Positions 1-49,328 of a stretch of DNA of 49,328 nucleotides are shown in pieces. A program made the position numbers and the translations under genes. Each line of letters begins with the position of its first letter. Within the stretch, counting starts at the first letter, position 1. Location of the stretch: positions 232,501 to 281,828 of the forward strand of contig NW_020312303.1 of the NCBI RefSeq assembly GCF_002999335.1. The letters run 5' to 3'. A model generated the notes under the pieces. The model was given only the letters and a program-made list of their open reading frames with translations. It did not search any database and had not been told where the DNA came from. The DNA comes from Cyclospora cayetanensis (lineage: Eukaryota; Apicomplexa; Conoidasida; Eucoccidiorida; Eimeriidae).

Positions 1-1276
1 GGTGACGCGCGATGCCACCAGGGCGGGAGGGTGGCGAAGGGGTTCCCGCGGGAGTTTTTTCTTACCCGAGCAGTACAGACACCCTGTGAAAGGCCGCTTC
101 CGCCTTCGCAGGCGTGCATTTAATGAGAGGCTACTTGTCAGTGAAGCAAGGAGAAGCGACTCGACTGGGCTGCTCTGCAAAACCAGCCGGGAGGCGAGAC
201 AGCAGACGCCCTGGTGGCGTGTTCTCGCGTATTCGGCTTCCGAAGACAGCATCCTCCGGTTCACATGAACACGGCGATTGCTATGCTCTTGTTAAGGGGA
301 AATTAATGAGGGAGGAAGAGGAGCACTGCGCGATCGCAGCTTTGACAACTGCGAATTTACAGCTGCTGCTGTATGCGCCACCACAGTCTCCGCGCGGGGT
401 GGTCGCGGTCGAGGGGGCTGTATGGAGGATGCTGTGTGCCTTCTCTGGAGGTGAAGTATCGTTCGCTTGCAAAGGTTAGCGGCCTTTAAATGCATTTGTT
501 AATCGTTAAAAAGAGCAAAAGCAAAGTTTTTGCGAAGACTGCGCCAGCGCTTCTCGCGGTTGCGCCTCTTTCGGCAGTGCTCCGTCGTAGTCTCGTCTGC
601 AAGCGCGCTACTGCTCTACGCCTGTGAGCCGCTGGTCTTTCTTGCCTCAGGCTGGAGGGCATCGGTGCATCCCCTTGCTGGTTTTTATTCTCTCTTCACG
701 TCTTTGTCTCTTTTTGCTTTTTAGCAGCGCTGCTGGATCTGTGGCGGCATTTATTTGCGGAGAGAGAGCCACGAAAAACTCAGGAAGAGGCCACGACGGC
801 GCTCAGGTGTCTTCCTTGCGTCGACGCTCAGCAGGCGTCCAAAAAGCCCGTCAGATCCGCAGCCGCTGAGCGCAGCGCATCTAGACTCGAGTGCATGTAT
901 CTTTGTTTTTGAAATTTTCTGGAGGCTGAAGCGACAGCGGAGGCAGCGACAATACATAGGCAGAGTGCGTTGTTCTCCTCCCCCGAAAAAACGCCATTAG
1001 AGGGCTTGTTGCAAAAAGAAGCGCCTCGTAATCACAGTCCCCCGTGTACACCTGAAACAGCCACGGCTGCAGCTGCGCCAGTGGAAGTAGCTGGAGGGAG
1101 GAGGCTGCGAGCGCAGCTCTACCCCTTCAGCTGCCGTGCCTCCTTTCTCCTGCCGCCTTGGACGCTGCACGTTTGACTCCGATCGCAACGGCGGTTTGCG
1201 AGCCGCATCAAAATCCGCTCCACACAGGCTCTTGAGTGCTTCTTCCGCAGCAACCCCTTCCCAGCGTGACTCGACG
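1..1276. other. No assignable gene
   Basis: Several overlapping open frames of 60-120 codons exist on both strands. None shows a recognisable domain, a convincing splice pattern or a codon bias distinct from the overlapping frames. The last part is probably upstream sequence of the membrane-protein gene that starts near 1277. A 5' exon of that gene could lie here but I cannot support one. Confidence 0.4.
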
Positions 1277-2286
1277 ATGGTCGACTTTGGGCATGAAGAA
1301 GGCGCTGCCCATCAACCCGCAAAACTCGCAGATGCAGCAGCTCCTCTTCGCGACAGTCCTCCAGCTGCCGTTTCGACTGCCTCCAGAGCATCTGCCGCTG
1401 CGTCTGCAGCTCCCCTTCCGCCTCCAGAATCCGTCCCCGCCTTCGTCGCTCCCCTCTGCCCTCCCCTCTCCGCCACAGCGCCGCGCATCGCAGCGCAACC
1501 CTCCCCAGAGGCTGCCGCAACACAACCCTCCCCAGAGGCTGCATGCTGCACAGCGAACTGCTGGCTGCAAGTGTGCACCCTCTGCCAGCTGCTGCTGGCT
1601 GCTCTGCGCCTCTTCACCCCCCGACCACTAATTGCTGCCGGCAACATCTTCCTTGTCTTCCTGGGTTGCGGGCAGCACAAACAGCCGCGGCACCAGATAC
1701 ACTCCAGCAGTGGCAGCCTTGTTCGCCTCTTCTTCTTGGCTTTTTTCAGCCTCATTCTAGGAATCTCCGATGCCTTCTGGCTCCTCGTGAAGTGCACTGG
1801 ACCCTACGGCATGTCATGGCTAGAGCCCAAGTTTTATTGGAAGCCTTTCATCCTAGGAGCTCCTGCCATCAGCGCCACTCCAACGGCGGAATTCTCGCAG
1901 GAGAAGCCTCCTCCCGCAAGCGCTTCTGCGACGGAAAGACTGCTCCCCCCAGAGCACCTGCCTGCCGTCTTCCAGATCTATCTAGAGCTGGGCACCTTCT
2001 GTGTCAGCCCTTTCGTCTGGTAAGCAAGCGTGCATGCGAGCAAGCCACCCGCTCCCGCGAGAAGGCTCCCCAGAGCCAGCCACACAGCGGCGCTCCACAG
2101 GAGGCAGAGGGTTGGCGGTGCACGGAGGCATGGGCAGTAGTGCAGTGCCTTGTGGGTGTTGCATGCAGCTTGGTAGGCGCGTGGCTCGCTTGGCGCCTCT
2201 ACAAGGCACGCTTGCCCTCGCTGGCGCCTGAGGGGGAGCTGCTCCTCCACCCCTTCGTCGCAGCCTCAGAAGACACCCCCCTTCTC

Positions 2287-2317
<31 letters not shown>

Positions 2318-2454
2318 AGCTGCAGCAACAGCTGCTGCTGCAGCAGCAACAAGCCCTCGTCGTGGGGCCTGAGTGTAATTTTATCCCCTTCAGAGGCGAG
2401 GGGAGACTCCTAGGAAGCTCCTCCCCTCGCCTCACTCCGAGGATCGAACCATAA
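1277..2454 (+). CDS. Predicted multi-pass membrane protein with C-terminal poly-Gln tract (two exons)
   Basis: The model joins exon 1277-2019 to exon 2088-2454, giving 369 residues. The ATG at 1277 begins MVDFG; the frame is open further upstream to an ATG at 1136. The N-terminal 90 residues are Ala/Pro/Ser-rich and contain a short QPSPEA duplication. Hydrophobic segments follow: one near CQLLLAALRLF, one near AAGNIFLVFLG, a strong one at LVRLFFLAFFSLILGISDAF, one before the splice (IYLELGTFCVSPF), and one in exon 2 (VVQCLVGVACSLVGAWLAW). The 68-nt intron has a GTAAGC donor and CACAG acceptor in matching phase, and it joins the open frame carrying the last membrane segment. The C-terminus holds a CAG-encoded Gln run. 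I do not recognise the family. A nearby acceptor at 2075 would also keep frame. Confidence 0.5.
2289..2349 (+). repeat. CAG/CAA trinucleotide run (poly-Gln)
   Basis: Imperfect CAG/CAA/CTG run coding for Gln and Leu in the membrane-protein gene. It is typical of the homopolymeric amino-acid repeats of Eimeria proteins. Confidence 0.85.
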
Positions 2455-3351
2455 ACGCAACGCAGCGCTTGAAGCACCCACGCGGCTTGCTGAATGAGCG
2501 CCTACCCCACTCTAAACCCTTATAGCCAAGCCTCCGCAAGAGGAAGCGTCGCTTCAGCTGCAAAGCAGTTCAAGCGCCTCTTAGTTGCGCGGCGGCTCGG
2601 CTGAGCGGCAGCGTGCACCAACGGCATTACAACAACAGCACTCCTATAACAGCACTGCCCCCCTAACCTCCCAACCCACCCACCCCCCTCACACGCACAC
2701 GTTGCAGCGGCAGAGAAGGTGCCAGCACGAGGCAGCCGCCATCGATGCACAAACAATACGAAAAAACAGCGCCGACAGCTCCCGCAGTGGCTGCTGTGCG
2801 CTAACGTTGTTACGTCTTGTGGTTCCGCCGCTGCTAATATGTGCGTCAAAGCGTTGCTCCTCTGAAAAGGCTTACATACGGCTAGCTAGCCCGTGAGCAT
2901 ACACACATACACGCACGCACTTACTAACCTACCCACTCTTGACTTTGTTTACGTGCATAGGCTTTCCTGGTTTCAGCTGTGTGTGCGCAGCTCCCAGCGT
3001 TCGCAGCCGACTGCCGCGGGGTATGATACAGACACGCCAAAGAAGTATAAAAGCGACAAAAACTAGAGGGTGGAAGGGGAGAGGGAGGAGATTAAATATA
3101 TATATATATACGCGCAAAGAGCCGGCAGGGGTGGCAAAGCAGCAAGCGCGTCTGCTGCTTCTGTCGCTGCTGCCGCTGCAGCGCCTCTATCAATACGCAT
3201 GAAGGGAGGGAGAGGGGAGGGGGTGTGGTGCTGCTCTGCAGCGGCGAGAGTGACACCTCCATCCTGCCAAATCATCAGCTGCTGCTGCTTCTCGTGCAAG
3301 CCCCTCCTCGCAGCCACTCCAACTGCTGCTGCAGTGCGATGCAACCTTTGC
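2455..3351. other. Intergenic region between convergent genes
   Basis: This holds the 3' flanks of the membrane-protein gene (+) and the zinc-finger gene (-). A short TA dinucleotide run lies near 3097-3110. Open frames are short, overlap on both strands, and resemble no known protein. No RNA gene was recognised. Confidence 0.5.
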
Positions 3352-5400
3352 CTACTGATCCATGGTGTGGTGTACAGGCAGCAGCACTGGGGGAGACTCA
3401 ACGAGGGCAGCGCCTGGAGGAGCACAAGAAGGTTCGTGCTTTGTTGAGCACCCTCGAGGCTGGGAATACAAAGACTTTTGCTGCAACAGCAGTCGCTGCT
3501 GCTGCTGCTGCTGTTGCTGCTGTTGCACCAGATAGCAGGAGAAATCTGGAGAACCTTGTGCCCTGTGAGGCAGAGATTTTTCTTGCCGGATTTGCGTCAG
3601 CGTAGCTGCTGCCGTTTCAGCTGTCGCTACTGAGCTCTCAAATGAATTCGACTTACGATGGAGGAACGAGGCAGGCTGGGAGGCTTCCTCGGAAGACTGC
3701 GGCAGACCATGTCGCTCTTGCTGCTGTTGCTGCTGTTGCTGCTGCATGCCACGCAGTTTCTGCCACCTCTGCAGGGGGTAGCACGGATCCTGCTGCTTCA
3801 CGGAGCGCAGCTGCTGCTGAGCATCCTGCTGCTTGAGGTGCTGCACTTGCTGCTGGAGCTGGTGCTGTCGCAGCTTCTCTGCGTGGTGCATGTACACCGC
3901 ACGGGCATACTCAGCCACGATTTTGTCAGCCTCCGTCGACCTAGCTTCTTGGCATTTGTTGCAGCGGAAGCGCCTTGGAAAATTCACGTTATTGCAGCTG
4001 CTGCAGATCCAGTTGCCAGCCTTGTTCGGCGCAAGGTGTGTGCTGCTGCTGCTGCTGGTGCTGGTGCTGCTGCTGCTGCTGCTCGAGGAGCAGAAGGCAG
4101 CGACAGAGCACAAGGGATCCCCGTAAATCTTCAGAAAAGATGACGGATTCTTGAATTCATCGGGATGTGCGAGCATTTGGGGGCAGCAGAGCTGCTGCAG
4201 CAGCTGCTGCTGTTGGTGTCTCTGCTGCTGCTGCTGCTGCGTAGTCAACGCTGCGTCAGAAGGAGCGCTTTTCCCCAACAAAAGCAGCGCTGCACGCAGC
4301 ACTCCTGCAGCGTACGCCGCTGCTGCATCTAGAGAGGCTGCCGACGAAGCGGGAGCAGCCTGCTGCGGATGCTGCTCGTTGACACCAAACTCTTGCACCA
4401 GAGCGCGAACAAGCGCTTCTGCTCGCATTAGGACTGGCTGCTGCTGCTGTTGTTCATCGCCGTCGCTGCCGCTGCTGCCTCTGCTGTTGCTGCTTCCTCC
4501 TCCCCAGTGGCGCAGCGGAGGGTAGTCTGCAGCTTCGCTTTCTGAGCCGCAGCAGTTGCTGCTGTCGCCGTAGCTGTTGCAGCGCACTGGACCGCCCGAG
4601 GTGTCTCTGCTGCTCACTCCTGGCGCGTTGCCACCATCACAATTCAGCTTGTCTCTGTGCAGCTGCTGCAGCAGCAGATCCCCTGGCTGCTGCTGCTGCG
4701 AAGCTGGCAGAGCGCTCGATAAAGTCTGCTGCATGCCACGTCGCAACGCCTTCGAATCGAAAGAGCGGGGGCAGTGCAACAGCGGCAAAGGATGCGGCTG
4801 ATACTCCACTGGAAAAGAGACTAACCGAAGCCCTTCTCCGTCAGTTGCGAGCACGCTACTGCTGCCGCTGCTGGCGCTGTCTAGACGATCTCCCTGGTTG
4901 CTGCATCTGCTCACGCTGATGCTGTTGGCAGCCGCCGCCACTGCTACGCATGCGCGCGCCGCTTGTTGCGCTGCAGCTGCGGAAGTAGCAGTCTGACTGT
5001 CAAGCCCCATGCTGAGGAAGCCTTCTTTGAGGCGCATGAACTCCGACACGCGCTGCGTGTTTTCTTTGCTTCTTTCTGTCATGCACCTGTTGCAGACAGT
5101 CCGCCGGGGGTAGTTGACGTTCAGGCAGAAGTGACACTGCCAGTTGCCGCCTTCGCCAAGCTTCGGCGCTTCCCGAGGTAAGTCCTTCTTTTCCGGAGAC
5201 ACACAGGGGCTCATTGTCAGCTGGCTGAAACTGGTGCTGCATCCAGCACTGCTTCGGCGGATCGATGTGCGTTCTGCGGCTAGCAGAGGCGACGGAGCAT
5301 CTTCTGCGGACGGAGGCTCAGGCGGGGAATATCCTACTGACAGGCTCTCGGAAGGAATGCCTCTAGAAGCGGGCTGGTGAGGGATCTCCTGTGCTTCCAT
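3352..5400 (-). CDS. RanBP2-type zinc finger protein (two fingers), probable RNA-binding protein
   Basis: This is a single uninterrupted frame. The ATG at 5400 (MEAQEIP) gives 682 residues; the frame is open upstream to 5523, so 41 more residues are possible. Two RanBP2-type fingers are clear. Finger 1 has GNWQC-x2-C, the NVNYPRR core and CNRC (near residue 90 from this start). Finger 2 has GNWIC-x2-C, NVNFPRR and CNKC (near residue 465). The W-x-C-x2-C-x3-N-x6-C-x2-C layout with N-V-N is that of the ZRANB2-like subclass, which binds single-stranded RNA; RNA binding here is inference. Between and after the fingers lie Gln, Ser and Ala homopolymer tracts coded by CAG/CTG runs, probably disordered linkers. 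The sequence after finger 2 (AEKLRQHQLQQQ and on) is Gln-rich and could form a coiled coil. Confidence 0.85.
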   Translation of the reverse strand: MEAQEIPHQPASRGIPSESLSVGYSPPEPPSAEDAPSPLLAAERTSIRRSSAGCSTSFSQLTMSPCVSPEKKDLPREAPKLGEGGNWQCHFCLNVNYPRRTVCNRCMTERSKENTQRVSEFMRLKEGFLSMGLDSQTATSAAAAQQAARACVAVAAAANSISVSRCSNQGDRLDSASSGSSSVLATDGEGLRLVSFPVEYQPHPLPLLHCPRSFDSKALRRGMQQTLSSALPASQQQQPGDLLLQQLHRDKLNCDGGNAPGVSSRDTSGGPVRCNSYGDSSNCCGSESEAADYPPLRHWGGGSSNSRGSSGSDGDEQQQQQPVLMRAEALVRALVQEFGVNEQHPQQAAPASSAASLDAAAAYAAGVLRAALLLLGKSAPSDAALTTQQQQQQRHQQQQLLQQLCCPQMLAHPDEFKNPSSFLKIYGDPLCSVAAFCSSSSSSSSTSTSSSSSTHLAPNKAGNWICSSCNNVNFPRRFRCNKCQEARSTEADKIVAEYARAVYMHHAEKLRQHQLQQQVQHLKQQDAQQQLRSVKQQDPCYPLQRWQKLRGMQQQQQQQQQERHGLPQSSEEASQPASFLHRKSNSFESSVATAETAAATLTQIRQEKSLPHRAQGSPDFSCYLVQQQQQQQQQQRLLLQQKSLYSQPRGCSTKHEPSCAPPGAALVESPPVLLPVHHTMDQ

Positions 5401-5523
5401 CGTCCTAGCGGTGGAAGGAGGAACCGCCTTGGTGCACACACGGCTGGATGCCACGAGCCGCGGATAGGGCAAAAACGTTACACACGCGCGTGCACACAGC
5501 GTAAAATAAAGGGCCTTAAACAA

Positions 5524-7205
5524 AGCAATTGGATTTCAGCGCTTTCGGAGACACCGCCTGTTGCGTTGCTGTGAGCCCGTCAAAAGCTGCTGTGGCTGTT
5601 GCTAGGGAGCGAAGAGGGCAGCGGTTTCTCGGCTGCGGCGCCGGTGGCGCCCTCACCAGGCGAGGAAAAAAACAGCCTCGTACGAAGGGAAATAAGGAAT
5701 AACACTTTCCAAGACAGAATCCGCATCTGTAAAAAGAAGAAACAAGCAACAACTGGGCAGAAGGGTTCAGAGGCGTATTGCTCAAGAGCAACGACCAGCC
5801 GCGAAACAACACGTGCACGGTGCTGCCGCCGCTAGTGTTCAGGTGTATGGGCGGCACACCGCGCATCAGACACAGGCGAATGTGGCGATACATGTGCTTT
5901 ATTCATAAATCTCATGTATCAAAAGCTATGTCTTAAAGCCTACATTTATTCACATCACCACATAGGTATGGCAAAGGTGTCTGAAATTAGGCCCGATTCA
6001 GCCAAAACTGTATCCACTCCAGCAAAACCGCGAAACTGAACCGGTACGCCCTGAAAGCATTCCACAACAAAGAACCTTTTCGGCCGATTTACAAGGCAAA
6101 TTAACAAAGCGTATCCGATTTCTCGAATCGAACACTTTTAGGCTCAAAGTAGAGAGACTTCCTGGCGAAAAGAGACATACAATCCTTGGAACGTGCATTG
6201 CAGACAACAACCGAACCGTCGACCCCAGAGGCTGCCAGCGGTGTCGCTTTCACCCCACGACTCCGAAAGCCAAGAATTTCCACTTACAAAACAAGGTTCA
6301 TCCGCCTCTAACACCATTCAAATCAGACAGATTCCCAAATTCTAGTGGGGCAGACTTCAAGGTGCACACCGAACCGCTAGGCTGGTCTCGATGTTTTCAA
6401 TGGTGTTCTCTGGGGAATTGCCATTCTTCGTGTTGCTGCTAAGCTTGCGTTGGCGCGCATTCCTCGGATATTGCTAATTTCTCTAGCGCACTCAACAGCC
6501 TTTGTTGGTGGACGTCCGTGCGAGCGGCACCTAAGTGCATCCACCAGGAGAAGTAAATGAGGTTTCACGCCACCGAACATTCAGCAAGAAAAAAGCTCTG
6601 CATCCGTGGTTTGCGTTTCCCAACAGGCGGCGGCTTAAGAAATTTTAGCGCATGTATCTCTAGCGTTCTAAATGCAAATGAGCGCAACTTTCTGGAACTA
6701 CATTTTTCTGTATTCTCGACCATACACGCCAGGTTGCAAGCATCTGAACGCTCCTCTACGCACTGCGATTGATATCATCCGCATCTAGTCAGAGTTTTCA
6801 ATCCATGAGACGTGATTTTAGCTCCGGACGTGCGAAGACGCGGTAACCCGCTGTCACCAGATTACTCCGCCGTTCAAACCTCAAGGGATAGTTCATGTAC
6901 CGCGTCGTTACGCATTCAGGAGCGACTAGAACATATAAGCGTTTAGTTATTCCCGCTATTCAAGGAAACTTTGCTGCCGACACCTGTTTCTTCCTTCGTA
7001 TGGCAGCGTTTCCCCGTTCTTCCGTCTTTTCTGGTACAACGCTTAGCCTTCTTCTGCAGTGGGAGTTGCCCCCAGTTCAGCCTGTATCACCGATAAGTTT
7101 TGTACTTTGAAGAAGCATTTGCCGCATTTGACGTACATATTCGTCTGCCATGTGCCTGAAATCATATAGAAAACTGTTTTTCTTAATTTCGTCACAAAAG
7201 TTGTC
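5524..7205. other. Upstream/intergenic region, no gene recognised
   Basis: This is the region upstream of the zinc-finger gene (-) and the 3' flank of the tiny-exon gene (-). Open frames of 60-120 codons occur but show no domain and no phase-consistent splice chain that I could find. Confidence 0.4.
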
Positions 7206-8445
7206 TCACAGGTACAGGTCGTCGTCAGGGGAGAAAGCAGTGAGCAATGCTCCGTTGTATTCATTTTCTGCTTCCTTAACTTTTGGAGCGGCTCTTAGCA
7301 ATTCTGCCTCGGCTTCCTTTGCCTCTGGCGTGTCTAGCCCTGCAAAGAAGCGGGATTCTAGGATTAGCGGTATTGCGTATCGCGATTTTGCGAGGTGGCA
7401 GCTTGCCTGATCCAGTCTTGAGGGCGTCAGGCATGTGGCGCGAAAGGCTGGCTTCACCTAACCTTGCGAATGAGCGTTTGCGTTTTGGGCTTTACTATCT
7501 AGAGTTCTGTACCCGTCGCTCGTCCCCTCGCCTGGAATATCCAAAACATTGCATAGGCTTTTGTGCGGCGTCGAAATGGTTCATCTAGGTTTCACGTTTG
7601 CAAACCTGCATTAGCTGAGTGTAGAGGACGTCTTTCATGTCTGTTGCATGTCAGTGTTTGCTGAAAACTTGGCAAAGAATAAAATAACAAGCATTAGTGT
7701 ACCGTCAATATCCGATATCTGTTCGTTCAGCGTGTCTAGCAAAGCTTCCTATGTGGTATTTCGTTTGGAGATCAAGGCTTATGTTTCCCGGGTGCGGCCT
7801 CCTATTCACCTTGTTTGCTTTCTGCAATCAAATTCAATTTATATCTCAATGCTATATCCTCATTTGCCCTATCTTACCAAGTTGACGGCGGATTTCCCAG
7901 CTTCTCTTCTTAGTGCTACTTCTTCTGCATTCAAGAGTTATCACATCCGAGAACCAGGGAGAGATTTCGTTGAAAGAAATTCGAAGAGGACAAAAGAATT
8001 TTTGCACACACCATTTAGCTGCGAAGTTTTATGCAGCCAGTCTTTGGGTTCGTAGTTGTAATGCACCTGTAACATCAATGAGAAGCTGAGCCCGAATGCC
8101 CTTTCTCATGAGCAAGAGCCGCAATTACATTAATAGAAGGAAATCCCAAGTCGTCATCATCCTGCCCTTTCCTGTAAGTCTCGAAAGCACATTGAAAACA
8201 TGTGAGATCCGATGGGATACGACGCTTTCACACTCACCATGGTTCATATGTCAGACCCATCTCCTCGCCTGCAGGAGGTTGCACAGAATTAGCAGGAAAA
8301 TTCTCGTTTCCTTGGCGTTGGGGGCTCATGAACCTCTCGATTTTCTGCAAGGATATCCACTGCTTGAATTCGAATTGCCTTCTTTCCTCTAGAAAGCACT
8401 TGCGTACCTCATGCGGGCGCAGAGCAAGAATAACCGAAACACGCG
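7206..8445 (-). CDS. Intron-rich gene of unknown function, 3' exons (tiny exons), acidic C-terminus
   Basis: Six exons chain with matching phases on the minus strand: 8445-8238, 8171-8129 (43 nt), 8066-8012 (55 nt), 7924-7878 (47 nt), 7748-7703 (46 nt) and 7339-7206. Every junction has a GT donor and AG acceptor, and every phase agrees: 2, 0, 1, 0, 1. In order the exons code for pieces such as CFLEERRQFEFKQWISLQ, KGQDDDDLGFPSIN, VHYNYEPKDWLHKTSQLN, EVALRREAGKSAVNL, EALLDTLNEQISDID and the terminal GLDTPEAKEAEAELLRAA, ending in DDDLYL. The middle is charged and helical, coiled-coil-like; the end is acidic. The 5' part is unresolved: a Lys-rich frame at 8520-8714 may be the preceding exon, or this gene may continue from the exons at 9.1-9.7 kb. 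I do not recognise the protein. The introns before the second, third and fourth exons are only 66, 62 and 87 nt. Confidence 0.6.
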
Positions 8446-9053
8446 CTAAAACCAGAAGGGTACATGCGTTGAACATTTCCGTTTATTCCTTCGGTTCATG
8501 AATTTAGCAGATGCGGACGCTATACTGATTTCCGCACTTCATGATTGCCCAAGTTTTGCAATAGAGTACTCTTTTTCGGCTGTAGCGCTGTCTTTGCGTT
8601 TCGGAGGTTGATTTTTGCAAAGAGGAATCGTTGGTGATTCCTTTTAGTTGACGCTCTAAGCTGTTTCAGAATTGTTTTCTGGGTTTTCGCCACAGCCTTT
8701 TTCCAGAAATGCATTTAGTGCACATCTTTCACCCAACAAACGACCTGTACAGACATTGCCCGTCTGCATGCGTCTCTCCGTGTGTGCATCTTTATACCTT
8801 TGAATTTATCTTTTTCACTTTCCTATCCATGCTCAATGTTAGCGTCCTTTCGCTATCTCTGTTTCTCTGGATAATTGTGGACTTTCGACTTTGCTTTCGT
8901 CTATTTGTAGGGATTGCCTAGAGCTTTTTATGCATCTCGCGCTGCCAGCTGCTCCGCCTGACTAAGGCTTGCCCAGCGCGAGGCACTCACAGTACACGTC
9001 CGGTCTGCGAGCAGCTTAGGCGCCAGTAGGTACATGATGAGTTAGACTAATTG

Positions 9054-9674
9054 CTATGCCCGTTTGAAGAAACTTGCAATATCTGCACTGCGAACCGATG
9101 CGCCTTTGGCGCTCTTGAAAGTGCCTTTGAGGCTGCCGAGGCTTCCGCTGCTGGTAACAGGCAACGGACGACGGATAGAACTGGCGCGCGGAGAACTTTC
9201 CACATCTGCACAGCACAACGTGGCGGAAAGACGAGAGCTTACACAGCTTCCAGCCAGGCTTCAGCTAAGGACGCACTCAAACCCTTGGCAGCTACGCTCA
9301 TGAATACGAAGCATCTGGTAGCTCGCAGCGCACTGGCAAGCAGGAATGAGTTCATTTAGAAAAACCTGCAAAGCCGACTCGCTGAACAGTTTTGAGCTTT
9401 TTGCAGAGCCATTAATGGCCTTGCTCCTACTTTGCGACGTAGCTGCTATGCAATAAGGTGAGACTTTCGGGAGCGCATCTAGCCGTAGTTTTTTGGATAG
9501 CGATTCAAGCTCGGCAGTGCGGGTTTACTTGCCTATGATTTCGGCTTTCATAGATGATCCTTCATCCTGGGGTTCTTCCTCTACATCTGCTCCGCCTTCA
9601 TCTGATACCGCATACTTGCACTCTGCGGATGCGAGCCACAAAACATTGCACTCATCCATAAGCATGCGATCACT
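9054..9674 (-). CDS. Intron-rich gene of unknown function, three exons, one GC-AG mini-intron
   Basis: Exon 9674-9533 follows a TTTGCACAG acceptor and codes for an acidic segment (DECNVLWLASAECKYAVSDE, then a Glu/Asp stretch ending KAEII). It would hit TAA at 9527-9525. A 54-nt intron (9532-9479) with the ideal GC donor AG|GCAAGT and acceptor GGCTAG removes that stop and keeps phase, joining to exon 9478-9296 (DALPKVSPYCIAATSQS onward). That exon ends at GAGC|GTAGCT in phase 1 and joins exon 9205-9054, a Ser/Arg-rich tail (VESSPRASSIRRPLPVTSS, ending ADIASFFKRA and TAG). A possible earlier exon lies at 9907-9826 (VAAYGVWCEMYAVSMISR), but its phase does not join directly to 9674. The gene may instead start at an internal ATG. 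It may belong to the same transcription unit as the exons at 7.2-8.4 kb. Family not recognised. Confidence 0.5.
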
Positions 9675-9907
9675 CTGTGCAAAGCCCTAAACTCTCCACT
9701 CACAAGCCCTTTGCTGGCTCCTGAATCCTGGAACGCAGATGCTGGGTTTTTCAGTGCGAGCATCTCAAATAAAGATTCCCAAAACAAAGCCTCAAGAGGC
9801 AAGCGCTGGCACTTTTGCGAATTACCTTGCAAAAACTTTAGAGGCACTCCTCCACGGCTGATCATCGATACTGCATACATTTCACACCACACGCCGTACG
9901 CCGCAAC

Positions 9908-12114
9908 CTGAACCGGAGATCGTAGAACGCACACCTTTTCAAGCGCTTTTATGGGTCTGTTAGGGACCTACAGACATCGTCCATTGTTAATGTCTTGTCA
10001 TTCTTTCTGCCAGAGAGGCTTCGCACAGTAAACTGGCGCAGAGCAGCAGCCTGAAAGACAAAAGTCACCGCGCATTACCCAGTACGAAATGAGTGGCTGC
10101 GGACGAGCCTTGTGATTCGCCTAATACGTTAAACAATTTGCGAGAGCGACCGGGAGACACGATACACATATGAATCACGTCTTAGACAGGGAAGCTTTAG
10201 CTACAACACGTAAATAACAGCGTCATGACCATGCAGCCGAGATTGCAAAACGGGGAGGCTTACTGTGGCAAGATTGAGAGAGCGCGCTCCTTCTGCAGAC
10301 AACTGAAACGCAGAGAGTACATTTCAGGCCCTGAAATCTAAGCCTTGCAGGATACATCTTGGATTTTGAGGCTCTGCGCTGATATTCGGTGCAAGTTGAA
10401 ACGCAATCGGAGCAGACCAAGAATGCACGAAATTTTGATCTCAGGGTGGGGAAACCTGTGCCTTGGCAGACCTTTTTGAGAGAGGGCGTGAGCCTTGCGA
10501 TTCGCATTATTCGCGCCTGGGGGAATTCTGTCGTTGTCGAAGGGCTGAGGGGAGCAGCAAAATGTACAGGTTGGCGATTTACGGATAAACAACGGATTCG
10601 AGAGGTGCAAACGGCGCAGAAATTGCGCATCCAAGGGAAAGGAATTGTGAAGGACGCACCGTGGCTCTTCAGTGCATTCACCTTCAGGTTGGTGAAGCTG
10701 TTGCCATTGCAGGCGTTGCGCCTTTAGGGTTTCGAACTCTTCAGTCCATCGCTGCAGCCGCGCAGACCCAAGGCACTTGACAGTGTGTCACGCGACGTTT
10801 CATTTTCAGGCAAAAAAACAGAAAATTTAGCGTTTACGACTTGCCTGCTTGTCATATGGACTTAGTTCTTTCCACAATGTAGAAAGTTCTTTTTGGATAT
10901 CTCCGAGCTGCGGCTGCAGCAAGCGAAAATCCCTAAACTGTGAGTCTTTAGCGCAGCACTAACGACACTGGACGCAGCGCCTCGAAGGAATACAGACGCA
11001 TTAAATAAGCGGTCTTTTCAAGCACTATAAAACAGGTGACGGCTTTGGGCTTTGGGTTGCAGAAGGCTCTAGGATGTAGAGCATGCCTGTTGACTTGCAT
11101 TCTTCTCTACAAGCGCTGCTTTCACCTCCAGCCGCCGCCGAGAGCAGAAGAGCGCAAAGGCGCTTGCGGGCACTCTGAGTGCGCAAAACCGCAAGAAAAT
11201 AATTCGTAGCTCCAGCTGCTTGCAGTTACTGAAGCATCGTAGAGCCGAAACGTTTCATGACTTCGGACTGTCGCTCAGAGAGCCCTACGCTCCAATTTGA
11301 GGTTTACTTGGGTGCCTCCATGACGATGGATGCGTGGTAACCGCAAGAGCTGCTTTTTTGACCGTTGGAGGCTTGGCTTCTATCGCTGGCAGCAATGCAA
11401 CAATCGTGCTGCCGCTGCTGAGGGTGGGCCTGCTCCCTATATGCTAGGGCTGCAATACTGTGGATTCTTCGTAATACTGTTGATAGGCGCCTGTTTCTGC
11501 ACTATTTCGCTCCTGGTAGCGCTGATAAACAAATCATCAGTTGGTCCGCAGACCTGCAGAAGCTTGCAGAGGGGTCAGGAATGTTCACGGAGAAACAGTG
11601 CATGGAGGCGCTTCAATCCAACAGTTTTGAGCCTAGCATTGTAGAAGCGTATTGTGATCACATGTAGCAACGCGCTGTCTGAACTTCTCTGCGTATCGCG
11701 AAGTCTCTGAGTTCGAGCTTGTGTCTTTGGGGTCCACAACCTCAGCACCAACCCCACCATGCTTACCACGGTTTCTGAACTAGGGCATAGGGGTCAAATT
11801 TTGGGCTTTCTCTCCCCTAATCTTTCAAGGATTTTTACAAAATATGTGAAACTCATTGTTTTGGACTTGTGAATCCGAATTTGGGCGGAGATGTGATGGA
11901 CGCATACAGACTTCCTTCCAGTGCTGCAGCAGCAAGAGCGGCCGACTCTGAGCGCAGAAAGCTGCACTAGCAGCAGCTACTGCGGCCATCAAGGACAGGA
12001 GGAGCTAAATTTGCATCTTGTGTCGTGCAAAGCAACAGCAGGGATCGTGAGAAGAGTGTATCACGCACCAAACGCGCCGTGTTCCCTAGCGGCGATCGCA
12101 GCATTGCGATCGAA
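9908..12114. other. Region without assigned gene; upstream of kinesin
   Basis: The stretch at 10223-10727 is open on both strands (152 codons on minus, 112 on plus) but neither product shows a known domain. Sequence nearer 12.1 kb is probably the kinesin 5' flank. The ATG at 12025 is in frame with the kinesin start chosen here. Confidence 0.35.
11330..11644 (+). CDS. Small ORF with one hydrophobic segment (doubtful)
   Basis: A frame of 104 codons has one strong predicted membrane segment in the middle (CGFFVILLIGACFCTISLLV) flanked by basic residues. No homologous family is recognised and no splice neighbours were found. It could be a chance open frame or one exon of a larger gene. Confidence 0.2.
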   Translation: MRGNRKSCFFDRWRLGFYRWQQCNNRAAAAEGGPAPYMLGLQYCGFFVILLIGACFCTISLLVALINKSSVGPQTCRSLQRGQECSRRNSAWRRFNPTVLSLAL

Positions 12115-15100
12115 ATGGCATCCACGCCCGTGCGCGGTGGAGACGGCAGTCCCGAAGGGGAGGCGGCCGCAAAGCGGGTGGCTGTACTTTTGAGGAACGC
12201 CAGCAACTGCAACAGCAGATCATCTGGGGGTACTGTGAGCAGCAGCTGCAGCAGCACATCGCGGCGCGCGAAGCCTAGCAGCACCTCGCAACAGAATCTG
12301 TTGCAGCGCAGCGCGAGCAGCAGCTTGCAGCACAGCCGCAGCAACAGCGGCAGCCAGAGCAGCAGCAGCAAGCCTTCCAGCAGCGGCAAGCCGCTCAGCA
12401 GCAGCAGCGCTTGTGGCGACAGCTGCGCCAGCAACAGCACAGCAGAGAACATCAAAGTGGTAGTGCGATGCAGGCCGATCAACACAGCGGAGCAGCGCAG
12501 CGGCAGCAGCACTGCGGTGCATATTTCTGCCGAGACGCAGCAGGTGTCAGTGCTGCTGCCGACGCCCAGCAGCTACAGGCAGCAGCAACAGCAGCAGCAG
12601 CAGCAGCAGCAACGCAGCAGCAGAGTTTACAAATTCGACGGCGTCTGCCCCGTCAGCGTGCAGCAAGAGGAGCTCTTCAACACGCACGTCAAGCCCCTCG
12701 TAGACCAGGTGAAGCTGATGGCTTTGCGCATGCGACAGGCAGAGGACGTGCAAGTGTCGACGGAAGCGGTATTTTTTTGCAACTTTGCATGCGCTGCTTC
12801 TTCGAGAACACCGCAGCGTCTTCGCAACGGCACGCACGATGCTTGAAGTGCGCTCTCATTCTGCGCGCAGGTGCTAGAGGGCTATAACTGTACACTTTTC
12901 GCATACGGGCAAACCGGCACGGGGAAGACGTATACCATTGAAGGTCCTCAAGATCAGTACGAGCAGTACGTACAGCCGAGGAGCAGCAGCGCATGCAAGA
13001 GCCGCGAAGGCAGCTCCGAGAGCCTGCGCCGGCTCGCCGTGTTAGCAGCGCCTGGTGCCGCCTCCTCTCCGGCTGCTGGCAGCGGCGCAGACAGCAACCC
13101 CACCCTCAACGACGATTCTCTCCGCGAAAGCCTCGAAAACAGAGACGCACGCAGCACTGGCGTCGCGCTGATTCCAGACGCGGGAGTGCTGCCTCGAGCA
13201 GTGGCGTACATTTTTGAACAGCTGCAGCAGAGCAACAGCAGCGACTCCATGCTGCGCTGCAGCTTCATGGAGATATACAATGAGGAGCTCGTCGATCTTC
13301 TCGCCCCTCAAGCGGGCAGCTGTGCGGCTGCCGGCGGCGCAGCAGCAGCAAGCCAACAGCAGCAGCAGCAGCTCAAGCTGCGGATATACGAAGAGCAACA
13401 GGCGGATGCCAACAGCAACTGGATATCCACAAGAGTGCATGGCGCAGTGCGCGTAGAAGGGCTTACCGAGAAAAGGGTTAACAGTCCTCAAGTAAGGCTC
13501 ACAAAGTGTCGTGTAACAGGCAGGAGCTAGCTGAGCTTCATCGAGCTGCGTTCGCGTGTCTTGAAGCATGCTGATAATTCTAAACCTAGCCAGCAAGGTG
13601 ACTAAACGCCTCCTCTAGCGCGCATTCGGCTGCTGCTACGCGCTGCCTGTGATGCTGCTCCTTGCGCGACGATTCGTGCTGCCGCTGCTGCCCTTTGGCA
13701 GCTGAAAAGTATCGCGCTGCTTCTGTGGCTGCCGCTGCTACGCGCTGCTTCAGGAAGTCTTTTCTCTGCTGATGGCTGCGGCACCTCGCCGCAGCTTCGC
13801 GTGTAGTGGCAGCAACGCGCGGAGCAGCAGAAGTCACACCATTTTCTCGCTGTCAGTGTGCATTACCGAATCGCCAAGACTTTCTCCCGCAGACAATTCT
13901 CCTCCTGCTCCTGAAGCTGCTGCGGCAGCTAGCCTTGCTGAGGGGGCGCCTGCCATCACCAGGAGCGCCAGAGAAAGGCAACTGCATCAGGCAGCAGCAG
14001 GAGGGGTTGCTGTGGAGGAAGTCGTAAGGTTGGGCAAGCTAAGCCTCGTTGATCTTGCAGGTATACACGGAGAAACAGCTGCAACAGCAGCAACAGCAGC
14101 AGGAGAAGAGGGAGCTGCTGCCGCTGCTACTGCTGGTTCTGCTACTGCTGCCTCTGCTACTGCTGCCTCTGCTACTGCTGCTTCTGCTACTGCTGCTACT
14201 GCTACTTCTGCTACTGCTGCCTCTGCTACTGCTGCCTCTGCTACTGCTGCTACTGCTACTTCTGCTACTGCTACTGCTGCTACTGCTGCCTCTGCTACTG
14301 CTGCTTCTGCTACTGCTGCCTCTGCTACTGCTGCTTCTGCAGCAAATCAAGACGAGTCGAACCTCTGCAGAGGCGCCGCTCGTTAAGCAGCTGCAGCAGT
14401 CGCAGTAGCACCCCAGGTGCAGCAGGATCAGCCCACAAAGGGCGCACAGGAGACGTGAAAGGCGTTGCTGCATCGAGCGGCACATTTTTTGCGGTGTGTG
14501 TGGCTCTAGGAAGTGAGAACTTGGAGAGGAGCTGGGGGGGGGGGACGGATCTGACGCGACGCAAGGAAGCCTCTGCCATCAATCAGTCTCTGCTGACGCT
14601 TGGGAGGTGCATAAATGCGCTTGTCGAGAAGAGCGGCTACATCCCTTTCAGAGACTCTAAGCTCACACGCATCTTGCAGGTCAGCTCCCGCGCGTCTCGC
14701 AGGAGAATCAAGATTGAGTGGAGAATTCGCCAGCGGGAGGCTTGTGTGTAAGGCTGTTCAGTCAGGAGGAGTCTTGTCTTGGGAATGTTGCGCACAGGAT
14801 AGCTTAGGAGGCAGCACACGCACATGCCTCATTGCGACTATAGGTCCGACTGCGAACACGCTTGAAGAAACGCTCTGCACACTGGGTAGGTGTGCGCTCG
14901 CTGTCTCGCGACTGCCGCTTCCAAGCCATGCGAGATGCGTGCTCCTGGAGGGTAGGTAGGCGCATGCCTCCTGGGGGTGCTGCAGCCGCTGAGGGGGCTG
15001 CTTGTGCTGCGCTTCCGCGCGCGTGGGAAAGCGATTGCACTCGGAGGCTGCTGCTGCGACTTGCAGATTACGCCTTTAGAGCCAAGAGCGTCACGACTCG

Positions 15101-18100
15101 CCCTGTTGCAACTTTGCGAAGATCGAGAGACGCGCTGCTTTCGCAGCTAATGGCGGAAAACGGACAGCTGCGGCGGCTGCTGCAGCTGCAGCGCGAGCGA
15201 GAAGGCGTCTTCCTCCCGCTGGACCTGTACGTGCAACAGCAGCAGGAACGCCAGCAGCAGCAAACCACGCTGCAGGAGCAAGCCGCACGGGTGCAGCAGC
15301 TGCAGGAGCAACTCAAGGAGCAACACGCAAGACTCCAGCAGCAACAACAGGCGCATCAGCAGCAGTTGTTGGAGTTTCAAGCCCTGCAAGGCGCTTTGCA
15401 GGAGTGCCAAAAGGTGTGCCGATGCTGCGGCTATACGCCTTTGCCGAGTTGTTGCAGCAGCGCCAAACAAAGCGGCGCATTGCAAGGGCAGCCAGCAGCA
15501 GCCTTTCGCGAATAGGTGCGTAAGCGCTGCAGCTGCCTACCTGCTCCGAACGCTCCGCTTATCGCCTTTGTGAAGGCTCTGCTGCATGCGTGTTGCTACC
15601 CCTGCAGAACCTCAGAGACGAGCAGGTGCTCGCAGAGGCGCTGGCGCAGCAGCAGCAGCAGCATGCAGCAGCAGCCACAGCAATGGCAAGCTCGCTGCAG
15701 CGAGCCGTTGCCGACATAACGTTGCTCGAGCAGCATCAACAGCAGCAGCGCGAGCAGCAGCAAGCAGCATCAGGAGCCTGCGCTGCCTTTACGGTGTCTC
15801 TACAGGTCAGCGCACAGGAGGGCGAGGCGACCATCGGGAAACTCCAGCTTTAGCGCGCCTCCTGCCTGCCTGTTTTCTTCCACATTGCGTTTTCCTCAGC
15901 CGAATTGATTGGCGTGTTGGTGGCGTGCTGCTCAGGCTGCAGCCGCTGCAGCAGCGGCAGAGCAAGAGCAGCTCCTGCAGCGGCTGCAGCAGCTGCTCGC
16001 CGACTTGATGGCAACTGAGCAGCAGCGGCAAGAAGCAGTAGGAGAGGCGGCAGCGGCTGCTGCAGGGCAGCAAAAGCAGCAGCAATGCCTTCAGGAAGAG
16101 CTGCAGAAACAGAGTGCTGCGCTGCTAAAGCTGCAGCGGGAGCAGAAGGAACACGAGCAGCGGCTGCAGCAGCAACTGCAGCAGCTGCAGCTGCAGATGG
16201 AAGCGTGTGAAGCAGTGGCGAAGGCAAGCGCTCGCTGCTGTTTTGCTGGGACGCTTATAGCGTCAGAGGAAAGAGAAAGAGAGAGAGAGATACGCTGCTC
16301 TTTTTGCCTTGCGGCGAAACCTCTACACCTGCAGATAAACTACAGGAGGGTGCTGCTGTTGCTGATCTCTGTGTATGGCTCTGCAGGAGCAGCAGCAGAA
16401 GCGCACCGACTTCCTGCAGCAACTGCTAGACACTGCGCAGCAGCATCAGAAGAAGTGTTTTCTCGCTGCAAAACGTGAGGGAGGCATGCGTTTAGAGTGT
16501 ATGTACTTGCCGCTGTTGGGGCAGCTGCAAGCTCGCACACTGCTGCTGTTGGCGCTGCGAAGCAGTTGCATGTGGAACTGTTTTTTGTGCGAGCTTTTGC
16601 TGATGCGGATCCTTGTGGACGGTCGCATAGCTGCTGTTGCACGAGTTGCTGCTGCAGAGCAAGTTAAGATCGCTCGCAGTGACTGCAGCGGGAAAGAGGA
16701 GCAGCTCCAGCGGATGTTGCAAACGCTGGCGTCTGCTGTTGCTGAGGGGGGTTCAGCAGCAGCGCAGCAGCTGCAGGAGCTGCAGCAACAAATGCAGGAA
16801 GATGCGAAGTCAAGGCAGCAACAGACGGAGGCAGGGGCAGCAGCAGTGGCTGCCGCAGTGCAGCAGCAGCTGACAGCTTTCGTAGAAGCCCAGCGCGCAG
16901 CAGCAGAGCAGCATCAGCAGCTCCTGCAGAAGCAGTTCGCTGTAGTGCAGCAGCAGCAGCAAAAACAGCTAGCGGCTCAGGCTGCAGCAGCGGCAAATGC
17001 AAGCGCTGCTGCCAGTGCTGCAGCATCATCGGCTGCGGCAGTCTACGAGAGCGCAACTGACACACTGCAGCAGATGCTCAATTCGGCAGCGGCTGCAGCA
17101 GCAGACCAACACAAGTCTCTAACTGCAGCTCATGCAACGGAAACAGCAGAATTGAACCAACAAATCCAGAAATCGAGAACTGCATGCATAGATATGGCTG
17201 TGAGTATGTTGACTTGGACTGGGTATGCCGCAAGCCTGCTTGCATGCTCTTTGGTGTTGTTTTTCTGGTGTTGCTGCCTCTGCTGAGCCGCAGGCGAAGA
17301 TAAGTGCTGTGCTGCTTTATGTGCTTGCTGCAGCATACACTGCGATCAAGGGATCAGGAAATGCTCCAGTGTGTAGAAGTGCTGCATCAGCGCCAGCAGC
17401 AAGCCTCAGCAACAGCGCGTGCAGCAGCTTCAGCGCTGGAGGCGGCAGCAGCACACGAGCAACAGCAGCAACAAGGCTTTGCAGCGGCAGCGGCTGCTGC
17501 CCTTGACGCAGCGATTGCCGCAGCAAGCAGCAGCTGCACCTGCTGCGCAGCTGCAGCTGCAGCAACGGCAGCACAGGCAGCGCAGTTTGCGTCGGAAACG
17601 AAGCAACTAGTAAGCCTGATCAACAGCGGACTGCAGCAGCAGCTTTTGGCAAACCTAGAAGCTATGAAGACATCGTAGAACACGATGCAGCGCACAGGGG
17701 GAAAGAACGCACAACCAGTCGCACCAGCATCTGCATGCGTTGCAATACCTATGGGCAACTGCTGCATGTTTCCATGGGGCTTTGGAATATGTGTGTGCAT
17801 GTTTGTTGATGCTTTGCTGCAGCTGAGAAGCTGCAGGAGCAGACCGTCGAACGAGCATGTGGAAGCAGAAGGGGGCAGCAGCAGCCCAAGCAGCAGCAGC
17901 AGTTGCTGCTGCAGCGCATGCAGAGCATCCTCAGCAACTGAACGCTGGCGCAATTGGATGCCAGCCGCTATGCCACCTCTGTTGTCGGCGGAAGCCTTGA
18001 GGTTTGTTGTCGGATTTGTGGCTGCTGGTCCTGCTGCTGCAAGCTGAGACGCCCACATGTGTATGCATATGCTTACGCATATACATATATACATTTCAGT

Positions 18101-18573
18101 TATTTTTGTGCGGCTGCCCTCTATGTGCACCCCCCTGCAGGGAAGCGAAAGCGCACAAGTCAGAAGTAGATGAGAACAGTCCGCCAGAGACGCCTCAGAG
18201 GCGCTCCCCGCAAGCTGCTTCTGTAAGCTGTGGCAGCAGCTCTGCGAGTCTCTGCAGGAAAGCTAGTGGCACCCGTCTGGTTGCAGCAACGGCAGCAGCA
18301 GCAGCAGCAGCCTCAGCCTCAGCGACTCCTCAGGCGCAGCAGCAGCAGCAGCAGCAGCAGCAGCCCCTCAGGCGAAAAAATTCCTTCGGGATTGCCTCTC
18401 CCTTCAGAAACCTTTCCAGCACTGGCAAAGTTAGCAGCGCCTCCGCAAAAAGCAACGGCAACTCCAGCAAGCCACGACGCCGGTCTCGCAGCAGCGATGA
18501 ACGCTGCAGCACAGATTCAGCAAACAAAAAGCGGCACACGCCGTCTGATGAGCTAGGGATGAGCAGCCTCTAA
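12115..18573 (+). CDS. Kinesin-5 (BimC/Eg5-like) motor protein, 13 exons
   Basis: A phase-consistent model of 1,376 residues uses exons 12115-12708, 12871-13491, 13754-14060, 14510-14679, 14798-14885, 15067-15413, 15608-15805, 15936-16223, 16387-16474, 16658-17199, 17334-17609, 17823-18001 and 18141-18573. A Ser/Gln-rich head (start at MASTPVRGG; an ATG at 12025 is also in frame) leads to the motor: [11 protein letters not shown], the P-loop [10 protein letters not shown], switch I NARSSRSH, and switch II LVDLAG/SEN split by an intron. It continues with [25 protein letters not shown] and the neck YAFRAKSV. A segment like [10 protein letters not shown] after the neck resembles the equivalent stretch of Eg5, which is why I favour kinesin-5, a bipolar spindle motor. 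A long Ala/Gln coiled-coil tail follows, then a basic Ser-rich end with SPPETPQRR, which could serve as a BimC-type phosphosite. About 70 low-complexity residues interrupt the motor after the P-loop helix. The last two introns and the short exon at 17823 are the least certain. Confidence 0.85.
12583..12618 (+). repeat. CAG run (poly-Gln) in kinesin motor domain
   Basis: Uninterrupted CAG units code for Gln inside the N-terminal part of the motor domain, in a surface-loop position between early strands. Confidence 0.85.
14110..14341 (+). repeat. Intronic CTGCTACTGCTGCC/TTCT-type tandem repeat
   Basis: About 230 bp of tandem CTG/CTA/TCT-type triplets in higher-order units (CTGCTACTGCTGCTTCTGCTA and close variants) fill half of kinesin intron 3 (14061-14509). 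The repeat stays open in the kinesin frame as Ala/Thr/Ser until TAA at 14384. On the minus strand it reads as Ser/Arg/Gly. It is placed in an intron because splicing 14060 to 14510 rebuilds the DLAGSEN switch II motif. Confidence 0.8.
16224..16386 (+). other. GC-AG intron in the kinesin gene
   Basis: The exon ends AAG and the intron starts GCAAGC, in phase 0. The acceptor CTCTGCAG precedes the next coiled-coil exon at 16387. Nearby GT donors (for example GTGGCG at 16215) fit the consensus much less well. Confidence 0.55.
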
Positions 18574-19529
18574 GCTCGACGCCATGAACCCTAATCTCCT
18601 GGGAAAAGCCTAAAGGCTAGCAGTAGAAGCAAGAAACGCGTAGCTCAGGGGTATAGGTGCTCGCCCTGTCCCTCGCCTCTCTATGACACACACACACATA
18701 CATACACACATACACACATACATACATACGGTGCCGTCTTAGAAAAACGCAAGGCGCAACTGTGCCTCAAGATGTGTACAGAGACGACAACCCCAGAAGC
18801 ACAAACGCATGAAAACTTACAGAGGCCTACAGAAAGTGCCGAGTAGATATAAAAGAAAGGCGCTACTCCGGGGAAAGGGGGGGGGCGGGGTAGCGGGGAC
18901 GCTGGGAGTGGCGACCTGAGATGTAGAGACACCGCACAAAACACGCGCATTGGCTTGAACGGAGAGAGCTAGAGGCCAATCTAGCAAAAGGCAAGCACGG
19001 AGAAGCAGGAAAATATTTGAACACAATACTAGGCAGGCAGGGGCAGCAGAGAGAAAGCAGCAACCAGAATGAGAGAGGCGGTTGATACGGGAGAAGGGGA
19101 AGGGAGGGCACGCAACCGGATTCCAGGGATGCACCGTTCCTACAAAGCGTGTGCTAAATCGAAAAATGGAAGAACGACAGCCCGCAAGACCGAAGGGCTG
19201 AGAGTCTACCGAGGCGCTATGGGGTGTGGCATATTCCGGAGGAAACAGTTGAGGAAACGTCAGTGCGTGCTTGAGGTGGAGATGCCACCCCCAGCAAAAG
19301 CGGTTTTGCTGCACGGAAAAGGCACCTGTTGAATGCACCAGGACATCCCCTACGACATTTTTCTAGTGTTTCATTTGGGACTGCATGCACATCGGTATAC
19401 CCAGCAGAAAAAACAAGGTGTCTGAGACAGATTCGTCACTTTTCAGTGGTGCTGTGTGCCTGAGCGCAGCTGCGCTGTTGTGCCCCGTACGGAGTTTTGC
19501 GTAGACTCAGTTCGCTTAAGTTCAAGTTA
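18574..19529. other. Kinesin 3' flank with CA/CATA microsatellite and G-rich run
   Basis: A CA/CATA/CACACATA microsatellite lies at about 18684-18729 and a G-rich run at about 18870-18891. Open frames here are short and overlapping. No gene or RNA was recognised. Confidence 0.6.
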
Positions 19530-20240
19530 CTAGTCAAGACAAAAAGAAATGCCAGCGCGCATAGGTACACTTAATTTGCTGCCACAGCTGCTGCTTGCTG
19601 CATTTGGAGCAGTGTACACTAGAGGACAGCGGCGGCTGCATCCAAAAGAACGGAGGCTGCATGATTGTTGCTCTTTCGGAAAGGCCGTATTTGAAGCTAC
19701 AAACGTGCCGGCGTTTTGAGGCTTTGCAGCAGCAGCTACACCAGCCTCTAAGGCAGCTGCAAAGAGAGATGTGTGGTTCACGACCACGTCACTTTGTTAC
19801 CCTCTACAGTCCCTTAAGTACACGACCTGCAGAAGCTGCTTGTGCTACGCCAAAATTTCTAACGCTATGTGCTGTCTGCAGGAGTCGCTGAGGCGGTGGC
19901 TAGGTGGTGCCTTGGGAAATGCACCATTTTTCTGCTTTGGACGCCCCCATGCATTCCCTGCAGGCGTTGCCTGCATTGCAGCTGCACTTGTAATCTCTGG
20001 AAGCCCCCTTGACGCATGCGCGCGCGGGTGTGTGAGCTACATTGCAGCAGTTCCCGCAATGCTGCTGCCAGTGCGGCCTTGCTTGCTGCTGCTCCGGTTG
20101 TCGCAGCTGTGCAGGACCCTGCGACATTTGCTGCAATCTAGGAGTTATGCTCTGTTGCAAGTCATCCTTCCCCCTGCCTCTCTAAGGGTACAGTCTCGTC
20201 ATTGCCTACAGCTCCTGCTCGTCCCGTTAGAGCAGCAGCT
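19530..20240 (-). other. Ala/Ser/Thr-rich coding-like fragments, unresolved exons
   Basis: Minus-strand pieces in several frames look coding and are bounded by CTGCAG/TTTGCAG acceptors. They include AVAAALTGRAGAVGNDETV (near 20240-20180), LPEITSAAAMQATPAGNAWG (near 20010-19930) and a final frame at 19530-19770 with ALEAGVAAAAKPQNAGTF ending at TAG. I could not find donors that chain them with consistent phase. They may be exons of a gene 3' of the UBE2W-like gene, an alternative 3' end of it, or a decayed gene. Confidence 0.3.
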
Positions 20241-20254
20241 ACTGCAGGAAATGA

Positions 20255-21180
20255 CTAGACTGTATCATCATGGAAATACCATTTGACTCCTTTGGGGCCT
20301 TTACGTCCTCTTGATTCGCAGTACTGCTGATCGTCTGGGGGAGGCCTCCTCTCTCTGTTGCTGCTGAGCATTGAGAGAACCGAGAAGCAGCACGCCTTAA
20401 CGCCCAAGGCGGGCGACCACTGATCGTATAGAATGGAAAGGCAGATGTGTCCATTGCTGTAGACGTGAGGATGGAGGGGTACATACGGCAGTACAAACAC
20501 CAACTCCGGCGATTCTGAGGCAGCCAGCATACAGCATACGGCAGCGCGTACAGGTGCTGTGCACTTCCAGGGAGGGGCGTATTCTCGAACCCTCCCTTAT
20601 TCTGATTAGTGTTTGCGGCGGCGTGTCTATTGGGGAAGTGCGCGTAATAATGCCTTCTAAGCAAGGGATTCGGCACGCGCCCGACTCTGTAAAGGTTTGA
20701 GGTGTATACGCAGCTCCGTTTCGTGCGGTATTACGGGACTAGGTAGCATTCCGGGATCAGCGGGGGAAATGACGATTTACCAATGGGATATTTCGGCAGA
20801 AATTTGAAACTGAGGAGAAATGGCTGCTTGCTATACACTGTCTCTGGGGCGCCTTCGATGGCGACGAGCCATTTGATCCCCTCTGGCTCTCCCGCCTTGT
20901 AACGAAGCAGAGCAGGCGGAAACCTAGAAAGCAGGTGGCTGGCCCTGCTGTTCTTGCTGCAGCTGGAGCTGCGTCCGCCATGACTGGAGCAGGAAGTAGC
21001 GGTGGCGGGGTTTTCTTGCCCTGCTTCATTCTGCGGCTGTTCGTGTGTCGAGGGGGGATGCGCAGCGGAGAGGAAGTCAGAATCGTCGCAGTCTGCATAC
21101 TCCTGGGGAAGGACTAATACGATGCCGTCGAGATGCTCACGTATAAATGCTGCGCGCTCCCTCTCCAGTCTAGCAACCAT
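20255..21180 (-). CDS. UBE2W-like ubiquitin-conjugating enzyme E2
   Basis: Exons 21180-20781 and 20514-20255 join in phase 1 (donor TTG|GTAAAT, acceptor CCTCAG) to give 219 residues. The core is E2: VAIEGAPETVY, FKFLPKYPI, the HPHVYSNGHIC catalytic motif (active-site Cys near residue 158), LSILYDQWSPAL, SVLSMLSS and the tail KWYFHDDTV. The HPHVYSNGHIC-LSI layout, the RRPPPDD run and the W-Y/F-H-D-D-T-x end are the UBE2W signature. UBE2W proteins transfer ubiquitin to the alpha-amino group of substrate N-termini rather than to lysine; applying this here is inference. Human UBE2W has 151 residues. The extra length is about 60 residues of Glu/Ser/His-rich sequence between the first helix (ARLERERAAFIREHL) and the first strand; it may be an insertion or an unrecognised intron. 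The frame is open upstream to 21609, so the start is a best guess. Confidence 0.85.
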
Positions 21181-21199
21181 GAACCGCAGATCGCATACA

Positions 21200-22070
21200 C
21201 CGCAAGCGTGCAAGTCGAAGCGATGAGTGGACGCGCGGGCACACCACCATAGGAGAGGCTCTACCGTACATGCATACACGCAAAAATGACCATACTCTAG
21301 GGCAAGAGCGTAGGCGCGGAATCCTAGAATGAGCACCCCTTTCGGTTCAGCTTGCCTTTTGAACATGGTCGTGTGCTCCCATCGGCAGCGCAGCTCTTCC
21401 CTGCCTTGTTCGGGAGAAAAGGGAATAATAGGACTGTCAGATACTGCTGAGGCAATCCTCCTGGCCGTTGGTGCTGTTGCGAGGGTGGTGCTGCTGTTGC
21501 CAACGCTGCTGCCGTGACTTGCATTTCGAGACCACTGGACTTGGCACGGCCGTCTACTGTTGGAGCTCATCCCCTCCCCTTGCACCCCTGGCCGCTGTGT
21601 ATTCCCCATATCTTCCCTTTCTAAGCATTTGTGGAGTTAATGATGTTGCTGGAGCTGCTCCCGGTGCTGTAGGTGGCTATGTGGTGCCCGAATTCCCCGT
21701 GACCACGGAGGCAGCCATGCTTCTGCCGTGTCTGTCAACACTTCCTCTCAATTTCTACGGTTTATGAATTTCCTTTGGTACTACGGCTTCAATTGCTTCA
21801 TGATTGGGAGGCTGGTGCAGGAAGCTTTGGTGTTGGTGCTGCGGTCGACTGCCAGGTCGAAGCTGTTGCCGTCACCGTTTAGGGAGGTGCTACCCTGCCG
21901 ACGTGTTTATACAGACCAATGCACCCCTAGAAGCGTTTGTAGTGCTAAAACGTTTCTGACAATTGCAACAATTACTGAAGAACCCCCATTCCGAGTGGAC
22001 CTGCAACAGTTGCTTCAATTGCTTTTGCAGCCTCTGCTGTTTAGGGTTGACTCACTGATAATAGGAAGTA
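21200..22070 (-). other. Region upstream of the UBE2W-like gene with Thr/Ala/Pro-rich coding-like pieces
   Basis: Minus-strand frames read TATASTWQSTAAPTPKLPAP (near 21880-21800) and a Ala/Pro/Thr piece (TAPGAAPATSLTP, near 21680-21640) interrupted by stops. They might be 5' exons or untranslated leader of the UBE2W-like gene, or decayed sequence. I could not connect them by splicing. Confidence 0.25.
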
Positions 22071-22844
22071 TGTGAAATCTCCGAGGCCGAACTGCAGAAC
22101 TTGGGGTCCTTCTATCCCGCCTCATAATACAGAGTCAACGAAGTGTTTCGAAAAGCTCCGCCGACGAGTTCTTTCCAACCGGAGTCACAGCCCTCACCCA
22201 CAAGCGTACCTACAGCTTCGTTCCCCGATCTTTGCTCAGGATCTTTAGGTCGAAAGAATAAGTATTAAAGACATTACAAATGCTTAAATCTCAACACACT
22301 TAGCAAAAGAGACCCGGCCGTCCATGATGCTCTTCTGTTCTACGGTCGCTGGCACTGCAGGCGCGTTGTGCTCATCCAGAGTCTGTGAACGTCAAGACTT
22401 GCAACCCTAAATCTTGAGCATATTTGCACACGGCCAAGATTTTTTGTGAGTGTTATGTAGCTGACTGTACCCCCTAAGGGACGGTACATCATTATCTGCA
22501 GATGACGATGCTGGCTGCTTCTGTGGCACCCAGGGAGAAAGCCGTGCTAGGGCAAGATCACACAAACGGTAATAACACTTAAAAGATGCTCCACAGTACC
22601 TCGTCCTTTGCTGTCTCCACCTGACAGGGTGTCAGCATTAGAAGAAGCAGGACAGCTGCGGTGCATATGCAGCAGGCTAAGCTACACTTTGGTACATTCT
22701 ACTCCACTACTCCTACTTGTTCGAGAGCTAGTAAAGAACTGGGTATATCAGATAGCTTTTTGTATATCTTATTCATTGCGAAGTACTTAGCTTACTGGGA
22801 CGAGGATTAATGGTGTGCGCATATGCGTTAGATGCAATGTCGAA
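22071..22844. other. AT-rich intergenic sequence
   Basis: No long frame, no splice chain and no RNA gene seen. It may contain the 3' part, including any LTR, of the retroelement relic that follows, but I could not identify an LTR. Confidence 0.4.
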
Positions 22845-25620
22845 TTAGTTGTGAAAGCTCGAATTGCTTAGAGGGTACAGCAACGCGCATCCTAGCTGCC
22901 CCTCCTCCCTAGTATTAAAACTCTTGTATAGTGGGGCAGGATATTGAATGAGCTTGCTTGGTAGACAGTTAATTCCAGACGCAGTACAAACCTTAGTACA
23001 ATCATCGAATGTGGCTCCCTCATGACGCCTCAAGATAAGGGCTTTGTTTAACACCATTGCTCAGGTCAATGCCGCTGTTGTGTCACTCTTTAGATAGTCA
23101 CAAATGTTTATAGTCGCCTGAATGCAAAGCTCGTTGTCTCGTCACCTTCAGGTACCCTTAAGTACCTGCTGATCCACCAGGACCAAATCATTAGGCTTCA
23201 ACCACATAGCGGATCGTCACTTACACAATTCCGCGCTGTTCACGCTCAAGCGTTGCACAAACGTTGAGGTACACGAGTCAGCTGCTCTCTAAATCTTTGG
23301 TACTCTAAGGGCGGTTGCTGACCATGGGGTGCCGGGTCAATGTTTGCGAAGGATAAGGCATCCTCAATGCAGACCGTAGGTGTGTAAGAGCAACGGGCAT
23401 TAAAAAGTCACTTAGCACAAGGAAGAATCACGAGCCTGATAATTGGATTTTTGTAAGCCTACAGTCGTAAATACTGCAGAATAATGCCGCTGGTGTTATC
23501 CATCTGCTTAGCTACCTAGAGATGGATTACTGTAGTCACACTATGGCCCATGTGAGGAGGGTCACAAAGGCACGCCAGTGCCCACTAACGAACTTCGGAT
23601 TCCTACCACTAATATTAATATTGGAGCCTGATTGGAATGCTCAGAAATGGTTTAAGAGCATTTGAGCTACTTGCTGAGGCGTGGTGGAGCTGGCTTAACG
23701 TTATGCGCATGCATTGATTCTGGCGACGAAGTAGATGCTACCCTGGCCTTTGACCTCCGGCATTCCCTCGATAAAGTTTATGACCATATTACTCCAACTC
23801 CTTTAGAATACAGGAAGACGTCATACACCTTTGGATTTAGGACAAGTTTTTTAGCATTAGCGCCTGACCATCTGGGCATGATGGTGCATATTCCTGACAT
23901 CTAACGCATTCCCAGCTACAGGAAAAAAGCCGAGAAGCCGGTTTCATCGTGGTCTGAATAACATCATGGACCGAAAACACATGAGCATGTGTGTTGCACG
24001 AAACGGCAGTGCTAAACAAAGGCGGCTTGTATAGAAGAGACCGAGTCTCCGGTGTTTGAACCACAGCAGGCCATGCTCAGAGTGGTAATGCATCACCACA
24101 TTCCTATCCTGGATTTTTGCAATATTAGGCGGTGCATGGCTAGCAAATGCATAAAACTCACGCGAGTCTGATACCAGCCGTGAATCATCACAAACAAGAG
24201 CGGATGGAATGCACAATAGTGAATCGTTTGGGCTTTCCGTGACCGCGTCGGGGATCACGTTGGCGATACCGTGCACATAGTTCTCTGCAAATTCGTTCTG
24301 TAGGAGAAGTCCAACTCATCGAGCAAGTCTAGAATGACAAAAGTCCATGAAGCGCCTCGAAATGTGCATCAAGCCTGATGGTACTCCTCTGCTGCCAAAT
24401 GATGCCCAGATAAATTGTGCTGCTAGATATTTACGCACCACCATCACAGAAGGTGCCCCTTCTCGCAGCAATCATCGATGCTAGGTGCGGTCAAGCGATG
24501 ATCATAACAAGAAAAAATTTGCTTTTTTTTAGAGAACGAAGCGGGTGGAGGGTATAGCACCCACCCCTACGCCACTCGCATCATTTGTTCAAAAGATGTG
24601 GAGCTCTTTATGTGGGTAGCAATAATACCTGTAAAGCTGCAAAAGCGGTCGAGTTGCATCGTTGCTGCGCCAGCAGGCCCTCTTTGTTTTAGCTTACAGG
24701 CTGCGAGTTCTTAACTGGATCGGTGAAAGGAGCAGTTCTCCAAGAAAATCCAGGAGTGGAATCTCGGAAACCAGGTGCAAACCCATAAATTTTTTCAACG
24801 TCCTTGTGGGTGTTTGAAGCGCGTTGTTTGTTTCAAATTTGGTTGGTTCTGGCTCAGCTCGGCAGCAGAAACACGGACTGAAAAAAAAATTGTTTTTTGG
24901 CGAAGGAACACTTGTATACCTTCTCGAACCACCGATTGTGTCCTACTGGCTTAAGCATACACCGTTGATACTGTAGGTGCTGTAGTACAGTTCGGCCGAG
25001 GAGTATAACAAAGCCCATGTAACACACCCATACATCATTTTTTTATGGGCTTTAAATCCTATATAAATAGACGATCTCACTTGGTCTATTAGTATCTTCA
25101 AACCGCGTACAGCCATATTCAAGTATGTGAATGTGAGTGTAGAAGCCTGTTTCCTGCCTATCATCACGGTCAATCAGGATCACTAGAAGGAATCCGTGAA
25201 GCCAGATATCCAGTTGGCCGTTAGGCTGTGCAGTTTTTCAGCTTAGTCAATGGTGGGAAGACAGGAGTTCCTGCTCTGCGGGAATCTTGTTTAGCGGCTC
25301 CACTTAACCCACACATGGCATTTTTCGTCCTTTTTCTTCAACAACACCGGGTTGAACCAAATGGCTGGACGATTCCTGTATTTTGCATTTTATCAACAAA
25401 TAACCCGCATGATGCTCAATTCTCTCTTTATGCTGTGAGGGCCTCCAATACAGTTGGACGAGGCTTGAAGCCGACCCAGTGACTGGCTCAATACGGTGCA
25501 GTAGACGATTAGCATGGCGCCAGCGTGCCTGCAGCTCATCACTATGTAGCACATCACCAAATTTCAATTTCATGTATGCTCATCTTTGCTGTTGTTCTGC
25601 ATTTTGGCGTTTGCTAACCA
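22845..25620 (-). mobile_element. Decayed Ty3/gypsy-type LTR retrotransposon, pol remnants
   Basis: Pieces of a pol polyprotein lie in order on the minus strand but in different frames and with stops. From the 5' end: a reverse transcriptase N-terminal piece (GVVEEKGRKMPCVG, near 25380-25300) and an RT core piece matching the T-F-T...EY...F..TN.P pattern (near 25165-25080). Next come an RNase H/spacer junction (ANVIPDAVTESP, near 24270) and an integrase zinc-binding region with late C-x2-C (CVRCQ, near 23890). Then come integrase core blocks (NMVINFIEGMPEVKGQG near 23800-23740; GRNPKFVSGHWRAF near 23615-23570) and a C-terminal region (22845-23057). The order RT, RNase H, integrase is Ty3/gypsy, not copia. 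Chromovirus-like Ty3/gypsy elements are known in Eimeria. I found no LTRs, no intact protease or gag, and no chromodomain. Confidence 0.6.
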
Positions 25621-27327
25621 ATGTAGGGAACTTTTTGATATACGGGTCTATTCATAGGTTCCCCTAGTAGGCCATTCTATTTCTCCAAACGCTTGCAATT
25701 CAGCGTATTTCGGTATGTAGTGATGGACGAGGCCTTAGATGAAAGCCCGAACTATAGCACGTTCCTTATGCAGACGACTTTCTCTTTAACGCTAGAGTCA
25801 CCCGTGAAGCGTTTCTGCCTCTAGAAAACATGGCGCAACACACACTGATTCGACATTATCGATATGATACATAGCCACCAAAAAAATCGGCGTGTATACA
25901 CCCATCCTTATGGCTATCCTGAGTTGCTTGTTAACTTACCCTCATGAAAGCAGCGATTATCAGTATACCGGCATGAAAAACTATAGCTTCCTGCACGCTC
26001 TGTGGGGAGTGCGTTCACATAAGCGTTGTGACTGATCTTTGCTACAGGCAAAGTCTCGACATGAGGGAAGAGAGCCAGCGAAGATGTACGTTGCTGCACT
26101 CTGTATGCTCACCGGGCGTTTATAGCTAGTTGCACCTATCGCAGATGCAAAAAATATTGCTTCGTTTTTTATTATCGAGCTCATGCTACTTCGCAATGAT
26201 TGCGACATACAAGCAGAAAAATAGATAAGGGGATTACTAAACAAAACCTTATCTAATCATGTCTGGCGAAGTACAAAGTGTGTAAGTGTTTTTTAACGTG
26301 TTACATTACAGCCACGCGCAGCCCTGTTGTCTTTCTACCCTCATGTTGGAAACTATTTGGCGGCGCAGGCAGGGGAGAGAGAAGTTTTCTGGAAGACACT
26401 CAGTCATTTTGTTTAAGGGGTTCAATTGTGCCCGAAATAAAGTATCTTTCTATGGAGAATTTTGATTATGCTGTACAAGCAGAAGTGCAGGCTACAGCAA
26501 GGAGTCGTACACAACACACATTCATCTATCATACCGCTTCAGCAGGCGTTTAGCTAACCAAAACAAAAAAGAATGAAAGTGGGATTGGTTGAGCGCCCAA
26601 GTTTTGACTAGTTGAAACCTAGTTTAGCTCTAGTAGCTGGGGGCGTCGCTTGGTTGGCGAGAGGTTCCATTCTGGTGAGGAAGAACGATACAAATTATAC
26701 CGTCCTTCTCCACCATGTCCCCAACAAACTTTATTTGTACTGAACTAAAATATACGCAGTAATGTGCTGCATTATGTAAGTTTCTGAATGCTGCTATTTT
26801 TATTGAAGGAATGCATGCGCTTGCAGTGGTAGCCTTGTTTTGCTGCGGGGCGCAGCTACATGCTGCAGCAGATGCGGGGAAAATTTTGTTGGGAGTTTTC
26901 TCACCCATATCTCCTTTAAATGGTTGTTTTCACTTGCCTTTGATCTTTTTATGCTACGAGTAAGACTTCAAGCCACACAGGATAGCTTCCACGAGTGTTT
27001 TTGTTCATATACCTGTTGCCATCTACATGCCCCTGTTACCACCGCCACATCGTTGCTTCGATATGTTTAATGGGGAGCCGATCTTTGACAGTGGTTTTTC
27101 TTGCTGTTAGACTGGGTGTTTGGGGACATGTGAGGTCAGGGTCTAGCTTGGTGTTAGAGGAATTCTTGTGCTCGGGAGGGCAGAAGCGTGCATGCGTCTA
27201 GTTCTTCCCCGTTGCATACCCTCTTTAGATGGCGTGGAAGAGTCATACCAACTACTAGGCACCAGTGACTCCCATTTCTGAACTCAGTTTCGCGCTTTTT
27301 GTGCAATGGTGTTCGGAATGCGTCAGA
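25621..27327. other. Region upstream of eS25, no gene recognised
   Basis: AT-rich with short overlapping frames. The frame at 26278-26553 (+) has 91 codons and no domain. Further retroelement remnants such as gag or protease would be expected just beyond 25.6 kb, but I could not recognise any. Confidence 0.4.
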
Positions 27328-27914
27328 ATGGCACCGAAAGAGAAGAAGACCAAAGAGCAGATTGCCGCGGCGGCTGCCGCTGGCAGCAGAAAGAACAAGA
27401 AGGTATGTTGAACATACTGGGAGTTGATTTCAGGTTTTGTGGTCTAACGGGTTGGTGGTTCTACCTAGAGCTGCAGTACTTCAGCGATTGGCTCTAGCAG
27501 GCGGTAACCTGTGTTTCTTGTTAACGACTTGATGCCTTGCCCCGTTAGCAGCATGCTTTAATCTTTCACGATCGAAGAGATGTTTGGGTTGTGAAGCTAT
27601 GCTCTCTTGCTGCTGATGACTTTAGGGGTCTCCCTCTCTTGTGTCTGTTGAGCGCTTTGCAGAAATGGTCCAAAGGCAAGAGCAAGGAGAAGTTGAACTA
27701 CGCCGTGATGTTTGATCAGGCAACCGTGGACAAGTTGCTCGCAGAGGTGCCGAAAATGAAGCTGATTACTCCGTTCACAATCTGCGAACGGCTCAGGATC
27801 AATGCTTCTCTTGCACGGAGAGGCATCAGGGAGCTGCACTCCCAGGGACTGATTAAACCCCTGGGTGAGCAGCACCACTCTCACTATATATATACCAGGC
27901 CTACTGCTGCTTAA
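27328..27914 (+). CDS. RPS25: 40S ribosomal protein S25 (eS25), two exons
   Basis: Exon 27328-27402 codes for the basic head [20 protein letters not shown] and ends at AAG|GTATGT. Exon 27663-27914 follows CTTTGCAG and continues [19 protein letters not shown]. Phase is 0 and the product has 108 residues, close to the usual eS25 length. The family signature is complete: [48 protein letters not shown] and IYTR near the end. eS25 sits on the head of the 40S subunit. The 260-nt intron after a short first exon is a common ribosomal-protein gene layout. Confidence 0.97.
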
Positions 27915-28249
27915 GAGCCAAAAGCTAGACCAATGAACCGAGGCCGTTGATTAGTTGTTTTGCTGCTTAGCAGCACATACTAGAGTTTTGATTTGAGGCG
28001 TTTTTGTAGTGGTTGTTAGCGGCGGGATGGGATGTCCTCTCCGGCGGTTTCTCTATCAAAAGGCAGATCAAGGTTGTTAATCAGGTGATTAGGGTTTGGT
28101 AATGGTAGCTAGAAATTGTCTGATTTTTATTGGTGTAGCCGCTGCGCATGCTGCTATAGGTATATGAAGACTTTTGGATTATCCCGATTGTGTGTCTTGG
28201 TTCTTTGCTTCGTTATGTGTTCGTGTTAGCACGCTGACCTCGAGACTCT
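27915..28249. other. eS25 3' flank
   Basis: No further coding sequence seen. It separates the eS25 stop from the first C/D snoRNA candidate on the same strand, so the snoRNAs could come from a longer transcript. Confidence 0.4.
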
Positions 28250-28329
28250 TGCCTGTGTGATGATTTCGATGATAGGCCTGAGCCTTCAGTGACGATCACC
28301 GAAGCCGAAAATTTTCTGACACCCAGGCA
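28250..28329 (+). ncRNA. Box C/D snoRNA candidate 1
   Basis: An 80-nt element bounded by a perfect 6-bp inverted terminal stem (TGCCTG / CAGGCA). Box C is GTGATGA at 28257-28263 and box D is CTGA at 28316-28319. Inside lie a box D' (CTGA, 28278-28281) and a box C' (GTGACGA, 28289-28295, one change from consensus). The layout C-guide-D'-C'-guide-D with a terminal stem is that of box C/D snoRNAs, which direct rRNA 2'-O-methylation. The guide of about 20 nt before box D could be tested against rRNA; I could not place the target by eye. Confidence 0.65.
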
Positions 28330-28476
28330 TGAGCTAGAGAGTTTTCCTCTGTCGTGCGTTTGTCTTCCATTTTTGTTTGATGGTACCGCATTGATTCGTA
28401 TCTTCATTAGATATGGGCCCAGGGGAACTTAGTTGCTTATTGTTTATAATGCGTTCTGCCTTTTCTGGCGCTGATG

Positions 28477-28573
28477 AACAGTATGAAGAGACGATGACGA
28501 GCATGAAACTCCGCCGCGGCAGTTTTTGCCGACTGCGATCCAGCTGATTTTATAAGGCATTTGTCTGACTGTT
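28477..28573 (+). ncRNA. Box C/D snoRNA candidate 2 (paralogue A)
   Basis: A 97-nt element with terminal stem AACAG / CTGTT, box C-like ATGAAGA at 28483-28489 and box D CTGA at 28565-28568. It aligns with the element at 29082-29176 through GAGACGATGACGAG, a GGCAGTTTTTGCC hairpin and GGCATTTGTCTGACT. A further CTGA at 28544-28547 may be box D'. Confidence 0.6.
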
Positions 28574-28807
28574 TTCCCGATATGTATCGTATGCCATGTT
28601 CGTTCGTTCCCTTTGCACTGCTGCGAAATATGGGATATATGTGCACAGATTTTTCCAAATAGTAGTTAGGAAACCATTGTTATTCGTGATGCCATTGCCC
28701 GAATCATGTTGGTTTTATAAGGCTTTGTTAGTTCACACTTTTTGCTGTTTCACGCATTCATGGTTGTGCGCTATCTGGGTGTTATGTTTGTTAATGTGCT
28801 TTCTCTG

Positions 28808-28930
28808 TCAAGGGCCTGATGATGTAAGTTTTTCTAGTCTTGCTTGAGAGTCCAGGATAAAACGCCGTTTTGGCATTTTGTCCAAGCTCGTCAAATATGA
28901 GAGCAGCTTGTCATAGTTACACTGAAGCCT
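28808..28930 (+). ncRNA. Weak box C/D-like candidate
   Basis: A CTGATGATG motif at about 28816 and a CTGA at about 28921 are flanked by short complementary bases (GGGC / GCCT with a wobble). Spacing is longer than usual and box C lacks the purine, so this is weak. It is noted because it lies between stronger candidates. Confidence 0.2.
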
Positions 28931-29081
28931 TCTGCCTGAGCGATCCGGTGTTTTGTTTGTGTCGAGTAATCGTTGGCACCCGTGCGTGTTCGTCCGTACG
29001 TTGTGTGGCCTTAGTACGCGTGACTTTGCTTTGATCACGTTGCATTTCTTATCGCACCTTCTGTTGTTGCCATAATTTTGT

Positions 29082-29176
29082 ATTAATGATGAGACGATGA
29101 CGAGTATGAGAGTGCACTGGGGCAGTTTTTGCCGTCTGGGTGCCTCGTTGCTTCCATAGGCATTTGTCTGACTAAT
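29082..29176 (+). ncRNA. Box C/D snoRNA candidate 3 (paralogue B)
   Basis: A 95-nt element with canonical box C ATGATGA at 29086-29092, box D CTGA at 29168-29171 and terminal stem ATTA / TAAT. It is clearly a diverged copy of 28477-28573: the inner hairpin GGCAGTTTTTGCC and the GGCATTTGTCTGA end are conserved, while the terminal stem bases differ and remain complementary. The shared bases before box D suggest both copies guide the same target. Confidence 0.65.
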
Positions 29177-30772
29177 TCACCGGAATACCTGGTTTTAGTT
29201 TTTGAACTTTCCCTGTATAGATGTTTTCTTGTCGCTATATTGTTTGTGTGAATATTTTGACTTGTGTTCCTGTTGTTTTAGCACCTGGTCTTTTTGTGAC
29301 TTGGAATACTGCGGCGTTATAACTGGCCATCTCTTGGGAATGCTTTTTTCCATATGGCATAGCGCCCGTGCTCAGGCATTCTTAGTGGAATCCTCATGTT
29401 TGGCTTTCTACACTGAGGTGACATTTGACTCGCAGATTTCCCTGCAGAGGGTAGTGGTTCTTTGCCATGTCGGTCAGGAAGTTCTGCTGCACTTCCTGCA
29501 ATTAGCTGCCATTATAGAACACGCCTACTTTGATCTTACCCTGTTTCCGTTACTATGATGTGGCAGTAACACGTTTTTCCCACTCATCTCGTCAACTCGC
29601 TTCCTCATTCAGTGTAGATGAACGGGAGAGGTGTTCGAGATAAATGAACCAGTGGGCTGCTTTAGCCTCCTACCTACAACGTAAAATCGTGGACAGCTTT
29701 TTACAATTTCGGCGTGTCTTTTCTCCCGTTTTATGAGCAGCCATTCTGCTACGTGGGCGCTGTGGCAAAGTTAGTATAGAGCCTGCTAGGAAAGTGCGTA
29801 ACGCTGAGTTAAGTATGTAGTGGTACGGGAATTTTTACAATCACGCTGCCGGATGCAGCCTCCATGGTTTTTGAAGATTTAGAGCAGAAGATATGCAGAA
29901 TACGACCCTCTGGTCGTTTAGATAACCTAGTTGTGTTGGTTGGTGTACACGCTTCAGACATTCGGTTTTGTTGAATAGCCTGCCCCGTACTCTTTAAAGA
30001 CTTACACACACGGAGGGCAAGTAGTATGCGCTTTATTGGTTCTTACCATTAGGTAATTGCTTATGAGGAAGTTGCTTACGAGGATCCTCGCAGCCAGGGC
30101 TAGGACCAACGATCTCATGGTGGGTTTGAAATGCGGTGCGCTTGCCACCATCATAGCATTGCATTAGGGTGTGCCCGAGAAGACTAGTTGGATGACGCGC
30201 TGCAGTGTGAGGCTTTGAGAAGCACGTACAGCCTCCATGATGGATGGTCCAGTTTTCTCTTGGAAGACCGGCTAGCTTGGGTTGAGGTGATACGTGTCTG
30301 GAATAGAGTCTTCTAAAAGCAGAGAATTCTATGCTCCCTTATTTCTGATGGCTGTTAGCTCAGCGGAGGAAATTGTATAGGTGTTCTGCATTTTTGTTTT
30401 TGCCTGCTTTTGCTTATGAAGTGAAGTGGGGCACTATCTGAGGGTTGGTACGACTATCTGGCCGAGTCCTTGTTTTTTTCCGACCTTGGTTTTATCATTT
30501 CTTTCTGTTCCTAGTATGAACATGTTTTTATTTTTTCGCTGGCTTTTTCTTGTGTTCTTGGAGCACTGACTAATTCTGTGGGGCCCCCATGACTTGCTAC
30601 CTCCGGTGCGCAGCCCTCTCCGTCTTCTAGCCTGGATTTTTGGTGATCGTCTTAAGCGTATAAGAGTTCTACTTTTTGCAGATTAGAATCAAGCCGTGAA
30701 GGGAAACGGCTTGAATAGTGCGAGCTGTAGCTCTTTTGCCCGCAGGGCTTAAGGCCATTAATTTCGAGAAGT
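29177..30772. other. Intergenic region upstream of DDX56-like gene
   Basis: No long coding chain seen; the frame at 29202-29558 (+) has 118 hydrophobic codons but no domain. More C/D-like motif pairs occur (for example near 30286-30353) but lack convincing terminal stems. Confidence 0.4.
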
Positions 30773-33700
30773 ATGCGGTCGCCAAAACCCCCCCAAATCA
30801 CTGCTTCATCCGGCCGTTCAGTGCGCGCCAAATCGGCAAAAGGAGGAGAGAAGCAGGCTGCTAAGAAAAAACTTCGTGCTGTTGCTGCAAACATACATGA
30901 GAGCGAGGGGCCAGGAGATCCTGTGCCTTCAACTCCTCCTCTGGTTTCTAGCGAGGATGAAACAGGAGGAAACGCATGCAAGAGTGTTAACAATGGGCGA
31001 TCCGGATGCGAGGCTACACGAGATGCTTTGCAGAGGTCGCCGGAGCCAAGTTTGCCGGCTGTAGGAGGCAAGAAAAAGAGGAAATCGTTGCCTACGGCCA
31101 CTCACGCGTCGACAACAGCGGCAGGAGGAATGGGGGAAATGGAGAATGGTCAAAATCATCTCCAGCGAGAGCTGGAACATGAAGCAGCAGAAACAGCTGA
31201 AACTGTAGTGTACAGACGAAGCGGTATTTTGGATACTTCTGTAACATTTCAAGAGTTCGGGGCAATGCATCTTGACAGGCGTATCACAAAAGTTCTTACA
31301 GATGAGCTCAACCTCAAACACCCCACTCATGTGCAGGCACAGGCAAGCCCACACACTGACAGTGTAGCTTTTGCTCTGGACCATTCCCTTTGTTCTGCGC
31401 GTGCTAGCTCCATTGGTGTCGTTGCTGGTGCTGGCTTTGGTGTTATTCTGGCTGCTGCAATGCGTCTTTGAGGGGTAGACGCGTAGCGTGCGCCACACAG
31501 CAGAGCAGCGCCTCTGGATAGTGGATAATTTTCGGTCCCCCGACGGCTCGTTGGGCTGCTCGCTCGCTCTTCAATGCTTATGCTAAGTAGCATGGCGGTG
31601 AGACGAGTAGCTGGTAGGCTGCTTGACTGGCGCTCTCTAAAGGATTCATAGAGGCTGATGGAGCTAATGTTTCGTTTGTACTGTGGTCCTGTAGGTAGTA
31701 CCGGCTGCGCTGACTGGGCGTGACTTGCTGGTTGAGGGCAAAACCGGAAGCGGAAAGACGCTTGCATATTTGCTGCCACTTCTTCAGCGGCTTCTGTTAC
31801 AGCAGGAACAGCAACAGCAGCAGGATTGCATGGGTGAAAGAGTAACTCTGCCCCCCTTCTCCGCCATCGTACTGGTACCCACTAAGGAGCTCTGCATTCA
31901 GGTGAGAGAAAGGGGTCTCGAACGCGAGAAAACGGGAGACGCACACCGGGGTAGATCGATAGGCGGACAGCTGAGTGAGGGCGAATCAAATCGAGAGCGT
32001 TGTTGTAGACGAGTTTGCAAATGATCCCAAAGAGGTTTATTGGAAGTGTGTGCTCTCGCGCGCACCGCCTTTGTCACCAACCTTTTGCACATTAGAAAAT
32101 TGGTAAGAGCCTGGCTAACTGGCTGTGTGCCGCTTTCCTATTTAGGTGTACGGAGTTCTTTTGGAACTGCTAAAGTACACAAACGATATAGTGACTGTCT
32201 CCCACACAGCGGGCGCCCTTCCTCGAGGCGCCTCCGGGGGCGCTTTGTTGGTGCCTACCACGGTGATTGTGGGTACTCCCACAGGTTTGCTGCAATATTT
32301 GGAGCAGCTGCGGCAGCAGCAGCCAAGTATCGAGCTCCAGCTGTCGCTGGAAATGCTGGTAGTGGACGAGGCGGATTTGCTGTTTGCTTTTGGATTTGAG
32401 AAAGACACCAGGCGACTCCTACAGCTGCTTCCGTCGACCGCAAGCAGACACTACCAAAGCCTTCTCGTTTCCGCAACTCAAAATCAAGAGGTTCGCTCCA
32501 TTTCTGCTTGCTAAAGGCTCAGCGCAGGGTATTCGGTGCTTCATGACATGGTCTACAGCCGCAGGCGCTTACAGTTCAGATTTTTGGGGTGGATGCCATG
32601 GATGGAATATACAGCCTGCATGGGCTGCACTACCAAGGTTCATGGCTCCAGGGCATGAGCTTTGGTTTCAATTATGCGTGTGGCTTGTTTTCAGCTTTCC
32701 CAGCTTCAGAGCTTGATGCTGCACAAGCCTCTAATAATCCGCATCGAGGAAGAGACGGGGAAACAGGGGCAGCTCGGGGCACCCGGTTCCATTGGCGAGT
32801 TTTATTTTCAGGTTCCAACAGACTCAGAGAAATGGATGGTGGCCTACGCATTTCTTCGTCTTGGCCTAGTGCCACTTAAATGCCTTGTCTTTTGCAAAGA
32901 TGTTGCGAAGTAGGTGTCTGAGTATGAAATTTTCATGTTTCAAACCTCGTTGTTTGCTCGATTCGCTAAGCCCCAGCATTTTTCGATTCCTGTCCGATAT
33001 TTGATTCGATTGTGCGTTTGGCTGTTTGTTTTAAGTAAACATGCGTGGGTTTCGATGTTTGGTTCTCTCACAACGACAGGGCAGACTGCCCTCCTGCTTT
33101 TTCGCGTCCTCGTTCATTTGTCTGTCATATGTCTACATTGTATGCAATTTTCATGTTTTCTTCGTTTACCTCCCATAATAATACTTTATGCGCCTTCAAG
33201 CCTTGACACGTGCCTGAGAGCCTTGTTTTCTTTTGTGCTTCCTCAGTGTGTACGCGTTGCGCTTGTTTCTCGATCGCTTTGGAATTCCAAGCTGCGTCCT
33301 AAGTCCAACCCTGCCTGTTGCAGCTCGCGAACAACAAATTCAAGTACGCTCAGATGATACCACACACGTACCTTGAAAAGAACAGAATGTTACCAGTGCA
33401 CATGTTGGTATCTTGAGTACGTTGCATTAGACCTAGGAAAATTGCTAGTATCATGCAGGCATTGTACATGTATTCGCGAACACATGTTGTACAAGTAATT
33501 AATGCTGCCCAGCAATTCCTTTGGCCTCCTCTATGCACTGACAATACAGCATGCATTTGTTTGGTACTTTGGTGTAGGGTGTATGACATACATTGTTGCT
33601 GCTTTAATAGTTTCTCGCTGCTAAAAGGTTTACCACGACCAGGGTAACTTTGGGCTATTGCGACAATGCGCTAGTTGCTGAAGCATGCATTAAGCGTACT

Positions 33701-36700
33701 CTGGTTCATTGTGTTCCTTCTTCTGCTCTGTGCGCCTGTTATTGGTTACGCACATTCCATCACTGCGTTCCCAAAGCTGTTACATTTCTTTCTTTTAGTA
33801 CGTTTGCTATTTTGCTATAGGCGTTTAATCAGGGTCTCGTAGACATCCTGATTACATGCGATGGGCAGTGCGGGAAGGGGGATGACCCTTTTCAAGGAGT
33901 GAGTAAGGAAGAAGACGATAAAATAGGAAAGGGAGAGGGACTTGAATTGTCCAACGAATCTCGTGGCACGCGGAAAAGGGAACAGGCTTCAAAGGTACTA
34001 TTTTACCCATAGGCTCTTGTTTTTTGTCTTTTTGTATTGCCAGCACCTCTTTTTGCAGCACAACAGGTGTAGTTATCCACCAGAAGCAAAACGCACAGCA
34101 AGGTTGAATGACATAGAAAGCACCTCTTTGTTGCTTCTGTACGCATGCGCGTCAATTGAGCTTATACTGACTTGTTAGTGTTGCGCTGAACATCCTGTTT
34201 TAGGCCTTCTACGTAATTTCATGTTCATTAGGAGGAGCATACGCTTAGTCAAAAAAGCAGGGTTTTCGCTAAAAGGCTGAGGGGGGTGCAATCTGAATGG
34301 GAATTACCCGAAAAGTTTAGTCTTCAGAACATGATGAAATGCTAAGTACTTTATATGATGAGTCAGTGTCAAAAGTCATGTGCGAGTTTTGTTTATCCAG
34401 GCAAAGGATGCAGAGTTCGCTGGGCATAGAGGCCTCGACTTGCAGGGCGTTGCATGTGTCTTTAATTTTGATGCCCCAGCTTCCTTTAAGTCGTATGTGC
34501 ACAGGTGAGTGGAGCTTTGGCCATGTGAACGCTTCTCATTATTTTCAGATTGGCACACGTGTAGGTGTGTTTCTGCTATTATTGCCGTGGTTCGAGATGG
34601 ATCTCCATGGAGATAATGATTGCGACGCTTGTAACGACGTATATATCAACGCAAATGTAGGTTTTGACGTGCTTTCGTCTCTCTGGTGCTTTGCGCTTTG
34701 TTGGGTCGCAGAATTGGCCGGACCGCCCGCGGCGGCGCTGCTGGTGTTGCAGTGACTCTGATCGATGCTTCTCAGGAAGAGCAGAAAATGCTCTTGCAGC
34801 AGTTGTTTACTTTAAGACGCTCTCTAGAAGCTCATGGCGAGAGTAGTGCGTTTCGTTCGAGCCACCCAGCAATTAATTTAACAGTGGACATGCGGTTTTT
34901 TGTGGCTGTCAATATACACTATTGTCGACCTAGGCCTTAGTTGTTTTTAAGCTTCTAGAAAGCTACGAAAAGGCAGGGCAGGGTAGTGAGCAAACCAGTC
35001 TGCAGTCACTAGTGAGTTACCTCATGAGATTTCTGTGCGCGCAGTGAAGCACGACTGCGTATTAAGAAAGCAAAAGCTAGTCAGATTGATATTCAGCAAC
35101 TACGCCTAGTTGCAATGCCTTACGTATTTAGAGTGTACTTCTGGTAATGATAAGCAATTCGTTTTATCCTAAGAAGGTGGGTTTATCTCACAATCGATAA
35201 TCGTGATTGTTTGATTGGCTATGTCTCTGCAGCGCTCACCCCACTGTCTCTACAACTACAGGATATAGAGTGTTTTCGCTACAGAGTGGAGGATGTGCGG
35301 CGGGGGCTCACCAAGAGGGTCATTGCGGCTGCTGTCGCGCGGGATTTGCAACAGCAGCTGCTGAATTCGAGGAAGCTCAAGGAGTTTTTTGAAAGGAATC
35401 CTAGGGATAGAGAAGTACTTAAGCGGGCGTGCAAACAGCTGAAGGTAAGCTGATCTTAGAAACTAACAGATATAGAAAAAATTTTCGCGAGTTACAGGAG
35501 ACAGCGAAGCAAAACTGAGTCCGGCTGGGAAGGAGAAAACTTGCAAACCAAAATGCATCGCGTTCCGAGTTCATATCTACACCATAGCTGTAGCTCCTGC
35601 CTCGCCAAAGCCTCGTCATCTCCTACACATACTTCCGTTTAACACTAAAGAGCAATAAAGCACCTGGTGTGCTTCGCCGTTTTTGAGCCTTCATGCTTCT
35701 CAATACGTTGTGAATTACGCCGCAAAGAAATCTTGCACTGAAAGCTGGATGTGTAGGCATCATCAGTACATGAAGAGGCACACAACGGGATTCGTGGTTT
35801 CGTTGAATTAAAGCTGGTTAGCGTTAGTTGTGGATAAACCTGCCATTTTGGTTCGCTGTAAACTAGTTTCCTTTCCAAGAGCTTAACCCTGAACTCACGA
35901 AAGTGCTAGCATCTGCACGGAATGCTTGTGTTGCCCATTTTGCTTCTGCAGGATATCAATGTCTCAAAGGGCCACTTGGAGCATCTTCCAGATTACCTAA
36001 TGACCCAGACACAGCCAACCCAAGTTCGTTTTCTTCACCTGAAATTTGAGTTTTGCTAGAAGGCAACTAGAGCAAATACATATATCGAAATTGCGCACTC
36101 TGATGAAAGGATTTAAGCCACAGGTTATCAGTAAACATCAGATGAAAAGCGGATATGCACAGATCTCTTATAAATAGTATAAGGGATCCAATAATCTTAG
36201 AGAAGTACATTGAGTAATTGGGGAATGCAAGACACACAGATGCCTCCACCAGGTATTGGCTCTTGCTGTTGTAGTAACAAGTGGAAATTTTTTGAAACTG
36301 CTTCGGTGATATTGGTAATTTTGAAGCTTATTTGAGTGTGGTGTTGGATATTTCCTGTTCGAAGGCATGTGTTTTATGCTTTGCGGTGCAGATGACAGCT
36401 GTTCAACTTGCAATCCAGCAGCAAAAGGCAGGAGAGGGAACAGGGAAAGGCCACCGCAGCGGTGCTCGGCGTCGTTCAGCCAGTGATCCTCTCAAGTCAT
36501 TCAAAGCAGCAGTGTAGGCTCTCCACTAGTACAACGATATGCCTGTTGGTCTGTCTCAATAGCTTCTCTACATCTCAGTGATTCCGATATATTAGCATCA
36601 GATGAAAAAGTACACAAGTACCCTAAAATAGACTTGAGCCATCGAAGAAAACCTGAGTCGATGGTGTAGTAACGTGTTCCACAGTGTCTTGCCACGAGGT

Positions 36701-37015
36701 TAGCTGAACTGAGGTTATGATCTTTTATGTATATTACATAAGCTCACTGGAAGCGGTGCTAGCTCACTGTGTTATGTTTGCAGGGACCGTGGTACTTCTG
36801 CATGGAAACGCAAGGGGTCGAAGTCTGCAGCAATATCGCGGGCAACACAGCTTGCCAAGATGCCTCGTCATCCGGATGAGGTTCCTGCGGAGGCACTGCC
36901 CGCTATATCCGGTAGAAAACTGTGGAAACTTAGACATAATAAGCGAGTAGGTGTGAAAGGACCTAAGGGGAACTTCCTTAGAAAGAGAAGCGTTAAGGGT
37001 CTTCGTAAGAAATGA
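30773..37015 (+). CDS. DEAD-box ATP-dependent RNA helicase, DDX56/Dbp9 type, 12 exons
   Basis: Exons 30773-31342, 31695-31901, 32146-32490, 32695-32909, 33247-33343, 33821-33994, 34401-34504, 34712-34842, 35233-35444, 35952-36023, 36392-36513 and 36784-37015 close in frame (826 residues). A charged N-terminus leads to the Q motif (PTHVQ), motif I GKTGSGKT, Ia VPTKEL, Ib VGTP, II VVDEADLLFAFGFE, III SATQNQE, IV LVFCKD, V HRGLDLQGV and VI HRIGRTARGG. DDX56/Dbp9 features are DEADLLFAFGFE, FGIPSCVL, FNQGLVDILI, CFRYRVEDVRRGLTK, FFERNPRDREVL, HLEHLPDYL, DPLKSFK and a basic tail ending in a Lys/Arg-rich RKRSVKGLRKK. Dbp9/DDX56 acts in the nucleolus in 60S maturation. The Dbp9-specific insert before motif V is present and acidic. 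Intron 1 is GC-AG. The exon 8 end (34842 or 34845) is uncertain, and an extra exon near 34232 cannot be excluded. Confidence 0.92.
31343..31694 (+). other. GC-AG intron in the DDX56-like gene
   Basis: The exon ends GCACAG and the intron starts GCAAGC; the acceptor is GTCCTGTAG. Using this donor gives the exact spacing from PT-x2-Q to P-x2-L-x-G-x-D expected for the Q motif. The nearby GT at 31331 would delete the conserved Gln. Confidence 0.75.
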
Positions 37016-37865
37016 CGCAATCAGAGCTGGGTTTAACAACTTGCAGTTATGCGTCAATTGCATCCTCCTCGATCTTAATGCACGAAGTGCGAAAATTTCT
37101 CACTTCGGTCAACAGAAGTATATGTAATATATGTTGGCCACACGCCTTCATCATAAACCGTATCCTTCCGTATCCTTGTTTTTGTGGGGAGGCACTCGAG
37201 CTTATTTACCTTCTAGATGGTTTCCACGAGGTAGACTACACTGAGCAAGCAGGCAAATATGCTTGGAGCTTTTAGAAGATTTTGCCGATTCCAGTGCGTA
37301 GGCAAGTTGGTGCAATAAGTTCAAGAAAGAATGCACAACAATGACGCAATAGGATTGAAGTAAAATGTGTGTTGTACAGCAGTTAATATTGTACTTGTAC
37401 ATACTCATCGATATAACCAGAGTATACATAAAAACCTCAAAACGGTTCACATATAGTGTGCGGAGTTACACTGAACCCACACCTTTACACCATGTGAAAT
37501 GCTAGTGCATATGTTCCAAGTTTTTCTGAACAGCATTTCGATTTTCTCTTCAATGAATGCCGTTGTGCCACACAGGCATCCTTGCCCCACAAGAAATTTG
37601 TGTTAGTATATTCCGGGGGATTTAAATCTTAAAGTTGCGAAGTCCTTCCTTGATCACGAGGGCTCCTGCCTTTGCATAGGTCTCCAAGAGCATCTTCGAA
37701 GAGGTGTGCCTCATGACTGCCTGGAAAGCGATATCGCGTAGACACGCAGAAATACTCTGACAGAAATATCACTCCTTCTGTTATTAAGGGCAAATGAACT
37801 AATGCACGCTATCCACTGTTTTGCAGTGGGGTACAGATACTCCAGGATGCACCATTTGGCAAGGC
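37016..37865. other. Intergenic region between convergent DDX56-like and recombinase genes
   Basis: About 850 bp of AT-rich sequence between the stop of the helicase (+) and the last exon of the recombinase gene (-). Short open frames show no domain. Confidence 0.5.
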
Positions 37866-40800
37866 TTAGCCGCCATAGATCAGGCAGCGTAGTGGATAAA
37901 AATGACAATATGCCGCAAAACCGAAGCTGCGCCCAACTATCTGGGAGGGTAAGCGGTTTAGATTCTATGGATCCCGTGCCGAATATTTCCGTTTTCCCGG
38001 CTCGCTGCACTCTCGTCAATTATGTGTGATCCTTCCTCTCTTGCATTGTTTTTCGCTCTGCTGGCCATGTCTGCAACATGCGCTTTCTGCGGGCCACACG
38101 TACCTGTGCCACTGGTAAAGGCACTGGGGGATTCGAAGTGGCAGCAATTGTAGCAAAGGAGTGTCTGTACCGCAACGTGAACACCATAATGTGCACTTGT
38201 ACGAGCGTAAATATCAACTGCATGAGAACAGACACTGCAAAGGCGGCGGTGACTGCGCTTGCGTTTCCCACTAACGCTTTCAAGGAATCGCAACAAGCAA
38301 ACGATGAAGGAAATTCCTTTGACCTGTGATGGCATCAAAGATTATACCGCTTAATGTACATCGTACTATTGAATCCCCAAGAATCACCTCTTCTGGTGGA
38401 AGGGGATGCTTCGGCGCTACTGTACGCATGACCCTTCACCGTCGTTTTAAATAAATACTGCAAAGCGAACTACTAGACCCCTGGTGTAGAACAATGACGA
38501 ATTTTGGCCACCATAAACTTGATGGTTTGTTATGTAACTTGAGATTATTCAATCTCACCTTAGTATGTACGGGAACACCCTACGAGGCTCTCCACAACGT
38601 GTCTCATCGATTCCTGCCCTGTAACGAAACCGAGAAGCATCTTATAAGCAAAAGAAAAAAATGAAAATCTGACACAGCCGCACATAGCCGACTGGCAGTG
38701 GATGATATGTATACAAGCTAGTACGTCATCTGCTCTATAAAGTGTTTGTTAAATCCCTTGCTCACCGATGTGCTGCCGCCTGCAACGCCTTCTTAAAGGA
38801 TCCTGCAACGCCTCAATCAGGACACTAAACACATCTGCTAATACCATTCGAAAGCAGAGCTAAAAGGAGGTGATGTATACAAAACATGATGCCACTTAAA
38901 ATTTCACAAATTGGATATTCAAACAGAGGAAGGCTTCCATCTATCTTAACATGTGAGGCCATGGTTCTATTAGCAATGAATGATCAATGGTGGCATTCGC
39001 GAGCACCGTAGCACGTAAATTCAGCGCCTACGTATGCAAATGACATGCATTTAACCAACACCAGCATAAATCCTTCCGTCAAACCAAGCCTTCAAATTGT
39101 GCAAGGGGACCAGTAATGGTGCTTTACGTATTGGTGTCTTCGTTCGTAAGTTTATTCTGCTACTTCGGCTTCTTATTCCCTCAACGTAAAAGCACAGTCC
39201 ACTAGTTGGCTTTCCCTCTTCTTCCCACCTACAAATAACAATCAGTGGACAAAACTCGAACATGTAAGCGGCGTCGTATTCGACGCGTGAAAGAGTCGTA
39301 CGCTGCCACTTACGCTGGGAACGGTAAGCCTAGCTCTGAAACGCGCTAAATCCTTTTACACAAAAAATAATACTTCACTTCAACATTTTCTGATTGCCTG
39401 CCTCCTTCCGTACAGAAAGCATTCTGAGATTTCTGGAACAACTAGCACATGTCGACAGAGCGTGCGTTCAGCTACTTATTAGGGTGCATCAACGTGGTCG
39501 AGTGCTGTACCAGCGCATCAGTTCTCTCGCAGCCAGATTGGTAAGAGGGATCACTGCCGCGGATGCTGCAGTTTTAGAGCCACGGACCGTTGTCGTCATT
39601 TCCTGCATGTTGATGTCTTCCCATCGCATCGATACTATCTCCGACGGACGAAGACCCGCTCCAATACCAACAGCAAATAAGGCACAGTGCATGGTCTTTG
39701 GCGTAGCTGCCAACAGTAAATACACCTGAGAAGGGATTATTGGCGTATGCAAGAAAGGCGAGAACTCAAGGAGTAGGGATCGTGAGGAGTAACCATATAT
39801 CGTGGAAGTGACGCCAGTGGGCTGCTTCTTAGGTCTGCCGTTTCTTTTGACTTGTACCTTTCAGTCAGAAATTTTGGTATTGGACACCTAATGTAGTCTC
39901 ACATGCCCGTGTGGCAACTGATCTTTATCTAAGGCTGTCTAGAGGCAGCCTCTGCTACGTTTCCCAGGTGAAATGAATGATTGGTCGCACCTCTTCTGCG
40001 GTGAGAGGCACAGAGACCAGCGTGCGCTTGGTGCACCCTCTAATCTTCCGAAAATCGTGAATCCCCTCGAGGCGACGGGTGTGGACCGCATACTTTAAGG
40101 CCGCCAAATATGCCACCTGATGCAAGACCTGAGTCCGCGGGGAACAATTACGTTTCTTTAAAGCCCTGCATCAAGCAGGCAAGAATCAGAAATATTTGCT
40201 AAAATGTAATACGGATGCCCATGTACTCAAATTGCCGTATCGAAGATGAGAGCCAAACTGCAGAAGAATATCCATAAAGCCTCAGCAATGATTCAAAGAA
40301 AAGGTCCACCCAAAAGCATGACACGTTCATTGACTGATAGGCTTCCTCTAGGAAATTTGTTCGAAAGAAAGGGCTGTTGCCATATGTTTATGCTTAGAGA
40401 GCCGTGGTATTGTGCAGAACATTTGGATGCCTTAATGTACAGGTTTTAGTGAATTGACACTAACCGCAAATACTCTTCCCAAACTGCGGCAGAGAGATTC
40501 GCCACTGGTACATCCCCAATAACCTGAACGTACACCGGATATTCAGTATTCTCGCATATACACAAGAGTTCTTTGCACAATTACCACACCACCAACAACA
40601 GTCTCGGTAGGAGCGGCAGCCCAAATCGACCCGCTGGCCTCAGAGCCATTACAAATAATAGCATGCTTCCAATCACAGCAGGACAAACAAAAGCAAATTC
40701 TTCAGCAAAAGTGGCAGCAGCAGAAAACGGCCTCCTCATCGAACCTGTAAAATAGACTGCCAAAATCCACGTTCAACCCTCATTGTGTTACTGCCCACTT

Positions 40801-42272
40801 CTTGCTCCCTGAGCGTTTCCAGAAAATCACTCACACTTGAACATTCCTTAAAATGCTTTGGTGAAAACGGCAAAAATTAAAATGATAATGAATAGCACAC
40901 ACTCTTTGAACGGAGTAAAGGACAAGCACAACGAACAACCCTCACAGCAAATCACGCATACTAGGGGAACGCCTGTAAAACAAGATCTTCACATGCAAGT
41001 TATCATAGTTTCTACACAAGACTCCAGCTGCGCAATTGAAAGAGGACCTCGCGATTGCCTTTCAAAGGTATGAGCTCCGTGTATCTGTACATGCGATGCT
41101 ATGGGACTTGAACCTGAGGGCTCTGCTGCGTTTCTTGGGCAGGTATGGGTATTCGAATGTGTGTATTTCGATTGCAGGCATCAAGTCCTAGCGTAGAATA
41201 AAACCTCCATACCGGAACGCAGTTGCAATCAAGGATGCTCGCGACCCTTACCTGATAGGCCAAAATGCCTTTTCCACGAATTCCCTGAGAGTCTCTTGAC
41301 CAACAGAGCATATCGTAGCCCCGCACTTGGAGCAAAACCGAGCTTCTGATGAAGAGAACAGAATAGCACAAAATCGGAGGCTGCATGAGTTGCGCCACGA
41401 TCCAGCAGCGTCGCAGCAGGATGGAACTCTCACAAACTGGCACTGACCCCAGCTTTCCTCTTCTTTGAAATAGTGTCAAAGTAATGTGCACTTCTGGCTT
41501 GGAACACCACCTAGTTGGCTTCTGCACAAAGCCATGTTTCTAGCTATCATAGGGAGGTTGACATACTGGATGAAAGCCGATGGTTGCACTTGTGACAGCG
41601 GCTGTGAGCTGGTTTACGTGATATCTCCATTTGTGGCTCCTGGACTTTGTTAGCTTCTTGAGAGGCATCAGGAGGTGCAGGAGGTACCTCATTTGGCCTG
41701 ACAAGCGCTAAGAGCTCCTCTAATGATCGCGCTTGCTGCAGACGACTCAGTAGTTCGACCCTTTTCCCCTTGCTGGGCAGCTGTAGCTTTCGACATGCAG
41801 TTCGAAGGCTTGTTATGGGTATGCCAGCCAAAGCATTAGCCCCTGCTCCAGCAGAAGTGGCAGCAAGCGCACCTCCCAAAGCAGTAGCAGGAGGGGCAGC
41901 ACCAACACCATGGGCTGCATTGTCTGCATCAGAAGAACCACATGGCTCTGTGAAGACTTGCGTTGGTATGCCTGCACTCCTCGTCTCACTTGACCACAGT
42001 TTGGATCCAGGTTCTCCCTGGGCAACACCCGGTGTTGCCCAGGCTCGTGGTATTGTTATTCTGTCGGCAATACCAGCTAATGCAATGAGCTCAGCAGCAC
42101 TCAAAAAGGTAAGGCGTCGAGGTAGTCCCTTAAACCGCTTCCGATCTAACGAAAGAAAACCTGCACTTTGCTGCCTGCTACACTTGTGAGTCCCCGCCGA
42201 GCCCGTGGCTTCTGTACTCCTAAGGCGATATACCAAAATATTCAGGAAAAACAGCACAAGTCTGCCTCCCAT
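37866..42272 (-). CDS. SAP-domain tyrosine recombinase (phage-integrase family), multi-exon
   Basis: Exons in order on the minus strand. 42272-41688 has a SAP motif near residues 150-182 (ITSLRTACRKLQLPSKGKR). 41345-41252 includes VKRLSGNSWKRHFGLS. 40570-40465 includes VQVIGDVPVANLSAAVWEEYL. 40165-39992 includes LHQVAYLAALKYAVHTRRLE. 39725-39511 carries box I GIGAGLRPSEIVSMRWEDI and a Lys-bearing hairpin (RGSKTAAS). One starting at 39228 reads EEEGKPTSGLCFYVEG. One ending at 38104 holds RHSFATIAATSNPPVPL. 37940-37866 holds IVGRSFGFAAYCHFYP and a stop. Splice sites and phases agree at 41688/41345, 41252/40570, 40465/40165, 39511/39228 and 38104/37940. This gives SAP, core-binding domain and catalytic domain with candidate Arg, Lys, Arg and Tyr. 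The His of HxxR reads Leu and the usual LGH reads VGR. The 40165-39992 exon is one base short of joining its neighbour in frame (near 40020). Exon edges between 39228 and 38104 are unresolved. Confidence 0.7.
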
Positions 42273-45200
42273 CTTGAAGCGTTCCTCCCAGTCATATCCT
42301 GCTGTTCAGTTTAACTATCAAGGCAAGAATGGGTGCCCGAAGGGCGGAATGTTAGTGATCACAAATCCAGGCCGCAGAAGAAAATGGGGGCGTCGTAACG
42401 CACATCGCAGTGCCCACTATGCCATTCCTGGTGTTCCCTTCTGGCTTGAAACAGAGGAAAGAGGGAAAATGATAGTGTTTGTGCTGAACCAGCCGCTTGT
42501 ATAGGACAAAGGCTGATGTTTCGATTTGCTGGAAGCGCGTTGGTGAACTGTGTATTGTATGCCGGAATTGATGTCTGGTGCACACCTGCAAAATAGCCTG
42601 TGTGATCCACCCTGGTGCCATTCGGAAATATGCCTTGAGATTGAAGAAAATGTCGCTCGCGGCCAGTAGTCAATCTAATCGACAGGTTGCAACACATGGA
42701 GAGAAGGCGTATGCGGAGTCATTGAAGGAAGCCATCATGACTCGTTTCATAGTTTGGCATAGATATGGCAGTGAAGCGCACAAGGAGACAAGGGCACAGC
42801 ACTAAGACAACAAAGTCTCTACTGGTCCTCGCTAGGGGCCCCCTGCGGCCGCTCACCCTTGCCCGCTTCTTGACCAGGATACGTAACGGGATCCATGCGG
42901 TTGCAGTGCAACTAGAAAAGTGAACGGTAACAGATATCAATTTTACTCTTCAACTTATAACGATGTCTTTCCCACAGTGCCGGTGGCAGAGCAGCCGAGC
43001 ACACAGCACGTGGTTTGAGTTATCCCACTTTTCGCCTCTGCGATATCTTGGGAAGATATATTCTACATTGGAAACTAACAAACGCGCAACTTGAGTAAGT
43101 TTGCCAGTCAATGCCGTTCTCTCACTATTACAGTGGTAGTCTTGTGCACAAAACACAGTGAACACCTTCACAGGTGTGGCACAACATATGCACCGTACAA
43201 CTTTTATTCATCGCATCTTCACGTTGCTTGTGATTTCTACATCGAATTACTGCTCAAAGAGCATCGGATCTCAGTGCTTACAGGTACTTGACGAATGGTG
43301 CCCTTTGAATGTTTAGCTGCAAGCTTGGGGATATCGCTTCTTTTTTTGAACATTTTCGCGTCAAGGCATAAAGTGTCGTGGGATCTCTGCAGCGTGTAGA
43401 CTAAATATATAAACTAACGCGCACGAAAAATAGGCTAACGCTAATGATGGACTATGGGACTAGCACAGGCTTCGTGAACTGCAGACTCTTGGTGGCACTG
43501 CAGCCGTCCTTCAGTTACCCAAGTATTAGGACAGATATCGTTTTTCAGGCCTGCTATACATTTGCGCTTCATACTTTGCATGGAATGAGCGTGCTGTGGA
43601 ACGAAATCAGCTGTGGAAGGGAAGGAAGCACACCAGGGATGACGTCTGTGCCTGTAGCTCACGCAGCTACACCTAGTCGTCTTTTACCACATTATTTACA
43701 CTCAACTACAAACTATTAAATATATGGCGATTTGCGAGACATTATAGTTCAGTCCAAACTCAAACATATTAGGAAGTCACTGAATGTTTACTTATAGTGT
43801 TTTTACGACATTCTTCCCTCGTCCCTCAAACCCCCCAAGATGAGGTTAGAGTGAGACCAGAAATGAACTGTCTTACGACCACGATAGAATGTCACACTTC
43901 TACAGCCGTCCACTCTCTGTAGTCCTTCCTCTATCAATTTTTCGCTTATGTTGGTCTCATGCTACCTGTAAATATGTTTTTACATGAGATGCTCCTGAAG
44001 GCGGTTCTATTTTTTGTGTCGTTGATAAAGGAGGACTTTTTCAACCGATTCGACATTTTATATAACACGACTAAGCATTGGAACCCCACTCCGATTCGAG
44101 TACAAGGCGTGTATTATCGATTATGTAGAGACTGGCTACAGCACGAATTTAGAGGGATTTATTGCTCCCGCAATGAATTTTGATCATGCGCTTGCCGGCG
44201 TATTGGATAAGGCAGTAGGTACCGTTTGCACAAACATTCATGGCAGAACTTGCGAAGGGGTTGTATTTTGAAGAAATTAAGTGCGAGTCTGTAGATGGTT
44301 CACGTCTCTGGATGTGCATGCCTTTACTTTGAACCTTCTCCGATTTTCCAAGCCTGACAAATTATTCGTGATTTCGTGCACACCGGTAGCTGGGGCCTCA
44401 GTTTACGCGGCCAAAGAACCCCAAAATGCTAGCCAAACACTTTCGTAGAACGCTGGATTCCCCCTGTACTCTTGTAGTATGTGCAACATTACGAAGATGA
44501 TTTGCTACTCCGAGACATGCTCGTAGCTGTAGAGCTTCGAGTTACTGAAGTAGCCAGCTTGGCTGTCCACGATTCTCCATGTACTCCAGTGCAGAGATTG
44601 TAAAGACATAAACTGTACATAGCCGCCAAAAGCACGCCGTTTAGTGTTTACCGATGAACGTGAACACTTGGATTCACTGTCATGCTATTGCTGTGCCGTT
44701 CAGGACTGTTCTACCAAAGTCTGCAGCCGACAAATGGAACACTGGGATGAACTTCATGCAAAAGCAACTCGAGATATTTTGAAGTAAAGGATTGCCACTT
44801 AGCGTAAAAGTGGAGCGCACAACTTACTTTGCTCATCCTCTTTGATTCTTCATCCTGTTGCTGGGCACCTTATTCCTTGGGCAGTGAGATGTCAACGTGA
44901 TACACAGGCGAAGGCATATGCACTACCGTTTAAGTCACCCTGTTGATTAGGCGCTGCTTGCTTGATACTACGCAGGATGTCAGTTCTCACCAATTATGTT
45001 TCGCGTGTTCATGATAGAATTAAACACAAACGAGACTGAACAAAGGTTAGAGAATACCTGGCTGTTTGTACATTCTGCACGGTTTTATGATCGCCGAATA
45101 ATGGTGCCCTGGTATGTAAAGTAAATTATTTATTCAGGATTTTGAGTCTGTGAAAAGCCATAGTACCGAAAAGTGCACTATGCAGCTTGCTGTTGATGCA

Positions 45201-45813
45201 AGTGCATAATCGTGGACAGAATTTCCATATAGACAGAGCAGGCCTTCTTTGTTACACTTCTTGATTTAAAACTCTCCACAGTAGATGGTCATTAGAGCCC
45301 TTTAAAGGCTCTTGGATAGTTGGAAAATGCATGCTGTGTTTGCGCAAAGTACGAAGTAGCCCGACACGTTGCTGTGTGGCCTTGTGTGAGCAACTACAAG
45401 TCTATATATTTCGGAATCCGTGTTCGATGCGTGTCTCACAGTTACTCACATCGTTGGTTGAAGAGTTCGTTAGGTGCGTAAATACAAGCACCCATGCGCG
45501 TGCCACGTACTATTCCAGGCACTACTGCGCTGTATTGGAGTGCTGCAGCATAATTCTGCCTAGAAAGTACTCCAGAAGAAAGGATGTGCGCAAAACGTTC
45601 AATACAGATTTCTCATGGCTTGTATATCTGTGCACGTCATTAATTTAGAACGCTCCTTTAGACATTAGACAAGAGGTACCCATATTCTGTAAATTACTTA
45701 GCATGACCGCTTTTTTTGCGAAAGATCACCCTGAAACCATCTGTTCGCCTGCATCCACGCTTGAATATCTACCAGGAACATACAAAAAATTATAAGCCGC
45801 TCACGCAGCTGTT
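42273..45813. other. Repeat-poor region without assigned gene
   Basis: AT-rich sequence upstream of the recombinase gene. Frames of 60-112 codons occur on both strands around 42.2-42.9 kb and 43.4-43.7 kb, with no recognisable domain. Given the tiny exons found elsewhere in this window, an intron-rich gene could be hidden here. Confidence 0.35.
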
Positions 45814-45996
45814 CTATCTAGGACGTTTCCCGCGGTTCACACGTTCTTTTAGGTGTACCTTCTCGGGATAGTTCTCCCATTTGTACTTGAATGCGCAGAC
45901 TGCCTGCTGGGCTTGGTGTTCTCGCCGCATGCCTGTGAAGTAGTATGAGATAAGCGATGGAGTAATTCGACGTACCCGTGTTACGAACTTTGCCAT
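45814..45996 (-). CDS. Small basic protein of unknown function (60 residues)
   Basis: The frame from ATG at 45996 codes for 60 residues starting MAKFVTRVRRITPSLIS, continuing YYFTGMRREHQAQQ, and ending in a Lys/Arg-rich tail (ERVNRGKRPR). The mix of aromatic and basic residues looks coding and resembles small mitochondrial or ribosomal proteins, but I do not recognise a family. The frame is open upstream to 46131, so the start may be earlier; GGGTACGT after the tenth codon could also be a splice donor. Confidence 0.4.
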   Translation of the reverse strand: MAKFVTRVRRITPSLISYYFTGMRREHQAQQAVCAFKYKWENYPEKVHLKERVNRGKRPR

Positions 45997-46259
45997 ATTG
46001 GAAGCATTATATATAAGAGTCGTCTTCGGGGCGATAAAACAACTGCTAGGGTGATGCATTTGTCTGTGATGCATGAGCTTTTTGGTGCACGATACTTTTC
46101 GCAGAAAGTACATTATAGTACACAAACACAAGTGTAGTCTTGACAGCTTTCCAGCACAGCGTGATAAGGTAATGCGTAGTCATTGTATGCCGCCAGTGCT
46201 AGTCTTGGTGTCACCAAGGGAAGTTCGTTGTCTGCCTGTTACGGATGCCTGGGGGTGCC

Positions 46260-46410
46260 CGCAGTGGCTAGCGACATGAAGCGTGCCGTCAAGGCAGTTT
46301 CTCGTGCATATGCAAACAGAGTTGACCGCTCGCGATCAGTGATAGCGCGTTGGAGAGAGAGCTGCTTTGGCTTCAGTTGCCTGGAAGGCTGTGTGGGCCG
46401 ATTACGGGTA
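46260..46410 (+). CDS. Possible exon of a basic, L20-like protein (doubtful)
   Basis: A CCCGCAG acceptor at 46262 is followed by MKRAVKAVSRAYANRVDRSR, then VIARWRES, to a CGG|GTAACA donor near 46409. The A-Y-x2-R...W spacing resembles the central helix of bacterial/organellar ribosomal protein bL20. The rest of that family could not be found on either side, so this is a weak suggestion. Confidence 0.2.
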
Positions 46411-46527
46411 ACACCGTTATTCTGCATGTCTTTGTGCCATTCGCGGTTCGTTTTATCCAGCAAAGTGGGTATTATTATGCCCTCGATTGCCCGTAAAATA
46501 CATTTGGCCTCGTGGAAAAGTGTCTAG

Positions 46528-48936
46528 GTTCGCAAAGTTTTTCAAAAAAATATTAGTGTTACGGAAGAAGGTCAGAGCAGTTGCCCGTAGTTCAGCGATC
46601 ATTTGTCAGCGCAGGTCACTGTGGCCCACGGAGCAATAGCTACAGGCGTCCTTTGCACCATTCACTAACAAACCGTATGTCAGAAATTAGGTTTTAGCTT
46701 TTGTAGCAGCAGTGTAGCCTAAATGGAATTTCATACACGTCTTGAGGGAGGCAGTTCTGATATCAGTGAGTAATTTTCCCCTAGCTGCTGACTTGCAGAG
46801 CAACGGTATGTTCTGCTTTGTGGAGAGACACGCTGTAAGGATAGCCTGGTGCCTGCCAAATTTTAACTGTGCCAGTGAAGCTGCTTATTTTCATGGTCAG
46901 TAAACAAGCCAGAAGCTTCTGCAGATTTAGCCCTATACATTCAGCAGTTAGACCTAGAAGCAAATGTGCCTAGCTCAAATCCTGAGACATGCTTGCAGCG
47001 TGAAATTCGTTTCAGCAGATTTCAGCCATGGTTACCGAAGCTAGGCCAATCTCGCGTGGTCTATCAGTGGAGTATTAGAATTGCCCGAAGGGTCTCTTCT
47101 CATTTTTAGCGAACGGTCCTTGACTGCCTACTGGAGGTGCAACGGAGAGGCCTGCATTTGGGTATTTGCCTGGGCTCCTCCTGAAGGATCGTGTATCACC
47201 ATGCGTGCAAACAAGCACCGACAGAAGCCCCTCAGCTGCAAAAGGTTCCTTGTGGTACGGTAATGTGTTTCTGCTGTCAGTCTCTGTGCTGGGTCCCAAT
47301 CCAAGTATTAATGAACCCGGAAGACTTGAAGAAAAACAGGTTTTTCTGGCACTAGTGTGTGCCTCTGTAGGCGCGAAGGCATCGGCATGGTCATCAGGTA
47401 CGGGCGTCCGTCCTCATGCATTTAAAATCCATGAATGATGATAAGCTGCTGTCCTAGGGAGTACGCTGACGCTTGATCTACAAATGCGTTTTGCGACGGG
47501 CTTATCGTTAGCGACCCACGATCTTGTGTCGCGACTGTGCATTGGCGCAGTACATGCTTAAATGCCTTGATTAGCCACATATTCTCTCTACTGTGGACGC
47601 ATCACTTGCCGGATCTTTTAGAGACATCTAGAGTGTCTTGGCATTAGTGCCTTCCGGCGCGGAGAGCCCAACAGGAGTCTACGAGTTACCGACAAGTGGC
47701 TACATGATTGACTCTGTGCGCAGAGAGTTGTGCGTTCTTGTGATTCAGAGTTATGTATTCAGGCTACGGGGAAAACTTCCGATTTGCTCTTGATTTCCTG
47801 GGACCGCAGGTCTATCGATTCTCTACGTCTATTTGTGCTTTGAATTACGCTTTATGTTGGCACTTGGCTCACGATATCCGATGTCGCTTATTATATGGAA
47901 TTAGCGTAGTTAGTATCAGACAAGGAAGGTAGTTAAGTGTTGGACGTGTGCTTTCTCTCCTAACGTATGAGCTAGATATCAATAGGGATTGATTCGCGCA
48001 AGCTGCGCAAAACCCTAGTTCTTTTGAGCCGGACAATATTACACGTAAAAGGCCCTACATACCATGAACGCAATAACTATCTGAATATAACTTGATATAT
48101 TACGTGTACTTAAACCTGGTAAAAGAAGGATTAGTCTGTAAAGCAGCTCTCGGGCTGGTGTGGACGCAAAAACCTGCCTGTGAGTTTGCATCTGCACTCT
48201 GCTATATTCATCTAAATGCGCGTCCAGGTACTTATATCCGCAGACCTTGACTCTATATACAATGCGTTTTTGACTATTCACCAGGGAATTGCGTTGGGTA
48301 ACGCGATGGAACGGCGTACCTCCCTAGTGGGCTTTCCGCTGCAAATGGTAATCAGTTGAAGCGCGCCTGCCAAATTTCCTATGCAGGCGCTGCTTTGAAT
48401 GATCACTCATTGGGAATCTCTTTCTGTATTCCAAGAATTCCGTCACAGTGTTATGCTCCGCAGATTTGTTGATTATTATACAAATCACGAAGTAAGCGGA
48501 TAGTGCAATGCCATGCGGACAAATGAACCTAGCATCGTGATTGCCCTTAATGCTTACCATGAAGTTATGAACAACTCAGGTGAAGCACTGTCTATAGGTT
48601 GTAATAAGAGGGGTCTTTGTTTTGAAGGATGTGATCATTTTATTTTCGTGTGAGTGAACTATGTTTACCCCCTCATTTGCTTCAGCTGCAGTTTTCTTTC
48701 GTATCACTAGAGTAGCAAATCAACACAAAAGCTTTGAGCTTTTATATACCATGTAGCATCTATTCCTTTGTAGCATTTTGCTATATGAATGACCACGGAG
48801 GCCCTGCTACAATGAGACGTATGTTCTCGGAATTTCATAAGATGAAAGGCCGAGTCACGGTATATAAGGTAAGCACCAATTTCAAACTGGCTAGTGTAGC
48901 TTGCCTAGCCTACAGCTTTGAGTGAAGGCTTGGGGC
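46528..48936. other. Region without assigned gene, next to telomere-like array
   Basis: Short frames on both strands (for example 47075-47438) have no recognisable domain. No tRNA or snoRNA structure was found. Confidence 0.4.
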
Positions 48937-48937
48937 T

Positions 48938-49101
48938 AGTTTAGGGTTTAGGGTTTAGGGTTTAGGGTTTAGGGTTTAGGGTTTAGGGTTTAGGGTTTAG
49001 GGTTTAGGGTTTTAGGGTTGAGGGTGTAGGGTTTAGGGTTTAGGGTTTAGGGTCTAGGGTTTAGGGTTTTGGGTGTAGGGTTTAGGGTTTAGGTTTTAGC
49101 G
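48938..49101 (+). repeat. Telomere-like TTTAGGG tandem array
   Basis: About 22 units of TTTAGGG. The first part is perfect; later units are degenerate (TTTTAGGG, TTGAGGG, TGTAGGG, TCTAGGG). This is the apicomplexan telomere unit. Non-telomeric sequence continues for more than 220 bp beyond it to the window end, so in this assembly it is interstitial. Telomere-like heptamers scattered inside chromosomes are a known trait of Eimeria genomes. Confidence 0.95.
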
Positions 49102-49105
49102 TTAG

Positions 49106-49328
49106 AGCGGATGAGTATACGTCATAAGTACAATAATAATGCGATCTGTTATTACGGTCTATGATCTGATAGTATACTCACACGGGTAGTGTATGATTGA
49201 AGTATGTCGTGCACCTCGTGATAGTAGTGTCCGTATTATGGTGTTGTTCGTACTATGGTATGGTCGGGTTGTTTGTTTTTTCTTTTTCTGTTTTATTTGT
49301 TTGTGTTGCTTTTTTTTGTGTTTTGCTT
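49106..49328. other. Unique AT-rich sequence distal to the telomere-like array
   Basis: GTA/TAT-rich sequence with no coding signal, ending in a T-rich tract. Its presence argues against the array being the physical chromosome end. Confidence 0.5.

What the first reader, a model, noticed from the sequence alone, without database searches (positions are those of the whole stretch)
37866..42272. Nuclear gene joining a SAP motif to a phage-type tyrosine recombinase
At least eight minus-strand exons assemble into SAP, a SAM-like core-binding domain and a tyrosine recombinase catalytic domain, and phases agree at five junctions. Box I (GAGLRPSE) and the terminal AAYCHFYP block are recognisable. 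A tyrosine recombinase (Int) has been reported in Plasmodium; I know of no description of a SAP fusion. SAP motifs bind AT-rich/scaffold DNA, so the fusion could target the recombinase to chromatin. The N-terminus is hydrophobic and might be a sorting signal, possibly to an organelle genome.
Basis: partly seen in the sequence, partly recalled or inferred. Interest (0 to 1): 0.87.

Follow-up and report, generated by a model that had tools for sequence, protein, structure and literature searches.

The report
Parasite plastid tyrosine recombinase gene
This is a complete nuclear gene of the gut parasite Cyclospora for a DNA-cutting-and-rejoining enzyme (a tyrosine recombinase) whose Toxoplasma counterpart sits in the relict plastid; it is predicted to be imported there and likely rearranges plastid DNA, and our searches find relatives in algae although a published table calls it specific to the parasite phylum.

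Summary
The gene is real and larger than described. Eleven minus-strand exons (42272-37622), GT-AG and in phase at 10 of 10 junctions, give a 556-residue protein identical to Cyclospora cayetanensis LOC34620592. The 'terminal AAYCHFYP block' is intronic; the true last exon (37720-37622), carrying the catalytic tyrosine, lies outside the given range. A zinc ribbon between SAP motif and recombinase was missed. One contig only matches in the held assembly.

It is the orthologue of Plasmodium Pf-Int and Toxoplasma TGME49_059230. The latter was published in 2011 as an apicoplast-lumen protein, with the SAP motif in the table. So the fusion is not new, and the organelle guess is the better supported one.

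Added here: a conserved zinc ribbon; an alga-side sister clade (Triparma), so it is not apicomplexan-specific; unnamed metagenomic integrases without the ribbon as next relatives; no named piroplasm or Cryptosporidium protein in three searches. Likely job: conservative recombination of apicoplast DNA; the site is unknown, and the Pf-Int knockout shows no blood-stage defect. New member of a known kind.

The parts
41567..42272 (-). Exon 1: start codon, hydrophobic N-terminus (residues 3-14), basic low-confidence stretch, SAP motif, first half of zinc ribbon (C226, C229)
   Evidence: splice model identical to P0001; hydropathy; PF02037
41730..41834 (-). SAP motif, residues about 147-181, inside exon 1
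   Evidence: PF02037 7.1e-5 on the N-terminal piece, 1.7e-4 on the whole protein, both under the curated cut-off; block pLDDT 94-97 for residues 151-190; coordinates
41252..41345 (-). Exon 2: second half of zinc ribbon (C240, C243) and start of core-binding domain
   Evidence: PF13240 4.8e-6
40745..40808 (-). Exon 3: core-binding (SAM-like) domain
40465..40523 (-). Exon 4: core-binding domain
39991..40165 (-). Exon 5: end of core-binding domain, linker, start of catalytic domain
39511..39725 (-). Exon 6: box I GLRPSE (R392) and beta-hairpin lysine K417
39128..39228 (-). Exon 7: catalytic domain, LCFY segment
38766..38802 (-). Exon 8: SFKKALQAAAH
38559..38618 (-). Exon 9: RAGID...PYILR, Y501 in place of the first His of HxxR
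38104..38164 (-). Exon 10: rest of box II, R504 (codon split by the intron) and H505, PPVPLPVAQ
37622..37720 (-).
37866..37964 (-). 'AAYCHFYP' open frame: intronic, not part of the protein

Best explanation
This is the 11-exon Cyclospora cayetanensis gene, single-copy in the held assembly, for the orthologue of Pf-Int and Toxoplasma TGME49_059230: a 556-residue tyrosine recombinase with a SAP-like motif and a zinc ribbon in front, predicted to be imported into the apicoplast and likely to cut and rejoin apicoplast DNA there. Shown by sequence: gene structure, domain order, a full catalytic set (R392, K417, R504, H529, nucleophile Y539, with Y501 where the first His usually is). Shown by others for Toxoplasma only: apicoplast-lumen location. 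Inferred: the N-terminal hydrophobic helix plus basic stretch act as signal and transit peptide; SAP motif and zinc ribbon grip AT-rich plastid DNA next to the crossover site, as arm-binding domains do in phage integrases; the enzyme forms the usual 3'-phosphotyrosine intermediate and swaps strands through a Holliday junction, either resolving genome multimers or inverting or repairing at the rRNA inverted repeat. The target site is unknown.
For: Model identical to P0001. PF00589 8.5e-17, PF13240 4.8e-6. Catalytic set intact in 24 of 24 apicomplexan-side rows and 7 of 7 Triparma-side rows, which argues for selection on catalysis. Predicted fold of residues 248-556 matches XerA, Tn1549 Int, lambda Int and Cre. 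The Toxoplasma orthologue is in the group colocalising with lumen marker CPN60, and its authors propose a role in apicoplast DNA recombination (PMC3228799, passages). Hydrophobic N-termini in the coccidian, Plasmodium and one Triparma orthologue measured, not in the 3 outer metagenomic integrases measured. No named Cryptosporidium protein (that genus has no apicoplast: abstract of PMC7175588 as listed) and no named piroplasm protein among 39, 53 and 65 hits; piroplasm apicoplast genomes lack the rRNA inverted repeat that P. falciparum and T. gondii have (table of PMC7175588), and Cyclospora has it (two copies of 5,244 bp, PMC4495940).
Against: Location and activity of the Cyclospora protein are untested. 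Pf-Int knockouts grow normally in blood stages and respond normally to UV (PMC3466309), so it is not needed to keep the apicoplast genome there. Recombinant Pf-Int fragments bound DNA without clear sequence specificity; 39% of the captured genomic sequences came from var, rif and stevor-type nuclear families, and no conserved motif was found (PMC3466309 Discussion). Two orthologues do not show the strong hydrophobic start: the MMETSP transcript P0015 (1.3) and Triparma-side P0031 (0.75), and the basic stretch is weak in Toxoplasma (+1) and absent in T. strigata (-3). SAP is patchy: none found in P0013, P0014 or P0019. The piroplasm absence is one lineage, so it is not independent evidence about the inverted repeat. 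The apicoplast genome was not found in the held assembly (no SSU hit), so no target site could be sought.
Confidence: 0.7

Rival explanations
1. The enzyme works in the nucleus on chromosomal DNA, with the SAP motif binding chromatin, and promotes rearrangement of gene families (the reading favoured for Pf-Int in 2012).
For: Pf-Int fragments captured var, rif and stevor sequences, and a Lys/Arg-rich patch could be a nuclear signal (PMC3466309). SAP motifs are common in chromatin proteins (recalled). The window's gene lies about 7 kb from a telomere-type array, though gene position says nothing on substrate.
Against: The Toxoplasma orthologue is in the apicoplast lumen. The one Plasmodium orthologue scanned alone, P0019, shows no SAP hit at E up to 0.1. 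The capture used truncated protein and binding was non-specific.
Confidence: 0.12
2. A dispensable relic: an integrase of a former plastid or bacterial mobile element, imported but of little use today.
For: Nearest relatives outside the eukaryotic clade are phage-type integrases; the blood-stage knockout is healthy.
Against: The catalytic set is kept in 24 of 24 and 7 of 7 rows over a split between parasites and algae; core identity to this protein is 67% in Toxoplasma (206 of 307) and 52% in Plasmodium reichenowi (157 of 304).
Confidence: 0.13
3. A domesticated eukaryotic YR transposon recombinase (Crypton or DIRS type).
For: It is a nuclear tyrosine recombinase gene.
Against: Only one contig matches in a 43.2-Mb assembly; the PHROGs phage integrase family phrog_1 matches at 7.7e-35; ten introns. 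No Crypton or DIRS sequence was put in the tree.
Confidence: 0.03

Closest known systems
Toxoplasma gondii TGME49_059230 (Sheiner 2011, PMC3228799)
   Same: Orthologue: SAP motif, zinc-ribbon cysteines, core-binding and catalytic domains in the same order (P0008); signal peptide and apicoplast lumen in the paper
   Different: 1022 residues with long low-complexity insertions; called 'apicomplexan unique/specific', which our searches do not bear out
Pf-Int, MAL13P1.42 (Ghorbal 2012, PMC3466309)
   Same: Same catalytic set including the His-to-Tyr change; zinc-ribbon cysteines present in the P. reichenowi orthologue P0019 (CKTC...CVYC)
   Different: No SAP hit in P0019; the word 'zinc' occurs 0 times in that paper's main text
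Triparma (bolidophyte alga) integrase-like proteins P0036, P0041, P0048
   Same: Sister clade; P0041 has hydrophobic N-terminus, zinc-ribbon cysteines and catalytic set
   Different: Insert of roughly 100-200 residues in the catalytic domain; no SAP hit in P0041; P0036 and P0048 models start inside the recombinase
Archaeal XerA, Tn1549 integrase, lambda integrase
   Same: Fold of residues 248-556; PDB sequence matches 4a8e and 5hxy
   Different: The matches cover the recombinase part, not the SAP motif or ribbon; bacterial, archaeal or phage proteins with different biology

Membership tests
Tyrosine recombinase / Phage_integrase (PF00589) | Match to the catalytic-domain profile above the curated cut-off | tested here: met
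   61.9 bits against 27.1, residues 362-541
Tyrosine recombinase / Phage_integrase (PF00589) | Catalytic R, K, H-x-x-R, H/W, Y | tested here: met
   R392, K417, Y501 in place of first His (H505 nearby), R504, H529, Y539; the first-His position is a variant, Y in 24 of 24 and 7 of 7 eukaryote-side rows
Tyrosine recombinase / Phage_integrase (PF00589) | Strand cleavage and exchange in vitro | not testable with these tools
   needs biochemistry
Apicomplexan Int (Pf-Int / TGME49_059230 group) | Groups with Plasmodium Int and the Toxoplasma protein in a tree | tested here: met
   16-row clade, 98/89; with Eimeria and Sarcocystidae 99/95
Apicomplexan Int (Pf-Int / TGME49_059230 group) | His-to-Tyr change at the box II position | tested here: met
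   Y in 24 of 24 apicomplexan-side rows; reported in PMC3466309
Apicomplexan Int (Pf-Int / TGME49_059230 group) | Apicoplast location | not testable with these tools
   Known for Toxoplasma only; N-terminal hydropathy fits
SAP domain (PF02037) | Profile match above the curated cut-off | tested here: inconclusive
   21.5 bits against 23.9 in this protein; E. flavescens 25.9 and the MMETSP transcript 44.4 pass; 8 of 37 A4 members match at E up to 0.05; fold search of the piece alone uninformative
Zinc ribbon (PF13240) | CxxC...CxxC and profile match above cut-off | tested here: met
   26.6 bits against 25 in this protein; 3 of 10 proteins scanned pass the cut-off (P0001, P0013, P0015), others with the four cysteines score below it
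XerC / XerD | Equivalog cut-off of TIGR02224 / TIGR02225 | tested here: not met
   35.7 and 36.6 bits against 335.15 and 329.6
Crypton / DIRS recombinases | Groups with these elements in a tree | not tested
   no such sequence was included; only one contig of the assembly matches

The most novel reading that the evidence does not exclude
Red-type plastids carry their own dedicated site-specific recombinase: a SAP / zinc-ribbon tyrosine recombinase, taken from a bacterial integrase whose N-terminal domain was swapped for a zinc ribbon, encoded in the nucleus, shared by ochrophyte algae and apicomplexans, acting at the plastid rRNA inverted repeat (flipping or resolving the genome) and lost in piroplasms together with that repeat.
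Probability: 0.25. Interest if true: 0.78.

Novelty: new member of a known kind. Interest (0 to 1): 0.5.

Why it matters
The apicoplast is essential to these parasites, yet how its small circular or concatenated genome is kept in order is poorly known. A conserved recombinase inside it, with a complete catalytic set and an alga-side sister clade, gives a concrete candidate with a traceable origin, and removes the label 'apicomplexan unique'. The substrate question becomes directly testable in laboratory Toxoplasma and in the existing Pf-Int knockout line.

Tried and rejected
Rejected gene joints: my first hand model (typed) had a 5'-extended exon 3 (40846) and wrong joints around exons 7-9; phases failed at exon 2/3, and a micro-exon scan found nothing convincing. 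Comparison with P0001 gave the correct joints, so the model was corrected with the public protein in hand, not found independently of it. The sequences typed for held about 57 residues that are not in the protein; the homologue list was made with that query. The domain results quoted come from P0001 itself, apart from the SAP value, whose N-terminal piece was correctly joined.

Apicoplast genome: RF00177 against the window's assembly found 0 matches (some searches were unanswered), so no target-site search was possible.

Bacterial ancestor: genome contigs gave 4 loci at 23-34%, viral contigs 42 and 34 distant loci; phage records 47 with query P0043 and plasmid records 22 with query P0045, all under 60% identity and none covering 80% of the query.

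Inverted-repeat link: PMC6722601 says the plastid inverted repeat was lost in Chromera and Piridium (passage) and does not name piroplasms there; whether Chromera and Piridium have the gene was not determined, so the link rests on piroplasms alone.
Full report
WHAT IS THERE. The reverse strand of 42272-37622 holds 11 exons totalling 1,671 bp with introns of 147-443 bp; every intron is GT-AG and all 10 junctions agree in phase. The translation, 556 residues, is identical to P0001, the NCBI protein 'uncharacterized protein LOC34620592 [Cyclospora cayetanensis]'. The window is the end of contig C268 of a 43.2-Mb assembly; that contig ends at 281,828, the contig length listed for P0001. A search of that assembly with the recombinase part matched only this contig, exon by exon (8 matches), so the gene is single-copy there.

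The block AAYCHFYP (37866-37964) overlaps none of the 11 exons; it is in the last intron. The real C-terminus, AVMRHTSSKMLLETYAKAGALVIKEGLRNFKI, is exon 11 at 37720-37622, outside the reported range, and carries H529 and the nucleophile Y539. Box II is PYILRHSFAT, made by joining exons 9 and 10. Between SAP and recombinase lies a zinc ribbon, CHKCNHRLSSKARFCSKC, split between exons 1 and 2.

CATALYTIC SET. R392, K417, R504, H505, H529 and Y539 are present and Y501 replaces the first His of HxxR. These seven positions are unchanged in 24 of 24 apicomplexan-side rows and 7 of 7 Triparma-side rows. In the 4 sister rows Y501 holds in 3; in the 33 further metagenomic rows Y501 holds in 30 and Y539 in 32; in 22 viral or other rows position 501 is H in 12, Y in 9 and N in 1. 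The His-to-Tyr change was already reported for Plasmodium and other Apicomplexa (PMC3466309, section 5).

KNOWN ORTHOLOGUES. Pf-Int (MAL13P1.42) was noticed as a phage-integrase domain protein in 2006 (PMC1636048, passages) and characterised in 2012 (PMC3466309; abstract and sections 5, 7 and 12 read): mRNA peaks in schizonts, DNA binding in vitro was not sequence-specific, and the knockout shows no blood-stage growth or UV phenotype. The Toxoplasma orthologue TGME49_059230 was studied in 2011 and listed as apicoplast lumen, with 'SP', 'lambda integrase-like, N-terminal domain, SAP motif profile', 'apicomplexan unique/specific' and Plasmodium homologue MAL13P1.42; the luminal group fully colocalised with CPN60, and the authors suggested a role in apicoplast DNA recombination (PMC3228799, passages). 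The SAP fusion and the organelle are therefore in print. The link between P0008 (Toxoplasma ME49 'site-specific recombinase, phage integrase family protein') and TGME49_059230 is by annotation and the shared Plasmodium homologue; I did not retrieve the locus tag. Searches for print on this subject; in the listings shown, from an open-access library, I saw no later functional study. The word 'zinc' occurs 0 times in the main text of PMC3466309; I did not search the literature for the ribbon by name.

TARGETING. The most hydrophobic 12-residue window near the N-terminus scores 2.1 here, followed by 50 residues of net charge +7. The like holds for E. stiedai (3.1, +9) and P. reichenowi (2.6, +9). 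Toxoplasma (3.0, +1) and Triparma strigata (2.8, -3) share the hydrophobic start but not the strong positive charge; the MMETSP transcript (1.3) and P0031 (0.75) lack a strong one. The three outer metagenomic integrases measured score 0.4-0.7 (20 proteins in all). This is hydropathy, not a trained predictor.

ORIGIN. Three database searches returned 39, 53 and 65 proteins. Beyond coccidia and Plasmodium they include Cardiosporidium, Rhytidocystis (GHVS) and Eleutheroschizon (GHVT; both names from accession prefixes in PMC10304595, passages), an MMETSP transcript, Triparma strigata, T. laevis and T. columacea, and unnamed metagenome proteins. In the careful tree (55 of 94 rows, outgroup chosen by me) 16 apicomplexan-side rows form a clade (98/89), 7 Triparma-side rows (3 named Triparma, 4 unnamed) form another (100/98), the two are sisters (100/95), and the next branch is 4 unnamed metagenomic integrases. 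The quick tree (82 of 94 rows) agrees, with SH-aLRT 94, 98 and 96 for the same three groups. Core identity to this protein: Toxoplasma 67% (206 of 307), Plasmodium reichenowi 52% (157 of 304), T. strigata 48% (139 of 292), P0033 of the sister group 47% (136 of 288), P0045 43% (122 of 283). The Triparma genes sit on contigs of 50, 247 and 331 kb; two exceed the size I recall for ochrophyte plastid genomes, so they are probably nuclear. A CxxC...CxxC ribbon is found in 21 of 24 apicomplexan-side rows; the misses are P0004, with extra residues between the Cys pairs, P0040, which starts inside the recombinase, and P0071, which starts at the second Cys pair. It is found in 4 of 8 Triparma-side rows, of which the other 4 begin inside the recombinase, in 0 of 4 sister rows and in 0 of 33 metagenomic rows. 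The outer relatives begin instead with a different N-terminal stretch of about 90 residues (13 aligned). One algal-looking fragment, P0066, has a hydrophobic N-terminus, zinc-ribbon cysteines and weak Rho_N and SAP hits (0.004, 0.008). So a bacterial-type integrase probably exchanged its N-terminal domain for a zinc ribbon before the alga and parasite lines split or exchanged the gene.

DISTRIBUTION. No hit bears a piroplasm or Cryptosporidium name. Limits: each search scored only the roughly 8,000 candidates sharing most words, and unnamed hits cannot be placed. Piroplasm apicoplast genomes lack the rRNA inverted repeat, which P. falciparum and T. gondii have (6 of 6 piroplasms in the table of PMC7175588, passage), and C. 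cayetanensis has two 5,244-bp copies in a 34,155-bp circle of 78% AT (PMC4495940, passages). This suggests, but as a single lineage cannot prove, a tie between enzyme and repeat.

MECHANISM. Most likely, by family chemistry: two pairs of protomers on two sites, attack by Y539, 3'-phosphotyrosine, Holliday junction, resolution. The SAP motif and zinc ribbon take the place of an arm-binding domain. Substrate inferred: apicoplast DNA, likely multimers or the inverted repeat. The healthy blood-stage knockout is the strongest result against an essential housekeeping role.

NOVELTY. As a gene this is a new member of a known kind. What is added is a correct gene structure for the window (already in the public model), the conserved zinc ribbon, the alga-side sister clade that contradicts 'apicomplexan unique', and the metagenomic integrases next to it.

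Noticed in passing
48939-49103: About 23 copies of GTTTAGG (TTTAGGG telomere type), imperfect, followed by about 225 bp of other sequence to the contig end: a degenerate telomere-type array near the end of the contig, not its very end.
   Followed up: partly
3352-5535 (-): 727-residue open frame with two RanBP2-type zinc fingers (PF00641 2e-13) and polyglutamine-rich stretches.
   Followed up: partly
11971-12846 (+): Start of a kinesin motor domain (PF00225 7.6e-7, 28.9 bits, just under the 29.3 cut-off) with CAG-repeat-rich coding sequence.
   Followed up: no
P0034, P0036, P0041, P0042, P0048 (algal-side homologues): Insert of roughly 100-200 residues in the middle of the catalytic domain; P0034 carries PF07453 and PF22083, which I recall as NUMOD-type parts of homing endonucleases.
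   Followed up: no
P0006, P0011, P0012, P0035, P0004 (public Eimeria and Cyclospora models): Several public models of this gene look truncated or keep intron sequence (P0012 ends by reading into intron 5; P0004 has extra residues inside the zinc ribbon).
   Followed up: partly
P0066 (metagenome, 305 aa): Hydrophobic N-terminus, zinc ribbon and then a SAP or Rho_N-like motif, in the opposite order to the parasites, before the core-binding domain.
   Followed up: partly
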